From Deltaproteobacteria bacterium (GTDB taxonomy: Bacteria > Desulfobacterota > GWC2-55-46), in contig JADLDY010000037.1 in NCBI GenBank assembly GCA_020846435.1, positions 1-64,000 on the forward strand: a stretch of 64,000 nt of DNA, in the 5' to 3' direction. The position numbers were made by a program, and so were the translations under genes. Every line of letters begins with the position of its first letter. Positions within the stretch are counted from its first letter, which is position 1. Positions 1 to 64,000 of this stretch are shown one piece after another. Below the pieces are notes generated by a model. It saw nothing but the letters and a program-made list of their open reading frames with translations, did not search any database and had not been told where the DNA came from.

Positions 1-1
1 G

Positions 2-118
2 ATAAGCGACGAACAGATCGCTAAAATTGAATTCTTAATCAACAACAGGCCCAGAAAATGCCTGGGCTTCAAAAAACCGATCGAAGTAGCTGCTCCCTTC
101 GTTGCACTTCGAGGTTGA
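2..118 (+). mobile_element. IS30-family transposase, C-terminal end (cut by window edge)
   Basis: Reading from base 2 gives 38 codons and a TGA stop. The peptide contains NNRPRKCLGFKKPIEV, followed by a short tail ending VALRG. The NNRPRK-LG-kTP-EV block is the characteristic C-terminal end of IS30-family DDE transposases, just after the catalytic Glu region. Only the end lies in the window, so I cannot tell whether the upstream part is intact. No terminal inverted repeat was recognised downstream. The element ends about 100 bp from the methyltransferase gene and supports this end being a mobile or acquired region. The family call rests on the motif alone. Confidence 0.75.
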
Positions 119-218
119 ATTCGGGAAACTCCGATTAGTATCTAGTAATGAATTTGTAAAGGCATCGAGTACTTCAGAAATATTTCTTAAATTTAAAACC
201 TCTTTATAGACACTGAAA

Positions 219-1157
219 TTAGCCATTATTAATCGCCGTTTCTGAGAAATTAAATAATGAGGGTTTTTTGAGAGTTTCTTCTATTCTCTTTTTTGAAAGT
301 TCAAGATAGTTTTCTTCCATGTCTATTCCCACATACTTTCTGTTCAGTAATAGAGAAGCGACGCCAGTGGTTGAGCTTCCACAAAATGGATCAAGCACAA
401 GGTCGCCTTCTTTTGTAGAGGCAAGAACAATGCGTCTTAAAAGGTCTATGGGTTTTTGTGTGGGATGTTTCCCAAATCTTTTTTCAATCGGCGGGGGTGA
501 TGAAATGTTCCAGACATTCCTCATCTGTTTGCCCTGATTGGATGCCTTCATGAGGGGGTAGTTGAAGTAGTGTTTACTTTTTTTATTCTTGGAAGCCCAT
601 AGCACGATTTCAGTAGAATGCGTGAAATAGCGGCAGGAAAGGTTCGGCGGTGCGTTTCTTTTATACCAGACGATATCGTTAAGTATCTTGAAGCCAAGCT
701 CCTGCATGGCAAAACCGATGGAATATATTATATGTGTCGTCCCTGAAACCCATATCGTCCCGTTTGGCGTTAAAACTCGCTGACAGGCTTTCAGCCATTC
801 AAGATTGAATTCGTGGTTTTCTTTTATACCTTTCGAGACATCCCATTTGCCCTTATTAACAGAGACCATCTTTCCTGCATGGCAGGTAATGCCGCCGTTT
901 GAAAGGAAGTACGGAGGGTCGGCGAAAATCATGTCAACGCTGTTCTCGCGAGCCTTGTTCAGAACCTCAATGCAGTTTCCTTTCAGGAGCCTGATATGAT
1001 GTTCGGGGTCATTCAAAAAAACAGAATAGGGGCGATCCCCATACTCAGCGGTTTCTTCGAAGTTGAAAAGCTCAAGGCCGTCTTGAGGAATTGCGTATAA
1101 GACTTCCTTTTTCGCCCTCTTGGGCGTCTTTTTTTTCAAGGTGCGAGTGACAGGCAT
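219..1157 (-). CDS. DNA adenine methyltransferase, DpnA-like (beta class, apparently orphan)
   Basis: This 312-residue protein is a SAM-dependent N6-adenine (or N4-cytosine) DNA methyltransferase. Motif IV DPPY is at residues 80-83 and the SAM-binding motif I, DPFCGSSTTG, at about 256-265. The order IV then I makes it beta class. The block DPPYFLSNGGIT-GKMVSVNKG and the KHPTQKP segment resemble M.DpnA/M2.DpnII-type enzymes, which methylate GATC; the actual site cannot be read from sequence. Motif I has Ser where the usual FxGxG has the second Gly (FCGSS), a mild oddity. No restriction endonuclease or alpha-class Dam partner is adjacent. It starts 6 bp after the ART-like gene ends, so the two are probably co-transcribed. 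Base composition is visibly more AT-rich than the rest of the window, which suggests transfer. Confidence 0.85.
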   Translation of the reverse strand: MPVTRTLKKKTPKRAKKEVLYAIPQDGLELFNFEETAEYGDRPYSVFLNDPEHHIRLLKGNCIEVLNKARENSVDMIFADPPYFLSNGGITCHAGKMVSVNKGKWDVSKGIKENHEFNLEWLKACQRVLTPNGTIWVSGTTHIIYSIGFAMQELGFKILNDIVWYKRNAPPNLSCRYFTHSTEIVLWASKNKKSKHYFNYPLMKASNQGKQMRNVWNISSPPPIEKRFGKHPTQKPIDLLRRIVLASTKEGDLVLDPFCGSSTTGVASLLLNRKYVGIDMEENYLELSKKRIEETLKKPSLFNFSETAINNG

Positions 1158-1163
1158 TTGCTT

Positions 1164-1802
1164 CTATATTCCTTTAAAAAGGTCTGTGATTTTGACGTTC
1201 AAGGCATCTTGCCGCCTTACTCTTGAATCTATGGTCGTATTTTCGGCGTCGAAGACATTAATCTCGGTCTTTTTTGGCAGTTTACCCTGTTTTACTTCAG
1301 AAGCGTTTTTTGCGGCTATGACTACGATGGCATCGTAACCTTTCCTTTTAGCCGCCGCAAAAAGGTCGGCATCCAATTGGAATCGTACTTTCAAAACGTC
1401 TGTGGTAATAGTACCTGCAAGCGTTCTATATGCATCCATCTGAGGGGAATCCTTCCCGCAGAGATTTTCTATTATATTGACCTCGGCGCCAACCAATGGA
1501 TTTGAAATTTGGACCTTAACTGGCTCGTCAAGAGGGCGCCCGTAAAACTCGCACTCCCTGTAAGAAGAGGCAAGGAAAATTCCCCTTTTCTTGTAGGAGG
1601 CTTTGTCACGCGGCGGTGAATGCCACCATTTTCTCCTGTTGATCTGTTCTGTAAGGGATTTGCATTGGTTTGCCACGGGTATCCTTCCTGATTGCAGCGA
1701 GTATATCAGGAATGCCTCATTTTTCGCAAGCTGGTTTAGGGGAGGAATGGGTCTTGGTGTGAAATCCACGGTGTCTGGTAAATCTCGTTGAAAAAATGAC
1801 AA
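1164..1802 (-). CDS. Putative ADP-ribosyltransferase-like protein of unknown function
   Basis: A 212-residue soluble protein that I do not recognise with certainty. The pattern GIFLASSYRECEFYG (74-88), a beta strand KVQISNPL, then AKRKGYDAIVV (151-161) and TEINVFD (179-185) matches the layout of many ART-fold proteins (H...Y...E type: His61, Tyr81 or Tyr87, Glu180). In those proteins a GYDGIV strand and an E-x-V-F-D strand close the NAD site. The fold assignment is inference. It is the first gene of a likely two-gene operon with the downstream methyltransferase. It could instead be the partner (restriction or toxin) component of that system, but it does not look like DpnII or another endonuclease I know. 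AT-rich composition matches the methyltransferase. Confidence 0.45.
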   Translation of the reverse strand: MSFFQRDLPDTVDFTPRPIPPLNQLAKNEAFLIYSLQSGRIPVANQCKSLTEQINRRKWWHSPPRDKASYKKRGIFLASSYRECEFYGRPLDEPVKVQISNPLVGAEVNIIENLCGKDSPQMDAYRTLAGTITTDVLKVRFQLDADLFAAAKRKGYDAIVVIAAKNASEVKQGKLPKKTEINVFDAENTTIDSRVRRQDALNVKITDLFKGI

Positions 1803-1865
1803 TCTTATAGTATCTTATAATGAGTCATAAATCATAGGTATATTTATATTTCAGGAGGTTTTCTT

Positions 1866-2153
1866 ATGGGCAGCTGCGGAAGCTGCGGGCCCGCCGGTGG
1901 CGGCCCGTTCTCAGAAGGCGTTGAGTTGGTAGAGTTCGTTTATTGCGCGCACGACGGCGCTGTGAGGAACGCCCCCATCCCGGACGGCGGACTTAACGCC
2001 AAGTGCCAGGGCTGCGGAGAGCCGTTTGTCCTCAAGACCTTCGTCGGCAAGTGCCCGAAGTGCGGAGGAGTTCACGCGGTCTCCCCGCCGAGGTGCGACG
2101 ACCCGGCCAACATCCAGTTCGCTGGCAAGGGCTACAAGCTCCCCGGCGAATAG
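1866..2153 (+). CDS. Small zinc-ribbon protein
   Basis: A 95-residue protein with eight cysteines: C4/C7, C27, C47/C50, C63/C66 and C77. The CQGC and CPKC pairs form an obvious zinc ribbon; the N-terminal CGSC pair sits in a glycine-rich leader. The function is unknown. A strong Shine-Dalgarno (aggaggt) lies 8 nt before the ATG and a strong intrinsic terminator follows 24 bp after the stop, so it is probably a well-expressed single-gene transcript. It is divergent from the ART/methyltransferase operon, and its GC content is like the chromosome rather than the island, so it probably marks the island boundary. Confidence 0.7.
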   Translation: MGSCGSCGPAGGGPFSEGVELVEFVYCAHDGAVRNAPIPDGGLNAKCQGCGEPFVLKTFVGKCPKCGGVHAVSPPRCDDPANIQFAGKGYKLPGE

Positions 2154-2176
2154 ACTGGTTTGTAAGAAACTGAAAA

Positions 2177-2208
2177 GCCCCCTCCATCTCTGGAGGGGGC
2201 TTTTTTTT
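2177..2208 (+). terminator. Intrinsic terminator after the zinc-ribbon gene
   Basis: A perfect 10-bp stem (2177-2186 with 2191-2200, loop tctc) is followed by eight T. It is preceded by four A, so it may also work weakly in reverse. Confidence 0.9.
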
Positions 2209-2218
2209 ATTTCTTTTT

Positions 2219-2281
2219 GCCCCTCTTTGCTTAAGAGGGGGGGAGATTGTCATTTGTTCAGGAAGCGGCAATCCCTCTTAA
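2219..2281 (-). repeat. Dispersed repeat B, copy 1 (partial, inverted)
   Basis: This segment begins gcccctctttgcttaagag and ends aatccctctt. In reverse complement it aligns with the repeats at 9584-9668 and 42179-42265 (GGGGATT, a spacer with agcgg/aagc, then AATCTCCCC and CCCCTCTTT..AAGAGGGG). It sits between the terminator of the zinc-ribbon gene and the end of the antiporter gene. Confidence 0.6.
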
Positions 2282-2311
2282 ATCCCATTTTGTTAAGGCT
2301 GGCTGGCTCTG

Positions 2312-4318
2312 TCAGTCGCGCTTGAGCTCGCCGCTCTCTTCTCCAAGCGGGCAGACCGCCTTGAGGAGCTTGAAGGCCTCGTTCAACTGGGCGTGGCTGC
2401 CGAGGAGGACGAGTATGTCCCCGGCCTCTATCCTGTAATCGGGCTCCGGGTTGGTCTTGGCGTGTCCGCTCCTCGCTATGGCGATGATGGTCGCGCCGGT
2501 TCTCTTGCGCAGGTCAAGCTCCTGTATGGTCGTCCCTGCTACCGAGCATTCGCGCTCCACGAAATAAGTGTCCATGACGGTCTTCTCGAGGATGCTCGAG
2601 AGGCGTGAGAGCCTGTCGCCCATGACAGAAGGGTTACGGAGCATCGCGTAGCCCTCCTGCCTTATGAGGTCTATCTGGTTCTGGATGATGTTCGAGGGTA
2701 TCCTGTAATCCTTGAGCACCCTCGCGAATATCTCGACCGAAGTCTCGAACTCCTCGGGTATGACCTGGTTTGCCCCGAGCTTGTAGAGCTCTTCGACCTC
2801 CCTTATGTAGCGCGTGCGCACGAGTATAGAGACGGCCGCGTTCATGTCCCTCGCGTTCTTGACGATGAGCCTCGTGCTTATGGGGTCTGATATGGCCGTC
2901 ACCACCATCTTCGCCTTTTCGACGGCGGTCGTCCTGAATACCTCCGGGTGGCTCGCGTCGCCGTAATAGGCGGAGTGGCCCTTGGCCTTCGCGGACTTTA
3001 TCCTCTCCATGTTGGTGTCCATTATCAGGTGGGGGATGCCGGTTTCCTTCAATACCTTGGCGAGGTTCTGTCCGTTGATGCCGTAGCCGATGATGATGAC
3101 ATGGTTCGAGAGCTGCGTTTTCTTGTGCCCGCCCCGTGCCCCGTCCCTGCCTAAGAGCTTCCCGAAGTCATAGGCGAGTTTTGACGACCTCTGGTAGATG
3201 AACGGCGTGAACGCCATCGTTATTATTGAGGCCGCCAGAAGCGACTGGTACAGGGCCTGGTTGAAGAGGCTGTATTCCTCGCCCATCTTTATGAGTATGA
3301 ATGAGAACTCTCCGATCTGCGCGAGGTTGAAACCCACGACGAGCGAGAGCCTCAACGGGTAGCGCAGTATCTGGCCGACCCCGACGATGACGAGCGCCTT
3401 CAACGCGATTATCGCTCCTACCAGCAGGGCGATCTTCGGCAGTTCGCCCATGAAGTAGCTGATGTCCAGGAGCATGCCTATGGACATGAAGAAGAGGCTC
3501 GAGAAGGTGTCCCTGAAAGGAATGACATCGGCGACTATCTGGTTCGAGTACTCTGACTCGGAGATGGCGAGCCCGGCTATGAACGCGCCGAGGGCCAGTG
3601 AGAGGCCGAAAAGGGAGGTCACCCACGCGGTCCCCAGGCACACGAGCACGGTCGTGAGGATGAAGACCTCCCTGTTCCTGAGTTTCACGACCTGGTCGAA
3701 TATTCTGGGTATGAGCCAGATGACGCCGACGACTATGACGGCGAAGGCCGCGAACGAGAGGGCGAGCTTTTTCGTTATTTCGATGGCTGACAACCCTTCG
3801 TTTATGCCGATGGACTGTATGACCATGACCATGAGCACGACGGCGAGGTCCTGGAATATGAGCACTCCGACCGAGAGGTTTCCGTGAGGGGAGTTGACCT
3901 CGCCCCTGTCGACGAGGAGCTTTAATACTATCGCCGTCGAGGAAAGGGAGATTACAAAGCCCAGGAGCATGGCAACTGAAAACGGCTGGCCGAAGAGGAG
4001 CGAGATGCCGAAGACGATGAGGACGGTCAGCCCCACCTGGAGACCGCCGCCCAGGATGCCTTCCTTCCTTATGTTGAGGAGCCTTGAGATGGAGAATTCG
4101 AGGCCGATGGTGAAAAGGAGGAGCACTACGCCGATTTGCGCGAGCGTCTCTACCCTGTGGAGCTCGGTTACGAGCCCGGTCCCGTATGGGCCTATGATGA
4201 CGCCTGTGAGGAGAAAGCCGATGATTATGGGCAGGCCGAGCTTTGACAGCAGGAAGCTGATCGGCACGGAGACGGCCATCAGTATGACTATGTCTCTAAG
4301 GAGGGGTATGTTTTCCAT
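2312..4318 (-). CDS. Kef-type monovalent cation:proton antiporter (CPA2) with TrkA-N/TrkA-C domains
   Basis: This 668-residue inner-membrane protein exchanges K+ or Na+ for protons. Residues 1-390 are the CPA2 exchanger core with about 12 hydrophobic segments, including the FQDLAVV motif (155-161). A TrkA-N/RCK Rossmann domain starts at GYGINGQ (411-417) and gates transport in response to NAD(H) or other ligands. A TrkA-C domain occupies about 560-650, with the IVLLGSHAQLN-type ending. Length and layout match KefB/KefC/YbaL-like proteins. It lacks an obvious KefF/KefG ancillary partner next door, so glutathione gating cannot be assumed. It is transcribed alone or after the small coiled-coil gene upstream, 94 bp away. 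Confidence 0.9.
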   Translation of the reverse strand: MENIPLLRDIVILMAVSVPISFLLSKLGLPIIIGFLLTGVIIGPYGTGLVTELHRVETLAQIGVVLLLFTIGLEFSISRLLNIRKEGILGGGLQVGLTVLIVFGISLLFGQPFSVAMLLGFVISLSSTAIVLKLLVDRGEVNSPHGNLSVGVLIFQDLAVVLMVMVIQSIGINEGLSAIEITKKLALSFAAFAVIVVGVIWLIPRIFDQVVKLRNREVFILTTVLVCLGTAWVTSLFGLSLALGAFIAGLAISESEYSNQIVADVIPFRDTFSSLFFMSIGMLLDISYFMGELPKIALLVGAIIALKALVIVGVGQILRYPLRLSLVVGFNLAQIGEFSFILIKMGEEYSLFNQALYQSLLAASIITMAFTPFIYQRSSKLAYDFGKLLGRDGARGGHKKTQLSNHVIIIGYGINGQNLAKVLKETGIPHLIMDTNMERIKSAKAKGHSAYYGDASHPEVFRTTAVEKAKMVVTAISDPISTRLIVKNARDMNAAVSILVRTRYIREVEELYKLGANQVIPEEFETSVEIFARVLKDYRIPSNIIQNQIDLIRQEGYAMLRNPSVMGDRLSRLSSILEKTVMDTYFVERECSVAGTTIQELDLRKRTGATIIAIARSGHAKTNPEPDYRIEAGDILVLLGSHAQLNEAFKLLKAVCPLGEESGELKRD

Positions 4319-4412
4319 AGGAACGCCGGACAGGCAACGGGCGGCCTTGTACGGACAGGGCTTTCATTTAAAGTGGTTAAGTAAAGAACCGGGCCGCTTC
4401 CTTATAAGGAGG

Positions 4413-4730
4413 CTATCTCCCGGCCTCTGTCGAGGATTCCTTGTGCTTGAGCTTTCTTATCTCTTCTTCCAGGGCTTCCGCCTGCGCCTGTATGCGCCTT
4501 ATCTCGCCTATGTGCCGTTGCGCCTCAGGCTTGTGCAGGGGGTTCTCTGAAGGGTCAAAGGCCATCTCGTAGACAATGCCGCCGAGAGCCTTGAAATGGC
4601 TTTCAGCGTCCTTGTGGAGGTTGTGGATGTTGAGTCGGAGCTTGCCGATTTTCGCGTTCTCCTTTACGGCAGACCAGCCCTCCTCGACCGCCCTTTTAAG
4701 CTCCTGGTTGACGTGCTCCCAAAACCCCAT
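4413..4730 (-). CDS. Small charged alpha-helical protein of unknown function
   Basis: A 105-residue soluble protein, not recognised. It is rich in Lys, Glu and Ala. The last third (RRIQAQAEALEEEIRKLKHK) is a predicted coiled coil. The N-terminal half, with WEHVNQELKRAVEEGWSAVKENAK and a LRLNIHNLHKDAESHFKALGGIVY block, recalls small cytoplasmic proteins found in Geobacter-like genomes. There is no signal peptide. The same-strand antiporter follows 94 bp downstream. A ggaggggca Shine-Dalgarno lies before the ATG. Confidence 0.6.
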   Translation of the reverse strand: MGFWEHVNQELKRAVEEGWSAVKENAKIGKLRLNIHNLHKDAESHFKALGGIVYEMAFDPSENPLHKPEAQRHIGEIRRIQAQAEALEEEIRKLKHKESSTEAGR

Positions 4731-4870
4731 TGCCCCTCCTTGCGGCCTTCGCGCCGCGAAAAAAAAGAATTGCAGGAACGCTCACTCTAATTAATCATCG
4801 GGGCCCTGTTATGTCAAGGGAAACAAGGCCCTTGGCCGCCTTTGAAGGCCAATGAAAAGAGAATAATCTT

Positions 4871-4899
4871 TTGCATTATCAGCCATGTTAAAGTATACT
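4871..4899 (+). promoter_or_regulatory. Sigma70-type promoter for folD
   Basis: TTGCAT (4871-4876), a 17-bp spacer and TATACT (4894-4899) lie 26 bp before the folD ATG. The predicted leader is therefore only about 20 nt long. Confidence 0.6.
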
Positions 4900-4924
4900 T
4901 TTGTGAAAAATACCGGGAAAGCGG

Positions 4925-5788
4925 ATGGAAAACTTGAAGACGGCGAAGATAATAAACGGCAAGGAAATAGCGGCTCAGGTAAGGGCCGAGCTCAAAAGCG
5001 AGATCGAGGAGTTGAAAAACAAGACCGGCACGACCCCAGGGCTCACAGTCGTGCTCGTCGGCGAGAACCCGGCCTCTGTCGTATACGTCAGGAACAAGAT
5101 AAAGGCTTGCGAAGAAGTCGGCATAAAGTCGGTTCAGCACAAGCTGCCTGAGACGACCACCCACGCCGAGCTCCTCGCCCTCATAAGAGAGCTCAACGCG
5201 TCAAAAGATGTCCACGGCATACTTGTCCAGCTCCCGCTTCCCAAGCAGATAGACGAAGAGGAGATATTGGAAGAGATCTCCCCGTCAAAGGATGTCGACG
5301 GCTTCCACCCGTACAATGTCGGCAGGCTCATGATAGGAAACCCGGTACTCCAGCCATGCACGCCCTACGGAGTCATGCGCCTCATCGAATCAACAGGCGT
5401 TGACCTCTCCGGCAAGGACGCGGTCGTGGTCGGCAGATCTAATATCGTCGGCAAGCCCATGGCCATGATGCTCCTCAGAAGAAACGCGACGGTCACGGTC
5501 TGCCACTCCAAGACAAAAGACCTCGCCGAGAGGATAAAGAAGGCCGACATATTAGTTGCCGCCATAGGCAGGGCCGAGTTCATAAAGGGCGAGTGGGTAA
5601 AAGAAGGAGCTGTCGTCATCGACGTAGGCATGAACCGCTCGCAGGACGGCAAGCTCGTGGGAGATGTCGACTTCGAAGGCGCCTCAGAAAGGGCTTCCTT
5701 CATAACGCCGGTTCCGGGAGGAGTCGGTCCGATGACGATAGCAATGCTCCTCAAAAATACGGTCGAGGCGGCCAGACGCTCCAAGTAA
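4925..5788 (+). CDS. folD: Bifunctional methylenetetrahydrofolate dehydrogenase / methenyltetrahydrofolate cyclohydrolase
   Basis: This 287-residue cytoplasmic enzyme interconverts 5,10-methylene-, 5,10-methenyl- and 10-formyl-THF using NADP+. Visible motifs are the catalytic Tyr54-x3-Lys58 (YVRNKIK), [17 protein letters not shown], the Rossmann segment [12 protein letters not shown] and the C-terminal PGGVGPMT (264-271). Length is normal for the family. It is followed after 172 bp by a metV-like gene, so together they point to one-carbon metabolism on THF (methyl branch of the Wood-Ljungdahl pathway or methionine synthesis). Confidence 0.97.
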
Positions 5789-5826
5789 TCTGAAATTGCT
5801 CTTTTTCCCGATCTCTTTGTCAGGGC

Positions 5827-5876
5827 GGAAGTAAAAATGCTCACATATTCCATTATATGCTGCGCTTTTTACTTCC
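5827..5876. repeat. Inverted repeat between folD and metV
   Basis: Two perfect 11-bp arms, ggaagtaaaaa (5827-5837) and its reverse complement (5866-5876), flank a 28-nt loop. No T-run follows directly, so this is not a standard terminator. It could be an operator or an RNA-processing element between folD and metV. Confidence 0.5.
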
Positions 5877-5960
5877 ACCCTTCCTCGACCTCGGAAAAAA
5901 CAGCTGATTTTAGAGCACACTGATGTTTTTAAACCTTCAAGCGGCTTTATTGAAACCCTG

Positions 5961-6644
5961 ATGATAATCACGAAGAAAAAAGATATAAACGCGATACTCG
6001 AATCGTTAAAGGGCAAAAAGACGGTCTTCCTTTTCGGCTGCAACTCGTGCGCAGAGCAGTGCGCCACGGGCGGCGAAAAGGAGATAAAAGAGATGACCGC
6101 CATCCTCGAGGAGCACGGGATAAAGGTCGTCGGCTCTTCCATTCCGGATGAGACCTGCTACAGGCAGCTCATCCTTAAGGATTACAGGCTAAAGCCCGAG
6201 CTCAAAGAGGCGGAGGCTGTCCTCGTGCTCGCCTGCGGCGCCGGGGTGCGCACGGTCGCCGATGCGGCCGACGAGACGCAGCCTGTCCTGCCCGCTCTTG
6301 ATTCGCTCTTTTTAGCCTCTGTCGAGCGTGTCGGCAGGTTCTTCGAGGGGTGCTCGCTTTGCGGCGAGTGCGTGCTCCACATAACCGGAGGCATATGCCC
6401 CCACACCGAATGTCCCAAGGGCCTCCTTAACGGTCCCTGCGGCGGGGTCGCGCACGGCATGTGCGAGGTCAACATCGAGAGCGAGTGCGCGTGGGTGCGC
6501 ATCTACAAGAGGCTTGAAAAACAGGGCAGGCTCCACGCCTTGAGGAATATAGCCGCGCCAAAGAACCACTCAGCGGGGACAAGGCCCAGGAAGGTGCTTT
6601 TGCGCGAAAGCGGTAACAGCGCTGACAAAAAAGGCAGGAAGTGA
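5961..6644 (+). CDS. metV: MetV-like methylenetetrahydrofolate reductase C-terminal (Fe-S/zinc) subunit
   Basis: A 227-residue cysteine-rich cytoplasmic protein. The N-terminal part has C27xxC30xxxC34, and the C-terminal part has C131xxC134xxC137, C146, C151, C160 and C168 (CSLCGEC, CPHTECP, NGPCGG). This is the pattern of the MetV family, which partners with MetF in the non-canonical 5,10-methylene-THF reductases of acetogens and many deltaproteobacteria. No metF lies next to it: the following gene is tolC. Either metF is elsewhere or MetV serves another partner. The last ~30 residues are a basic tail of uncertain role. I see no clear Shine-Dalgarno before the ATG. Confidence 0.8.
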   Translation: MIITKKKDINAILESLKGKKTVFLFGCNSCAEQCATGGEKEIKEMTAILEEHGIKVVGSSIPDETCYRQLILKDYRLKPELKEAEAVLVLACGAGVRTVADAADETQPVLPALDSLFLASVERVGRFFEGCSLCGECVLHITGGICPHTECPKGLLNGPCGGVAHGMCEVNIESECAWVRIYKRLEKQGRLHALRNIAAPKNHSAGTRPRKVLLRESGNSADKKGRK

Positions 6645-6702
6645 CGCGCCGCCCTTAAGTATTGCCCAGGGAGCATCCCGTGACTGTCATGCGTTTAACA
6701 TC

Positions 6703-6810
6703 TGAATGGGTATGCCAGATGCAACCCCGCCACTTCAGCGGCCGGTCTTGGCTGGCAAATAAAAACATTTCCTCACCATCAAAATGCTCCGCCATAAATG
6801 GCGGAAAATT
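6703..6810 (+). repeat. Structured intergenic element C, copy 1
   Basis: It begins TGAATGGGTATGCCAG, has an outer stem GCCAG/CTGGC enclosing a GC-rich hairpin, then CAAATAAAAA, CTCACCATCAAAAT and a perfect hairpin ccgccat-aa-atggcgg followed by AAAATT. A second copy with the same blocks is at 12898-13010. Both precede a start codon by only a few to ~20 nt. The element overlaps the first possible ATG of the tolC gene (6784), which argues for the later start at 6814. Confidence 0.7.
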
Positions 6811-6813
6811 CTG

Positions 6814-8310
6814 ATGCTGAACCTCCGCGCATCCGTCCTTTTCTTCACTGTCATCCTTGCGGCTTCCCCGGCTGTTGCCGTGGAAGGTCAGCGCGTCGAG
6901 CTGCCCTTCAGGCAGGGTGTGAGGATGCTCCTTGAGAACAACCTCCAGGTGAAATCCTCGATGCTCGATCCAGGGATAGCGGGGGCGAGGGTGCTGAGCG
7001 CTTCCGGAGCGTTCGACCCTGAGGCCTTTGCCTCCTTCAAAAGGTCTGATTCCTCAAGGCCTCTTTCAGCCCGCTCGAGTGTTGCCGCGGGCGGACTCAA
7101 ATCGATAAAATCAGAAAGTTACAGCTTCAACGCCGGCATAGAAGGCACCTCAGGCTTAGGGACAGAGTACAGGTTCGAGGTGAGGGACGACTGGACAGCC
7201 GACAACTTCTCCGGCTTTGAGTATGAATACGAGTCGTTCACAGGGGTCAGCGTGCGCCAGCCGCTTTTGAAGGGCTTTGGCTCTGCGGCCTCTCTTGGCC
7301 TCAAGGTCGCGCTCAAGGACAAGGAGGCGACCGAGCACAGGTTCAGGCAGGCCCTTTCTTCCGCGTTGAGTGAATACGCTGACTCGTGGTGGGCGCTTAT
7401 GTCAGCGAGGGACAGCCTCGAGGTGAAGAAGGAATCTCTTCAGCTCGCCGAGGTGCTCTTTGACGTGAACAGGAAGAAGCTTGCCGCCGGGTCCCTTTCA
7501 AGGCTCGAGCTCGTGCTCACGGAGTCGGCTGTCGCGGCCCGCAGGGAAGACCTTCTCGCGGCCCAAAAGGCCGTCGAGGACTCACAGAGGCGGTTGAAGG
7601 AGCTTGTCGCCGGGGACGCCTACGCCATAAGGAATGACGAGATCGTGCCGGTTGGCGAAGGGACTTTGAGGCCCGCGTCCAGTAGCGTTGACGAGGCGGT
7701 CTCAGCCGCGCTGTCAGCGAGGCCGGATTATCTGGAGATGAAAGCCGCTCTTGAAAAAGAGAGGTTGGTCTTGAAATACTCGGCTGACCAGAGGTGGCCT
7801 TTGGTCGACCTTGAGGCGAGCTACGGCTTCAACGGGCTCGGAGACTCGTTCTCGAATTCGTTCAACAACCTGGACGCGAACCCCGAGTGGTCTGTCGGCG
7901 TCCTTTTCAGCTACCCGCTTGGCAACAGGGCCGCTAAGGGGGACCTTGAGGCCGCGCGCCTGCAATCGAGACAGGCTCTCCTGAAGCTCAAGCGCCTCGA
8001 GCAGGAGATAGTCCTGGGGCTTTCCGCCGCGATGAGGAATCTTGAGATAGGCTTGAGCCGCCTTGAAGCCGCTGACGAAGCTGTGCGTCTCGCGGCAGAG
8101 ACGCTCGAAGCCGAAGAGAAAAAGTTGGAAGCCGGAAGGTCTACCACCTATAATGTCCTCAAGATACAGGAAGACCTCCTTCTCGCGAAGCTCAAGAAAC
8201 TTGACGCTGTTTCAGGCTACAACGCGTCCCTTGTCGCCTTCTACATGGAAAAGGGCACGCTCATAGAAGAGCTTGGCGTCAGAATAACGGATATCGAAGA
8301 GGTCGAATGA
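6814..8310 (+). CDS. TolC-family outer-membrane efflux protein
   Basis: A 498-residue outer-membrane channel for a tripartite exporter. I chose the ATG at 6814 over 6784 because it gives a clean signal peptide (MLNLRASVLFFTVILAASPAVA) and because the upstream ATG lies inside repeat element C. The mature part has the two repeated helical regions of the OEP family, for example FRQALSSALSEYADSWWALMSARDSLEVKK and the second half near LKRLEQEIVLGLSAAMRNLE. It ends in a heptad-rich region ending EELGVRI. The stop overlaps the macA start by 4 bp (ATGA). With the next three genes it forms a tolC-macA-macB(ATPase)-macB(permease) operon. Confidence 0.92.
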   Translation: MLNLRASVLFFTVILAASPAVAVEGQRVELPFRQGVRMLLENNLQVKSSMLDPGIAGARVLSASGAFDPEAFASFKRSDSSRPLSARSSVAAGGLKSIKSESYSFNAGIEGTSGLGTEYRFEVRDDWTADNFSGFEYEYESFTGVSVRQPLLKGFGSAASLGLKVALKDKEATEHRFRQALSSALSEYADSWWALMSARDSLEVKKESLQLAEVLFDVNRKKLAAGSLSRLELVLTESAVAARREDLLAAQKAVEDSQRRLKELVAGDAYAIRNDEIVPVGEGTLRPASSSVDEAVSAALSARPDYLEMKAALEKERLVLKYSADQRWPLVDLEASYGFNGLGDSFSNSFNNLDANPEWSVGVLFSYPLGNRAAKGDLEAARLQSRQALLKLKRLEQEIVLGLSAAMRNLEIGLSRLEAADEAVRLAAETLEAEEKKLEAGRSTTYNVLKIQEDLLLAKLKKLDAVSGYNASLVAFYMEKGTLIEELGVRITDIEEVE

Positions 8311-9452
8311 AGAAGTGGGCCATCATAATAGCGGCCGTGGCGTTGATAGCGGGAGGCGCGTATTATTTCCTGAGCGGCGGAGAGAAGACCGCCGCCGAGC
8401 CGGTGAAGACGGCGAAGGTCTCAAGGGGCTCTCTCAGGCTGGAAGCGATGGCCAACGGCACGGTGAACCCGGAGATAGAGGTCATAGTCAAGAGCAAGGC
8501 GGGCGGCGAGATAATAGAGTTCCCGAACAACGCCGGCGACCTCATTGAAAAAGGCGAGGTCGTGGTGAGGCTCGATCCTGAGACTGAAGAGGCGAGGACA
8601 AAGCAGGCAGAGGCCGCGGTCCTCGGAGCGAGGGCCAGGCTCCAGAGGGCGAAGATTGCCCTTAATGACCTCAGGGTGAAGCTCGCCAGGCAGAAAAAAC
8701 TTTTCGAGGACGGGATAATATCGACCCAGGAGCTCGAAGACTCCGAGACCGCGCTCCAGACGGCCGGGGCCGAGGTGAGCATAGCCGAAGCCGATCTCCT
8801 GCACTCGAGCGAGGCCCTGAAAGAGGCGGCCGAGAGGCTCGCCGACACGAAGATCAGGGCGCCTTTCACCGGTACGATATTGAAGAAGTTCGTCGACAGG
8901 GGGCAGGTCATCTCCTCGACGCTCTCCTCGGCTTCCGAAGGCACGCAGATATTCAGCATGGCCAACCTCGACAAGATATATGTGACCGCCGGAGTCGACG
9001 AAGTGGACATAGCGAGGATAAAACCGGGTCAATTGGTCGTCGTCACGGTCGACGCTCTGCCCGAGAGGAGCTTCGAGGCTGTTGTCGAGAGGGTCGCCCC
9101 GCAGGGCAGGACAGAGAGGACGGTTACCGTCTTCGACGTCGTCGTAAGGGTTACTGACAAGGACAAATCTCTCCTCATGCCCGGCATGACCGCCGACGTG
9201 AAGGTGCTGACCGAGATAAGGAAAGGCGTCCTCCTCGTGCCGAGGGATGCCGTGAAATCAAAGGGCTCGAAGGCCGGAGTTTATCTTGTGAAGGGCGGAG
9301 CGCAGGAGTTCGTCGAGGTTGACACCGGCGCGACCGACGGAGTGTTTACCGAAATAAGGAACGGGATCGCCGAAGGCGACGAGGTGGTCACCTCCGGCGT
9401 GACGAAGACGAACGGCAATAACTCGCAGGCGAGAAGAAGGATGTTCTTCTAA
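8307..9452 (+). CDS. macA: MacA/HlyD-family periplasmic adaptor subunit
   Basis: A 381-residue protein anchored by an N-terminal helix (MKKWAIIIAAVALIAGGAYYFL). It has a split lipoyl domain (GGEIIEFPNNAGDLIEKGEVVVRLDP; return strand IRAPFTGTILKKFVDRGQVI), a coiled-coil hairpin at about 90-180 and a beta-barrel/membrane-proximal domain ending near LVPRDAVKSKGSKAGVYLV. It links the inner-membrane MacB transporter to the TolC channel. It overlaps tolC by 4 bp. Repeat A1 begins at the base after its stop, and ~250 bp of repeats separate it from the ATPase gene, unusual inside such an operon. Confidence 0.9.
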   Translation: MKKWAIIIAAVALIAGGAYYFLSGGEKTAAEPVKTAKVSRGSLRLEAMANGTVNPEIEVIVKSKAGGEIIEFPNNAGDLIEKGEVVVRLDPETEEARTKQAEAAVLGARARLQRAKIALNDLRVKLARQKKLFEDGIISTQELEDSETALQTAGAEVSIAEADLLHSSEALKEAAERLADTKIRAPFTGTILKKFVDRGQVISSTLSSASEGTQIFSMANLDKIYVTAGVDEVDIARIKPGQLVVVTVDALPERSFEAVVERVAPQGRTERTVTVFDVVVRVTDKDKSLLMPGMTADVKVLTEIRKGVLLVPRDAVKSKGSKAGVYLVKGGAQEFVEVDTGATDGVFTEIRNGIAEGDEVVTSGVTKTNGNNSQARRRMFF

Positions 9453-9576
9453 GCAGGCTGCTGAAAAAGCCCCATCTGCGTCGTTGTCAGCGTCGCGGAA
9501 AAAGCGGCGTACAAAAAAGTACGCCTCATTCCTCCTGAATAAAATCAGTCATCGCTGACGCCGATAAACACCTTTG
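9453..9576 (+). repeat. Dispersed repeat A, copy 1 (right end diverged)
   Basis: It starts GCAGGCTGCTGAAAAAG directly after the macA TAA. It contains CCCATCTGCGTCGTTGTC, the GGCGTAC..AGTACGC palindrome and CTCATTCCTC, all shared with the copy at 41976-42098. The right terminal inverted repeat is not recognisable here. It forms a strong secondary structure inside the macAB operon. Confidence 0.75.
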
Positions 9577-9583
9577 TTTTTAT

Positions 9584-9668
9584 CTCCCCCTTTTTAAAGG
9601 GGGACTGAGGGGGATTATGAGAAGCATCCATAGATAATCTCCCCTGCCCCTCTTTAGAAAAGAGGGGT
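9584..9668 (+). repeat. Dispersed repeat B, copy 2
   Basis: This copy has CTCCCCCTTTTTAAAGGGGG, GAGGGGGATTATGAGAAGC, AATCTCCCCTGCCCC and TCTTTAGAAAAGAGGGG. Block order and spacing are the same as the copy at 42179-42265. Two small palindromes flank a ~30-bp core. It lies just ahead of the macB ATPase gene. Confidence 0.75.
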
Positions 9669-9701
9669 AAGAATATCCGTTAAAAGAAAGAGGGCCGGAC
9701 T

Positions 9702-10358
9702 TTGATAGAGCTCCGGGGCATAACAAAAAGATATTCAATCGGCGGCTCTTTGGTCGAGGTGCTCTCTTCAATAGACCTCGAGATAAAAAAAGGCGAGTCA
9801 GTCTCGATAATGGGCCCGTCCGGGAGCGGGAAGTCTACGCTCATGAACATCATCGGCTGTCTGGACAAGCCGACAGAAGGCGCTTATACGCTTGGCGGCA
9901 TAAGGGTCGACTCGATGGACGAGGACGCCCTCGCGCGGGCGCGCAACCTCAACATCGGCTTTGTATTCCAGTCGTTCAACCTCCTCGCGAGGCACACGGC
10001 GGTAGAGAACGTCGAGCTGCCGCTTTTTTACGCCGGGGTCAACGACTCTGAATCACTCGCGAAGGCGGCTTTGAAAGAGGTCGGATTAGAGCACCGCATG
10101 AACCACAAGCCCAACGAGCTCTCGGGCGGCGAACGCCAGAGGGTCGCCATAGCGAGGGCCATTGTTTTAAACCCGCCGATTATACTGGCCGACGAGCCGA
10201 CAGGAAACCTTGATTCGCGCACAGGCAAGGAGATAATGGCGCTCTTCGATGGCCTGCACTCAAAGGGCACGACCCTCGTGCTCGTGACTCACGACCCGAA
10301 TGTCGCGGCCTTCGCCCAGAGGGCTATCAACATAAAGGACGGGAAGGTCGTGATCTGA
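9702..10358 (+). CDS. MacB-type ABC transporter ATP-binding protein
   Basis: A 218-residue ABC ATPase of the MacB/LolD/FtsE group. Walker A GPSGSGKST is at 38-46, the Q-loop at FVFQSFNLL, the signature LSGGERQRVAIARA at ~139 and Walker [10 protein letters not shown] follows. It starts with TTG (9702); no ATG with a better ribosome site is in frame upstream. The permease is a separate gene 113 bp downstream, so this is a split MacB. It powers export through the TolC/MacA proteins encoded upstream. Confidence 0.9.
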   Translation: MIELRGITKRYSIGGSLVEVLSSIDLEIKKGESVSIMGPSGSGKSTLMNIIGCLDKPTEGAYTLGGIRVDSMDEDALARARNLNIGFVFQSFNLLARHTAVENVELPLFYAGVNDSESLAKAALKEVGLEHRMNHKPNELSGGERQRVAIARAIVLNPPIILADEPTGNLDSRTGKEIMALFDGLHSKGTTLVLVTHDPNVAAFAQRAINIKDGKVVI

Positions 10359-10471
10359 CGGGAGGGCCTCCTGGCGTTCCGGGGAGCCGGAGGCGGCGAA
10401 GGACCCCGCCTCTTCATGAAGCGGTTGGCAGGATATTCACGGAAAACGGACACGGCCCACGGGACTGAATC

Positions 10472-11680
10472 ATGCTCTTTTACCAGATCATACGCACGGC
10501 TTTCAGGGGCATCATCGCCAACAAGATGAGGACCTCTCTTACCATGCTCGGCATCATCATCGGCGTGGGCGCGATAATAGCCATGCTCTCGCTTGGCGAA
10601 GGGGCCAAGAGACAGGTCATGGAATCGATGTCGAGATTCGGCACGAACGTCCTGAGGATAAGGCCGGGCGCGGCAATGCTCGGGCACGTGCGCACGGGCC
10701 GCGTCGAGACGCTGACCATGGGGGACGCTGAAGCGCTCAGGGCTTCAGTTCCCGGCATAAAGCGTTTGAGCCCTGTCGTCGGCAGCTCAACTCAGGTGAA
10801 GTACTCGAACAGGAACGCCACGACGCTCGTCACCGGCACTACCCCGGAGTTCATAGAGATAAACAATTTTCAGGTTGCCGAAGGCCATTTCTTCGACCAG
10901 CCCGATATCAAGCTCGTCAGGAGGGTCGCGGCCATAGGCGCGACCGTCAGGAAAGAGCTATTCGGCGAAGGCCCGGCTGTCGGTGAGGAAGTAAAGATAG
11001 AGGGGCAGACCTTCACCGTCATAGCGGTGATGGCGGCGAAGGGGCAGTCAACTTTCTCCGACCCTGACGACCAGATATTCATCCCGGTAACCACTTCCCA
11101 GAGAAGGGTCTTTTTTCAGGACTACGTCAACGACATAAACATACAGGTAGAAGACGCTTCCTTCATCCCAGCTGTGAAGGAGGGGATTGAAAGCGTGCTC
11201 AGGGCCCGCCACAGGATCGCCCCCGGCGTCGAGTCTGACTTCACCATACGGGACTTCACAGAGATAATGCGGGCCATGCAGGAGACGACCCAGACCTTCA
11301 CCGTGCTCCTTTCCGGCATAGCGGCGGTCTCGCTCCTCGTCGGCGGCATAGGCGTCATGAACATCATGCTCGTCTCCGTGACCGAGAGGACAAGGGAGAT
11401 AGGCATACGCATGGCTGTCGGCGCGAGGAGAAAAGACATACTGAGGCAGTTCCTCATCGAGGCGCTCGCCATAACGATAACCGGAGGCGTCATCGGCATC
11501 GGCGTGGGCGCGTCGATCGCGGCTCTGCTTTCGCGCTTTGGCGAGTGGCAGACGGTCATAACCTTCTGGTCTATCGCGCTCGGCTTTTGCTTCTCCGGAC
11601 TCGTGGGGCTCGTCTTCGGCATCTACCCGGCGAGAAAGGCATCTTTAATGGACCCCATCGAGGCCTTAAGGTATGAATAG
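10472..11680 (+). CDS. MacB-type ABC transporter permease
   Basis: A 402-residue inner-membrane protein. The N-terminal helix and cytoplasmic cap (MLFYQIIRTAFRGIIANKMRTSLTMLGIIIGVGAIIAML) precede a periplasmic MacB_PCD domain at about 45-250. The C-terminal FtsX domain has three helices, including SLLVGGIGVMNIMLVSVTERTREIGIRMAVGA, and ends with YPARKASLMDPIEALRYE, typical of MacB. It is a mechanotransmission exporter of lipopeptides, antibiotics or lipoproteins; the substrate is unknown. It overlaps the next gene (deacetylase) by 8 bp, so the two are probably co-transcribed. Confidence 0.92.
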   Translation: MLFYQIIRTAFRGIIANKMRTSLTMLGIIIGVGAIIAMLSLGEGAKRQVMESMSRFGTNVLRIRPGAAMLGHVRTGRVETLTMGDAEALRASVPGIKRLSPVVGSSTQVKYSNRNATTLVTGTTPEFIEINNFQVAEGHFFDQPDIKLVRRVAAIGATVRKELFGEGPAVGEEVKIEGQTFTVIAVMAAKGQSTFSDPDDQIFIPVTTSQRRVFFQDYVNDINIQVEDASFIPAVKEGIESVLRARHRIAPGVESDFTIRDFTEIMRAMQETTQTFTVLLSGIAAVSLLVGGIGVMNIMLVSVTERTREIGIRMAVGARRKDILRQFLIEALAITITGGVIGIGVGASIAALLSRFGEWQTVITFWSIALGFCFSGLVGLVFGIYPARKASLMDPIEALRYE

Positions 11681-12830
11681 GCCCGGAAAAAAAGAGACTA
11701 AGGCAAGAACGGCTTTTGTCTATTCGGACAGGCTCGCCTCGTTCGACTACGGAGAGAGCCACCCTATGAAGCCGGAGCGGCTTCGCCTTACTCGTGAGCT
11801 GATAGAAGCTCTTGGGCTCGGGGAATTGCCGTCGTCGGAGTTCATAGAGGCAAGGAGCGCGTCAATTGAAGAACTCCTCCTCTTTCATACGCCCGGGTAT
11901 CTGAAAATATTGAAAGAGGCTGACTCAGGCATTATTCCTCCTGACGGGGCTGAGCATGGACTTGGCTACTCGGACAACCCTGTCTTCAAGGGCGTATTCG
12001 AGTGGTCTGCGCTTTGCGCAGGGGCGTCGTTGCAGGCGGCAGAGCTCGTCGCTTCAGGCAAGGCTGATATCGCTTTCAACATATCGGGCGGCCTCCATCA
12101 CGCGATGCCTGAGAGGGCGTCGGGCTTCTGTTATATAAACGACGCGGCAATTGCCATAAAGTATCTCGCAGGGCTCGGCAAGCGGGTAGCGTATGTCGAC
12201 ATTGACGCCCATCACGGCGACGGGGTCGAGGCGGCGTTCTACGATACCGACGCTGTCCTGACAGTCTCAGTCCATGAAAGCGGGGAGTGGCTCTTTCCAG
12301 GCACAGGGGCCGTGGCCGACATAGGAACAGGCGCGGGCCGCGGTTTTTCCGTGAATGTGCCTCTTCCTCCGTTTGCCGGAGACGAGCTTTTTCTCAAGGC
12401 AATGGAAGAGGTCGTGCTCCCTGTCGTAGAGGCGTTTTCACCTGACATACTCGTCACACAGCTTGGGGTCGACACCTTTGACACAGACCCGATAACGCAC
12501 CTTCGGCTCACGACAGGCGGCTTTGAGAAGGCCCTCTCGCGTTTCAGGAGCATGAAGTTGCCCTGGGTAGCCCTCGGAGGAGGAGGCTATGATATCGGCA
12601 ACGTGGCCAGGGCGTGGACGCTGGCCTGGGCGATAATGAACGATGTCGTCTCTCCGGATATCATCCCTGAAGACTTCCTGAGGAGAAAAGGCTCTATATT
12701 CAGGAACGCGCTCTTGAGGGATAAGCCGATAGTCCAGGAGATAGCGCCAGATGAGAAGAGCGCGTTTGACGCGGAGATAAACTGCCTGAAAAAGACCGTT
12801 TTGCCGCTTATCAGGCGCTCTGTCCGGTAG
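11673..12830 (+). CDS. Class I histone-deacetylase-like (AcuC-type) deacetylase
   Basis: A 385-residue zinc-dependent deacetylase of the arginase/HDAC fold. The catalytic set is complete: tandem His142-His143 (GGLHHA), zinc ligands Asp178 and His180 (DIDAHHGDG), third ligand Asp267 (GVDTFDTDP) and the transition-state Tyr306 (GGGGYD). These are the same residue numbers as in human HDAC8, which reflects close class I alignment. Bacterial members include AcuC, which deacetylates acetyl-CoA synthetase, and acetylpolyamine amidohydrolases; the substrate here is not known. It overlaps the macB permease gene by 8 bp, although no functional link is obvious. The C-terminal ~60 residues match AcuC-type length. 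Confidence 0.92.
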   Translation: MNRPGKKETKARTAFVYSDRLASFDYGESHPMKPERLRLTRELIEALGLGELPSSEFIEARSASIEELLLFHTPGYLKILKEADSGIIPPDGAEHGLGYSDNPVFKGVFEWSALCAGASLQAAELVASGKADIAFNISGGLHHAMPERASGFCYINDAAIAIKYLAGLGKRVAYVDIDAHHGDGVEAAFYDTDAVLTVSVHESGEWLFPGTGAVADIGTGAGRGFSVNVPLPPFAGDELFLKAMEEVVLPVVEAFSPDILVTQLGVDTFDTDPITHLRLTTGGFEKALSRFRSMKLPWVALGGGGYDIGNVARAWTLAWAIMNDVVSPDIIPEDFLRRKGSIFRNALLRDKPIVQEIAPDEKSAFDAEINCLKKTVLPLIRRSVR

Positions 12831-12897
12831 CGGTTAATGGCTTGACGAAGTATTTCAAAACGAGTAGCCTGTTTTTTTTGTTGGTGTTCTAACTTAT

Positions 12898-13010
12898 TGA
12901 ATGGGTATGCCAGCCGCAATCCCGTCGCTTTTGCGGCGGGTCAAGGCTGGCAAATAAAAATGATTTTTCCTCACCATCAAAATTTTTGGCTATTTATGGC
13001 GGAAAATTTT
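12898..13010 (+). repeat. Structured intergenic element C, copy 2
   Basis: Same blocks as 6703-6810: TGAATGGGTATGCCAG, an inner stem (cccgtcgc/gcggcggg, one G-U), CAAGGCTGGCAAATAAAAA, CCTCACCATCAAAAT, then ATGGCGGAAAATTTT. It ends 19 bp before the alanine dehydrogenase ATG. Inner-stem bases differ from copy 1 while pairing is largely kept, consistent with selection on structure. It could be a cis-regulatory RNA or a small palindromic mobile element. Confidence 0.7.
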
Positions 13011-13029
13011 AATTGAAAGGGTTACTACT

Positions 13030-14130
13030 ATGGTCATCGGAGTCCCCCGCGAGATAAAGGACAACGAGTTCAGGGTCGGGCTCGTCCCCTCTGGTGTCAG
13101 AGCTCTTGTCGAGGCAGGCCACAGCGTCCTCGTTGAAAAGGGCGCGGGGTCAGGGAGCGCGATAACCGACGAAGACTACAAGGCCGCAGGCGCTACTATC
13201 GCCGAGAGCGCCGAAGGTGTCTGGATGAAAGCCTCTCTTGTGGTCAAGGTCAAGGAGCCGAGGCCTGCAGAGTACCCCTTCCTCCGTAATGACCTTTCGA
13301 TATTCACTTTTTTCCATCTCGCGGCAGACCTCGAGCTCGCTTCCGAGCTCATAAAAAAGAGGACGACGGCTGTTGCCTACGAGACTGTCGAGACGGAGAG
13401 CGGCTTGACCCCGATCCTCGCGCCCATGAGCGAGGTGGCGGGCCGCCTTAGCGTACAGGCTGGAGCCCATTTTCTCATGAAGGCCTATGGCGGCCGGGGC
13501 GTGCTCCTGGGAGGCGTGCCCGGGGTCGACTCCGGCGATGTAGTGATCGCCGGGGCTGGCATAGTCGGGATGAACGCCGCGAAAGTGGCAGTAGGGCTCG
13601 GCGGCCGAGTCACTGTGCTCGACACAAGGGCGGAGAGGCTTCGCGCGCTCGACGATCTCTTCGGCTCAAAGGTCCAGACGCTCTTCTCAAACTCCCTTAA
13701 CCTCTCGGAAAGCCTCAGAAAAGCAGACCTTTTCGTGGGCGCGGTCCACATACCGGGCGCCCGGACGCCGAAGCTCGTCACCAGGGATATGATAAAGACC
13801 ATGAAAAAGGGGTCTGTCATAGTCGATGTGTCGGTAGACCAGGGCGGGTGCATAGAGACGATAAGGCCGACGACCCACTCTGACCCTGTGTATGAGGTAG
13901 ACGGCGTCATCCACTATGGGGTCGCCAACATGCCCGGGGCAGTGCCCAGGACTTCTACCTTCGCGCTTACCAACGCCACGTTCCCGTTTGTCCTTGAGCT
14001 TGCCAACTCCGGCATGAAAAATTGCCTCGCCTCAAAAGGCCCGTTGAGGAGGGGTTTCAACCTCTTTGACGGAAAGGTCGTCCACAAGTCAGTCGCCCTC
14101 TCCCTTGGCAGGCCTTTCGAGCCCATCTGA
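13030..14130 (+). CDS. ald: Alanine dehydrogenase
   Basis: A 366-residue cytoplasmic enzyme that reversibly deaminates L-alanine to pyruvate and ammonia with NAD+. The canonical residues are at canonical positions: Lys75 (VKVKEP), His96 (FTFFHLA) and Asp270 (VSVDQGG). The NAD-binding GAGIVG is at 175-180. The start MVIGVPREIKDNEFRVGL is the usual N-terminus of the family. It is preceded by structured element C2, which may control it, with a Shine-Dalgarno-like gaaaggg 9 nt before the ATG. It stands as a single gene, with ~200 bp to lysS. Confidence 0.97.
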   Translation: MVIGVPREIKDNEFRVGLVPSGVRALVEAGHSVLVEKGAGSGSAITDEDYKAAGATIAESAEGVWMKASLVVKVKEPRPAEYPFLRNDLSIFTFFHLAADLELASELIKKRTTAVAYETVETESGLTPILAPMSEVAGRLSVQAGAHFLMKAYGGRGVLLGGVPGVDSGDVVIAGAGIVGMNAAKVAVGLGGRVTVLDTRAERLRALDDLFGSKVQTLFSNSLNLSESLRKADLFVGAVHIPGARTPKLVTRDMIKTMKKGSVIVDVSVDQGGCIETIRPTTHSDPVYEVDGVIHYGVANMPGAVPRTSTFALTNATFPFVLELANSGMKNCLASKGPLRRGFNLFDGKVVHKSVALSLGRPFEPI

Positions 14131-14326
14131 GCCGGGCCTTCCCCTGTTTGCCGCGCCCTCTCCAAACCCCTGTAAATACACCCTTTTCCCTTGACTCAAA
14201 CCCATTAAATGGGATAACTTTATACATTAATCTTTTCAGGCTTTTAAAAGGAATTGCGGCTTTTTTTAAAGCATTTCGGATTGATTCAGGCTACTTCTAT
14301 AAAAATTGTGTTCAGAGGTTACCCAA

Positions 14327-15805
<1,479 letters not shown>

Positions 15806-15948
15806 GTTTTTCGCGTTAAAGGCGTTAAAAACACTGATAAATTGGAGCCAGCTCAAGGCGCGGGCCCTTTTTAATCCCGTATGTCAGATTTTTTAATCCT
15901 CGGCGGTTATCATTAAATGCCGGGGTTTGGGCTCATCAAAAAGGACAG

Positions 15949-17208
15949 ATGGCATACGAACTCTTCATAGGCCTGCGTTACCTCAAGGCCAAGAGGAAAC
16001 AGACATTCATCTCTGTCATAACCTTCATCTCCATACTGGGGATAACCGTCGGCGTCACCGCCCTCATAATAGTGCTCTCGGTCATGACCGGCTTTGAGGA
16101 GAACCTCCGTGAGAAGATACTCGGGATCAACGCGAACGTCGTCGTAACCGAGCTTGGCGGCCCGATGAGGGACTACAAGGATGTCACGAAGACGACGCTC
16201 GGCGTGCCGGGCGTCGTCGGGGCAACTCCGTTCACCTACAACCAGGCCATGATATCGGCCGCCGACGGGGTCATCGGCGCGGTCATAAGGGGCCTGGACA
16301 TGGAAACCACCGGCTCTGTCACGGTCCTTCCGGAGAAGATAAAGGAAGGCTCGATCGAGGGGTTGAGCCCCCGCCTTGGCGAGGGTCAGAGCCAGGCCGG
16401 AATAATAATAGGGCGCGAGCTTGCCAGGAACATCGGCGTCTCGTTAGGCGACACGGTCAACGTCATCTCTCCGATGGGCACGATGACAGCGGCCGGGCCT
16501 GTGCCGAGGATGGCGGCCTTCAGGGTCGCGGGCATATTCGAGCTCGGCATGTACGAGTACGACTCCTCGATGGCCTTCATCTCGATAGAAAACGCGCAGG
16601 CCTTCTTCAGGATGGGAGACGCCGTCACCGGGGTCGAGGTCAAGATAAAGGACATCTACGAGGCTGAGAAGGTCGCTGACGCCATAATGGCCGAGATAAA
16701 GGGGCCCTACTGGACGAGGACCTGGATGGAGATGAACAAAAACCTCTTCTCCGCGCTCAAGCTCGAGAAGGCGGCGATGTTCATAATCCTCGCGCTCATC
16801 ATAATGGTCGCCGCGCTCAACATCATAAGCACCCTCATAATGGTCGTCATGGAAAAAGGCAAGGACATAGCGATACTTAAAAGCCTCGGGGCTACATCCG
16901 GCGGCATCATGCGCATATTCATGATAGAGGGGCTGGTAATTGGGGTCACCGGCACGCTCCTCGGCACGGCCATAGGGGTCGTCGCCGCGCTCAACCTCGA
17001 GACGATAGTCCAGTTTGTGGAGACTGTCTTCCAGTTTAAGGTGCTGCCCCCCTCCATCTACTACATAGACAAGTTCCCGTCGAAGGTCGAGCCGCTGTTC
17101 GTCGCCGCGATAGCCTTCATTTCCATCGGCATAAGTTTCCTGGCGACCCTTTACCCGTCGTGGCAGGCTTCGAGGTTTGACCCGGTCGAGGGGCTGAGGT
17201 ACGAATGA
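15949..17208 (+). CDS. lolC: LolC/LolE-family lipoprotein-releasing ABC transporter permease
   Basis: A 419-residue inner-membrane permease with four helices: one N-terminal (SVITFISILGITVGVTALIIVLSVMTGFEENLREKI), then a large periplasmic domain at ~50-270, then three C-terminal helices in an FtsX domain ending [18 protein letters not shown]. With LolD it extracts lipoproteins for transfer to the outer membrane. Only one permease is present here, so it probably forms a homodimer (LolF-like). Its stop overlaps the next start by 4 bp (ATGA). Confidence 0.93.
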   Translation: MAYELFIGLRYLKAKRKQTFISVITFISILGITVGVTALIIVLSVMTGFEENLREKILGINANVVVTELGGPMRDYKDVTKTTLGVPGVVGATPFTYNQAMISAADGVIGAVIRGLDMETTGSVTVLPEKIKEGSIEGLSPRLGEGQSQAGIIIGRELARNIGVSLGDTVNVISPMGTMTAAGPVPRMAAFRVAGIFELGMYEYDSSMAFISIENAQAFFRMGDAVTGVEVKIKDIYEAEKVADAIMAEIKGPYWTRTWMEMNKNLFSALKLEKAAMFIILALIIMVAALNIISTLIMVVMEKGKDIAILKSLGATSGGIMRIFMIEGLVIGVTGTLLGTAIGVVAALNLETIVQFVETVFQFKVLPPSIYYIDKFPSKVEPLFVAAIAFISIGISFLATLYPSWQASRFDPVEGLRYE

Positions 17209-18374
17209 GCCTTGACGCCGAGATAATAGCCGCGGCCAGGGAGAGGGCCGAGTCGCTTTTTTCAAAGGGTAAGTTCAGGGAGGCGCTCGCCACCTACGAG
17301 AAGCTCGAGCAGTACGGCAGGAAAGACCCCAGGATATACATGAGGATGGGGGACATCGCGTCAAGGCTCGGGGCGAGAGAGGCCGCGATAACCTACTATA
17401 AGAAGTGCGCCGAGAGCTTCATACGCCTCGGATTCACATTGAAGGCCATCGCGGTATGCAAGACGATACTCGGCCTTGACCCGGAACAAAAGGACGTGCA
17501 GGCCTCTCTGGCGAGGCTCCACGGCAAGGCGGGTGCGGCCACCGGCGTTCTGCCGGATGTTCCGAGGACTCCGCTTTTTTCAGACCTCTCGAGCGAGGAG
17601 TTCCTTGAAGTCCTCTCCATGGTGAGGTCCCTTGAGTTTGTCCCGGGAGCTTATGTCTTCAGGGAGGGCGACCCCGGGGAGTCCATCTTCCTCATAGCCG
17701 AAGGCGAGGTAGAGGTGGTAGGGAGCGCGAAGGACTCGTCAAAAGTCACTCTGGCGAGGCTCCCCGAGGGCTCGGTCTTCGGCGAGTTCGGTTTCTTTCT
17801 CGGCTCAAGGAGGACGATGGACGTGCGCGCCGTGACAAAGGCGACGGTCCTCGAGCTCACGAAGGACGACCTCAACAGGATAATCGCGAAGTATGGCCGC
17901 GTCGAGGCCGTGCTCTTTGATTTTTACAAGGAACGCGTCGTTGACACGCTCCTTGCCATGACCGATATTTTCAGGCCCCTTACCGCCGAAGACAGGCGGC
18001 TTGTGATAGCCGCTGTGACGAGGAGCGCGCGCCTTCCCGGCGAGGACATAGTGAGGCAGGGCGAACAGGGGCAGACCATGTACATCATCAAGTGCGGCGA
18101 GGTCGTGGTCTGGGTGAAGGGGAATGACGGAGCCAGGACTGATGTCGCAAGGCTCGGCCCGGGAGACTTTTTCGGCGAGGTAGCTCTCGCGACGAGCCGC
18201 CCGAGGGTCGCGACCGTGACGGCCGTGACAGGGGTGGAGCTTCTCGAGATACCGAGGCCGGTGATAAGGGACATGGCCTTCAAATACCCTGAGATAAAGG
18301 ACGGCCTCGAGAAGGTAATAAGGGAGCGCTTCATAGACTCCGTACGGGCGCGCCATGGCGTTGTCGTCATTTAA
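17205..18374 (+). CDS. TPR protein with two cyclic-nucleotide-binding (CRP-like effector) domains
   Basis: A 389-residue cytoplasmic protein without a DNA-binding domain or catalytic output. Residues ~1-85 are TPR-like ([32 protein letters not shown]). Two cNMP-binding domains follow at about 125-240 ([48 protein letters not shown]) and 250-375 ([40 protein letters not shown]). It is translationally coupled to lolC (4-bp overlap) and next to lolD, splitting the Lol transporter operon. That suggests, but does not prove, a regulatory or assembly role in outer-membrane lipoprotein traffic. The ligand cannot be deduced. Confidence 0.88.
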
Positions 18375-18375
18375 G

Positions 18376-19050
18376 ATGGAGCTTATCAGGACACAGGGGC
18401 TGAAAAAGTCCTACGGAAGCCCGAATAAAAAGGTCGAGGTTTTGCGGGGCATCGACCTGACGATAAAAAGGGGCGAGACACTCGCCATCGTCGGCTCTTC
18501 AGGCGCTGGGAAATCAACGCTCTTGAATCTCCTCGGAGGGCTCGACAGGCCGACCTCCGGCGAGGTCTACTACGAGGGTTCCCCTGTATTCAGGCACGAC
18601 GACAAGGCTCTCGCCGCGTTCAGGAACACGACGATAGGGTTTGTATTCCAGTTCCACCACCTCCTGCCCGAGTTCACGGCGCTCGAGAACGTTGTCCTGC
18701 CCGCCCTCATAGGCGGAGTAGACAAAGGCGAGGCGACGGAGAGGGCAAGGGGCCTCCTCACAGGGGTAGGGCTCGGCGAGAGGCTTTTTCACAAGCCCGG
18801 AGAGCTCTCGGGCGGCGAGCAGCAGAGGACGGCGATAGTGAGGGCGCTCATGCGCTCTCCTTCAGTGATACTCGCCGACGAGCCGACAGGCAACCTCGAC
18901 ACCAGGACAGGCGAAGAGGTATTTGACATCCTCCTTGAGCAGAACAGGACGAGGGGGATGACGATGATAATAGTCACGCACAACGAAAGGCTCGCCGGCC
19001 GGCTTACCCGGCGAGTGCGCATGGTCGACGGCAACATAATAGAAGAATAG
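18376..19050 (+). CDS. lolD: Lipoprotein-releasing ABC transporter ATP-binding protein
   Basis: An ABC ATPase of the LolD/MacB group with Walker [11 protein letters not shown]-loop [18 protein letters not shown], signature [15 protein letters not shown] and Walker [20 protein letters not shown]. The [10 protein letters not shown] motif is typical of LolD. I prefer the ATG at 18376 (224 residues), which lies just after the upstream stop. An in-frame ATG at 18355 would overlap the upstream gene by 20 bp. It pairs with the LolC permease encoded two genes earlier. Confidence 0.93.
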
Positions 19051-19095
19051 AAAACAGGCCGCAGCCAGGCGTGTTTTTTCTGAAAGGCATATCTC

Positions 19096-21765
19096 TTGAG
19101 ATTTTTCCGAATCTGTCTTTTTTTAATTGTCCTGATCTCACTGCCGGCGGCCGCGTCCGCCGAGACGCTCAAGGTGCTGCTGTTGCCCTTTGAGACGCGC
19201 GCCGAAGGCGACGTGTCAGCGCTCCGGCGCAACATGACCGACTCTTTCGCGGCGGCGGTCGAGGCCCAGGGAGTCGAGGTCGTGGGGATCTCCGAGATAA
19301 GGGAGCTGATGACAAAGGGCTCTGTCCGCGTCTTTGACGAGAAGACAGCCCTTGAACTCTCCTCAAAGGTCCAGGCCGACTTCGCTGTCCTTGGCTCCAT
19401 TACGAAGATAGGAGCGGCGATAACGGTCGACTGGAGGCTCCTTGACGGCCGCGACGGCGTCGTAAAGGCCTTTTTCCACGACAGCTCGACTTCTATCGCT
19501 GACCTCCTTTCAAGGGTTAACGAGAAGGCCGCCCAGACCGTGGTGAAGATGAGGGAGGCGCTTGGCGCAAGGCCCGCGGTCAAGGAGGGCGCTGTCACGG
19601 CGATAACCGTCATTGGCAATCAGAGGGTCGACACCGAGGCGGTCATGCGCAGGGTCTCGAGCAGGGCAGGAGAGCCCTTTTCCCCTGACGCGGTAAGAGA
19701 AGACATCCGGAGCATCTACTCGACCGGCTATTTTGACGACGTGGCCGCAGACCTTTCGGACACGGCTTCCGGCAAGGTGCTTACCTTCAAGGTAAGGGAG
19801 ATGCCTTTCATGAGGAAGATAGAGTACAGGGGCCATGACGAGATAAAGATAGAGAGGCTCGAAGAGACGGTCACCATGAAGACCAACACCGTCCTCGACA
19901 GGGTCTTGCTCGCGGCCAACGCGGAGAAGCTCAAGGGCCTGTACGAGGACGAGGGCTTCTACCTCGCGAAGATAGACACGGCGGTCGAGACTGACGGGGT
20001 CGAGGCGACGGTCGTCTTCAAGATCGAGGAAGGCCCGGAGGTAAGGGTAAAGAGGATAACGATCATCGGCAACGATGCCTTTTCCGACAAGAAGTTGAAG
20101 GGGCTCATGACGACGAACGAGGCAGGCGCCCTGAGCGCGGTTACGCAGTCAGGCAAGTTCAACGAGTATGTTTTCCAGAACGACCTGGCGGTTCTGATGA
20201 GCCATTACTTCGACAACGGCTACATCAACGCCGACGTGCTCGACTCCAGGGTGCTCCTCAGCGAGGACAGGCGCGCCTTCCTCGTGACCATAGCCATAAC
20301 CGAGGGCGAGCAGTTCAGGACCGGCAAGATAGACGTCACAGGAGACCTCCTCTACCCCAGGGAAGAGCTCGTCTCCAAATTGAAGCTCTCTCCCGGCAAG
20401 GTCTTCTCGAGGAGCGCTCTGTCAAGGGGCCTTGAGGCCATATCGATTGCCTACGGCGACAAGGGCTACGCGTACGCCGAGATAAGGCCCCAGACAAAGG
20501 TCAACCCCGTTGACAGGACGATAGACATAACCATAGACATAAAGCAGAACGAGCTCGTCTACGTCGAGCGCATAGATCTTTCAGGCAACGTCAGGACAAG
20601 GGACAAGGTGATAAGAAGGGAGGTCGAGGTCGACGAGGGCGGACTTTACTCCGCTACCGAGCTCAAGAAGTCGCGCGACAATCTGAGGCGTCTCGGGTTC
20701 TTCGAGGACGTAAGGATAACCGAGACGCGCGGCAGCGCCTCCGACAGGGTAAAGCTCATAGTGAGCGTGAAGGAGAGGCCAACCGGGTCCATCTCCCTGG
20801 GCTTCGGTTACAGCTCCGTTGACAAGCTCATCGGTACCGCCTCGATTGCGCAGTCTAACTTCATGGGCACCGGGTTGAAGCTCGACCTCTCGGGCACAGT
20901 GAGCGCGTCGAGCTCGAGATACATCCTCGGCGTCACCGAGCCGTGGCTCTTTGACAGGCCCATATCCGCGGGCTTTGACATCTACAACACCGAAAAGCAG
21001 TACCCTGACTTCGACATCAGGAAGAAGGGCTTTGACGTGAGGTTCGGCTTCCCCATAACCAAGAGGTACACGAGGGGAAACATCACCTACAAGCTCGAGG
21101 ACGCCTATATCTCGAACGTAGACGCCGCGGCCTCGACCTACATAAAGGAGCAGGAAGGGTCGAGCACGGAGTCGAGCATAAGGGCGCAAGTCAGGAGGGA
21201 CACGAGGAACGACGCCTTCTTCCCATCCGAAGGGTCAACGGTCTCAGCCACATACGAATTCGCCGGAGGCCCGCTGGGCGGCACGAGCTACTTCATCAAG
21301 TACGAATTCGAGGGCGTGAAATTCTTCGCCATGCCCTGGGACACGGTCTTCTCGATACACGGCAACATCGGCTACGTCCACGGCTACGACGGACATGAAG
21401 TGCCCATCTATGAGCGCTACTTCCTCGGCGGCATAAGCTCCCTGAGGGGCTTTGAGACGAGGAGCGTGGGTCCCAGGGACCTGGCCACCGGCGACCTCAT
21501 AGGCGGCAACACCATGTTCATCGTCAACGCCGAGTACCTCTTCCCGGTATTCCCGGAGCAGAGCATAAAGGGCGTCGTCTTCTTCGACATCGGCAACGCT
21601 TATCAGGGCAGGATAGATTTCTCGGACGTCCGCACGTCGGCGGGCGCGGGAGTGCGCTGGTTCTCGCCGCTCGGGCCCTTGAGGCTTGAGCTCGGATTCA
21701 ACCTCGACCCGAGGACAGGGGAGAGTTCTTCGCAGTGGGAGTTCGCAATAGGCTCGGTATTCTAA
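19096..21765 (+). CDS. bamA: Outer-membrane protein assembly factor BamA with extra N-terminal domain
   Basis: An 889-residue Omp85 protein that inserts beta-barrels into the outer membrane. It uses a TTG start and has a signal peptide (MRFFRICLFLIVLISLPAAASA). Residues ~24-155 form an extra alpha/beta domain (LKVLLLPFETRAEGDVSALRRNMTDSF...) resembling the TolB-N/CsgG-like periplasmic fold. Five POTRA domains follow (from AVTAITVIGNQRVDTEAVMRRV to about residue 565), then the 16-strand barrel with the LRGFETRSVGP loop (VRGF/Y motif) and the C-terminal WEFAIGSVF, ending in the Phe typical of outer-membrane barrels. It is longer than the usual ~800 because of the N-terminal domain. It is followed by skp, the standard partner. 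Confidence 0.95.
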   Translation: MRFFRICLFLIVLISLPAAASAETLKVLLLPFETRAEGDVSALRRNMTDSFAAAVEAQGVEVVGISEIRELMTKGSVRVFDEKTALELSSKVQADFAVLGSITKIGAAITVDWRLLDGRDGVVKAFFHDSSTSIADLLSRVNEKAAQTVVKMREALGARPAVKEGAVTAITVIGNQRVDTEAVMRRVSSRAGEPFSPDAVREDIRSIYSTGYFDDVAADLSDTASGKVLTFKVREMPFMRKIEYRGHDEIKIERLEETVTMKTNTVLDRVLLAANAEKLKGLYEDEGFYLAKIDTAVETDGVEATVVFKIEEGPEVRVKRITIIGNDAFSDKKLKGLMTTNEAGALSAVTQSGKFNEYVFQNDLAVLMSHYFDNGYINADVLDSRVLLSEDRRAFLVTIAITEGEQFRTGKIDVTGDLLYPREELVSKLKLSPGKVFSRSALSRGLEAISIAYGDKGYAYAEIRPQTKVNPVDRTIDITIDIKQNELVYVERIDLSGNVRTRDKVIRREVEVDEGGLYSATELKKSRDNLRRLGFFEDVRITETRGSASDRVKLIVSVKERPTGSISLGFGYSSVDKLIGTASIAQSNFMGTGLKLDLSGTVSASSSRYILGVTEPWLFDRPISAGFDIYNTEKQYPDFDIRKKGFDVRFGFPITKRYTRGNITYKLEDAYISNVDAAASTYIKEQEGSSTESSIRAQVRRDTRNDAFFPSEGSTVSATYEFAGGPLGGTSYFIKYEFEGVKFFAMPWDTVFSIHGNIGYVHGYDGHEVPIYERYFLGGISSLRGFETRSVGPRDLATGDLIGGNTMFIVNAEYLFPVFPEQSIKGVVFFDIGNAYQGRIDFSDVRTSAGAGVRWFSPLGPLRLELGFNLDPRTGESSSQWEFAIGSVF

Positions 21766-21797
21766 ACCCAACACACGCTCAGAAAAGGAGAGTAAAA

Positions 21798-22325
21798 ATG
21801 AAGGCATTAAGGACGGCAGTGTTCGTATTGTTCGCGTGGTTCCTCGTCTCAGCCGCCCCCGCGGCCGCGGCTGAGGTTAAAATAGGCTATGTAAACCTCC
21901 AGAAGGCATTGAACGAGTGCCAGGCCGGCATCAAGGCCAAGAACGACCTGAAGGTGGAGGCCGAGGGGCTCGAAGGCGAGCTCAACAAGAAGCAGGAAGA
22001 GCTCAAGAAGATGAAGGAAGAACTCGACAGCAAGTCAAAGGTCTGGAACAAGGAGACCAGGGACGCCAAGGAAAAGGACTTCAGGACCAGAACAGCCGAC
22101 TTCCAGAAGAAGTTCATGGACTACGGCGAGGAGCTGAACAAGAAGAAGCAGAGTTCCGAGGCCACGATAATAAAGGAGCTCCGTGACGTAGTCGAGGATA
22201 TAGCCAGGAAAAAAGGTATGACCTTTGTTTTTGAGAAGTCCGTCGGCGGCCTCCTGTACGCGCCCAAGGACGTTGACCTGACCGACGAGGTCATAAAGGC
22301 ATACGACGCCAGGAAAAAGAAGTAA
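21798..22325 (+). CDS. skp: OmpH/Skp-family periplasmic chaperone
   Basis: A 175-residue periplasmic chaperone for unfolded outer-membrane proteins. The ATG at 21798 is preceded by aaaggag at 7-8 nt and gives a signal peptide (MKALRTAVFVLFAWFLVSAAPAAAA). The mature start VKIGYVNLQKALNECQAG and the following long Lys/Glu-rich coiled coil (residues ~45-130) are typical. The final strand GGLLYAPKDVDLTDEVIKAYD completes the trimerisation core. A longer in-frame start at 21735 would run into bamA and is not supported. Confidence 0.93.
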   Translation: MKALRTAVFVLFAWFLVSAAPAAAAEVKIGYVNLQKALNECQAGIKAKNDLKVEAEGLEGELNKKQEELKKMKEELDSKSKVWNKETRDAKEKDFRTRTADFQKKFMDYGEELNKKKQSSEATIIKELRDVVEDIARKKGMTFVFEKSVGGLLYAPKDVDLTDEVIKAYDARKKK

Positions 22326-22330
22326 CCGTC

Positions 22331-23380
22331 ATGGCTGAGAAGTCTCTCGAAGAGCTCGCGGCCCTCACCGGCGGCAGTGTCAAAGGGAATGGGAAAGCCC
22401 GGATAACGGGGTTTGCCTCGCTCGACGGCGCCCATCCAGGGGACATAACCTTCGCGGCCGAGAAAAAATATTACAAGGCGGCCGCATCTTCCAGAGCCTC
22501 GGCCGTGATAGCGGCCTCCGGGATAGAAGGGGTCGAGAACGTCCTGCTTGTCAAAAACCCGCTACTTGCCTTCGCCAGGGTCGTTGCGGCCCTGAGCCCT
22601 GATGACAGGCCCTCTCCCGGAATAAGCGCGAGGGCGGACGTGCATCCCGGCGCTAAAATCGGCAAGGGCGTCTCTATCCAGAGTTTTTGCGTCGTCGAGG
22701 ACGGCTCTGAGATCGGAGACGGTACGGTACTCTACCCCGGCGTGTGCATTGGAAAAGGCGCGCTCGTCGGAGCCGGGTGCGTACTTTATCAGGGCGTCGT
22801 CATAAGGGAAGGGTGCAGGATTGGTGACAATGTCATCATCCACTGCAACTCTGTCGTGGGCAGCGACGGCTTCGGCTACGCGAGGGACGGCGCGAAGTAT
22901 GTCAAGGTCCCTCAGAGGGGCATCGTGATATTGGCTGAAGACGTCGAGCTCGGGGCCTGCGTAACAGTCGACAGGGCGACTATCGGCGAGACCGTCATCG
23001 GCAGGGGCACGAAGATAGACAACCTCGTGCAGATTGCGCATAATGTGAAGATAGGCGAGGATACGGTAATAGTTGCGCAGGCCGGCATAGCGGGCTCGAC
23101 CAGGGTAGGCAGCCGGGCGCAGCTTGGCGGCCAGGTCGGGGTCGCGGGCCACATAACCATCGGGGACGAGGTCGGAGTCGGCGCGCAATCAGGCGTCACC
23201 GGCGACCTGCCTTCGAGGGGCGTCTTTTCAGGGATGCCAGCCATACCTCATGGCGAGTGGCTCAGGGCTGCGGTCGTGTTTCCGAAGCTGCCGGAATTGA
23301 AGAAGAAGATCGCCGAGCTTGAAAAGAGGCTTGCAGAGCTCGAGGAAGGCCCGAAGGGCCAAAAGGGACAGGAGGGTTAA
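22331..23380 (+). CDS. lpxD: UDP-3-O-acylglucosamine N-acyltransferase
   Basis: A 349-residue enzyme adding the second acyl chain to the lipid A precursor (third step). The N-terminal uridine-binding domain (~1-100) is followed by a left-handed beta-helix of hexapeptide repeats (IGKGVSIQSFCVVEDGSEIGDG...). The conserved segment VGSDGFGYARDG contains the usual catalytic-region residues, and IAHNVKIGED carries the catalytic His. A C-terminal helix (LPELKKKIAELEKRLAELEE) binds acyl carrier protein. Only 5 bp separate it from skp, and fabZ starts at the next base after the stop. Confidence 0.97.
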   Translation: MAEKSLEELAALTGGSVKGNGKARITGFASLDGAHPGDITFAAEKKYYKAAASSRASAVIAASGIEGVENVLLVKNPLLAFARVVAALSPDDRPSPGISARADVHPGAKIGKGVSIQSFCVVEDGSEIGDGTVLYPGVCIGKGALVGAGCVLYQGVVIREGCRIGDNVIIHCNSVVGSDGFGYARDGAKYVKVPQRGIVILAEDVELGACVTVDRATIGETVIGRGTKIDNLVQIAHNVKIGEDTVIVAQAGIAGSTRVGSRAQLGGQVGVAGHITIGDEVGVGAQSGVTGDLPSRGVFSGMPAIPHGEWLRAAVVFPKLPELKKKIAELEKRLAELEEGPKGQKGQEG

Positions 23381-23857
23381 ATGAGCACGATAGAATCTGA
23401 GCCTCAGAATAAGCCCAAGGCAGGCGGCGTCATCGAGGTAACGGAGATAATGAGCATCCTGCCGCACAGGTACCCGTTCTTGCTCATCGACAGGATCCTC
23501 GAGCTTGAGCCGGCCAAATCAGCGAGGGGGCTCAAGAATGTCACGATAAACGAGCCGTTCTTCGCGGGACACTTCCCGGGCCACCCGATAATGCCGGGCG
23601 TACTCATCATCGAGGCGATGGCCCAGGTCGGAGGCGTCCTTGCCTTCAAGTCCGCGGGCGTTGCCAACAAGGCCGTATACTTCATGGGCATAGACAACGC
23701 CCGCTTCAGGAAGCCGGTCGTCCCCGGTGATACGGTCGAGTTCGTTTTGACCGTGACCAAGTGCCGCGGCGTAATATGGGTCTTCAAGGGCGAGGCGTTC
23801 GTCGGCGGAAACATGGTGGCCGAGGCGGAGCTCATGGCGACCATAGTGGAAAAATAA
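23381..23857 (+). CDS. fabZ: 3-hydroxyacyl-ACP dehydratase FabZ
   Basis: A 158-residue hotdog-fold dehydratase of fatty-acid synthesis. It competes with the Lpx acyltransferases for hydroxyacyl-ACP. Motifs are LPHRYPFLLIDRI, the catalytic His in FFAGHFPGHPIMPGVL and the Glu in LIIEAMAQVGG. A strong gaggagg site lies before the ATG. Its place between lpxD and lpxA is conserved across many Gram-negatives. Confidence 0.97.
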   Translation: MSTIESEPQNKPKAGGVIEVTEIMSILPHRYPFLLIDRILELEPAKSARGLKNVTINEPFFAGHFPGHPIMPGVLIIEAMAQVGGVLAFKSAGVANKAVYFMGIDNARFRKPVVPGDTVEFVLTVTKCRGVIWVFKGEAFVGGNMVAEAELMATIVEK

Positions 23858-23881
23858 CAGAATGGAAAGGTGGCTTTTCAT

Positions 23882-24724
23882 ATGAGCGAATCCGAAAACA
23901 GGCTAAAGGGAGTCAGGATAGATCCGACGGCCTGTGTCCACCCCACGGCAGAGCTGGACGCCGGAGTCGAGATAGGGCCGTTCACGGTCATTGGCGAGGG
24001 CGTGAGGATAGGCGCGAACACGAAGATAGCCTCGCACGTGGTCATCGACAGATGGACGACCATAGGCAGGGACAACCATATATTCCAGTTCGTCTCCATA
24101 GGCGCCGCCCCTCAGGACCTCGGGTACAGGAATGAAAAGACCGAGACGATAATCGGCGACAGGAACGTCATAAGGGAGTTCGTCACCATACACAGGGCGA
24201 CGACGAAGGACAGGCTCAAGACAGAGTGCGGCAGCAACAACCTGTTCATGAACTACGTCCACATAGCCCACGACTGCCGCCTCGGCGACAACCTCATAAT
24301 GGCCAACACCGCGACCCTCGGCGGGCACGTCACGATAGACAACAACGCCATTGTCGGCGGCCTCGTCGCGGTCCACCAGCACGTCCGCATCGGCGCCTAC
24401 TGCATAATCGGAGGAGCCTCGGCCGTGAGCAAGGACATCCCGCCCTACGTCATGGCGGTCGGGAACAGGGCGAGCGTTTACAGGCTCAACGCCGTAGGCA
24501 TCAGGCGGCAGGGCTTCACGAGAGAAGAGATAGACGAGATAAAGAAGGCGTACAGGATAGTATTCAGGTCGAACCTTTCGACTTCTGCCGCTGTTGACAG
24601 GCTCAGGCAGGAGATGCCCGATTCCAAACACGCGAAGAGGTTCGCCGACTTCATAGCCGGCTCGAAAAGAGGCATTGCGAGAGAAAGGACCAAGAGGAAG
24701 AGTGAAGCCCAGGAAGAGGATTAA
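23882..24724 (+). CDS. lpxA: UDP-N-acetylglucosamine (or GlcNAc3N) O/N-acyltransferase
   Basis: A 280-residue left-handed beta-helix enzyme for the first committed acylation of lipid A. Motifs include VRIDPTACVHPTAELDAGVEIGPF, AAPQDLGYRNEKTET, IREFVTIHRAT and the catalytic His segment YVHIAHDCRLGDN. The ATG at 23882 follows a ggaaagg site by 11 nt; an in-frame GTG at 23870 overlaps that site. An oxidoreductase of the GnnA type follows, so the substrate may be the 3-amino sugar rather than UDP-GlcNAc. Confidence 0.95.
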   Translation: MSESENRLKGVRIDPTACVHPTAELDAGVEIGPFTVIGEGVRIGANTKIASHVVIDRWTTIGRDNHIFQFVSIGAAPQDLGYRNEKTETIIGDRNVIREFVTIHRATTKDRLKTECGSNNLFMNYVHIAHDCRLGDNLIMANTATLGGHVTIDNNAIVGGLVAVHQHVRIGAYCIIGGASAVSKDIPPYVMAVGNRASVYRLNAVGIRRQGFTREEIDEIKKAYRIVFRSNLSTSAAVDRLRQEMPDSKHAKRFADFIAGSKRGIARERTKRKSEAQEED

Positions 24725-25655
24725 GACCGCTGTTGTCGGCGTAGGGTATCTGGGCCGTCTTCACGCGCAAAAGTACGCGGCGCTCGAGGGCGCGCAGTTT
24801 GTCGGCGTCTACGACTCTGACCCGGCGAGGGCCGACACGGTAGCCGCCGAGTTCAATACAAAGGCCTTCCATGACATGAAAGACCTTTTCGGCCAGGTCG
24901 AGGCCGTGAGCGTGGTTACTCCCACCGAGCACCACTTCAGGCTCGGCATGGAGTTCCTCTCAAGGGGCGTCCATGTGATGATGGAAAAGCCGATAACCGC
25001 GACTACTGAAGAGGCGCGCTCTCTCGTTGCCGAGGCCAAAAGGACAGGGGCCGTCCTGCAGGTCGGCCATCTCGAGAGGTTCAACGGAGCAATGGCCGCC
25101 CTTGGCAACAGAATAAAGAACCCGACTTACATAGAGGCTTTCAGGCTCTCGCCTTTTCCCAACAGGTCTACTGACGTGGACGTCGTCCTCGACCTCATGA
25201 TACACGACATAGACCTCGTGCTCTCCATGGCGGCATCCGAACCAGTCTCGGTAGAGGCCGTAGGGATACCGGTCGTCATGCCGGGCAAGGCTGATTTCGC
25301 GAACGCGCGTGTGACCTTCAGGAACGGGTGCGTGGCCTCCCTTACCGCAAGCAGGGTCTCAAAGGAGCGCGCGAGGAAGATAAACGTATTCCAGCCCGGC
25401 GCCGTTATCTCGATAGATTACGGGGCCCAGGGCTTGACCGTCACCAACACGATAGCGGGTGCTCCTGGCGGATTGAACGCCCAGGTTGACGAAGACATAG
25501 CCGTCGAGAAAAAGGACGCTATCTTGGAGGAGTTGAAGAGCTTCCTCGATTCGATCATGACTGGACGGCCCCCGGCGGTCTCAGGGGAAGACGGCCTCAG
25601 GGCACTGGAGCTCGCCGAGCGCGTTCAAAAGGCTTTCATGGGTGGAAGGGCTTAG
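24702..25655 (+). CDS. Gfo/Idh/MocA-family oxidoreductase, possible UDP-GlcNAc 3-dehydrogenase (GnnA)
   Basis: A ~317-residue NAD(P)-dependent oxidoreductase. The Rossmann motif is VVGVGYLGRLHAQKYA. The conserved EKP motif is in VMMEKPIT, and DLMIHDIDLVL is the conserved helix with the catalytic His. The GTG at 24702 is preceded by agagga and overlaps lpxA by 23 bp; a TTG at 24675 is possible. In Acidithiobacillus and Leptospira a protein of this family (GnnA) makes the 3-keto precursor of UDP-GlcNAc3N, used to give amide-linked lipid A. The location between lpxA and lpxB fits that role, but the partner aminotransferase GnnB is not in the window. General lipid A cluster members of this family without proven activity also exist. 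Confidence 0.85.
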   Translation: MKPRKRIKTAVVGVGYLGRLHAQKYAALEGAQFVGVYDSDPARADTVAAEFNTKAFHDMKDLFGQVEAVSVVTPTEHHFRLGMEFLSRGVHVMMEKPITATTEEARSLVAEAKRTGAVLQVGHLERFNGAMAALGNRIKNPTYIEAFRLSPFPNRSTDVDVVLDLMIHDIDLVLSMAASEPVSVEAVGIPVVMPGKADFANARVTFRNGCVASLTASRVSKERARKINVFQPGAVISIDYGAQGLTVTNTIAGAPGGLNAQVDEDIAVEKKDAILEELKSFLDSIMTGRPPAVSGEDGLRALELAERVQKAFMGGRA

Positions 25656-25713
25656 AGTAATTGAAGAGTGTGATGAGTTTGTTTCATATCAGAGATATCG
25701 CTGGACCCGGAAG

Positions 25714-26910
25714 ATGAACCCCCATTCAAACGGAAAGAGCATTTTCATAGTCAGCGGCGAGGAGTCCGGCGACCTGCACGGCGCGGCGCTCATGCGCCGC
25801 CTCAAGCAGATGATACCCGGGCTGTATTTTTCAGGCATGGGCGGGACCCGCATGAAGAACGAGGGGCTCTTCGGCCTTGACTCGCGCGAGGTCTCGGTCG
25901 TAGGAGTCGTCGAGGTCCTAGGCAAGCTCGTCAAGATACTCAGCTCCATGCGGGCCTTGAAGAGCGAGCTCAAGACCGACCACTTCGACGCTGTCGTGCT
26001 CATCGATTTTCCGGACTTCAACCTCAGGCTCGCCAGAGAGGCCAAGCGTCTCGGCATACCCGTCATCTATTACATAAGCCCGCAGGTCTGGGCATGGAGA
26101 AAAGGCAGGCTCGGGAAGATCGCCGCCGTCGTCGACAAGATGCTTGTCGTCTTCCCGTTCGAGGTCTCGCTTTACAGGCAGGTAGGGGTCGATGTCGAGT
26201 ATGTAGGGCATCCGCTCGCGGACATCGTGAATTGCGACCTTACGAGGGACGAGGCGAGGGCCGCCATGTCGATCGCGCCGGACGAGCTGGCTGTGGCGCT
26301 CCTTCCCGGCTCCAGGACAGGCGAAGTTAAAAGGCTCCTCGGGTCGATGCTGAAGGCCGCCTCCATAATATCGAAGAGGTCGAAGAAGACGGTGCGCTTC
26401 CTCCTTCCGGCCGCGCACAGCATAGAGGACAGGCTCCTCAAGAAGTACCTCGGCTCGGCCGGGGTGAGGGTAGACGTCGTAAGGGGCGGCATGTACGCCG
26501 CGCTTCGCGCTTCCGAGGCCGCGATAGTCGCCTCAGGCACGGCGACCCTGGAGACGGCCCTCATAGGCACGCCCCAGGTCATAGTCTACCGCATGTCGCC
26601 TGTCTCCTACGCGATAGCCAAATCGCTCGTGAAGCTCCCTCACGCGGGCCTGCCGAACATCGTCGCCGAAAGGGCGGTGGTCCCTGAGCTCATACAGGCT
26701 GACGCGACCCCTGAGAGGATGGCGGACGAGGTCCTCTCGATGATGGAAGGGAAAAAGCGCGATGAGATACTCGAGGGCTACGAAGAGATAAGGAAGAACC
26801 TGGGCAGGGGAGGGGCGACCGAGAGGGTCGCGAAGGCCGTGTACGACACGATAACGAACCTGCACTTCCTCGACTACAACACGACTCCGGACATGGTGCG
26901 CAGGACTTGA
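25714..26910 (+). CDS. lpxB: Lipid-A-disaccharide synthase
   Basis: A ~398-residue GT19 glycosyltransferase joining UDP-2,3-diacylglucosamine and lipid X. The N-terminus SIFIVSGEESGDLHGAALMRRLK is the family signature. The PQVWAWRKGRLGKI and FEVSLYRQVGVDVEYVGHPLAD blocks and GTATLETALIGTPQVIVYRMSP are also typical. I chose the ATG at 25714 because upstream in-frame sequence (GTG at 25642) adds a non-family extension. The stop overlaps the msbA TTG start (TTGA). Confidence 0.95.
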   Translation: MNPHSNGKSIFIVSGEESGDLHGAALMRRLKQMIPGLYFSGMGGTRMKNEGLFGLDSREVSVVGVVEVLGKLVKILSSMRALKSELKTDHFDAVVLIDFPDFNLRLAREAKRLGIPVIYYISPQVWAWRKGRLGKIAAVVDKMLVVFPFEVSLYRQVGVDVEYVGHPLADIVNCDLTRDEARAAMSIAPDELAVALLPGSRTGEVKRLLGSMLKAASIISKRSKKTVRFLLPAAHSIEDRLLKKYLGSAGVRVDVVRGGMYAALRASEAAIVASGTATLETALIGTPQVIVYRMSPVSYAIAKSLVKLPHAGLPNIVAERAVVPELIQADATPERMADEVLSMMEGKKRDEILEGYEEIRKNLGRGGATERVAKAVYDTITNLHFLDYNTTPDMVRRT

Positions 26911-28670
26911 ACACCTATTTGCGGATATTGCGGCTCCTGCCGCCGTACAAGGGCCACTTCTTTCTGGCCTTTTTGTGCATGGTGGGCTTCGCGCTCGCCA
27001 ACGGCGCCATGGCCTACCTCATAGGGCCTGTCATGAAGTTTTTGTTCGCGGCCGGAAAGGGCGGCGCGGAAATAAACATGCTGCCTTTCGAGCTGCTCAC
27101 GATATCCAAGGACAAGATGATGCTCGCCATCCCGCTTGTCCTCATAGCAGTCGCGGCCCTCAAGGGCTTCAGCTCCTACGGCCAGACCTATTTCATGGGC
27201 TTCGTCGGGCAGGGCGTCGTAAGGGACCTGCGCGACAACCTTTACAGGCACATCCTGAGCCTGCCGGTCTCCTTCTTCAGCTCCACTTCCACCGGGACGC
27301 TCTCCTCGAGGATAACCCACGACGTCTATCTCATACAGACCTCGACGGCCGAGGCGGTAGCGCAGGTGCTGAAACAGAGCCTCACGATAATCGTCCTCGG
27401 TGCGGTAGTCGTCAGCCTCGACTGGAAGCTCGCTCTCGCGGCCTCCATCGCCCTGCCCCTTTCCGCCTATCCCATGAGGAAGCTCGGTCAGAAGATGAAG
27501 AAGGTCTCGAAGCAGAACCAGATAACAATGGGCGCCATGAGCGCCCTTCTTCATGAGGCGATATCCGGCGTAAGGGTCGTGAAGGCCTTCTGTATGGAAG
27601 GCTATGAGGGAGACCGCTTTCAGAAGGAGTCGGAGAGCTACATGAGGAGCCAGGTGAAGAGCATCAAGGTGCGCGCCATCTCCTCTCCACTCATGGAGAC
27701 CCTCGGAGCGGTAGCTTTCGCGGTGACGATCTGGTACGCGGCGTACAGGATACACCAGGGCACTCTTGCTCCCGAGGCCTTTATCTCCTTTTTCGCCTCG
27801 GTTCTGATGTTCTACCAGCCGATCAAGGCATTGAACGGCGTCAACCTCAACATACAGCAGGGCATAGCCGCGGCCCAGAGGGTCTACGAGATAATGGACA
27901 TGCCAGGCGAGCCGCGCTCTTCAGGCGCTCCCATCACAGGCGTGAACGACTCTATCGAGTTCAGGGGCGTCACCTTCAGGTACAACGAAGAGTGGGTCCT
28001 GAAGGGGATAGACCTCAAGGTTAAAAAGGGCGAGGCCCTTGCGATAGTCGGAAGCTCGGGGGCCGGCAAATCGACTTTCGTCAACCTCATACCGAGGTTT
28101 CATGAAGTGACCTCCGGAGCAGTGCTCATAGACGGCCGCGACCTCAGGGAGATATCCCTCATGTCCCTGAGGTCGTGCATCGCGATAGTCTCCCAGCAGG
28201 TTACCCTGTTCAACGACACCGTGCGAGCCAACATCGCCTACGGCAGCCCGGAGACCGACGAGGCCAGGTGCGTGGACGCGGCAAGGGCCGCGAGCGCGCA
28301 CGAGTTCATAATGAGGCTCCCCAAGGGCTACGACACCGTCATAGGCGAGGGCGGCGTGAAACTCTCGGGCGGAGAAAGGCAGAGGCTCTCGATAGCGAGG
28401 GCGCTCCTCAAGAACGCGCCGATACTGATACTGGATGAAGCGACGTCGGCTCTTGATTCAGAGTCAGAGTTCGAGGTGCAAAAGGCCCTCGCCAACCTCA
28501 TGAAGGGCAGGACGACCTTTGTCATAGCGCACAGGCTCTCTACGATAAGGAACGCTGACAGGATAATAGTCCTCGCTGACGGCGTCATAAAGGAGACCGG
28601 CAGGCACGAGGAGCTATTGAACAAAGGGGGCGAGTACTCGCGCCTGTACTCCATGCAGTTCAAGGCCTGA
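26907..28670 (+). CDS. msbA: Lipid A flippase/exporter MsbA-type ABC transporter
   Basis: A 587-residue fused ABC exporter. Six transmembrane helices (about 20-320) are followed by the nucleotide-binding domain with Walker [10 protein letters not shown], signature LSGGERQRLSIARALL and Walker B ILILDEATSALD, then the H-loop IAHRLSTI. It flips the lipid A core across the inner membrane. A TTG start overlaps the lpxB stop, implying translational coupling. Confidence 0.95.
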   Translation: MNTYLRILRLLPPYKGHFFLAFLCMVGFALANGAMAYLIGPVMKFLFAAGKGGAEINMLPFELLTISKDKMMLAIPLVLIAVAALKGFSSYGQTYFMGFVGQGVVRDLRDNLYRHILSLPVSFFSSTSTGTLSSRITHDVYLIQTSTAEAVAQVLKQSLTIIVLGAVVVSLDWKLALAASIALPLSAYPMRKLGQKMKKVSKQNQITMGAMSALLHEAISGVRVVKAFCMEGYEGDRFQKESESYMRSQVKSIKVRAISSPLMETLGAVAFAVTIWYAAYRIHQGTLAPEAFISFFASVLMFYQPIKALNGVNLNIQQGIAAAQRVYEIMDMPGEPRSSGAPITGVNDSIEFRGVTFRYNEEWVLKGIDLKVKKGEALAIVGSSGAGKSTFVNLIPRFHEVTSGAVLIDGRDLREISLMSLRSCIAIVSQQVTLFNDTVRANIAYGSPETDEARCVDAARAASAHEFIMRLPKGYDTVIGEGGVKLSGGERQRLSIARALLKNAPILILDEATSALDSESEFEVQKALANLMKGRTTFVIAHRLSTIRNADRIIVLADGVIKETGRHEELLNKGGEYSRLYSMQFKA

Positions 28671-28703
28671 GTGTTGAACAGGCAGGCCAGCCTGTGTTAA
28701 TCT

Positions 28704-28784
28704 GCAGGCTGCTCAAAAGTCCCACTTGCATCGCAAGTCAGCTTCTCTCTTTGACGCCTTTGAGCCGGAACTTTTTGAGCTGGT
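28704..28784 (+). repeat. Dispersed repeat A, copy 2 (short form)
   Basis: It begins GCAGGCTGCTCAAAAGTCCCA and ends ACTTTTTGAGCTGG, so the two ends pair. The middle, with a ttgcatcgcaa palindrome, is shorter than in other copies. It lies 33 bp after the msbA stop and 30 bp before the acyltransferase gene. Confidence 0.7.
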
Positions 28785-28814
28785 TTTAAAAAAAGGATTT
28801 TTGCTGGTCGATAA

Positions 28815-29473
28815 ATGGGAAAAAACCTCGACAGGATAATCGCCGTTGCCGCGCCCTTCCTCGCGTCCTCAATCATAAGGGGCCTCAGGCTGACCATGCG
28901 CCTCGAGTTCGTCAACTGCGACGCGTACAGGGGCGGGGCGTCCGCCGGGAGGCAGATGATATTCGCCTTCTGGCACGGCAGGCTCCTCATGATGCCGTAC
29001 TTCTATTCCGGCAAGGCCATATCGATACTCGTGAGCCAGAGCAGGGACGGCGAGCTGATAGCCAGGACCGTCAAAAGCTTCGGCATGGACTCTGTGCGCG
29101 GCTCCACCACAAGGGGCTTCGTCTCCGGCATAAAGGGGCTCATGAAGGCGGCGAAAGCAGGGCGTGACATCGCCATCACGCCCGACGGCCCGAAAGGGCC
29201 CTCTCAGAAGGCGCAGATGGGCGCGGTGCAGCTCGCCAGGGCAACCGGCTTGCCGATAGTGCCTCTTACCTTCGGCGCGTCAAAAAAAAAACTTTCGCGA
29301 GCTGGGATGGATTCATACTGCCCTATCCTTTTTCCAGGGGGGTCTTCATGTGCGGCGAGCCTGTAACTGTCGCCCATGACGCCGGGCCGGAAGAGATGGA
29401 AGCGCTCCGGTTGAAGCTCGAAAGGACTCTCATTGACATCACCGTTGCCGCGGACTCTCACTTCAAAAGATAG
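28815..29473 (+). CDS. DUF374 lysophospholipid acyltransferase, frameshifted at an A10 run
   Basis: The first frame encodes FAFWHGRLLMMPYF and AITPDGPKGPSQKAQMG, the signature of DUF374 LPLAT-like acyltransferases found beside waaA. In that frame translation ends at 29366 with an unrelated tail after GASKKK. After a run of ten A (29282-29291) the other frame reads FASWDGFILPYPFSRGVFMCG...TLIDITVAADSHFKR and stops at 29473, which is the expected family ending. One extra A, a -1 ribosomal slip or transcriptional slippage would restore a ~219-residue protein. It may be a real frameshift, programmed slippage or a homopolymer sequencing error. The next gene starts 13 bp after the restored stop. 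Confidence 0.85.
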
Positions 29474-29486
29474 CGTCCCTGCCAAA

Positions 29487-30770
29487 ATGGCATATTTCCT
29501 CTACAACATCATCATCCACATTTCGATAATAATCCTCCTTCCGTATTTCTTCATCAAGATGCTGACGGCCAGGAAATACAGGGATGGCATACCTGAGAGG
29601 TTCGGCTTCGTCGATAAGGACAAGTTCAAGAACCTCAAGGGCGGCAAGGCCGTATGGGTGCACGCCGTATCCGTTGGCGAGACAAAGGCCGTCCTGCCTG
29701 TGTTGAGGCTCCTCAAGAGGAGGAGGCCGGATGTGCGCGTCGTCTTTTCCACCGTGACCGCCACCGGCAACCGGACCGCCAGCCAGGAGGGCAAGGGGCT
29801 CATCGACACGCTCATCTACTTCCCGCTCGACCTGCCATGGGCAGTAAGGCGCGTCAGCCGCATGGTAAAGCCGGTCATGTTCATAGTTGTTGAAAAAGAG
29901 ATCTGGCCGAACGCCTTCAGGACAATGTACGACATGGGCGCGCCAGTCGTCATAGTGAACGGCACCATGTCCGGGAGGTCGGCGAAAAGGTACGCTCGCT
30001 TCTCTTTTTTGTTCAAGGACGTCTTCTCGAGGGTCAGCCTCTTTCTCGCGAGAACCGACGCAGACCTTGAAAAGGCCGTGCTTGCCGGCGTGACTCGCGA
30101 GAGGGCCCTTGTCTCGGGCAACATAAAATTCGACCTCTCGCCCTCTCTCATGGACAGCCAGTTCGTCTCCAAGCTCAAGGAGATGACAGGCGTGGGCCCC
30201 GGCACAAAAGTCATAACCGCTGGCTCTACCCACCCCGGCGAAGAGGAGATGCTCCTCGAGGCGTTCAGGAGCCTTGCCGCCGAATTCGACGGGTTGAAGC
30301 TCATCATAGCCCCGCGCCACCCTGAGAGGTTTACAGAAGTCGAGGGGCTAATAAAAAAGTCCGGGCTCAACTTCAGCCGCCGTTCAAAGGGAGGGAGCGC
30401 CGACGTCGTTCTCCTCGACTCGATAGGCGAGCTGATGACAGTCTACTCCTTTTCCGACATCGCGGTAGTCGGCGGCTCTCTCGTGCCGGGCATAGGCGGG
30501 CATAACCTTCTTGAGCCAGCGTACTTCGGCAAGCCTGTGGTCTACGGAAGCCATCTCACGACGTACCTCGGCATGGCTGAGCTCCTCGAAAACAAGGGCG
30601 GCGGCATAAGGGCGGCCGATGAAAAAGAGCTTACAGAAGCTTTGCGTTCTCTCCTTTCGAATGAGCTGTTGCTGAAGAGGACGGGCGCCAACGCGAAGAA
30701 GGTAGTCGAGGAGAACAGGGGCGCTTCCGAGCGCACGGCCGCCTCGATTGAAAAGCTCCTGAGGAGTTGA
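29487..30770 (+). CDS. waaA: 3-deoxy-D-manno-octulosonic acid (Kdo) transferase
   Basis: A 427-residue GT30 glycosyltransferase adding Kdo to lipid IVA at the inner membrane. The N-terminal anchor MAYFLYNIIIHISIIILLPYFFIKML is followed by ERFGF, WVHAVSVGETKAVLPVL and VFSTVTATGNRTA. The second domain has ITAGSTHPGEEEMLLEAF, IIAPRHPERF and VVGGSLVPGIGGHNLLEPAYFGKPVVYG. I chose the ATG at 29487, which gives the family N-terminus. Whether it adds one or two Kdo residues is not visible. Its TGA overlaps the first possible lpxK start (TTGA). Confidence 0.96.
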   Translation: MAYFLYNIIIHISIIILLPYFFIKMLTARKYRDGIPERFGFVDKDKFKNLKGGKAVWVHAVSVGETKAVLPVLRLLKRRRPDVRVVFSTVTATGNRTASQEGKGLIDTLIYFPLDLPWAVRRVSRMVKPVMFIVVEKEIWPNAFRTMYDMGAPVVIVNGTMSGRSAKRYARFSFLFKDVFSRVSLFLARTDADLEKAVLAGVTRERALVSGNIKFDLSPSLMDSQFVSKLKEMTGVGPGTKVITAGSTHPGEEEMLLEAFRSLAAEFDGLKLIIAPRHPERFTEVEGLIKKSGLNFSRRSKGGSADVVLLDSIGELMTVYSFSDIAVVGGSLVPGIGGHNLLEPAYFGKPVVYGSHLTTYLGMAELLENKGGGIRAADEKELTEALRSLLSNELLLKRTGANAKKVVEENRGASERTAASIEKLLRS

Positions 30771-31834
30771 GCGTGACAGTGCGTTCCTGGATAGACGGCG
30801 CGATGAGAAAGAAAGACGCGGGGCTTCTTGCCCTCGTCGTTCTGCGCCCGCTCTCGTTTGTCTACGGGGCCGCAGTAAGGGCAAGGGCGCTTTTTTACAG
30901 GCTGAACATCCTGCCGTCGTACGCTCTGCCGAGAAAGGTCGTCTCCGTCGGCAACATCACTGTCGGAGGGACCGGCAAGACGCCGGTCACAATATTTTTG
31001 GCGGGGTTCTTCCAGAAGAGCGGCAGGAAGGTCGTTGTCCTGAGCCGGGGCTATAAGGGTTCTTCAAAGGGCGCGGCGATAGTCTCCGATGGAAAAGAGA
31101 TTTTACTGGGCCCTGAAGAGGCCGGGGACGAGCCGTATCTCATGGCAACGAGGCTCAAGGGAGTTCCCGTCGTCGTATGCGCTGACAGGGTAAAGGGAGG
31201 CAGGTTCATAATCGAGCGTTTCTCTCCGGACGTCATACTGCTCGACGACGCGTTTCAGCATTTGAGGCTCAGGCGCGACGTCAACATAGTGCTCATAGAC
31301 GGCGCCGAGGGCTTTGGCCCTGGCTATCTTATCCCGAGAGGGACTCTGCGCGAGCCAATATCTTCCATGAGGAGGGCTGACATCGCGCTCGTCAAGGGAG
31401 GGCTGCCGGAGGGCAGGGAGCGGGAGGCGCTCAAGAGGTACTCGGTGCCGTGCATGCCCTTCAATTACAGCCCCACGGCGATATACGACATCATTACCGG
31501 GGAAGAGCGGCCAGCCCTCTTCATCGCCGGAAAAAAGATTGTTCCTGTCTGCGGCATAGCAAACCCGCCGTCTTTCCTCTCGACCCTTGCCGGACTCGGA
31601 GCTCTCGTTGAGGGGCCCCTTGTCTTTCCTGACCATCATGCCTATGATGAGAAAGATATCGCCGCGATCGAGAAGGCCGCCGCCTCCTCGATGGTGCTGA
31701 CGACTGAAAAGGACGCCTGCAAGCTCAAGGCCAGGATAAAGTGCGCGAACGTATGGGCGTTGAGGATAGACGCCGAGATGGAGCAGGCGCAGTTCGACAC
31801 GTACCTTTCGCCTGTTTTGAGGGGGGTCTGGTGA
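30767..31834 (+). CDS. lpxK: Tetraacyldisaccharide 4'-kinase
   Basis: A 355-residue membrane-associated P-loop kinase that phosphorylates the 4' position of the lipid A disaccharide. The P-loop region is SVGNITVGGTGKTPVTIFLA; VLSRGYKGSSKG and ILLDDAFQHLRLRRDVNIVLID are family blocks. The start could be the TTG at 30767 or the GTG codons at 30773 or 30779; the TTG gives the 4-bp overlap common in this cluster. The stop overlaps the lpxL GTG start. Confidence 0.95.
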   Translation: MSVTVRSWIDGAMRKKDAGLLALVVLRPLSFVYGAAVRARALFYRLNILPSYALPRKVVSVGNITVGGTGKTPVTIFLAGFFQKSGRKVVVLSRGYKGSSKGAAIVSDGKEILLGPEEAGDEPYLMATRLKGVPVVVCADRVKGGRFIIERFSPDVILLDDAFQHLRLRRDVNIVLIDGAEGFGPGYLIPRGTLREPISSMRRADIALVKGGLPEGREREALKRYSVPCMPFNYSPTAIYDIITGEERPALFIAGKKIVPVCGIANPPSFLSTLAGLGALVEGPLVFPDHHAYDEKDIAAIEKAAASSMVLTTEKDACKLKARIKCANVWALRIDAEMEQAQFDTYLSPVLRGVW

Positions 31835-32694
31835 TCATCTTTTTCCTCAAGGCACTCTCTTTCGCGTTCGGCCATCTGCCGGTGTGGCTGGGGCGCGCCG
31901 CCGGCTCCATTCTCGGCTCTCTCGCCCGCCGCATCCTGAAGCGCCACTGGAAGACCGCTCTCGAGAACCTTGAGAGGGCTTTCGGAGAAAGCCTCAGCGC
32001 CTCCGAGCGCGAGAGGATTGCCGCCCGGGTCTTCAGGAACCTTGGCATAATGCTCTTCGAGTTTTTGAGGATGCCCTGGCTCGGGAAAAAAGGGGTCGAG
32101 GCGATAGTCGAGTTCAAGGGGCTCGAGAAGATAGAAAAGGCTCTTGAACGTGGAAAGGGAGTCCTCCTCGTCACGGCGCATTACGGCAACTGGGAGCTCC
32201 TTCACGCTTCTCTCGGTCACAAGGGCTACTCGCTTGAGCTGGTCGTAAGGAAGATGGACTCGCCATTGATCGAGCAGTTCGTCAGGTGGGTGAGGACGAG
32301 GTCCGGCATAAATATCGTCTACAAGGTAAAGGCCATGCTGCCGCTCGTGAGGCGTCTTAACGCGAACGCGGTCGCCATGATCCTCGTCGATCAGAACACC
32401 ATGAGCCACGAGGGCGTCTTTGTCGATTTCTTCGGGGTCCCGGCCTCGACCAACAAGGGGCCTGCCCTGCTCGCGCAAAAAACAGGCGCGGCTGTCCTGC
32501 CGGTCTTCATTTCGAGGGACGGACATAAGCACGTCGTCGAGGTCTGGGACGAGATCGCTATCGTTGATACCGGGGACAGGGACGCAGACACTGAGACTAA
32601 CACGGCCACGCTGACAAAAGCCGTGGAAAAGGCGATACGCACGCGCCCTGACCAGTGGTTCTGGGTGCACAGGCGGTGGAAGACACGGCCTTAG
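31831..32694 (+). CDS. lpxL: Lipid A late acyltransferase (LpxL/HtrB family)
   Basis: A 287-residue inner-membrane acyltransferase that transfers a secondary acyl chain to Kdo-lipid A. The catalytic HxxxxE is in TAHYGNWELLHA, followed by the family segment MILVDQNTMSHEGVFVDFFGVPASTNKGPALLA and the ending DQWFWVHRRWKTRP. The GTG at 31831 overlaps the lpxK stop (GTGA); a longer in-frame start at 31741 lies inside lpxK and is unlikely. It is the last gene of the outer-membrane cluster. Repeat A3 begins directly after the stop. Confidence 0.93.
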   Translation: MIIFFLKALSFAFGHLPVWLGRAAGSILGSLARRILKRHWKTALENLERAFGESLSASERERIAARVFRNLGIMLFEFLRMPWLGKKGVEAIVEFKGLEKIEKALERGKGVLLVTAHYGNWELLHASLGHKGYSLELVVRKMDSPLIEQFVRWVRTRSGINIVYKVKAMLPLVRRLNANAVAMILVDQNTMSHEGVFVDFFGVPASTNKGPALLAQKTGAAVLPVFISRDGHKHVVEVWDEIAIVDTGDRDADTETNTATLTKAVEKAIRTRPDQWFWVHRRWKTRP

Positions 32695-32740
32695 GCAGGG
32701 CGCTCAAAAAGTCCCATCTGCCTTGTCGCGTAATGCGTGC
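32695..32740 (+). repeat. Dispersed repeat A, copy 3 (left half only)
   Basis: GCAGGGCGCTCAAAAAGTCC, then CATCTGCCTTGTCG, matches the left half of the copy at 41976. It begins at the base after the lpxL TAG. The right arm is absent; the sequence passes into the 6S RNA promoter. Confidence 0.65.
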
Positions 32741-32760
32741 GAGCATGAAGGCTCACGCAG

Positions 32761-32789
32761 TTGACATATGAGCGCAACAGGAGTATCAT
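32761..32789 (+). promoter_or_regulatory. Strong sigma70 promoter for 6S RNA candidate
   Basis: A consensus TTGACA (32761-32766), a 17-bp spacer and TATCAT (32784-32789). Transcription should start near 32796-32798, exactly where the closing stem of the RNA begins. Confidence 0.8.
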
Positions 32790-32796
32790 AATATTA

Positions 32797-32975
32797 GTAA
32801 AAGGCGCATCCGTTTGGAGATGAGCTTCAAGTCGCTTCCGCGAGGGGTCCTTCCGATGCGGGGTGTGCAAGCCGACCGGGTTATGCGGGAGCATCACCCG
32901 AAGCCGGAAGCCTTAACCGCCTCTCTGGACCGCCACCTGTAACAATCCTCAATCTCCCAGGGTGCGCCTTTTAAT
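32797..32975 (+). ncRNA. ssrS: Probable 6S RNA
   Basis: A ~178-nt segment without an ORF folds into one long rod. The ends pair perfectly (AAAAGGCGCA, 32799-32808, with TGCGCCTTTT, 32963-32972) and then TGGAGATGAG with CTCAATCTCCCA. A distal hairpin uses GGTCC/GGACC, CTTCCG/CGGAAG and GGGTGTGC/GCATCACCC, with an unpaired central region holding GAAGCCTTAA, a segment also present in E. coli 6S RNA. The length (E. coli 184 nt), a consensus promoter and a location in a gene-free gap all fit. 6S RNA binds sigma70-RNA polymerase and tunes transcription in stationary phase. It is a judgement from structure; no covariance search was possible. Confidence 0.72.
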
Positions 32976-33048
32976 ATTTCCCTTCTTTTTTCCTCCTGAA
33001 TAACCTGAAAAATACCAAAAAATACTACTTGATAGATACTTCGGCTGA

Positions 33049-33077
33049 TTGCGCCTCTGTCGTATTTCTGCTATAAT
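33049..33077 (+). promoter_or_regulatory. Sigma70 promoter of the second small RNA
   Basis: TTGCGC (33049-33054), a 17-bp spacer and a perfect TATAAT (33072-33077). The predicted start is near 33084. Confidence 0.75.
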
Positions 33078-33083
33078 TAAGGT

Positions 33084-33270
33084 AGAGAAACAGGCGTTGA
33101 CCGGACTGATGAAAGGGTCAAAAACCCTCCATCCGCAGGGTGCGTGCAAACCACCTAAAGAGGCTCCGGGGTAAAAAACCGGAGAGCCGACGGATTGGAA
33201 AAAAGCAGTCCAACAAATGCCTGTTTTTCCATTTAACCGCAAAAAAAAGGGGCCTCTTGGCCCCTTTTCA
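33084..33270 (+). ncRNA. Unidentified structured small RNA (~187 nt)
   Basis: An independent transcription unit with its own -10/-35 and an intrinsic terminator but no ORF or ribosome site. The ends pair: AAACAGGC (33088-33095) with GCCTGTTT (33219-33226), GTTG with CAAC and GACTG with CAGTC. Inside are AGGGT-caaaa-ACCCT, a CCATCCG/CGGATTGG helix, a GGGTG..CACCT hairpin and GGCTCCGG..CCGGAGAGCC, giving a multibranched fold. It does not match the common riboswitches, SRP RNA, RNase P or tmRNA cores that I know. The downstream gene is on the opposite strand, so it is not a leader. It could be a second 6S-like RNA or a new regulatory RNA. Confidence 0.65.
33245..33268 (+). terminator. Bidirectional intrinsic terminator
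   Basis: The stem GGGGCC/GGCCCC (33249-33264, loop TCTT) is flanked by A and T runs on both sides. It ends the small RNA on the + strand and can end the lipoprotein gene on the - strand. Confidence 0.88.
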
Positions 33271-33301
33271 TTTTGTTCAAACTCTCGAAAGCCTGAACTG
33301 C

Positions 33302-34171
33302 TTATTCTTTTTCCAGTTCCATTTCCATCTCGGTCGTCGCTCCCTGCCTTATCGAGACCTTCTCTGTAGCCTGTTGGAACCCCTTGTTTTTTAACGTTAT
33401 CTCGTAGACGCCCGGCGCGAGGTCTATCTTCAAGGGTGTGAGGCCGTAATAAACGCCGTTGATGTAAACCTTCGCTCGTTCAGGGGCCGAGTTTATCGCG
33501 GCAGTTCCTGAGGCCATATCCGGCTGTGTTCCGGCTTCATCTTTTATAATCGGGGCGCCCCCGGCAACGGCAGGCAGATGCGCACCCATCTCCGCGATAG
33601 ACCGCCTTATGGCCTTCTGGAGGGAGGCGCCGATATAATTGGAGAGAGTCGTCCGTGAGTTGCCCATCACCCCGGCGAACCTCTCGCCCTTTTCAGCCTC
33701 AACCCCTGTCCAGAGAGTTTTTCCTGTACCGGCTTCCTTTAATACGGAGGATATCTCGATCGCTATGTCGTCCGTTGAGCCGACATTGAGGCTGAATTCG
33801 CGAACCTCGCCTGAGACGACGTATCCGGCCTTCCCGGTTTCGGTGACGACTGTGAAGCCGGAGAGCGCGAGCTCTTTTTCAAAGGCCCTTGTCGTTATGT
33901 CAGCGGCGTTTTCAGAGAGCGTGAGCTCGCTTGCGTTCATGTCAGAGACGGTCGAGAGAATCCTGCCGATGGTCCTGGGGTTTTTGGACTGGCTCCTTGA
34001 GAGGTCCCTTTTGTCCTCGAATCTGGAGACGAATACTGGTAGAGCCTCTTTTGTTTTGAACTGGCCCTGCGTCTTGGGCTCGTATTTTACCTCGAGCGGC
34101 CCGGCGCAGCCGGCAAAGATCAAAAGAAGGAGAGATAAAAACGGGATGAGTTTTCTGTGGTTTCCTGCCAT
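33302..34171 (-). CDS. PEGA-domain lipoprotein
   Basis: A 289-residue lipoprotein. Signal and lipobox are FLSLLLLIFAGC, with lipidation at Cys22. Residues ~45-215 resemble curli-type or DUF4136-like secreted domains (LPVFVSRFEDKRDLSRSQ, TTRAFEKELALSGFTVV). The C-terminal ~65 residues are a PEGA domain (SAPERAKVYINGVYYGLTPLKIDLAPGVYEITLKNKGFQ), a beta-sandwich often found in surface proteins. It lies downstream of the cytochrome-porin gene on the same strand but is separated from it by a strong terminator. The function is unknown. Confidence 0.82.
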   Translation of the reverse strand: MAGNHRKLIPFLSLLLLIFAGCAGPLEVKYEPKTQGQFKTKEALPVFVSRFEDKRDLSRSQSKNPRTIGRILSTVSDMNASELTLSENAADITTRAFEKELALSGFTVVTETGKAGYVVSGEVREFSLNVGSTDDIAIEISSVLKEAGTGKTLWTGVEAEKGERFAGVMGNSRTTLSNYIGASLQKAIRRSIAEMGAHLPAVAGGAPIIKDEAGTQPDMASGTAAINSAPERAKVYINGVYYGLTPLKIDLAPGVYEITLKNKGFQQATEKVSIRQGATTEMEMELEKE

Positions 34172-34224
34172 GAGAGTACCTCTGTTTTTTCCTAAATATA
34201 CAGAAGAGAATTTTTGCGGGCAAT

Positions 34225-34258
34225 AAAAAAAGGGAGGGCCGGACGGCCCTCCCTTTTT
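34225..34258 (-). terminator. Terminator of the cytochrome-porin gene
   Basis: A 9-bp stem GGGAGGGCC/GGCCCTCCC (34232-34253) has T runs on both strands. On the - strand it follows the stop of the cytochrome-porin gene by ~20 bp. Confidence 0.9.
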
Positions 34259-34275
34259 AAGAGCGTCAGCCTCTT

Positions 34276-35520
34276 TTAGAAGGCCGCGAATATCTGGGCG
34301 GTGTGGAGCTGGTCGCCGTTTGCCGGGTCTGGGTCAAAGGCGTCTCCGCCGTGGAAGGAGGAGTTCCAGACCAGGTTCACGTTCTGCGTGAGCTGGTAGT
34401 TCGCGCCAAGCGTGAAGGCTGTCTGCGAGCCGGCGGCGGTGTTGCCGTTCATGCCGGCCGAAGCGCTTGAGCCGGCCGCGTTGCCGGTAAGGTATCCGGC
34501 GGCGAGAGTGAGCCTGTTGGGTATGACGCCCACTTCAACCAGAAGTCCGAACGCGTCGGTGTCATCGGTAAGGCTGCCGTTGAACAGGTTCGCTGCCTCG
34601 CCAGCGTCGCTCTTGCCTGCCTTGCCGTAGCTGACGTAAACGCCTACGGGGAAGGCGGCTACCATGCCCTGTGCCTGCGCGTCAATGGCCCATAGGTCGG
34701 CCTTGGTGTAGGCGCTAGACATCTTGCCTGTGCCGCCCCACCACTGCAAGCCAACTCCGAGGTCCCATCCGGCGTAGGTCGGGGTGAAGGCGAGCCTTGC
34801 GTAATGGAGGTACGGGCCGGCGTCGGTGTCTCCGTGGTTGTTGGACCACATCGTGTAGTTCGCGTGGTAAAGGTCCCTGTGCACGACAAAGGCAATACCT
34901 GTCGCGGATACGTCACTGCCGAGGAACTGCTGTGCCGAGATCTGCTCCCTGTGCTCTATGGGGCGGTCTATCCTGAGTGCGCCGGTGTTGAAGAGCTCGT
35001 AACCGTACGCGGCTCCTGCCGCGTCAGTGCTGAAAGGTATCACGGACAGCTTGGTGTCATTGGCTATCGTGTAGGTGAAAGGCATTTTGAAAGAGGTGAA
35101 ACGGCTGTCTCCATCCTTCAGGGACGCTTCGAGCAGGAAGCCGACATGCTCTCCGGCGCGGCCGCCAATGAGGAGGGCCGCTTCGTCAGGGAACTGGAAC
35201 TCGCCCTTGTTGGTGCCGGTCTCGACTGCCCCGTCCGTCTTCTGGAACCTGACCTTGGTGATGAGAGAGGCGTTGAGGGTCGAAGGCATGGAGAGGAAGT
35301 CGCCTTCTATGAGGCTCTGGCCGCCTACCATTGTGTAACCGCCCGCCTTGAAGGCCCGGCCAAACGAGTTAAGGGTCGGGAAGTGTTGAAAATGGCAGGT
35401 GTTGCAGGCCATTCCGGTCTGTCTCGCGAAAGCCGGGACAGCCGAGGCCTCCTGCGGCACGTAGAGCGAGAGCGCGAACAGGAAAAGCGCGGCTACTGCG
35501 ACGAACATTTTTGTTCTCAT
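34276..35520 (-). CDS. Cyc2-like outer-membrane monoheme cytochrome-porin fusion
   Basis: A 414-residue secreted protein. A signal peptide (MRTKMFVAVAALFLFALSLYVPQEASA) is followed by a single heme c motif in FARQTGMACNTCHFQHFPTL, then NSFGRAFKAGGYTM, and then a ~350-residue porin-like barrel ending in Phe (HTAQIFAAF). One N-terminal CxxCH with this flanking sequence, fused to a barrel, is the layout of Cyc2, the outer-membrane cytochrome linked to Fe(II) oxidation. Related fused cytochrome-porins without proven iron oxidation also exist, so the substrate is not certain. ATG at 35520 has a ggagg site at 8 nt; the upstream TTG is disfavoured. The gene is monocistronic by its terminator. Confidence 0.78.
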   Translation of the reverse strand: MRTKMFVAVAALFLFALSLYVPQEASAVPAFARQTGMACNTCHFQHFPTLNSFGRAFKAGGYTMVGGQSLIEGDFLSMPSTLNASLITKVRFQKTDGAVETGTNKGEFQFPDEAALLIGGRAGEHVGFLLEASLKDGDSRFTSFKMPFTYTIANDTKLSVIPFSTDAAGAAYGYELFNTGALRIDRPIEHREQISAQQFLGSDVSATGIAFVVHRDLYHANYTMWSNNHGDTDAGPYLHYARLAFTPTYAGWDLGVGLQWWGGTGKMSSAYTKADLWAIDAQAQGMVAAFPVGVYVSYGKAGKSDAGEAANLFNGSLTDDTDAFGLLVEVGVIPNRLTLAAGYLTGNAAGSSASAGMNGNTAAGSQTAFTLGANYQLTQNVNLVWNSSFHGGDAFDPDPANGDQLHTAQIFAAF

Positions 35521-35762
35521 CAAATAAACCTCCTTTGGAATGGGTATCTATGTCTGAATAACGCAGGGATGAGACTCTGGACGCATTCTGGCAGGGCCGC
35601 GAATGGCAGCCACGCCTCTGTCAGAAAAGAATTTTTCAAGATTATATCAATAGTTTCACAATTGTCAAGGAACCGGTAATCTCTGGCGCGTCTTTGACGC
35701 CTGATTCAGGCAGCCGCGTTAATATGCTGCCAGCAGTTTGATAATATGAATATCGGCAACGA

Positions 35763-35791
35763 TTGACAGGGCCTTGAATATTTGATAATTT
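35763..35791 (+). promoter_or_regulatory. Sigma70 promoter for tRNA-Leu
   Basis: TTGACA (35763-35768), a 17-bp spacer and TAATTT (35786-35791) lie 33 bp before the tRNA. The rest of the ~300-bp gap from 35521 holds only the divergent cytochrome gene leader; I see no other element in it. Confidence 0.65.
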
Positions 35792-35824
35792 TTTATTGTA
35801 TTTCAGCCTTTCACACTCCCACAG

Positions 35825-35911
35825 GCCCGAGTGGCGGAATTGGCAGACGCACGGGACTTAAAATCCCGAGGTGGCAACACCGTGCCGGTTCGACCCCGGC
35901 CTCGGGCACCA
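35825..35911 (+). tRNA. tRNA-Leu (anticodon UAA)
   Basis: An 87-nt tRNA including encoded CCA. The acceptor stem is GCCCGAG/CTCGGGC, the D-arm tggcggaattggcaga, the anticodon loop ACTTAAAAT (anticodon TAA) between cggga and tcccg, then a long variable arm as expected for class II tRNA-Leu, and the T-arm ccggTTCGAccccgg. Confidence 0.97.
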
Positions 35912-36027
35912 GTTAAAAACCACACGATTAGAGCGTTTTACTGATCACAATTCAACTGGTCTGCCTGAGCGGGAAGCATGCGCTCGCGGACTGGTAAAAA
36001 AACATATGGAAGGACTTTCATAGACTT

Positions 36028-36771
36028 ATGCACGGTTATAGATGGCAGTTGATAACAGGGGCGGCGCTCCTGACGCTTTCGGCTTTCATGTACCTTGTCC
36101 ATTACGCGCTGTTCAGGGATTCGCACCACATATTTTCGTATCTTATAACTGACCTTGCTTTCCTGCCCGTGGAAGTCTTTCTGGTCACCATGGTGATTCA
36201 TCAGTTGTTCTCGCGGATGGAAGCAAAAGCCAGGCTTGAGAAGCTGAACATGCTCATCGGCGTCTTTTTCAGCGAGATAGGCGCCTCTTTGCTGGCCCGT
36301 CTGTCGGCAGGCGACCCGGACGCTCAAAAAGTGCGCGTTGAGCTTGCCGGGGCCCATCACAAGACTGACGCCGAGTTCCGTAATATCTGCAAACGCTTTT
36401 CTACTCGTGAGTATGCGACGGAGATGAACAGGGAAGAGCCCGAAGAGCTCAAGGTCCTGCTTGCCAGCGGGAGAGGCCTTTTCGTGCAATTGATGGAGAA
36501 CCCTACGCTTCTGGAGCATGAGTCCTTCACCGACCTTTTGATGGCGGTAGCCCACCTCTCGGAGGAGCTGTCACACAGGGTTAATATCAAAGAGCTTCCG
36601 GAAGCCGACCTCAAACACCTGAACGGCGACATAAAGAGGGTCTACTGCGCGCTCGCGCCGGAGTGGTTTTCCTACATGAAGCACCTGAAATCCAGTTACC
36701 CGTTCCTGTTCTCGCTGGCGATAAGGACAAACCCTTTTGACTCGAATGCCTCCGCCGTGGTGAAGGAGTGA
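36028..36771 (+). CDS. Membrane protein of unknown function with two N-terminal helices
   Basis: A 247-residue protein that I do not recognise. Two predicted transmembrane helices are at about 8-30 (WQLITGAALLTLSAFMYLVHYAL) and 38-62 (IFSYLITDLAFLPVEVFLVTMVIHQLF). They are followed by a charged cytoplasmic helical domain of ~180 residues without known catalytic motifs. The arrangement with a short loop between the helices resembles the small conserved inner-membrane proteins common in Geobacter-like genomes. It lies 116 bp after tRNA-Leu on the same strand. Confidence 0.7.
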   Translation: MHGYRWQLITGAALLTLSAFMYLVHYALFRDSHHIFSYLITDLAFLPVEVFLVTMVIHQLFSRMEAKARLEKLNMLIGVFFSEIGASLLARLSAGDPDAQKVRVELAGAHHKTDAEFRNICKRFSTREYATEMNREEPEELKVLLASGRGLFVQLMENPTLLEHESFTDLLMAVAHLSEELSHRVNIKELPEADLKHLNGDIKRVYCALAPEWFSYMKHLKSSYPFLFSLAIRTNPFDSNASAVVKE

Positions 36772-37077
36772 CGGGTTTCAAAGGCATGTAACGGATCGTG
36801 CCCAGACCGTGCCTGTGAGCCTGTGCTGACTTCACAGGGTCTAATGGTCGTTTGCAATCCCGTAAAAAAAGATATATTGGAATAACGAGGGCTTAAAGGC
36901 AGAACCAGGATTACCGAAAGGCGCTGAGGCCTGGCGCCAGCTTTCAAACCCGGTATAATGATTGCCGATATCCAGGCATTCATCTTGTTCTAATCTTTGA
37001 TAGAGTATACATATCTTGTGTTTTTATTATAAACATTCATCCTTTCGCGTCCGATAAGAACCGCAGGAGGGTTCACC
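36772..37077. other. Intergenic region without recognised gene
   Basis: A 306-bp gap between two membrane-protein genes. It contains no credible ORF. An AT-rich stretch near 37000-37045 may hold the promoter of the PsiE-like gene, but I could not find a convincing -10/-35 pair. A strong aggaggg ribosome site lies just before 37078. Confidence 0.4.
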
Positions 37078-37518
37078 ATGGAAGACAGGAAACACGGCGG
37101 ATCAGTTTTTTTAAAGAGGCTCAACACGGTCTTCAGGGTCGCTGATTACGGCATCCTCATAATCGTGGCATTCGGACTTATTTACCTGGCCGGGCAGTTG
37201 ATATTCGACGCAATGTACGACGCCATCTTCCTGTGGACGCAGCATACCGTGCCGCACCTCCTGAGCGAGATGCTCTTCGCGCTCATCATCATGGAGCTCT
37301 TCAAGCAGGTCAGGAACCTCATCAACCAGCATAAGTTCTCCCTTAACCCGTTCTTCTACATAGGTTTCATCGCGAGCGTCAGGGGGTTGCTCCTTACCCA
37401 GATGTCGAGCACGATGGGAGATGTCGAAGTCTACCAGGGCATGATGCAGATGGGGGTTTACGGAGGGCTTATCCTTATCATGATCCTCTGCTACGTCCTG
37501 TACAACAAGTACGCCTGA
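37078..37518 (+). CDS. PsiE-family inner-membrane protein
   Basis: A 146-residue protein with four predicted helices, for example YGILIIVAFGLIYLAGQLIF and YGGLILIMILCYVLYNKYA. The loop HLLSEMLFALIIMELFKQVRNLINQHKFSLNPFFYIGFIASVRGLLL resembles the PsiE (phosphate-starvation-inducible E) family. The biochemical role of that family is unknown. The stop overlaps the first possible start of the cytochrome lipoprotein gene, so the two may be co-transcribed. Confidence 0.75.
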   Translation: MEDRKHGGSVFLKRLNTVFRVADYGILIIVAFGLIYLAGQLIFDAMYDAIFLWTQHTVPHLLSEMLFALIIMELFKQVRNLINQHKFSLNPFFYIGFIASVRGLLLTQMSSTMGDVEVYQGMMQMGVYGGLILIMILCYVLYNKYA

Positions 37519-37580
37519 TGAGGCTTGAGAGCGCCTTGAGAGCCCCGGGCGTTTCAGAGGCATGCAGCGTGAGATTTTCT

Positions 37581-37925
37581 ATGGGAAAAAACATACGGCA
37601 AAAAGCCGTTCACATTCAGAAGACGCGCCTGCTGAGAGCATCCGGCTTTCTGGCGTTCCTGTCTTTTTTCATCCTCCTTGCAACCGGCTGCGTGGAGCAG
37701 TCCATGCCCGAGCCAGGAGAGCCCCAGACCCATGTTTACGAGAGCAAGTGCGGCCTGTGTCACAAGCCGTTCCATCCCCTGGTGCACACAAGCGTAGGCT
37801 GGAAAAATGTGGTGGCCAGGATGGAGAAGAACGCCGCTGAGCAGGGCATGGTCCACTTCCTCAACGATGAGGAAAGGGGCACCATACTCGAGTACCTGAC
37901 CAGGCACTCGCGAAAGGGTTTTTGA
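37581..37925 (+). CDS. Monoheme c-type cytochrome lipoprotein
   Basis: A ~114-residue protein with an N-terminal membrane segment FLAFLSFFILLATGC, whose ATGC fits a lipobox, and one heme motif in YESKCGLCHKPFHPLVHTSVGWKNVVARM. A second Met near AAEQGMVHF may be the distal heme ligand. The C-terminal DEERGTILEYLTRH helix is typical of class I cytochrome c. I prefer the ATG at 37581; the open frame extends back to 37518. It probably carries electrons in the periplasm, anchored to a membrane. Confidence 0.8.
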   Translation: MGKNIRQKAVHIQKTRLLRASGFLAFLSFFILLATGCVEQSMPEPGEPQTHVYESKCGLCHKPFHPLVHTSVGWKNVVARMEKNAAEQGMVHFLNDEERGTILEYLTRHSRKGF

Positions 37926-38073
37926 CGCCTCCCCGTCTGGCGCGCTTTCACGCCATCCCGCGACTCCATTAGCCGCACCACTTGAGTCTTTCACTTCCGC
38001 CGGCGTTCAGAAAAAACTGGTTTGAAGCATGGTTGAAGCGTATAATTATTCTCCGAAAAAGGAGAAGTTATTA

Positions 38074-38889
38074 ATGGCTCATTTACACAGGGTCTGCCCG
38101 CTCTGCGGTACGGACAACAAAGTCAGGCCCGGGTCAAAGTACTCAAAAGGCGAATGGAAGATAAAGGAATGCAAGAACTGCTCTTTTGTCTATCTCGAGA
38201 ACCCGCCGCCGTATGCCGAGCTTGAGGAGAACTTCGCTTGGGAGAAGACCTTCGCTGAGGAGACCGCCTTCAGGCGCAAGAGAAACCCTCTTCTGTACTG
38301 GATAAGCACGAAGAACAAGGAGTTCAAGGGAAAGTACCTTAAACGGAACAAGCTCCGCGACCTCTTGAAGACGCTCTCGATAAGGGGCAGCGTCCTTGAG
38401 GTCGGCTGCGCCGGTGGCCATATTCTCAAAAGCCTCGGAGAGGGCTGCGTGCCGTTCGGCATAGAGATATCAAGACAGCTCGCCAGGGCCGCCGTGAAGG
38501 AGATCGCCGGGCGAGGCGGGGAGATAATCAACGCCAGCTCTCTTGACGGGCTTGCCAGGTTCGAGGAGGGAAGGTTCGACTGCGTGATAATGTCCGCCTT
38601 CCTCGAGCATGAGGTACACCCGAAAGAGGTATTGAAAGAAGCCCGCCGCGTATTGAAGCCGGGCGGCCGCCTCATAATCAAGGTGCCGAACTTCGGTTGT
38701 CTCAACAGGCGCGTAACAGGCAAAAACTGGTGCGGCTTCAGGTACCCTGACCATGTGAACTACTTCACGCCGTCAAGCCTCAGCGCCGTTCTGAAGGGCG
38801 CCGGTTTCTCAATCGAGAAGTTCTCCTTTTTCGACAGGCTCCCGACGAGCGACAACATGTGGCTCGTGGCCTCGAGGCCTGTAAGGTGA
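38074..38889 (+). CDS. SAM-dependent methyltransferase with N-terminal zinc ribbon
   Basis: A ~271-residue protein. Residues ~1-50 contain CPLCGTDN and CKNCSFVYLENPPP, a zinc ribbon typical of sugar or lipid C-methyltransferase-like proteins. The class I methyltransferase core has motif I VLEVGCAGGHILKSL and post-motifs CVIMSAFLEHEVHPKEVLKEARRVLKPGGRLIIKVPNF. The ATG at 38074 has an aaggag site 9 nt upstream; an ATG at 38029 is also in frame. The substrate is unknown; relatives act in polysaccharide or O-antigen pathways. The stop overlaps the rluE GTG start. Confidence 0.85.
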   Translation: MAHLHRVCPLCGTDNKVRPGSKYSKGEWKIKECKNCSFVYLENPPPYAELEENFAWEKTFAEETAFRRKRNPLLYWISTKNKEFKGKYLKRNKLRDLLKTLSIRGSVLEVGCAGGHILKSLGEGCVPFGIEISRQLARAAVKEIAGRGGEIINASSLDGLARFEEGRFDCVIMSAFLEHEVHPKEVLKEARRVLKPGGRLIIKVPNFGCLNRRVTGKNWCGFRYPDHVNYFTPSSLSAVLKGAGFSIEKFSFFDRLPTSDNMWLVASRPVR

Positions 38890-39473
38890 GAAAAGGGGCC
38901 TGTTCCGGCAGGGCCGCGCTATCCCCTGGTGCACGCCTCATACTCCTTAACAAGCCCTTTCAGGTTTTGTGCCAGTTCACCGACAAAGAGGGGAGGGCGA
39001 CCCTTGCCGATTATGTCGACGCGCCGGGCGTCTACGCGGCCGGCCGTCTCGATTATGACAGCGAAGGACTTGTCGCGCTCACTGACTCCGGCAGGTTGCA
39101 GCACCTCATCTCAGACCCTTCAAACAAGCTCCCCAAGACATACCTCGTGCAGGTGGAAGGAGTCCCTGATGAAGCCAGCCTCGATAAGCTCAGAAGAGGC
39201 GTTCTCCTCAAAGACGGCATGACAAGGCCCGCCATGGTAGAATTTCTCGGCCATGAGGTTGACATATGGCCGCGGAAGCCGCCGATACGTTTCAGGAAGA
39301 GCGTCGCTGACAGCTGGCTGAGGATGACAATAACAGAGGGAAAAAACAGGCAGGTGCGCCGCATGACAGCCGCTGTTGGGCATCCGGCTTTGAGGCTCAT
39401 AAGGGTAAGCATTGGCCAATGGGCGCTCGACGGCCTCAAGCCCGGCGAATGGAGAGACGTGCCGGTGGTTTAA
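38886..39473 (+). CDS. rluE: 23S rRNA pseudouridine synthase RluE-type
   Basis: A ~195-residue enzyme of the RsuA/RluE family lacking the S4 domain. Motifs are ILLNKPFQVLCQFTD, the catalytic Asp in AAGRLDYDSEGLVALTDSG, KTYLVQVEG and the ending TITEGKNRQVRRMTAAVGHPALRLIRVSIG. E. coli RluE modifies U2457 of 23S rRNA. The GTG at 38886 overlaps the methyltransferase stop by 4 bp (GTGA); an earlier GTG at 38859 is inside that gene. Confidence 0.93.
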   Translation: MRKGACSGRAALSPGARLILLNKPFQVLCQFTDKEGRATLADYVDAPGVYAAGRLDYDSEGLVALTDSGRLQHLISDPSNKLPKTYLVQVEGVPDEASLDKLRRGVLLKDGMTRPAMVEFLGHEVDIWPRKPPIRFRKSVADSWLRMTITEGKNRQVRRMTAAVGHPALRLIRVSIGQWALDGLKPGEWRDVPVV

Positions 39474-39485
39474 GAGGGCTCTCCT

Positions 39486-40319
39486 TTAGAGCGCTTTTTC
39501 GAATACAGGGCTTTCGTGCTTGAGCGTCACATAGCCCATCTTCGCGTCAGGGTCGTGCTCGAATATGAGTAGCCACTTTTCAGCCGCCGCCTGCGATAGG
39601 ATCTCTTTTTTGGCTTTGAGTGTCTCGAGCGGAAAGAGGTCATACCCCATGATGTACGGCAGGTGAAGGTGCGCGGTGGTAGGTATGATGTCGCCGAGGA
39701 ACACGGCTGTCCTGCCCTGGGAGCGGATGCTCACGAGCTGCATGTCCCTGTTGTGCCCCGAGGTCCTGAACACGGCTACCCCTTTGGCGACTTCGCCGTC
39801 GCCTTCAATGAACTCTATCTGCCCTGCGTCAAGGAGGGGGAGAAAGTCCTCGGGCCTGTAACTCGCCCTCGTCCTCTCGTTGGGGTTTGTGGCCGCCTCC
39901 CATTCCCCGCGTTGCACGATGTAGCGCGCGTTCGGGAACGCTGGCCTGAATACCCCGCCCTCTGACACTGTGTTGCCTCCGGCGTGGTCGAAGTGGAGGT
40001 GCGTGCAGATGACCGTGTCGATGTCTTTCGGGCTTACTCCAATCGTCGACAAAGAGAACGCGAGAGTCTCTCTTTTTTCTATGCCGTAGATGGAGTTGAA
40101 CTTCTCCGAGCCCTTGTCGCCTATGCCTGTGTCAACGAGTATGTTCCTCGAACCTGTCTGTATGAGGAGGGCGTTGATGCCGAGAGAGACCCTGTTGAGA
40201 GCATCCGGCGCGTTTTTTTTCTCCCAGATGGTGCGTGGCACGACCCCGAACATCGCGCCTCCGTCGAGCCTGAACGCGCCGTCGCTTACAGGGAAGATCT
40301 TCATCTTTCCGAAGTCCAT
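39486..40319 (-). CDS. MBL-fold metallohydrolase
   Basis: A 277-residue metallo-beta-lactamase-fold hydrolase. The metal motif is CTHLHFDHAGG (HxHxDH), with later ligands in TSGHNRDMQLVSI, LGDIIP and FEHDPDA. The domain start MDFGKMKIFPVSDGAFRLDGG and NALLIQTGSRNILVDTG recall lactonase (AHL/quorum-quenching) or glyoxalase II-like members; the substrate cannot be assigned. I chose the ATG at 40319 (gaggagga site); the open frame extends to 40577 without a reason to use it. It is divergent from pyk. Confidence 0.88.
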   Translation of the reverse strand: MDFGKMKIFPVSDGAFRLDGGAMFGVVPRTIWEKKNAPDALNRVSLGINALLIQTGSRNILVDTGIGDKGSEKFNSIYGIEKRETLAFSLSTIGVSPKDIDTVICTHLHFDHAGGNTVSEGGVFRPAFPNARYIVQRGEWEAATNPNERTRASYRPEDFLPLLDAGQIEFIEGDGEVAKGVAVFRTSGHNRDMQLVSIRSQGRTAVFLGDIIPTTAHLHLPYIMGYDLFPLETLKAKKEILSQAAAEKWLLIFEHDPDAKMGYVTLKHESPVFEKAL

Positions 40320-40503
40320 GGGTCCTCCTCGCGGCCCGGCAGCTGGTTGAGCGAGGGGCGCACTCCAATTAAAATGGCATTCCTGTTTTTTGTCAAGGGA
40401 GCCCTTGCCTGTTGACTCGGGCGGCCTGTAATGGGATGATACATCCCGGTCAGAGTTTTTGCAGTTCCCAACGCACACGACACTCCTGACGGAGCACGCG
40501 TCC

Positions 40504-41976
40504 ATGCCTGAAATCCCGCATAGAAAGACAAAGATAATAGCCACGATAGGCCCGGCCTCAGCCTCTCTTGAAGTCATAGAGGGGCTGATTCAAGCTGGCG
40601 CAAATGTATTGCGATTGAACCTCTCGCACGGCACGCGCGACGGACACGCGAAGGTAATCTCGAACATACGGGAGGCCGCAAGGAAGCTGGACGCGCCGGT
40701 CGCCATACTCCTCGACCTGCAGGGGCCGAAGATAAGGGTCGGCAGGCTCAAAACTCCGTCTGTCGAGCTCAAGGTAGGCCAGGAGATAATTATCACCGCG
40801 TCAGACCTTGACGGCGACGAGCGCACTATATCGACGACCTACGCCGATTTGTACAAGGACGTCAAGCCGGGTGACCGGATACTGATGGACGACGGCCTCA
40901 TAGAGGTAAAAGTCCTCGGCGTGGAGGGTGGGAACATAAGGTGCGTTGTAGTCTACGGCGGCCCGCTCAAGGAAAAAAAAGGCATGAACCTGCCGGGCGT
41001 CGGCGTGAGCGCGCCTTGCGTCTCAGAGAAGGACGCGGCTGACCTTGAGTTCGGCATCAATCAGGGCGTCGATTATGTCGCGCTCTCGTTCGTGAGGAGG
41101 CCGTCCGACATAACCGGCCTGCGCGAGCGCATAAGGGCAAAGGGCGCGGACATACCGGTCATCGCCAAGATAGAGAAGGCCGAGGCCATAGAGAACCTCG
41201 ACGCGATACTCGACGAGTCTGACGGCATAATGATTGCGAGGGGGGATCTCGGCGTGGAGCTCTCCACCGAGGCGATACCCGTCCTCCAGAAAAAGCTCAT
41301 AACAAAAGCCAACGAAGCGGGTAAGCTCGTCATTACCGCGACCCAGATGATGGAGTCGATGATAGAGAACCCGAGGCCCACGAGGGCGGAGGCCTCTGAT
41401 GTCGCCAACGCGGTATTCGACGGCACGGACGCCCTGATGCTCTCAGGCGAGACGGCCGTGGGCAAATACCCGGTGAAGGTCGTCGAGATAATGGTGCGCG
41501 TGACGCTGGAGGCTGAAGAGGCCGCGCTCGCGCAAAAGTACCCTGTCAGAAGAAAGAAGGGGCCTGCCGGGTCGTTCGCGCAGGCTGTCGCTTACGCGGC
41601 GAACGCCGCCTCTGTCGAGGTGAACCCGAAGGCGATAGTCGTATTCACCGAGACAGGCGAGACGGCAAGGCTCCTTTCAAAGCTCAGGCCCGTGACGCCT
41701 GTCGTCGCCTTTACTAACCAGCCGCTCACATGGCGCGCTCTCTCTTTAGTCTGGGGGGTCACGCCGTACATGGTCCAATTCGGAGAGCATACCGACGAGA
41801 TGATATGCAGGGGAGAGGCGGCGCTCCTTGACAACGGGCTTGCCGACTTCGGAGATACGATAATAGTCGTGTCGGGGACGAAGGTCGGCATGAGGGGCGC
41901 GACGAACATGATGAAGATAGACTGGATAGGGAGCGATGAGTGCAGGATTTATCTTAAGAGCGGAAGAACGCCATAG
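40504..41976 (+). CDS. pyk: Pyruvate kinase
   Basis: A ~490-residue glycolytic enzyme converting PEP and ADP to pyruvate and ATP. Motifs are KTKIIATIGPAS, LRLNLSHGTRDGH, the active-site IPVIAKIEKAEAIENLDAIL with its Lys, IMIARGDLGVEL and the signature TATQMMESMIENPRPTRAEASDVANAVFDGTDALMLSGETA. The C-terminal allosteric domain is present (AIVVFTETGETARLLSKLRP). ATG at 40504 is preferred over the TTG at 40459. Repeat A4 begins at the last base of its stop codon. Confidence 0.96.
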   Translation: MPEIPHRKTKIIATIGPASASLEVIEGLIQAGANVLRLNLSHGTRDGHAKVISNIREAARKLDAPVAILLDLQGPKIRVGRLKTPSVELKVGQEIIITASDLDGDERTISTTYADLYKDVKPGDRILMDDGLIEVKVLGVEGGNIRCVVVYGGPLKEKKGMNLPGVGVSAPCVSEKDAADLEFGINQGVDYVALSFVRRPSDITGLRERIRAKGADIPVIAKIEKAEAIENLDAILDESDGIMIARGDLGVELSTEAIPVLQKKLITKANEAGKLVITATQMMESMIENPRPTRAEASDVANAVFDGTDALMLSGETAVGKYPVKVVEIMVRVTLEAEEAALAQKYPVRRKKGPAGSFAQAVAYAANAASVEVNPKAIVVFTETGETARLLSKLRPVTPVVAFTNQPLTWRALSLVWGVTPYMVQFGEHTDEMICRGEAALLDNGLADFGDTIIVVSGTKVGMRGATNMMKIDWIGSDECRIYLKSGRTP

Positions 41977-42098
41977 CAGGTCGCTCAAAAAGTCCATCTG
42001 CTTTGTCATCTTCGTCGTTCGTCTTTGCGGCGTACAGGAAAGTACGCTTCATTCCTCGCTCCTCGATTCCTCGCATCTGGAGCTTTTTGAGCGACCTG
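41976..42098 (+). repeat. Dispersed repeat A, copy 4 (full-length, 123 bp)
   Basis: A complete copy with perfect 17-bp terminal inverted repeats: GCAGGTCGCTCAAAAAG at the left and its reverse complement at the right end. In between are CCATCTGCTTTGTC, TCGTCGTTCGTC and the GGCGTAC..AGTACGC palindrome, then CATTCCTCGC and CGCATCTGGAG. It starts on the last base of the pyk stop codon and precedes the shared terminator. It has no coding capacity. Confidence 0.85.
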
Positions 42099-42120
42099 CC
42101 TGACTTTAGTTTCAGGTAAT

Positions 42121-42154
42121 AAAAAAACGGCCCTGGAAACAGGGCCGTTTTTTT
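42121..42154 (+). terminator. Bidirectional intrinsic terminator between pyk and glgP
   Basis: Stem CGGCCCTG/CAGGGCCG (42128-42147), loop GAAA, with seven A before and seven T after. It is suited to end both convergent transcripts. Confidence 0.92.
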
Positions 42155-42178
42155 ATTGGTGAGATTCTGTTTTAATTT

Positions 42179-42265
42179 TCCCCCTTTTCTAAAGGGGGAG
42201 TAAGGGGGATTAACAAGCGGCGCTTGAAAATAATCTCCCCCCGCCCCTCTTTAGGAAAGAGGGGC
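42179..42265 (+). repeat. Dispersed repeat B, copy 3
   Basis: CCCCCTTTTCTAAAGGGGGA, then AGGGGGATTAACAAGCGGCG, then AATCTCCCCCCGCCCC and TCTTTAGGAAAGAGGGG. This is the best preserved copy, with two short palindromes flanking a ~30-bp core. Confidence 0.78.
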
Positions 42266-42274
42266 GTTTCGTAG

Positions 42275-42291
42275 GGTGCGCTGCGCGCACC
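42275..42291. repeat. GGTGCGC palindrome downstream of glgP
   Basis: Perfect 7-bp arms GGTGCGC and GCGCACC around TGC, 9 bp beyond the glgP stop on the - strand. It is REP-like in appearance; no T-run follows, so it is not a standard terminator. Confidence 0.5.
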
Positions 42292-42299
42292 AGTCAGTC

Positions 42300-44015
42300 C
42301 TACCTTATGTAAGCCTCAGTCACATACCTTCTCATCATCCTGTGCGAGTTGAAGTAGTAGGCAATCTTCCCGATGGAGTTCTCCATCATGCGAAGCCATA
42401 TGTGGCGTTTCTCGTAATAGGTCGGGATGACCTGGGTTTCCAGCTTGAAGTACAGGTCGTCCGCGTCGGCTTCGTCCGTCGGCTTGATGAGGCTCAATTC
42501 AGTCGGGGCAGGGCCTATCGACCAGCCTGTGTACCCTTCGATGTGCCCCTCTATCCACCAGCCATCGAGTATGCTGAAGTTCAATACTCCGTTGTGGGAA
42601 GCCTTCATGCCGCTCGTGCCTGAGGCCTCCCTCGGCCTCATCGGCGTGTTGAGCCAGATGTCAACGCCGGAGGCGAGCTTCAAGCCGAGATCCATGTTGT
42701 AGTTCTCGAGATAGACGATCTTGATGTCAGCCTTGAGCTCGGCGGCGGTCTTTATTATCAGCTCGATGTTCTTTTTTCCCTCGACGTCCCTGGGATGCGC
42801 CTTTCCGGCGTATATGACCTGAATCTTGTCCTTGCCTATTTTCTTGAGCCGCTCGATGTCCCACATGAGGAGGTTGGCCCTCTTGTAGGCCGTCGACCTT
42901 CTGGCAAAGCCTATGGTGAGCGTGTCGTAGTCCATGCCGACGCCGGTCTTCTCGTTGACATAGTCTATGAGCGCTCTTTTGGCGGTCATGTGCGCGCCCC
43001 AGAGCTCGTCCTCTGGTATTCTGGCGATCCTCACGAAAAGCTCGGGCTCGTTGGCCCAGCCCGGCATGTACTTGTCATAGAGCCGCGCGAACGGTTCGGA
43101 GACCCAGGTAAAGGTGTGCACGCCGTTGGTTATGGCCTGTATCTTGTAGCCGGGGAAGAGCACCTGTGAGACGTCGCGGTGCTTCTTGGCAACCCCGTTT
43201 ATGTACTGGCTGAGGTTCATGGCAAGGCGGGTCATGTTTAGCTTGTCCTTGCTGCCGAGTTCCTTTAATACATCGATGGGGATGATCTCTCCAGCGACTT
43301 CCTTAACGAGCTCGTAGGCGAACCTGTCGTGCCCGGCCTCCACAGGCGTGTGAGTCGTGAAGACGCACAGGTCTTTTATGCGCTCGGTGTCCCAGATCTC
43401 GCGCTCGTCCCAGACAGACTCTATGTCCTTCTTGTACCTGTTGAGGAGCTCGAGCGTAAGGAGCGCGGCGTGCCCTTCGTTCATGTGGTATTTTTTTATC
43501 TTGAAGCCCAGGGCGCGCAGCATGCGCACCCCGCCTATGCCGAGCACGACCTCCTGCTTCAATCTGTAGCGGTCGTCCCCGCCGTAGAGGGTGTCGGTTA
43601 TGGCCCTGTCTTCCGGAGAGTTTTCAGGGACATCGGTGTCGAGGAAGAATATCGGCACCTTCCACTTGGTCGCGAGGCTCGTTATGTTGTAGACCCAGGC
43701 CTGTACGACTATCTCCCGGCCCTCGATAGAGACCTTCACCTTCTGCGGGAGGAGCGACATGTGCTCCGCAGGGTTCCATAGCTCAGGGTGCTCTATCTGG
43801 CGGCCTGAGGCGTCTATCTCCTGCCTGAAGTAGCCCTTCTTGTAGATGAGGGAGACAGCGACTACCGGCAGGTTGAGGTCTGCCGCAGACTTGATGGTGT
43901 CTCCGGCCAGGACGCCGAGGCCGCCGCTGTATGTTGGTATGTCGTTCCTGAAGCCGACTTCCATGGAAAAATAGGCTATCTTCGATTCGGCGGTAAGCTC
44001 TTCTAAAAAGTCCAT
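42300..44015 (-). CDS. glgP: Alpha-glucan (glycogen) phosphorylase, short bacterial/archaeal type
   Basis: A 571-residue GT35 phosphorylase releasing glucose-1-phosphate from glycogen or maltodextrin. Motifs are AYFSMEVGFRNDIPTYSGGLGVLAGD, YHMNEGHAALLTLEL, ITNGVHTFTWV and the PLP-binding block REASGTSGMKASHNG, where the Lys in SGMK carries PLP. It is shorter than the 800+ residue classical enzymes, as is usual for the alpha-glucan family type. It stands alone, convergent with pyk. Confidence 0.94.
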   Translation of the reverse strand: MDFLEELTAESKIAYFSMEVGFRNDIPTYSGGLGVLAGDTIKSAADLNLPVVAVSLIYKKGYFRQEIDASGRQIEHPELWNPAEHMSLLPQKVKVSIEGREIVVQAWVYNITSLATKWKVPIFFLDTDVPENSPEDRAITDTLYGGDDRYRLKQEVVLGIGGVRMLRALGFKIKKYHMNEGHAALLTLELLNRYKKDIESVWDEREIWDTERIKDLCVFTTHTPVEAGHDRFAYELVKEVAGEIIPIDVLKELGSKDKLNMTRLAMNLSQYINGVAKKHRDVSQVLFPGYKIQAITNGVHTFTWVSEPFARLYDKYMPGWANEPELFVRIARIPEDELWGAHMTAKRALIDYVNEKTGVGMDYDTLTIGFARRSTAYKRANLLMWDIERLKKIGKDKIQVIYAGKAHPRDVEGKKNIELIIKTAAELKADIKIVYLENYNMDLGLKLASGVDIWLNTPMRPREASGTSGMKASHNGVLNFSILDGWWIEGHIEGYTGWSIGPAPTELSLIKPTDEADADDLYFKLETQVIPTYYEKRHIWLRMMENSIGKIAYYFNSHRMMRRYVTEAYIR

Positions 44016-44182
44016 GCGCTCAGTTCCTTTGTCTGCGGCTTAATCCCCGAAAAGGGGTGGAACATGCATTATACAACAGCAAAAAGAGTTGTCACGAGCA
44101 ATTTGCGCTCTTCAATGGGACTGATATCACTTCTTGAGGATAAGCGGTCTGTGGTATAATGCGCGCAACTTGAGGGGGAGTC

Positions 44183-46471
44183 ATGAGAACATTCAAAAGC
44201 CTGTGTCAGGGCTTCATCCCCGCGCTGCTTTTATCCTCGGCCTGCGTCCTTACTCCAGTGGAGGAGGCCGCGGCCTTTGTCATAGACACTCCGGGCGTCC
44301 CGCAGGAGGCGGACTCTGAGGCCCTCTACGCGCCTCCCGCCTCTTCCTATCTCGCTTTTGCCGTAAAGATGAAGGGGCTCGGCAATGTTGAAGAGGCAAG
44401 GCGCGCCCTGTTCGAGATAAGAGAGCTCTTTCCAGGCACGCTCTGGGAGAAAAGGGCGAGCCTGCTTCTGGGCGTCATGGCCCTCGACGGGGACAAGCCT
44501 GCCGCCGGGTACTTTGAGGAAGCCGCCGGAATAGAAGCCATCGACGATTATATCGTTTTTTTTCAGGCAGAGGCGCTTTTCAAAAGCGGCCGTTTTACTG
44601 AGGCCGCGGGCTCTTACTCTTTTGTCCTGTCAGCATATCCTGCTACCGCTCTCAAGGAGAGGGCTTCTTTCAAAAAAGGGGCGGCCCTCTTTGCCTCTGG
44701 CGCGCTTGAAGAGGCTGCCGGAGCCTTGAGGCGTTTTCTTCTGGACTGGCCGAAGAGCTCTTCTGTCGTCGAGGCCAATTTTCTTCTGGCCAAGTCTTAC
44801 CTCGCGGGTGGATTTGAGGAAGAGGCCGTCCTGCCTCTCAAGAACGTATCCGCCGGTTATCCGACCTCCTCTTTCGCGGCCGAATCAGACAAGCTCCTTT
44901 CTTCTCTTGCAGCCGAAGGGCTCGAAGAGGCTTCTTTCAACGTTGAAGACAAATTCCGCCGCGCGGAGAACTACTTTTATTCTGCTGATTACGGCAGGGC
45001 GATCGTCGGTTATTCCAGCCTCCTGACAGAGCCGGAGTTCTCTGACAGGGCCCGTTTCCACACGGCAATAGCCTTCGCGAGGCTCAAGCGCTACAAGGAG
45101 AGCGAAAGGGCCCTCAGGGAGTACCTTTCCCTTAAAGCCCCCGCGAAAGAGGCCCAGGCCCTTTACTGGCTCGCCCAGGTCTCGATGAAGCTCGGCAGGC
45201 AAGAGGGCGTCCTGGAATCTGAGCGGCTTCTTTCCGCGAGGCACCGCGAGAGCGACGAGCGCGCCAGGGTCCTGATGATGACGGCAAGGTTGAAGAACGC
45301 GAAAGACCCAGAGGCTTGCGCCCGGGTTTACAGGACTATAATTGAGGGTTTTAGCGCGAGCTTGTCCGCTGAAGAGGCGTTCTGGAAGATAGGCTGGGAT
45401 GCGTATTCCTCAGGCGCCATTGATGAGGCTTATGATGGCTTCTCCATGTACCTTGACCAGCGGCCCGGCGGAAGGCTCGCGACCCAGTTCCTGTACTGGA
45501 AGGCAAGGAGCGCCGAGAGGCTTGGCAGACAGGACGAGGCCAGAGCCCTTTTCGCGAGGGTCTGCGGCGCGTCTCCCCGCTCATTTTATTGCCTCATGGC
45601 AAGCCTCAGAGATCAGGAGGCGCCTCAGGCGGCCCAGGCACAAACATTTGTCGAGGCATCGGCAGGGGGCGAGTCAGTTGTTGCCGAAAGCCCTTTCAAG
45701 AACGAGGGACGCTTTCTTGCCGCGACCGAGCTTCTTTCCCTGGGGCTCCATGAGTTCTCTTCCGGAGAGATAGACCTGCTGGCCAGGGGCCATAAGTCAG
45801 ACAAGGCGGCCCTCGCCTCTCTCGCGGGGCTTTTCTATGAAGCGAAGGATTTTTACAGGGCGTTCAGGATATACAGGACGCACCTGCTCAATTCCGCTGA
45901 CGAGCGCCACATCCAGCTCGGCTACCCGATGAGGCTCGTCGAGACGGTAAGGGAGAAGGCTGTGGAAGGGTCGGCAGACCCGTCCCTCGTTGCCGCTGTC
46001 ATGAGAGAGGAGAGCCACTTCAACCCCAAGGCCGTCTCTTCTGTGGGCGCGCTCGGACTCATGCAGATAATGCCGTCGACCGGCTCCCAGATAGCGAAGG
46101 ATATCGGGGAGGGCTTCACAAAGGGGCGACTCCTCGAGCCTGAAACGAGCATGAGGTACGGCGGGTGGTATCTGGGCCAGCTATTGAGGAGGTTCGATGG
46201 AGACGTCGTCCTCGCGGTCGCCGGATACAATGCCGGGCCGAACGCCGCGGCCAGATGGGCCGCCTCTTTGCCGGTGGAGACCGACGAGTTCGTGGAGTCG
46301 ATCCCCTACGAGGAGACGAGAGGGTACGTCAAGAGGGTGCTTAGTTCCTACGCTCAATTTCTGAGGCTTGGAAAAGAGGAGCTTGAGGGAAAAGTCACGA
46401 GGGTTACGCCTGAGAGCGCGCCAAAGCTCCTCAGGGAGGCTGACGCGGGCCCGGCAGGAAAAACTTTTTAG
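44183..46471 (+). CDS. slt: Slt-type soluble lytic murein transglycosylase with TPR region
   Basis: A 762-residue periplasmic enzyme. The N-terminal signal (MRTFKSLCQGFIPALLLSSACVL) contains SSAC, so it could be a lipoprotein. Residues ~45-560 are a long helical TPR/U-domain superhelix. The SLT catalytic domain covers about 598-735, with MREESHFNPKAVSSVGALGLMQIMPSTG (catalytic Glu) and VAGYNAGPNAAARWA. It cleaves peptidoglycan to 1,6-anhydromuropeptides. A gggggag site lies before the ATG. The downstream gene is convergent. Confidence 0.93.
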   Translation: MRTFKSLCQGFIPALLLSSACVLTPVEEAAAFVIDTPGVPQEADSEALYAPPASSYLAFAVKMKGLGNVEEARRALFEIRELFPGTLWEKRASLLLGVMALDGDKPAAGYFEEAAGIEAIDDYIVFFQAEALFKSGRFTEAAGSYSFVLSAYPATALKERASFKKGAALFASGALEEAAGALRRFLLDWPKSSSVVEANFLLAKSYLAGGFEEEAVLPLKNVSAGYPTSSFAAESDKLLSSLAAEGLEEASFNVEDKFRRAENYFYSADYGRAIVGYSSLLTEPEFSDRARFHTAIAFARLKRYKESERALREYLSLKAPAKEAQALYWLAQVSMKLGRQEGVLESERLLSARHRESDERARVLMMTARLKNAKDPEACARVYRTIIEGFSASLSAEEAFWKIGWDAYSSGAIDEAYDGFSMYLDQRPGGRLATQFLYWKARSAERLGRQDEARALFARVCGASPRSFYCLMASLRDQEAPQAAQAQTFVEASAGGESVVAESPFKNEGRFLAATELLSLGLHEFSSGEIDLLARGHKSDKAALASLAGLFYEAKDFYRAFRIYRTHLLNSADERHIQLGYPMRLVETVREKAVEGSADPSLVAAVMREESHFNPKAVSSVGALGLMQIMPSTGSQIAKDIGEGFTKGRLLEPETSMRYGGWYLGQLLRRFDGDVVLAVAGYNAGPNAAARWAASLPVETDEFVESIPYEETRGYVKRVLSSYAQFLRLGKEELEGKVTRVTPESAPKLLREADAGPAGKTF

Positions 46472-46489
46472 CGGTTATTCAAGTCTTCA

Positions 46490-46516
46490 ACAGGCATGTC
46501 ACTGCCTGTCTTTTTT
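46490..46516 (+). terminator. Intrinsic terminator of slt
   Basis: ACAGGCA/TGCCTGT stem (46490-46509) with a six-T run. It overlaps the 3' end of the convergent gene. Confidence 0.7.
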
Positions 46517-47539
46517 GCCTCCTGCCTTGCTCTGCTCCGCGAGCTTCCTTGCGGTCGCGGCCATCTCCTCATTGCCTGCTACGATGAAGTACTTCTCGGC
46601 CAGCTCGAAGTCTTTTTTGTCGAGGGAGGCCTGCCCGAGTTCCGCCGCCCGCACTATGACCGCCGAATGCTCTTCGCTCTTGTCGGCGAAGCTCAGGAAT
46701 ATGAGCGCGTCAAGGAGCCCTGTGGGCGTGTCGGACTGGAAGGCGGCGTCAGCCCTTGAAGTGGCCCTCACCACAACTCTCTCTTTGGCCCCTTCGCCGA
46801 TGAAGGAGGCCCACTTGAGGGCCGTCTCCAGAGTCTTTACCGAGCGCGCAGGCTGTCTGAGCGCGGTGAATTCCTTCTCTTCGCTGGCGAGTGTCGCGTT
46901 GAGGTTGGACATGGCGGTCTTCTCGAGCTCTTTGAGGTAAAGCGGGTCAGGCTTGTACAGGATGGCGCTGAGCTGTCCGCGTTTCTCAAAATGCCTGAAG
47001 GCTCTTTCGTAGGTCCCGAAGTCGTCAGGCTTGTGATTGACGGCCTTGAGCATCGCGAGGTCCGCGGCTTTGTAGTTGAAGGTCGCCTCATACCAGTCAA
47101 AGGCTCCGGCCTGCGGGTTTATGTCAAGGCGCATGCCGCCTGAGGCGGTGGTGCAGTGGCCCGGCACTTCAGGCTCATAGGCGTTGACCTCGATGGTGAA
47201 GTGGCGCATCCACCTGCGGCAGGCCTCGTCCTCGACCCTTATGAAAAGACCCTCTTCGGAGATGAAGCGGTCTTTCGCGGCGGCCTTCTCGGCGAACTTC
47301 TCGCCAATGCGCTGCATCGAGTTCACGGCTTCCACGCCGTTTCCGCAGAAGCTGTCGATAGCCATGTAATAAAGGAGGGCGTCCCTTGTCCTGCCCGCCT
47401 TTTCCGCTTCCTTGCCCTTTTTGAGGTAGTTGTCCATCTTGACGACGTCATCGTAATTGCACAGCGCGTCGGCGGAGGCCATTGCCGGGGAGAGGAGCAA
47501 CGGCACGAGGGCGGTCATTATCGAGAGTTTCTTGTCCAT
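46499..47539 (-). CDS. Secreted protein of unknown function
   Basis: A 346-residue protein, not recognised. A signal peptide (MDKKLSIMTALVPLLLSPAMASA) is followed by a helical, TPR-like mature region (YLKKGKEAEKAGRTRDALLYYMAIDSFCGNG; KKDFELAEKYFIVAGNEEMAATARKLAEQSK). Cysteines at CNYDD, FCGNG, EACRRW and GHCTT could form disulfides. It is probably periplasmic. It is convergent with slt and stands alone. Confidence 0.7.
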   Translation of the reverse strand: MDKKLSIMTALVPLLLSPAMASADALCNYDDVVKMDNYLKKGKEAEKAGRTRDALLYYMAIDSFCGNGVEAVNSMQRIGEKFAEKAAAKDRFISEEGLFIRVEDEACRRWMRHFTIEVNAYEPEVPGHCTTASGGMRLDINPQAGAFDWYEATFNYKAADLAMLKAVNHKPDDFGTYERAFRHFEKRGQLSAILYKPDPLYLKELEKTAMSNLNATLASEEKEFTALRQPARSVKTLETALKWASFIGEGAKERVVVRATSRADAAFQSDTPTGLLDALIFLSFADKSEEHSAVIVRAAELGQASLDKKDFELAEKYFIVAGNEEMAATARKLAEQSKAGGKKDRQ

Positions 47540-47796
47540 GCTGCGCCCTGGGAGACTTTATTTTTAGGACGGTTTCGAAGGACGCTTCCCGGGTACGCGA
47601 GGCGCGGGACAGGGAAGCGTCACCTGATTACAGCTGGAGCCTTCAAGCCTGCCTGAATTGAGAGATACTCATATTTAACACGGCGGCCGTGTCGATGTCA
47701 AACTCCGGGCAGGGCCTCTTTGAATGCTGTGTGCTGGAAGCTTCCGGCGTGGAAGCGGCAGGAAGGCCGGTGGAGAGGCTTTGAGAAGCGAGGCTT

Positions 47797-48510
47797 TCAG
47801 CCCTTCGAGTTTTTTTCAGCGGCCATTGGTGAGGCAAAGGCCGCTTCAAAGGGCCATCCGTTCGCCCTCGCGCTGAAGTGGCTGTGCCTGCCCAGTATCA
47901 TGTGGTCGTGGACGGTGATGTCGACTGTCGCCGCGGCCTCCTCGAGGCGTCTCATGAGCCGCAGATCGGCCGCCGTCGGCTCGGCGTCAGCCTCAGGGTG
48001 GCTGCGAACGAAGATTATCGAGCTGGCGTTGTGCTTTATGGCGAGCTCTATGACCTTCCTCGGGTAGACTGCCGAGTGGGCGAGAGAGCCTTCGTGCAAA
48101 ACTTCGGCCGCGAGGAGCTCGTTTCTTGAATTGAGGTAAAGGCCGATGAACCTTTCTGCCGACCCTCCGGAGAGCGTGAGCTTCAGGTAGTTTATCACGT
48201 CCCTCGGGTCTTCTATTATGTCCCTGTCAACGATCTTCTCCTTGAGGTAGGAGCCTGCAAGGGGCTTCATGAGACCGATGAGCGAGATTGCTTCCTGCTC
48301 CATGCCGTCGATATTGGCGAGTTCTTCAGGGGAGGCGTCAAGGAGCCCTTTGAGGCCTCCGAACCTTTCAATGAGCGCCGCGGCGAGCGTCTTTGCTCTT
48401 CCTGCGGGGACGGCGAACGAGAGGAGAAGGCTTATCAGCTCAAGGGCCTGCTCTTTTGCCGGGCCGGTCTTGTCCGCGTTATCCGCGCCATATTTTCTCG
48501 TTTTTTCCAT
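47797..48510 (-). CDS. radC: RadC-family JAB/MPN protein
   Basis: A 237-residue protein. An N-terminal helix-hairpin-helix region (FGGLKGLLDASPEELANIDGMEQEAISLIGLMK) precedes a JAB domain with a metal site in FVRSHPEADAEPTAADLRLMRRLEEAA and ITVHDHMILG. The usual HPSGDPxPS is here HPEADAEPTAAD, so the SxxD part is conserved only loosely. The RadC name is historical; the enzymatic activity is unclear. It starts 23 bp after the PilZ gene on the same strand. Confidence 0.9.
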   Translation of the reverse strand: MEKTRKYGADNADKTGPAKEQALELISLLLSFAVPAGRAKTLAAALIERFGGLKGLLDASPEELANIDGMEQEAISLIGLMKPLAGSYLKEKIVDRDIIEDPRDVINYLKLTLSGGSAERFIGLYLNSRNELLAAEVLHEGSLAHSAVYPRKVIELAIKHNASSIIFVRSHPEADAEPTAADLRLMRRLEEAAATVDITVHDHMILGRHSHFSARANGWPFEAAFASPMAAEKNSKG

Positions 48511-48532
48511 GAACGACCAGCCCGGATGCCGT

Positions 48533-49165
48533 TTATTTGCCGAGATTAAGGCTCTTCTCGATTATCAGATTCTTGAGGAACTCGAGAGTCTCCCCGTCGA
48601 CCAACGCGAATTTCACGCCTATGAGCCCGGGGGAGCTGGCCCACATGGTCTTGCCGGGTATGAGGAACTCTTTTTCCTTGTCAGAGAGCCTCACTAATAT
48701 ATCGCTTCTCAGGCGCACCTTTGTCGAGGGGTCCTTCGTGTCGATGCACGCGCCTGTTACGCTTATGTTCACGAGCTCGCCCTTTGAGGCGCGCCCTTCG
48801 AAGATGTACTCCAGAGAAGTCGAGTGCTTCAGCGGGTGCCTCGGGTCGACCCTGCAGCCGTCGAGCAGCTCCCTGAGGTTGGTTATGAAAAGGCCGAGCG
48901 ACTTTATCGAGATGCCGTAGGAGCCGGTAAGCTCGTCCTTTTTCCTGAGGTCGTTTATCTCGGCTTCAGCTTCAGCGAGAAGTCTCTTGTACTTCATGAG
49001 GTTGCCGGTGAGGGCTTCGCGGTATATCATGAACGGCCCGGCTGACACGTGCACGTCTTTTACAGGCATGGGCTGCGAGCACTGGGAGCACTGGATCTCG
49101 CTGGTCCCTGTCTGAAACGGGAGCACGGTCCAGCACTTGCATTTCGGACACTCGGTCTTGAGCAC
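48533..49165 (-). CDS. PilZ-domain protein with N-terminal zinc ribbon
   Basis: A 210-residue protein. C6/C9 and C26/C29 form a zinc ribbon (CPKCKCW; CSQCSQP). A helical linker (~55-105) precedes the PilZ domain (~115-205). The D/NxSxxG element is in LVNISVTGACI; an RxxxR motif before it is not obvious (EGRASKGELVN has only one Arg), so c-di-GMP binding is uncertain. PilZ proteins usually link c-di-GMP to motility or exopolysaccharide control. It is co-directional with radC (23-bp gap). Confidence 0.75.
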   Translation of the reverse strand: MLKTECPKCKCWTVLPFQTGTSEIQCSQCSQPMPVKDVHVSAGPFMIYREALTGNLMKYKRLLAEAEAEINDLRKKDELTGSYGISIKSLGLFITNLRELLDGCRVDPRHPLKHSTSLEYIFEGRASKGELVNISVTGACIDTKDPSTKVRLRSDILVRLSDKEKEFLIPGKTMWASSPGLIGVKFALVDGETLEFLKNLIIEKSLNLGK

Positions 49166-49235
49166 AGAACACCTCGATGATATTCGGGCTTGTTTGGATA
49201 CCCGTTATTTTAGCACGCGAATAATTACATATTGG

Positions 49236-52200
49236 TTACAGATTGGAACGAGAGCCAGGCTTCCTGAGGAGGGCTTTTGTCGCCGAAGACGGCTCTGCGC
49301 CGTCCCTGGCCGCCAGTGAGCGAGAGAGCTTCTCAAAGACAGAGGCCGCCTCCTCTTGCCTGCCTGTCTCAGAGTATATCTCAAGGAGCTTGTGGCAGAG
49401 CCTCTCGCCGCAGTTGTCTATGTCCAGGCCGGCCCTGAGGTATTCGGCAGCCTTATCCGGCTTTCCTTCATTCGCGAGCGATTGCGCGGCTTCGAGTATC
49501 GCCTTGCAGACGCCATCCCTTATTTTGTCCCTGGCCTGAACGCTCCACGCGTTATGGTCAAGGCTGAGGAAGTCGCCTTTGTAGAATTCGATTGCGCGGT
49601 CCAGGTGCTTGAGGCCTCTGTCAGGCCGTCCTGTCCTGAAAAGCTCCTTTGCCTGTTTGAGGCTCGCTTCAAGGGCCCAGGAATCGACCCAGCAGCGCTT
49701 CGCGTCGAGCGTGAGCCTGCCGTTCCTGAGCTGGAGAAGGTTGTCCGGGCCTATGAGCTGGCGGAGCCTGTGGAGCGTCGTGGCAAAGGCGCTGTGAGCC
49801 GCGTCCCCTTCAGCCTGAGGCCAGAGCATGTCGGCTATCACCCGTTCGCAGATGTTGGCCCCGCCGAGCGTTATGATGGCCTTGAGGAGGTCAAAGGGCT
49901 TCTGCTGCGCTTTCTTCGTGAACTCTATCAGCTCGCCATCCCTCCAGACCTCGAAGGGGCCGAGGGCGCGTACCCTGAGCTGGAAGGGCCAGTCCTCTAT
50001 CCCTGGGTCCGGGCAGACAAGGGCGTTGGCCCTTATTATCCCGGCGGTGAGCTCAGGCTCTATGCCAGCTTTCAAAGCCTCTGCAAGGAGCCTTGCGGAA
50101 GACCCTGGCAGATTGAGCGTCAGGAACCTTATGCCGTGCGTCTTCGCTATCGCAAGAGCCTTTGACAGGCTTGATGCGCACTCGCGCTCCTTTCCGGTGT
50201 TGAGGGAAAGGAGCGCTTCGTTCATGAGGCGGATGTAATCGAGGAGAAAGCTTTTTGTCCGTCGTCCGAGACGCCCCAGCCCGGCGAGCCTTTTTTTCGC
50301 CTCTTTGTTCTCTCCTGCCTCGATGAGGTCGTAGGAAAAGACAGCCTCGGCCATGCCGATGAGAAATGGCGCGCCGGTCGCTTCGGCGTACCTTGAAGCG
50401 ACCCTTATGTGCTCAAGGGCCGCGCCGGTGTCGCCTTTAGCGAGAGAAAGCCTCGAGGCCTGCTGGTGGTAGTAGGTCAGGTCAAAGTTGCTCGACGGGT
50501 CCATGGACTTTTGCATGCCCCTGGAGTACTTCTCGGCCTCCCGTATCTCCCTCTGGGCCATGAGGCTCGACATCGAGCCGAGGCCGAAGAGCTTTGACTT
50601 GAGGAGCGTGATGCCGGAAGACTCCGAGAGATCGAGTCCCTTGTCCACCCAGCTTAGGGCCTCGTTGTAGCACGATATGTGAAAGTTGTAGAGCGCGTTG
50701 ACGAGGCAGCGCATTATGGCGGCCAGCTCAGGGGCGCCCTCGCCGAGCGCGTGGGAGAGCCTGTCGATGACGACCCTGGCCTTGGCGTATCTGCCTGCCC
50801 AGAGATAATAGAAGACAAGATTGTTGCCGATGATTATCGAGCCTTCGCGGGCCTGGGGCCTGAGGAATATTTCCCTGGCCCTCTCCTCCCAGAGCGGCAG
50901 GCGGGGGTTGTGGGGCTGTCGGAATACAAGAGCCCCGAACATGGCCGAGACGACCCGCTCCTCGATAGCGGCTGACGGGTAGTCAGGGTACTTGAGCCTC
51001 ATCCGCTCGAGCTCTCTTATCCAGCTGTCGAGGCCGTGGAAATCATTCCATTCGTAAAAGAAGGTGTCCGCAATGGCAGACCATGAAGAGTAGATTCCGG
51101 CCGGGTCTTTGAGACCCTTGAAAAGCCCGTATGCCCCGGCAAGCAGCTCTCTTGCGCCGGCCGGGTCAGCAGGAAGGCAGGACGCTCCTTTCCAGAAGAG
51201 GAGCCAGGGGTCTGACTTCAGCTCCGGCTCAGGGAAGGAAGAGAGCCAGCGGCCCAGGAGCAGGTGACGGCCCTGGCCCATCAACTCGTGCGCCGAGCTT
51301 TTTATAATCCTCCCGAGCGCGCCCCATTCAGAGGCCAGCAATAAAAGCTCGGCCGCTTCCCCGGAGTTCCCGAGCTCGTCGAGGACACAGGCCGCTCTTA
51401 TCCTGAGGCGGCTCAGCCCTTCCGGCCCATACGATTTTTCAAGCTCTTCACGCAGAAACTCCCTGAAAAGCGGGTGGTACTGGTATGTCGGGCGGCCAGT
51501 GAGCCTGCGCTCGGTGAAGAAGTTGCCTTTGTGGAGCCCTGAGAGCACCTGTCCGGCTTCCCTTACCCCGGCGATCCGTTCAGCTGTCGGCGCGTCGAAC
51601 TCGCTCAGAAGTGAGGTCTTGAGGAGAACGGACTTCGTGCGCTCGTCCATCCTGTTGAAGAACTCCGCGGCGAAGTACTCGAATAGGCGGTCCTTGACGT
51701 CCCCGCTTTCCATCCCGTTGCAGCCGGAGCTCTCCCCTTCTAGCATGATGGCCAGTCCCGCGGCCCAGCCCCTGGCTTTTGAAAAGAGACCCTCGGCTGT
51801 CCTGCCGGTGCATTTTTTCCCGAGCTTGAGAGTGGCCATGCGCTTTGCCTCCTGGGGAGTGAGGCTCAATTCGTCAGGGCTGATGACTTCGATCGAGCCT
51901 GCCGCGAGGAGTTTGGCGAAAGAAGGCGGAGGGGCGCCCCGGCTGAGTATCAGGGCGCTCACGCCCTGAGGCATGGCTGAGAGGCCTTCCTTGAGCGCGT
52001 CGTGGAATGCGGACTTCGGGGCGACCTCATGGTAGTTGTCGATGACGAGGCAGGCAGAATGTTTCATCCCGCTGAAGAGCCTTTCGAAGAACCTTTTCGA
52101 GAAAACGGCTGAGCCGTGGGCGTACTCCGGCGTGAAAAGCGGCAGGGGAGAGCCCTTGGCGCCTCCGGCCGCAGCGGCGGCCTGCCTCATGTAGTAAAAG

Positions 52201-52430
52201 AACGTGGCGACGTCGCTGTCGCCCCTGTCAGCCTCGTACCAGAGGCACGGCAGCTTTCTGTCCTCGACATAGCTGCTCGCGAGGATCGTCTTGCCCGCGC
52301 CCGGAGGGCCGCATATCCATATGACCGGGCTCTTTTTTGCCTTGTCGATCCTGGCGAAGAGCCTTTTCCTCAGGCACACGCCGGAGAACCCTGGCCTTGT
52401 TATCTTGGCTATCGAGCGGATTCGGTTCAT
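49236..52430 (-). CDS. STAND ATPase with C-terminal BTAD (SARP-like) regulator domains
   Basis: A 1064-residue cytoplasmic signalling regulator. A STAND-type NTPase has its P-loop GPPGAGKT at 41-48 and a Walker B-like CLVIDNYHE. Long TPR-like helical repeats fill about 330-810. A winged-helix domain follows at ~815-905 (LRVRALGPFEVWRDGELIEFTKKAQQKPFDLLKAII), then a bacterial transcriptional activator domain at ~910-1050. MalT-like ATPases normally end in a LuxR HTH; here a SARP/OmpR-like module replaces it. Its ATG overlaps the stop of the upstream kinase gene by one base (TGATG), so it is probably the kinase's functional partner. Confidence 0.88.
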   Translation of the reverse strand: MNRIRSIAKITRPGFSGVCLRKRLFARIDKAKKSPVIWICGPPGAGKTILASSYVEDRKLPCLWYEADRGDSDVATFFYYMRQAAAAAGGAKGSPLPLFTPEYAHGSAVFSKRFFERLFSGMKHSACLVIDNYHEVAPKSAFHDALKEGLSAMPQGVSALILSRGAPPPSFAKLLAAGSIEVISPDELSLTPQEAKRMATLKLGKKCTGRTAEGLFSKARGWAAGLAIMLEGESSGCNGMESGDVKDRLFEYFAAEFFNRMDERTKSVLLKTSLLSEFDAPTAERIAGVREAGQVLSGLHKGNFFTERRLTGRPTYQYHPLFREFLREELEKSYGPEGLSRLRIRAACVLDELGNSGEAAELLLLASEWGALGRIIKSSAHELMGQGRHLLLGRWLSSFPEPELKSDPWLLFWKGASCLPADPAGARELLAGAYGLFKGLKDPAGIYSSWSAIADTFFYEWNDFHGLDSWIRELERMRLKYPDYPSAAIEERVVSAMFGALVFRQPHNPRLPLWEERAREIFLRPQAREGSIIIGNNLVFYYLWAGRYAKARVVIDRLSHALGEGAPELAAIMRCLVNALYNFHISCYNEALSWVDKGLDLSESSGITLLKSKLFGLGSMSSLMAQREIREAEKYSRGMQKSMDPSSNFDLTYYHQQASRLSLAKGDTGAALEHIRVASRYAEATGAPFLIGMAEAVFSYDLIEAGENKEAKKRLAGLGRLGRRTKSFLLDYIRLMNEALLSLNTGKERECASSLSKALAIAKTHGIRFLTLNLPGSSARLLAEALKAGIEPELTAGIIRANALVCPDPGIEDWPFQLRVRALGPFEVWRDGELIEFTKKAQQKPFDLLKAIITLGGANICERVIADMLWPQAEGDAAHSAFATTLHRLRQLIGPDNLLQLRNGRLTLDAKRCWVDSWALEASLKQAKELFRTGRPDRGLKHLDRAIEFYKGDFLSLDHNAWSVQARDKIRDGVCKAILEAAQSLANEGKPDKAAEYLRAGLDIDNCGERLCHKLLEIYSETGRQEEAASVFEKLSRSLAARDGAEPSSATKALLRKPGSRSNL

Positions 52431-55400
52431 CAGGTGTTTTTGCCGAGGGCGGCGGCCACCGACCTCAGAAGGTCCGGTATCTCGTAGGGCTTTTGCAGGA
52501 ACCGGTAGCCTTTCTCCCTTATCGCCGGGAACGAAGAGTCCACTTCCATGTACCCGCTCGTGAGGAGCACCTGGAACTTCCTGTTCAGGGCCTTGAGGTC
52601 GTCGATGAGCTCTATGCCGTTCCTGTCCTGGAGGACCATGTCGCTGAAGACGAGGTCTATGCGGCTGCCTTCTTTTTCAAAGAGCGCTCTGGCGTCTCTC
52701 GCGCAACCGGCCTCCAGTACGTTGTACCCGTTCCTGGTGAGCACCATGGCAACGCTCTTTCTGAGGAGCGTCTCGTCCTCGACAAGGAGGACCCTCTCTC
52801 CTGAGCCCATGAGCTCTTCCTCGCCGCTCACTTGTTCGCTCTCTTCTTCCACGGTCTCCTCGACCGTCGGGAAGTAGATCTCGAACCTCGTGCCTTCCCC
52901 TGGCCTGCTCTCGACGTCTATCCAGCCGCCGAGGTCCCTGATTATGTTGTACACGACCGCGAGCCCGAGGCCTGTGCCGCGCGGCCCCTTGGTGGAAAAG
53001 AACGGCTCGAATATCTGCTTTATGACGTTCCCATCCATGCCAATGCCGGTGTCCTCTACCGTGAGCTTGATGTGGCGCCCCGAGGCGATGGAGCGGGAGG
53101 AGCCGCCGACGTCGACCCTTTCGGTCCTGAGGGTTATCTTCCCGCCGCCGGGCATGGCGTCCCTCGCGTTTATCACGAGGTTCATTATTATCTGCTCGAT
53201 ATTGGCCTTGTCTGACCTTATGAGGCCGATGTCCGGGGCCAGAGAGGTGCTGATGACGATGTTCTCGCTGATGAGGCGCTTGAGCATGCGAAGCGTGTTC
53301 GTTATCTTGCGGTTCAGGTCGAGCGCGGTTATCTCTGTCGGCTGTCGGCGGGAGAATATGAGGAGGCCTCTGGTCAGGTTTTCGGCGCGCTCTGAAGCCG
53401 TGTCTATCTGCTCGAGGTAGGAGTTTATCTCGGCCGAGTCAGATTTTTTCATGGCCAGGCTGTTGTTGAGCCTGATTATGACCATGAGGTTGTTGAAGTC
53501 GTGGGCTATCCCTCCAGCCAGCACGCCTATGGCCTCCATCTTCTGCGCCTGCGCGAGCTGCTGCACGATCCTGGCCTGTTCAGCTTCCTGGCGTTTCCTG
53601 TCGGTTATGTCCCTGTCCATGCCGCGGTAGCCGAGGAGGTTCCCGGCTGGGTCGAGTATCGGCGCGCCGTTTGTCTCGAGCACGACCTCATGGCCGTCTT
53701 TGTGTATGTTTTTGTTCTCGAGGAGGGCGAAGGGTTTTTTGAGCGCGACTATCCTCCTGAACTCGGCGCCTATCTTTTCTGCTTCCCCCGGAGCCATGAG
53801 GTCGAACGGGGTCTTGCCGAGCACCTCGTCAGGCTCGTACCCGAGGACCTCGCGCACCTTCGGGCTGACATACGTGTATACGCCGCTGGAGTCTGTCTCC
53901 CATACCCAGTCGCTCGTTGTCTCGACAAGCACCCTGAAGCGTTCCTCGCTTTTTTTGAGCCGCCTGTTTATCTCCGTTATGGCGCGGGTCCTCTCCTCGA
54001 CCTTGGCTTCGAGCTCGGATTGGGCTCCCCTCAGGGCCGCTTCCGCCGTTTTCCATCTGGATATGTCGATGCCCGTGCCGATGAGGTACGGCTCGCCTCC
54101 GATCTTCGTCTGCACGGCCCTGAAGTGGAACGGTATCAACCGCCCGTCCTTTGTCCTGAGGCCGGCTTCGACCTCGGCCGCGCCCAGGTTGAAGGCCTGC
54201 TCTATCTTCTCGATTATGAGAAGCTTGTCCCTTATGTCGAAAAAGTCGACGGGGCGCATGTCCGCTATCTCCGTCCGCGAATATTCCGTCGTTTCTTCGA
54301 GCGCCCTGTTCCACTTCAGTATTTTGCCGTTCTTGTCGACGATGTAGAAGATGCCGGGCAGGCTCAGTGTCAGGGCGTTGAACAGGTTCTCCCCGTCGAA
54401 TATCTTCCTTTCGGCGTCCTTTGTCTCGGTCAGGTCCTTTACAAAGGCCCAGAAGCCTTCAGCGGCGCCATCTGAGTCTTTAAGGAGCCAGGCGCTAACC
54501 GAAGCGCTAAGGCGCGAGCCGTCTTTCGTGAGGAACTCTTTTTCGTACTCGCAGAAGCCTCTCTGGAAGAGGCGCCCCTTTAATATCTCCGCTTCATCTT
54601 TCCTCATCTCCGGCGGGGTGACGCCGGTGTAGGAAAGGGTAGAGAGTTCTTTGATGGAGCGTCCAAGCATGGAGGCAAGAGCCTGGTTGCAGTCGGTTAT
54701 GCGGCCGTCCATCCCGATCCGCATTACCCCGTCGCTTATGGACTCGTAAAGGCCCCTGTACTTTCTTTCAGATTCAAGCAGGCGCTCCTGCGCCTGTTTT
54801 CTTTCGGTTATGTCCCGTCCCCTGCCGATTACGCTCTTGATTATTTTCGTGCCGTCGTAGAGTTCAGGGACCATGTGGACGCATATCCAGCGTTCGGCCC
54901 CTGATTTGGCGAGGTACCTTATCTCGGTGTCGCTCTGGCTTCCGGCAAGGACCTTGCGCAAAGAGCCGGTGAAGGCGTCCCTGTCGTCAGGGTGTATTAC
55001 GGATTTGAACTCGTCGAGCGAGCGGATGCCGCCGGGGCCGAGGACAGCGTCAGGGCTCAGCCCCCCGGTTATCCATTCGAGGCCAAGCTCTCCGGCCTCT
55101 CCTATCTCGAGCCTGAAGACGAGCTCAGAGGCAAGTTCGGTTATGAGCGTGCACCGGCGCTCTTTTTCACGCAGTTCATGGTCGTCGTCGGCAATCCCGG
55201 CCCGCCAGACGGCTGTCCACGAGCCGTCTTTCCTGACGAGAGAAGCGCTGTGGCTTGAGACGGCCTCTGTTATGTCTGACGGCTTGAGCCCGCTTACAGG
55301 GTACGAGCAGATAGTGAGCATCCGGCTCTTGCGGAAAAGGCGCTGCACCTCCCGTTCGTACTCCATGAAGCCTGCCCTGTCGCTTTCGCCTACCCAGGAG

Positions 55401-55783
55401 GTGTCGCCGGTGAGCCGGAGCCCTTCATAGCCGGACCTCGAGGCCTCTTCAAGGAGGCTGGCCCAGCCGTCGAGGGCCTTCTGGGCGCAAAATGAGCCAT
55501 TTTCAATGTACTGGCCGTTGAAAGGCATGATCTTCAGGGAGCCTTTTCTGATATGCGAGGCAAGGTCAGGCACCTCCCTGGCCAGTGCGTCGGCAGCCTC
55601 CTGCGCCGAAAGCTGGCCGGAAGTCACCCACACGCACAGCTCGCCAGAGCGCAAACCTTCGCAAAACCACTGGACAAGCACCTCGAGGATCTCTTCCTTT
55701 GATTCATAAAGCAGGCACATGTGGGTGCCCCAGGGAATGTCGCCCAGGGTATTTATGCCGGATTTTCTTAATTTTACGCTCAT
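52430..55783 (-). CDS. Hybrid sensor histidine kinase with MEDS domain, multiple PAS domains and a receiver
   Basis: A 1117-residue cytoplasmic sensor without a membrane segment. The N-terminal ~190 residues (GDIPWGTHMCLLYESKEEILEVLVQWFCEGLRSGELCVWV) match the MEDS sensory domain known from DcmR. Four PAS-type modules follow (about 220-335, 345-455, 465-580, 610-730). The phosphoacceptor His is in GGIAHDFNNLMVII (~758), and the ATPase domain has ARDAMPGGGKITL and GTGLGLAVVYNI. A C-terminal receiver (~995-1115) has the phospho-Asp in DLVFSDMVLQD. It lacks a separate response regulator; the translationally coupled STAND/BTAD protein is the likely output. Confidence 0.92.
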   Translation of the reverse strand: MSVKLRKSGINTLGDIPWGTHMCLLYESKEEILEVLVQWFCEGLRSGELCVWVTSGQLSAQEAADALAREVPDLASHIRKGSLKIMPFNGQYIENGSFCAQKALDGWASLLEEASRSGYEGLRLTGDTSWVGESDRAGFMEYEREVQRLFRKSRMLTICSYPVSGLKPSDITEAVSSHSASLVRKDGSWTAVWRAGIADDDHELREKERRCTLITELASELVFRLEIGEAGELGLEWITGGLSPDAVLGPGGIRSLDEFKSVIHPDDRDAFTGSLRKVLAGSQSDTEIRYLAKSGAERWICVHMVPELYDGTKIIKSVIGRGRDITERKQAQERLLESERKYRGLYESISDGVMRIGMDGRITDCNQALASMLGRSIKELSTLSYTGVTPPEMRKDEAEILKGRLFQRGFCEYEKEFLTKDGSRLSASVSAWLLKDSDGAAEGFWAFVKDLTETKDAERKIFDGENLFNALTLSLPGIFYIVDKNGKILKWNRALEETTEYSRTEIADMRPVDFFDIRDKLLIIEKIEQAFNLGAAEVEAGLRTKDGRLIPFHFRAVQTKIGGEPYLIGTGIDISRWKTAEAALRGAQSELEAKVEERTRAITEINRRLKKSEERFRVLVETTSDWVWETDSSGVYTYVSPKVREVLGYEPDEVLGKTPFDLMAPGEAEKIGAEFRRIVALKKPFALLENKNIHKDGHEVVLETNGAPILDPAGNLLGYRGMDRDITDRKRQEAEQARIVQQLAQAQKMEAIGVLAGGIAHDFNNLMVIIRLNNSLAMKKSDSAEINSYLEQIDTASERAENLTRGLLIFSRRQPTEITALDLNRKITNTLRMLKRLISENIVISTSLAPDIGLIRSDKANIEQIIMNLVINARDAMPGGGKITLRTERVDVGGSSRSIASGRHIKLTVEDTGIGMDGNVIKQIFEPFFSTKGPRGTGLGLAVVYNIIRDLGGWIDVESRPGEGTRFEIYFPTVEETVEEESEQVSGEEELMGSGERVLLVEDETLLRKSVAMVLTRNGYNVLEAGCARDARALFEKEGSRIDLVFSDMVLQDRNGIELIDDLKALNRKFQVLLTSGYMEVDSSFPAIREKGYRFLQKPYEIPDLLRSVAAALGKNT

Positions 55784-55962
55784 GTTTGCATGCCTGTTCT
55801 GGATTGCTAAAAATAATAGCAGAACTTGTTAGACTTTTAAATGTATTATTTCAATAATCGTTCGTCCGGGCCCCGGAGTGTGAAGATGAGGCCGGCCTTA
55901 TCCTTGAGATTGACAAAACCCCTTGAAATATCTCATAATAGCGCGGAAAGGGACGGATTCGG

Positions 55963-57333
55963 ATGAAGAGTTTTTTTGACGAAAAACCGGTCAGGACCTG
56001 CCTGCTCCTCTTCGCGCTCTCATTTTTATTTTATTTGAAGTCTGTTGGCTTTGATTTTCTGCCTTCCTGGGACGACGGCGAGTACGTCCTCGACAACACA
56101 CGGGTCCACGGCCTCACCCTCGAGAACCTGAGGCTTATCTTCACGACGGCTTACTTCTCGAATTACGCCCCGCTCCACCTTTTGAGCTACGCGATCGACT
56201 TTTCCATCTGGGGCCTCTCCCCTGCCGGGTTCCACCTCACCAACATAATATTGCACGGCGTGAACTCGTTCATGGTCTATCTTCTCGTGAGGAAGCTTGC
56301 GGGGGACGGGTTTGTTTCGTTTGTCGCGGCCTCTTTCTTCGCCTTTCATCCGTTGAACGTCGAGAACGCGGCCTGGGTCTCTGAAAGAAAGACCCTTCTG
56401 ACCGCTTTTTTCTCATTCGCGTCCATCCTCGCCTATGTCTCGTTCAGGGAGAAAGGGGCAAGATCCCTGTATTTCCTGAGCCTTTTTCTCTTCGCGCTCT
56501 CGCTTCTCTCAAAGCCGCTTACAGTCGTCCTGCCGCTTGTTCTTGCTTCCTACGAGCTATTCCTGAGAAAAGAGCCGAGGGCCCTGAAGTGGACGCCGCC
56601 TTTTTTCGCGCTTGCGTTCATCTTCGCTCTCGCGGCCTTTCGCGCGCACTCTGACGCGAGCGCCATTGAAGGGGCGACCCTTGCCCCGGAGGTGCTCTTC
56701 GGGGTGGTCTACCCGACGATGCTCCCTGTCTATTGGGAGTACGTGAGGCTCATCTTCTGGCCAACTGGCCTGAGCGGCTTTTACGACGTGAAGCTCCATT
56801 TTTCGTTCCTTGAGCCAGCTGTCCTGGCTTCGGCCGTCTCGTGGGCCGCGGCCTTCGCGCTGGTATTATGGAAGGGCTCCGGCCCCTTGAGGTTCTGGTT
56901 CCTGTGGTTCTGGGCTTGGCTCCTTCCTGTCTCCAACATAATCCCCCTTCCCGTCTATTACGCGGACAGGTACATGTACATGCCCGCTATCGGTTTTTTC
57001 GTGCTCTTCGGCCTCCTTGTCTCATGGCTCGGAAAAAGGGCGGGGTTTAAAGCCGCGGCATCTGTTGCCGCTGTCGTGATAATCGCGCTGGGCGTGGCCG
57101 CTTTTTTCAGGATGGATGTCTGGAAGAACGAGGTCGCCTTCTGGGAAGATACCGCGAAGAAATCGCCTGGACAGGACAAGGCTCATCTGAATCTCGGGTA
57201 CGCCTACGAGATGGAAGGCAGGTTCGATGAGGCTGAGAAGGAGTATCTGGCCGCCCTCGCCATATACCGGAGCCCGGAGGCGGTGAGCAACCTTGAGATG
57301 GTGAGGATAAAGAAGGCCATGAAAGGCCGCTGA
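55963..57333 (+). CDS. TMTC-like membrane glycosyltransferase (GT-C fold) with short TPR tail
   Basis: A 456-residue inner-membrane protein with about nine to eleven helices. The first periplasmic loop after helix 1 has the FLPSWDDGEYVLDNTRV segment, with the acidic pair expected for GT-C enzymes. FHLTNIILHGVNSFMVYLLVRKL and WVSERKTLLTAFFSF are typical of the TMTC/ArnT-like families. The C-terminus has one to two TPRs (KAHLNLGYAYEMEGRFDEAEKEYLAALAIY). It probably transfers a sugar from a polyprenyl carrier; donor and target are unknown. Its last two codons and stop lie inside repeat A5. Confidence 0.82.
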   Translation: MKSFFDEKPVRTCLLLFALSFLFYLKSVGFDFLPSWDDGEYVLDNTRVHGLTLENLRLIFTTAYFSNYAPLHLLSYAIDFSIWGLSPAGFHLTNIILHGVNSFMVYLLVRKLAGDGFVSFVAASFFAFHPLNVENAAWVSERKTLLTAFFSFASILAYVSFREKGARSLYFLSLFLFALSLLSKPLTVVLPLVLASYELFLRKEPRALKWTPPFFALAFIFALAAFRAHSDASAIEGATLAPEVLFGVVYPTMLPVYWEYVRLIFWPTGLSGFYDVKLHFSFLEPAVLASAVSWAAAFALVLWKGSGPLRFWFLWFWAWLLPVSNIIPLPVYYADRYMYMPAIGFFVLFGLLVSWLGKRAGFKAAASVAAVVIIALGVAAFFRMDVWKNEVAFWEDTAKKSPGQDKAHLNLGYAYEMEGRFDEAEKEYLAALAIYRSPEAVSNLEMVRIKKAMKGR

Positions 57334-57425
57334 AAAAGTACCATCTGCTTTGCCGCCTTGGGCGCTTGTCGGCGTACAGCGTAAGCGGCTCACTCCTCGC
57401 ATCTGTTGCTTTTTGAGCGGCCTGC
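57324..57425 (+). repeat. Dispersed repeat A, copy 5
   Basis: Left end AGGCCGCTGAAAAAGT and right end CTTTTTGAGCGGCCTGC pair as terminal inverted repeats. Inner blocks ACCATCTGCTTTGCCGCC, GGCGTACAGCGTAAGC and CACTCCTCGCATCTG match the other copies. The left arm supplies the final Gly-Arg codons and TGA of the preceding gene, so the repeat has written the C-terminus of that protein. Confidence 0.82.
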
Positions 57426-57494
57426 ATGATTCGGGCTCTTGAGTCATGATGTTAGTCACTTGCCCAAATCGGCCCAATCAAATATAATATCCGG

Positions 57495-58283
57495 ATGAAA
57501 ATGCCCTCAGGAAAATCAATCCTTTTTGTTCCGCTCATCGCCGCGCTCCTTATTTCGTGTTCAGCCGGGAAAGAAGACAAGGGCGAAGAGGTCGCTTCTG
57601 TCAACGGAGCGCCGATTTACATGCAGGAGTTCATGAAGGAGGTCAAGACGATCTCCAGAAGGGAGCCCGGCGTCAAGCTAACCGAAGAGCGTCTCGAGGA
57701 GATACTCCACACGATGGTCGACAGGAAGCTCCTCATAGACGAGGCGGTGAAAGCCGGGCTTTCCCAGGACGAGCATTTCCTCGAGTCGATAAAGTCCTTC
57801 TGGGAGCAGACGCTCATAAGGGAGCTCATCGACAAGAAGAACAGGGAGTGGGCTGACAAGCTCATCGTCACGGACGACGAGGTCAGGCAGAGGCACTCGC
57901 TCATGCAGAGCAAGATAACCCTGAGGGTCATAAAGACCCATGACATGAAGGCGGCTGAGGCGGCCCTTTCAGAGCTGCCAACCAAGGGCTCTCTCATGGG
58001 CCCGCTCTTCATAGAGGATATCCGCCCAATGGACCCGCTTTTCGCGGCGTTCGGCAAGGAAGCAGGGGAGAGGGGGATAGCTGGCTCAGGGGATGATTTT
58101 TTCGCGTATGAGGTCGTGAAAAGAGAGCCTTCAGGCGCGCCTCCGATCGAAAGCGTCTATGAGGCCCTGCGGACAAGCCTCCTCGAAGAGAAAAAAGAGA
58201 GGGTGCTCGAAGACTGGCTTGAGGCAAGGAAAAAGGCCGCCGCCATCAAGGTAAACGAAGACGCCATCGAAAGGCTGGAGTGA
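57495..58283 (+). CDS. SurA-N-like lipoprotein (peptidyl-prolyl isomerase family, no parvulin core visible)
   Basis: A 262-residue lipoprotein. The lipobox is LIAALLISC. A SurA N-terminal-type helical domain (VNGAPIYMQEFMKEVKTISRREPG; LEEILHTMVDRKLLIDEAVKAGL) is followed by a region that should be a parvulin domain (ITLRVIKTHDMKAAEAALSELP), which is short and lacks a clear GGxLG-type catalytic block. It could be a holdase-type chaperone. The stop overlaps the next gene by 4 bp. Confidence 0.78.
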   Translation: MKMPSGKSILFVPLIAALLISCSAGKEDKGEEVASVNGAPIYMQEFMKEVKTISRREPGVKLTEERLEEILHTMVDRKLLIDEAVKAGLSQDEHFLESIKSFWEQTLIRELIDKKNREWADKLIVTDDEVRQRHSLMQSKITLRVIKTHDMKAAEAALSELPTKGSLMGPLFIEDIRPMDPLFAAFGKEAGERGIAGSGDDFFAYEVVKREPSGAPPIESVYEALRTSLLEEKKERVLEDWLEARKKAAAIKVNEDAIERLE

Positions 58284-58894
58284 GTTCAATGAGGCCGAAA
58301 AGAAAGAAGCTCTACATAAAAAAAGAGTTCCAGACCGATTTCTCGATAAAGTTCCTCATACTAATAGCCCTTGAGTCTGTCCTTGCCATAGGGCTTTTCC
58401 TCTACCTCTCAAGGGGGACGGTCATAACCGGCTATTCAGGCTCGGAGATCGTCATCGCCGGGACAGGCGAATATTTCCTTCCTACCGTACTGCTCGCGAA
58501 CCTTGCCCTCATCGGCGTCACGGCCATCGCCGGCTTCATCATAATGGTCGCCTATTCCCACAAGATAGCCGGCCCGCTCTACAGGTTCGAAAAGTCCATC
58601 GACGAGATGGCCTCCGGCGACCTGACGAGCAGGTTCAACCTCAGGGCCAACGACCAGCTCGAAGAGCTCGCCTCGAGGATAAACAGGCTGAGCGAGAGCC
58701 TGGACAAGGCTGTTTCAGCCATAAACGACGAGGCTGGCAGGCTTGAAGGGTGCCTTATTGATGCCAGTGAGTGTCAGAAGAACGGACAGACTGTGCCGGG
58801 CCTCGATGAAAAGCTTCAGAAGGCCTCGGAAAGCCTTGAAAAGCTCAGGAAAGCTGCCGGGTTTTTCAAGACCTCCGGCGGCCGAAAGAGCTGA
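58280..58894 (+). CDS. HAMP-domain membrane protein without an output domain
   Basis: A 204-residue protein. Two transmembrane helices (FSIKFLILIALESVLAIGLFLYL, and LLANLALIGVTAIAGFIIMV) are followed by a HAMP domain (SHKIAGPLYRFEKSIDEMASGDLTSRFNLRANDQLEELASRINRL) and a C-terminal coiled coil. No kinase, cyclase or chemoreceptor signalling domain follows. It overlaps the SurA-like gene by 4 bp (GTGA). The GTG at 58280 or ATG at 58289 may be the start. Confidence 0.82.
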   Translation: MSSMRPKRKKLYIKKEFQTDFSIKFLILIALESVLAIGLFLYLSRGTVITGYSGSEIVIAGTGEYFLPTVLLANLALIGVTAIAGFIIMVAYSHKIAGPLYRFEKSIDEMASGDLTSRFNLRANDQLEELASRINRLSESLDKAVSAINDEAGRLEGCLIDASECQKNGQTVPGLDEKLQKASESLEKLRKAAGFFKTSGGRKS

Positions 58895-58896
58895 GA

Positions 58897-59466
58897 GTGA
58901 AGAGTGCTTCAGGCTGGGCCGCTGAAAGAAGGCTGTGGATTATTTTTGCCTTTTCCCTGTCCCTCTTTTTCATGGCTCTCTTCTCCATTATTCCTGGGAG
59001 CGCCGAGGAGCCCGGCCTTGAGACCCGTTACGCCCGCATCGCTTTCAGGGATGAGGCAGACCTTCACGAGTTCGGCAGGAGGCTCGGCGGGCCAGGGTCA
59101 ATGGTCAGCAGTAAAAACCCCAATGTAAACGCGCATATAAAAGAGAGCGTCGACAGGATAGTCTTCAGGGTCAAGGTCCTCCTCGACATGCATCCCGAGC
59201 AGATGAAGTTCACGGTGCTCCTCCATCCGACAGACAAAAGCCTCGTTGACGCATACAAGGGGCTCGGCGTGATGGGAGAGGCGCCGATAGCCTTTTATTC
59301 GCACAAGTCCAGGACCATCCATATCGGCCTCAGAAGCCTGACCGAAGGGGTCTTTGCTCACGAGGTCGCGCACGCGGTCATAAACTTTTATTTCACCACG
59401 CCGCCTCCTGCCCAGATGCAGGAGATACTGGCCCAGTATGTAGACAGGCACCTCCGGGAAAACTGA
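58897..59466 (+). CDS. Membrane-anchored HExxH metalloprotease-like protein
   Basis: A 189-residue protein. One N-terminal hydrophobic segment (LWIIFAFSLSLFFMALFSIIPG) may be a signal peptide or anchor. The extracytoplasmic part has the zinc motif HEVAH (in GVFAHEVAHAVINFY) and a Glu about 20 residues later (QEILAQYVDRHL), the layout of gluzincin-type peptidases. Relatives have been described only as putative peptidases. It begins 2 bp after the HAMP gene; the three genes form an apparent operon. Confidence 0.75.
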   Translation: MKSASGWAAERRLWIIFAFSLSLFFMALFSIIPGSAEEPGLETRYARIAFRDEADLHEFGRRLGGPGSMVSSKNPNVNAHIKESVDRIVFRVKVLLDMHPEQMKFTVLLHPTDKSLVDAYKGLGVMGEAPIAFYSHKSRTIHIGLRSLTEGVFAHEVAHAVINFYFTTPPPAQMQEILAQYVDRHLREN

Positions 59467-59556
59467 GATGTGACTTTTGTCCTTGCCTATTTTGTAAAAA
59501 TCATTAAAATATACGTTTTATAAATGTCAGTTTCACTTTAGCCGGAGGTTGGAAGA

Positions 59557-60081
59557 ATGAAGAAGAAAATCGGAAAGTTGATTGTAGCTGCGGCCATGAC
59601 CGCCTCGGTTTCAATGTTTGCCTCAGTCGCCAGTGCTGGCGATAACGCTGAGGCCATAGCGAAACTGCAGTCTGTGAAGGAATCCTATGCCGCGAGCCTG
59701 CGCCTCGAGGCTCTCCAGGCGAAGAACTCGCCTGAGAGCGTGAAGGTCACCGGCCCCGCGACCCAGTGGCTCAAGCAGGTGAGCCCTGAGAAGGTGAACA
59801 TGGTGACCAACAGGGTCTCCGGCGACAAGCTCTCCTCGGTCGCGATCGACGGCAAGACCTATTTTGGCGCCGGTGACGCCTACGCCTCGACTTTGAGGAT
59901 GAACGCCGCCGCCCGCACCGCGGTCGACCCCTCTACCAGCAAGAAGATAGACAAGGCCTCTGCCGTTACCTTTGCCGACGCTTCCGGAAGGGTCTTTTAC
60001 TTCGAGTCTGAGAACTCTTACAGGGAATTCATAGGACTGGCCACCCCGGAAACCGTTTACGGTTATTCCGCGCCCAGGTAA
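59557..60081 (+). CDS. Secreted protein of unknown function
   Basis: A 174-residue protein with a clear signal peptide (MKKKIGKLIVAAAMTASVSMFASVASA). The mature part is not recognised. It has a helical first half (AEAIAKLQSVKESYAASLRLEALQ) and a C-terminal stretch TFADASGRVFYFESENSYREFIGL that loosely recalls YHS-like proteins, without cysteines. A ggaggttgga site precedes the ATG, an AT-rich promoter-like region lies just upstream and a strong terminator follows. It is probably a single-gene, well-expressed periplasmic protein. Confidence 0.65.
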   Translation: MKKKIGKLIVAAAMTASVSMFASVASAGDNAEAIAKLQSVKESYAASLRLEALQAKNSPESVKVTGPATQWLKQVSPEKVNMVTNRVSGDKLSSVAIDGKTYFGAGDAYASTLRMNAAARTAVDPSTSKKIDKASAVTFADASGRVFYFESENSYREFIGLATPETVYGYSAPR

Positions 60082-60112
60082 CAGGCATAATAAGTAAAAC
60101 AGGTTTTTTTTA

Positions 60113-60144
60113 AAGCCCCGCCTTCACAAGGCGGGGCTTTTTTT
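60113..60144 (+). terminator. Intrinsic terminator after the secreted protein
   Basis: An 11-bp stem AGCCCCGCCTT/AAGGCGGGGCT (60114-60138), loop CAC, followed by a run of T. Confidence 0.92.
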
Positions 60145-60230
60145 ATCCGCTTCCCTGCCCTTCATTTTCCTTGACCCCGCCATTAAATAGGACTAAAATC
60201 ATCCTGAATGTCTGAATTGAGGTATGAGCG

Positions 60231-60698
60231 ATGCTCCAGATAACAAGGGATGGCGAATACGCAGTAAGGGCGATTCTTCACATGTCCGCACAGCCTGTCG
60301 GCACGCTCTGCCTCATAAGCGAGATAGCCGAAGCGCAGGAGGTGCCGAGGAGCTATCTTTCCAAGATAATGCAGCACCTCGTCAAGGCCGGGCTGGTGAA
60401 ATCCAGGCGCGGGGCCAGGGGAGGGTTCTTCCTCGCCAGAAGGCCCCAGGAGATAACCCTGCGCCAGGCGATAGAGGCCATAGAAGGCCCGATATTCCTC
60501 AATATCTGCCTCATCAAAAAAGGCGAATGCCACAGGGACGAATTCTGTCCAGTGCACCAGGTGTGGCAGGAAGCCCAGAGAAAACTGATGGAAGTCCTCG
60601 ATAACAAGACAATGGCCCAGCTCGTGCAAGACGCCGAAAAGCTCAAAGGCTTTTCCGCGAAAAAAAGAACTCCCAAAAAGCCGCCCTCCACTCTCTGA
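60231..60698 (+). CDS. Rrf2-family transcriptional regulator
   Basis: A 155-residue winged-helix regulator. The N-terminal HTH (ITRDGEYAVRAILHMSA; VPRSYLSKIMQHLVKAGLVKSRRGARGGFFLAR) is typical of Rrf2/IscR/NsrR. Three cysteines in NICLIKKGECHRDEFCP match the [2Fe-2S] ligand pattern of the sensing members. It probably senses Fe-S status, nitric oxide or redox state and controls nearby genes, perhaps the FAD reductase that follows after 168 bp. The tail is basic. Confidence 0.93.
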   Translation: MLQITRDGEYAVRAILHMSAQPVGTLCLISEIAEAQEVPRSYLSKIMQHLVKAGLVKSRRGARGGFFLARRPQEITLRQAIEAIEGPIFLNICLIKKGECHRDEFCPVHQVWQEAQRKLMEVLDNKTMAQLVQDAEKLKGFSAKKRTPKKPPSTL

Positions 60699-60866
60699 CC
60701 CAATGCCCGGATAATCTGCCGGAAGTCTTTTGACTGTGGAAACCTTCCGAAAAAAGTCCTCTCATAATGCCTTTGGCGCACTCCCCGGCCGCGAGCCGTA
60801 TTTTTTGAATATGTGATAGACTCAGACAGGCCCGGCCGGGCCGTGTTCATGGAGGTGTGCGGGTTT

Positions 60867-62069
60867 ATGAAGGGCAGATACAGGTATGTCATAGCTGGCG
60901 GCGGGCTCGCCGGGGCTTCGGCGATAAAAGGCATAAGGGAGCATGACTCAGAAGGCTCCATCGTGCTTCTGGGCGCTGAGGCGCACAGGCCGTACGACAG
61001 GCCGCCGCTTTCAAAGAAGCTCTGGCTCGGCAAGAAGAAGGTCGAGGATATATTCATAGGCTCGCCTGAGTTCTATGAAAAAAACAGGGTCGAGCTCATG
61101 CTTGGCAAGAAAGCCGTCTCTCTCGACGCCAGGGCGCGCGAACTCAGGGATGAAGAAGGGCGCGTCTACGGGTATGAGAAGCTCCTGATAGCGACCGGCT
61201 GTCAGCCGAGGAAGCTCGATATACCCGGGGCAGACCTCAGGGATGTCTGCTATTTCAGGACGCTCGACGACTATTTTTTTCTGAGGGAGAAGGTTTTTGA
61301 CGGAGCGTCTGCCATCATAATCGGCGGCGGCTTCATAGGCTCTGAGCTGGCGGCGGTACTCTCAGTGAACAAGGTATCAGTCACCATGGTCTTTCCTTCA
61401 GCATACCTGTGCAACAGGGTCCTGCCCGAGGCTCTTGGACAGAGCGTGCAGAGGGGCTTTATCGACCGTGGCATAAGGGTGCTCGCGAATACCACTCCAA
61501 TGGCCTTCGAACAAAAGGAAAAAAAGTTTTCAGTTTTGACGAAGGAGCGCGGGGCGCTTGAGTGCGACATACTCATCGTGGGCGCGGGGGTCTCCCCATC
61601 TGCCGGGCTTGCCGAAGGCGCTCTCCTGAAAACGGGAGACGGCATAGAGGTGAACTCAAGGCTTCAGACCTCGGATGCCGACGTCTACTCGGCAGGGGAT
61701 GTCGCTTCTTTTCCGTACAGGGAGCTTGGAGAGAGAAAAAGGGTCGAGCACTGGGACAACGCCATGAGCCAGGGAAAGCTTGCCGGAGAGAACATGGCAG
61801 GCGCGGATAAAGAGTATGACTACATGCCCTATTTCTTCTCAGACCTCTTTGACTTCGGCTACGAGGCCGTGGGGGAAGTGAGCTCGAGGCTCGACGTCGT
61901 CTCCGACTGGCAGGTGGAGAACAAAAAAGGCGTGCTCTATTACCTCAAGGAGAACAGGGTAAGGGGCGTCATGCTCTGCAACGTTTGGGATAGGGTCGAA
62001 GACGCGAGGGCCCTGATAAGAAAAAAAGAGATTGTCACGGCTGACGGGCTCAAAGGGCGCATACGCTGA
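60867..62069 (+). CDS. FAD/NAD(P)-dependent oxidoreductase (ferredoxin/rubredoxin reductase-like)
   Basis: A ~400-residue flavoprotein of the pyridine nucleotide-disulfide oxidoreductase family without the CxxxxC. The FAD-binding motif is AGGGLAGASAIKGIRE, the NAD-binding motif IIGGGFIGSELAAVLSVNKV and the FAD-contacting DVYSAGDVAS. The segment RPYDRPPLSKKLWLGKK is typical of apoptosis-inducing-factor/ferredoxin reductase types. I chose ATG 60867 (ggagg at 11 nt); the frame is open to 60813. It lies downstream of an Rrf2 gene, so a role with an electron-transfer or stress protein is inferred. Confidence 0.88.
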   Translation: MKGRYRYVIAGGGLAGASAIKGIREHDSEGSIVLLGAEAHRPYDRPPLSKKLWLGKKKVEDIFIGSPEFYEKNRVELMLGKKAVSLDARARELRDEEGRVYGYEKLLIATGCQPRKLDIPGADLRDVCYFRTLDDYFFLREKVFDGASAIIIGGGFIGSELAAVLSVNKVSVTMVFPSAYLCNRVLPEALGQSVQRGFIDRGIRVLANTTPMAFEQKEKKFSVLTKERGALECDILIVGAGVSPSAGLAEGALLKTGDGIEVNSRLQTSDADVYSAGDVASFPYRELGERKRVEHWDNAMSQGKLAGENMAGADKEYDYMPYFFSDLFDFGYEAVGEVSSRLDVVSDWQVENKKGVLYYLKENRVRGVMLCNVWDRVEDARALIRKKEIVTADGLKGRIR

Positions 62070-62109
62070 AAGATGGCGCCACATTCAAGGCTTTTTCCGG
62101 AGAACTGAC

Positions 62110-62871
62110 ATGGCATGGGAACTGAAAGGCAGGACAGCCCTCGTGACAGGGGCTGGCAAGAGGATAGGAAGGCAGATCTCGCTCGCCCTGGCGCTCGAGG
62201 GCGTGAACGTCATCGTGCATCATTCGAACTCAGGAGCCGAGGCCGCCGAAGTTGTGGACGCCGTCGCCTCGATGGGAGTGAAGTCCTGGCTTGTGAAGGC
62301 TGATTTTGACAGGAATGAGTATGAAGGGTTCATCGAGCGCGTCGCCGGCGAGACAGGAGGGGTCGACATGCTCGTCAACAACGCCTCGATATTCCCTCAA
62401 AGCCGCCTCGGCGGCATGACTTTCGAAGGCCTCGTTTCCAACATACGGGTCAACGCCTGGGCCCCTTTCGTGCTGGCGAGGGATTTGAGCCGGGTGATGA
62501 AAAAGGGCAGGGTCGTGAACCTCATAGACTCAAGGATAAAGGGCTACGACTGGAACCACGTCGAGTACATATTGAGCAAGCACCTCCTCGCAGAGCTCAC
62601 CAGGATGATGGCGATAGAGTACGCGCCTGATGTCGTCGTCAACGGAGTCAATCCCGGCCTTATCCTTCCGCCGCCCGGAAAAGAGATGGACTATCTCGAG
62701 AAGCTGGACGCGACAGTGCCGCGCAAACGCCATGGCGACCCTGTTGACATTGCCGAGGCGGTCCTTTATCTTCTTAAATCAGACTTCCTAATAGGGGAGG
62801 TCATAAACGTCGACGGAGGGAGGCATCTGCTGGAATATGGCCGGGGACCGGATACTGATAGAGGGGCTTAG
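62110..62871 (+). CDS. folM: SDR oxidoreductase, FolM/pteridine-reductase-like
   Basis: A ~253-residue short-chain dehydrogenase. The cofactor motif TGAGKRIGRQIS has the Arg typical of pteridine reductases (TGxxxRxG). NNAS (LVNNASIFP) and the catalytic Tyr-x3-Lys (EYILSKHLL) are intact, and the ending GEVINVDGGRHL is normal. It overlaps folB by 35 bp and is followed by folK, which strongly suggests a pterin or folate reductase (dihydromonapterin or dihydrofolate reduction). No folA was seen in the window. A general SDR role cannot be excluded. Confidence 0.8.
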   Translation: MAWELKGRTALVTGAGKRIGRQISLALALEGVNVIVHHSNSGAEAAEVVDAVASMGVKSWLVKADFDRNEYEGFIERVAGETGGVDMLVNNASIFPQSRLGGMTFEGLVSNIRVNAWAPFVLARDLSRVMKKGRVVNLIDSRIKGYDWNHVEYILSKHLLAELTRMMAIEYAPDVVVNGVNPGLILPPPGKEMDYLEKLDATVPRKRHGDPVDIAEAVLYLLKSDFLIGEVINVDGGRHLLEYGRGPDTDRGA

Positions 62872-63193
62872 CGCCCGCTGCATAATAGGAGTGAACAGCG
62901 ACGAGCGCACAGAGCGCCAGGACGTTGTGATAGACATAGACCTGTACACCGACATGGCAGTCCCGGGAAGGACCGACGACATCAATGACGCCGTCAATTA
63001 CAGGGAAGTCAAAAAAAAGGTGCTCGCTCTCGTCGAGTCGTCAGGGTTCTTCCTCATCGAGGCTCTCGCCGAGGCCATAACGAAGCTCTGCCTCGAAGAT
63101 GAGGCTGTCGAGAAGGTGAGGGTGCGGGTAGACAAGCCCCTTGCCCTGAGGTTCGCGAAGAGCGTCGGAGTCGAGATAACAAGGGGGAGATGA
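62837..63193 (+). CDS. folB: Dihydroneopterin aldolase
   Basis: A 118-residue enzyme of folate synthesis that cleaves dihydroneopterin to hydroxymethyl-dihydropterin. Motifs are ILIEGLSARCIIGVNSDERTERQDVVIDIDL (active-site Glu), DDINDAVNYREV, FFLIEALAEAI and the catalytic Lys in VRVDKPLAL. The ATG lies inside the end of the SDR gene; the stop overlaps folK by 4 bp. Confidence 0.95.
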   Translation: MAGDRILIEGLSARCIIGVNSDERTERQDVVIDIDLYTDMAVPGRTDDINDAVNYREVKKKVLALVESSGFFLIEALAEAITKLCLEDEAVEKVRVRVDKPLALRFAKSVGVEITRGR

Positions 63194-63705
63194 GCTTGGA
63201 GACGGCCTATGTCGGCGCCGGGTCGAACATCGAACCTGAAAAGAACATACTCGAGGCTTTGAGGCTCCTCCTTCCGGATGGGCTTGTGAGAGTGTCGACA
63301 GTCTACCGGACAGAGCCTGTCGACTCTCCGGGGAGCCCGTTTTTCTACAACTGCGTCGCGGAGCTCAAGACAGGCAGGCCTCCTTCAGAGCTCAAGTATT
63401 CGGTCTTGAGGCCTGTTGAGGAGGCGCTCGGGAGAAGGCGCGGGGCGGACAAACACGCGCCCCGCCAAATCGACCTCGACCTTGTCGCCTACGGGACCCT
63501 TGAGGTAAGCTTCGGGGAGCTCAACCTCCCTGACAGGGAGATTTATACCCGCCCATTTCTTGCCATACCGCTCCTTGAGCTCGCGCCGGCGTTTATCCTT
63601 CCCGGGGGCCGTCCTCTCGAAGAGCTGGCCGCTTCTTTGGGCTCTTCCGGCATGGAGAGGCTCGATGCGTACACCATCCGCGTAAGACAGGCCCTTTTCA
63701 GGTAG
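63190..63705 (+). CDS. folK: 2-amino-4-hydroxy-6-hydroxymethyldihydropteridine pyrophosphokinase
   Basis: A 171-residue enzyme that pyrophosphorylates hydroxymethyl-dihydropterin. Motifs are YVGAGSNIEPEKNI, STVYRTEPVDSPGSPFFYNCVAEL, GRRRGADKHAPRQIDLDLVAYG and PDREIYTRPFLAIPLLELAP. It overlaps folB by 4 bp (ATGA). Confidence 0.95.
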   Translation: MSLETAYVGAGSNIEPEKNILEALRLLLPDGLVRVSTVYRTEPVDSPGSPFFYNCVAELKTGRPPSELKYSVLRPVEEALGRRRGADKHAPRQIDLDLVAYGTLEVSFGELNLPDREIYTRPFLAIPLLELAPAFILPGGRPLEELAASLGSSGMERLDAYTIRVRQALFR

Positions 63706-63821
63706 GCCGCGTCAGTCCTGTCAGTTCATATTCAATTGAATTTTTTGCTGATTTGGGGTATTTTATCAATGCTCCAGTGGCTATATTTCACTCATGAAAA
63801 CAAGCGCGGCCACCTATTTTG

Positions 63822-64000
63822 ATGACCTTTCCTGAAAGAATCGTTCCCTTCTCGGTCGAAGGGCTGCGTCTCGCCCTCCCCCTTGAAAAAGTCGAAAGGG
63901 TGATACCGGCCTGCGCCGTGACCCCTCTGCCGGAGGCACCGGCGGCTGTGCTCGGGGTAATAGACCTGGGCGGGCAGGTGATACCTGTCTTTGACCTGCG
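63822..64000 (+). CDS. CheW-like domain protein, 5' end only
   Basis: The first ~59 codons of a gene cut by the window edge. The peptide MTFPERIVPFSVEGLRLALP, then LEKVERVIPACAVTPLPEAP and GVIDLGGQVIPVFDL, has the pattern of the first half of a CheW domain (aLpl--V-rVi----vtplP-aP--v-Gvi-lrG-vipv-DL). It could be CheW itself or a larger chemotaxis coupling protein. The ATG follows a ~115-bp gap after folK. Confidence 0.8.
   Translation, partial: MTFPERIVPFSVEGLRLALPLEKVERVIPACAVTPLPEAPAAVLGVIDLGGQVIPVFDL

Follow-up and report, generated by a model that had tools for sequence, protein, structure and literature searches.

A structured non-coding RNA family often encoded next to a second 6S RNA in Deltaproteobacteria

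Organization of the Locus

The window analyzed here is a stretch of 64,000 nucleotides of contig JADLDY010000037.1 from a Deltaproteobacteria bacterium, which encodes two small RNAs in tandem on the forward strand. The first is a second 6S paralogue (6S-2; 32797-32975), preceded by a promoter recovered in the promoter scan (TTGACA-N17-TATCAT; 32761-32789). Its Rfam match spans 32845-32946 and scores 30.4 bits, which is under the Rfam cut-off, with the conserved 6S core present. The canonical 6S RNA of this genome is found on another contig (C30) and scores 64.8 bits. 6S RNA restrains RNA polymerase and is among the most widespread bacterial regulators.

The second RNA, termed RNA X, is a structured non-coding RNA of about 187 nt (33084-33270, forward strand), delineated by its fold z-score, its homologues and covariation; the start site is an estimate, placed 7-8 nt past the -10 box. 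It is preceded by a promoter (33049-33077) with a -35 box TTGCGC (33049-33054), a spacer of 17 nt and a -10 box TATAAT (33072-33077), the latter immediately preceded by TGC, i.e., an extended -10. This promoter is missing from the list of the consensus scan because TTGCGC agrees with the consensus at just three of six bases. The element TTGC(A/G)-N16/17-TGN-TATAAT/TAAAAT is found at the equivalent position in most of 45 homologues, and in most copies of the window's class the promoter leads into a start region that is conserved and resembles ATAAGTAGAG. With a promoter of its own, RNA X would form an independent unit of transcription in the class. At the 3′ end, the terminator scan identified an intrinsic terminator (33245-33268) with ten pairs and a T-rich tail, and the next gene (33302-34171) is located on the opposite strand. 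The mature RNA may end near position 33230, at the point where P1, the closing helix, passes from its 3′ strand into UUUUU; the same transition into a U-tract is found in many relatives.

The promoter, the strong terminator, the orientation of the next gene and the stand-alone character of the RNA had all been part of the original prediction and are borne out, with the extended -10 and the conservation of the promoter at homologues as additions. Its position directly after a 6S candidate also stands, and the pairing is kept in another order; the candidate is the second 6S RNA of the genome. The suggestion that RNA X could itself be a second 6S-type RNA had to be dropped, as this label fits the neighbor (approximately 32797-32975). 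A cis-acting leader or terminator structure, for which the terminator at the end of RNA X could speak, is unsupported and hardly credible given the RNA's own promoter, the opposite-strand gene downstream, and neighbors that differ to the point that no downstream gene is common to the carriers.

Fold and Covariation of RNA X

The predicted fold of RNA X has an energy of -80.9 kcal/mol versus -51 kcal/mol for shuffled sequences (z -7.65; none of 200 shuffles was as good). The paired ends and internal helices that had been predicted were recovered as a 14-bp closing helix (33085-33098 with 33216-33229) enclosing five more helices, whereas the predicted length of about 187 nt may be an overestimate if the mature end lies near 33230. 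The closing helix consists of P1 (5′ strand 33085-33098), with changes on both sides in all eight consensus pairs, and P2 (33103-33108, pairing with 33206-33211), which is backed by covariation; the joint 3′ strands of P2 and P1 occupy 33206-33229. It leads into a three-way junction with P3, a small covarying hairpin (33115-33127), and P4, of which the 5′ strand (33128-33136) contains the conserved CATCCG and pairs with the 3′ strand GACGGATTGGA (33189-33199), the core being nearly invariant. Nested within is a second three-way junction with P5 and P6. P5 is a hairpin with the core GGGUGCGUGCAAACCACCU (33138-33156) and UA/CG/GC/AU exchanges in its stem, while P6 (33162-33188) is a simple hairpin in the window and exceeds 100 nt in some relatives. 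The joints are purine-rich: both J5/6 (33157-33161) and the A-rich J4/2 (33200-33205) are conserved single strands. Within the class, the core CCATCCGCAGGGTGCGTGCAAACCACCTAARGAGG ... CCGRCGGATTGGnnnAAAGC shows hardly any variation, and the stretch between its two halves ranges from 24 to 132 nt, with P6 free to vary in length. In two diverged members (L116 and L117), which represent rare forms, the pairing of P4 or P5 appears by eye to be kept with other letters.

Changes on both sides of a pair were found for 21 of 37 pairs in an alignment of 31 sequences (91.5% of cells paired), 27 of 37 in one of 48 sequences (91.6%), and 31 of 37 in one of 52 sequences that is weighted to distant members (87.5%); among these alignments, A1 is a plain MAFFT alignment, and fitting to the covariance model biases A2 and A3 towards it. 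When the partners were slid by one to three columns as a control, 29-45% of cells were paired, and none of 500 shuffles matched any observed value. The original prediction had named a significant Rfam hit, or a missing transcript together with unconserved stems among relatives, as grounds for its rejection; no such hit was obtained, and the covariation analysis finds the stems conserved. At the level of sequence comparison, RNA X is thus supported as a real, structured, non-coding RNA with a six-helix fold backed by compensatory changes.

Comparison With Known RNA Families

No family of Rfam 15 exceeded its gathering score in cmscan on RNA X, be it in the window, at the class loci or at the distant loci, and a permissive Rfam scan of the window RNA gave chance-level matches only. 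The best of these sub-threshold matches is SraG (RF00082; 32 of 50 bits), whose score comes for the most part from the terminator hairpin and from filler that aligns loosely, and not from the conserved core. SraG, Atu_C8, STnc320 and similar matches were all rejected, since every one takes in the terminator. A hammerhead was likewise discarded: the window RNA contains CUGAUGA, but the motif is not kept in relatives. The intricate covarying fold, with two three-way junctions and conserved purine-rich joints, would suit a stand-alone ribozyme or a metabolite-binding RNA, but RNA X lies outside any 5′ UTR and no Rfam ribozyme or riboswitch passed the cut-off, which makes this reading quite unlikely.

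We found no description of RNA X in the main texts of open-licence papers, although an earlier transcriptomic mention is possible. A motif survey of 50 genomes lists yjbM and nifV as Geobacter riboswitch candidates located in 5′ UTRs, and 6S RNA goes unmentioned in its main text (PMC11109978).

The orphan structured RNAs raiA, OLE, GOLLD and ROOL are stand-alone, covary strongly, have no conserved protein target gene, and were of unknown function at their discovery. RNA X resembles them in the first three respects; it matches none of them in Rfam, differs in size and fold, and is linked to 6S RNA and tRNA-Sec. We regard the existence of the family as nearly certain. The original prediction that RNA X belongs to none of the common RNA families and could represent a new one agrees with the lack of an Rfam match and the strong covariation, and it is well supported that RNA X is a new RNA family without a known relative; it is not a proven new biochemical principle.

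Distribution of RNA X

A DNA search identified relatives of RNA X in 31 of 59 related genomes, including that of the window. Covariance model R1 gave a single RNA X in each of 42 of the 63 class genomes, or 43 with G037, where it was recovered on closer look. The named records of the class are genomes of uncultured Deltaproteobacteria (e.g., GWA2_55_10 and HyVt-575). RNA X also occurs outside the class, in other families of the phylum. With the broader model R2, carriers numbered 18 of 38 genomes in the G338 order and 13 of 38 in the G374 order; both orders look Desulfuromonadia-like by gene content. Few further carriers were found in a phylum-wide sample, in which the search was of reduced sensitivity. 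Among the carriers in other orders are complete single-contig genomes, whose gene content suggests kinship with cultivable Desulfuromonadia.

Some genomes have two or three RNA X copies at separate places. This is the case for G463, G454, G457, G460 and G470, where part of the copies have an adjacent 6S RNA and part do not. These copies gave no match to a phage, plasmid or viral record. A mobile-element origin of RNA X was considered and rejected, no match being found in viral contigs, phages and plasmids.

Association With 6S RNA and tRNA-Sec

6S-2 is located upstream of RNA X in eight genomes of the window's class (G000, G004, G005, G012, G019, G024, G028, and G033). Of the 25 RNA X copies in the G338 order, 17 begin 1-12 nt 3′ of a co-oriented 6S RNA, and a 6S RNA ending 1-12 nt before RNA X is also present in L158/L159. 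A distance of 1-12 nt is too short for a promoter, so the two RNAs of the G338 order would share a transcript, a co-transcription that we infer from the spacing. No 6S RNA was detectable beside RNA X in the other eight of the 25 copies, nor in most of the G374 order. In genomes with more than one 6S RNA, the top-scoring one is never the RNA X neighbor; in G452, G458 and G466, the sole 6S RNA found is this neighbor. Duplexes of matched 6S-2 and RNA X pairs gave a mean of -94.9 versus -95.1 for mismatched pairs, and hence no signal, in a crude calculation that ignores internal folding. The linkage may reflect shared expression only.

RNA X and 6S RNA (SsrS, RF00013) are both small, stand-alone RNAs of similar length with paired ends, and the gene for RNA X adjoins that for 6S-2, RNA X in one order apparently being part of the 6S transcript itself. 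A diverged 6S RNA is nevertheless very improbable. RF00013 gives no match on 33084-33270 up to an E-value of 10, while it does match the neighbor at 32845-32946, already a genuine 6S-2; conversely, the RNA X model retrieves no 6S RNA, so that a sequence or model match between the two is absent in both directions. Moreover, 6S RNA is a rod with a central bubble that serves as template for product RNA, whereas RNA X is branched and has no such bubble, the covariation backing two three-way junctions instead.

A second neighbor is tRNA-Sec: of the 31 class genomes that contain both, 28 have it downstream of RNA X in the same orientation, at a distance of 1-599 nt (median approximately 95). The gene order in the class is often [6S-2]-[RNA X]-[tRNA-Sec]; examples of such three-RNA clusters are L041:1107-1204, L040:2801-2898, and L048:2801-2898. 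The gap between RNA X and tRNA-Sec is sometimes only 1-15 nt, which suggests a polycistronic non-coding transcript. In L119 and L121, which lack RNA X, a similar stretch with GTTGTCGCTGCGGCTTC...GAAGCCTTGCTCCGCC precedes tRNA-Sec on its 5′ side and appears by eye to form an inverted repeat.

The tRNA-Sec linkage would fit an RNA of the selenocysteine system that acts on tRNA-Sec or on selenoprotein synthesis. This reading has been weakened and is now very unlikely. At least ten genomes that lack a true tRNA-Sec still carry RNA X, among them that of the window and all six of genus g6, so RNA X is not obligately tied to it; seven genomes have tRNA-Sec with no RNA X found; and in the other orders there is no tRNA-Sec near RNA X. 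Given the occurrence of RNA X without tRNA-Sec and the lack of linkage in other orders, the arrangement seems to reflect a common cluster of RNA genes and not a functional requirement. The genome of the window (G000) as a whole yielded no true tRNA-Sec, while its relatives carry one beside RNA X; the selenocysteine system has probably been lost there.

Possible Function of RNA X

Outside the class, the protein-coding neighbors of RNA X vary and comprise, as judged by eye, lysS, an Nramp-like transporter gene, enolase, an ABC-F protein and others. RNA X is therefore taken to act in trans. Such a position without a cis target gene, together with the conservation of its single-stranded stretches, would be expected of an Hfq-independent antisense RNA that pairs with mRNAs through the exposed conserved loops (P5 loop, J5/6 and J4/2). 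We consider such a role unlikely. Hfq (PF17209) was found in none of 62 class genomes by a search that was positive in 5 of 14 control genomes, and its absence speaks against a Hfq-dependent antisense role. In addition, the letters of the P5 loop and P4 differ in the diverged members although pairing is retained, and the numerous junction constraints are unlike those of a simple seed RNA.

RNA X shares with CsrB/CsrC, besides a trans-acting nature, some GGA motifs, and CsrA (PF02599) is encoded in 36 of 62 class genomes. Many members have an AAGGA stretch, which reads AAAGA in the window and in most of genus g6. The number of GGA motifs per RNA is 6.2 versus 4.8 expected by shuffling, a slight excess counted without regard to loop placement and short of the strong enrichment of CsrB/CsrC sponges. 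PF02599 gave no match in 15 class carriers of RNA X, which speaks against a role as CsrA sponge, and no CsrB/CsrC match exceeds the cut-off; the weak sub-threshold CsrC matches at two RNA X loci do not define the family. A CsrB/CsrC-like sponge is accordingly a most doubtful proposal.

The reading that we favor, tentatively and with somewhat less than even confidence, is a new trans-acting RNA family that likely binds protein and acts jointly with 6S-2 on a global factor such as RNA polymerase. Transcription of RNA X would start at its sigma-70-type extended -10 promoter, end at the intrinsic terminator and go along with expression of 6S-2. It would then act as a protein-binding regulatory RNA, not by base pairing with mRNA, and its target, shared with 6S-2, would be the RNA polymerase holoenzyme or some other global factor. 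This proposal draws on the adjacent 6S-2, the 6S-like paired ends, the lack of a conserved protein neighbor outside the class, and genomes devoid of Hfq. The folded core with purine-rich junctions, combined with the paired ends and the 6S-2 linkage, makes a protein-binding global regulator the best guess for the mechanism, still a cautious one. A more specific variant, which we consider possible but rather unlikely, is a two-RNA module in which RNA X is a dedicated partner or antagonist of 6S-2 on RNA polymerase; the two would be produced from one precursor in one order and from neighboring genes in another.

The question of why many bacteria keep a second 6S RNA becomes testable through RNA X, which accompanies the weaker, second 6S RNA and not the top-scoring one where several exist. 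Its frequent position right after the second 6S RNA hints at a so far unstudied RNA that partners 6S in the global control of genes.
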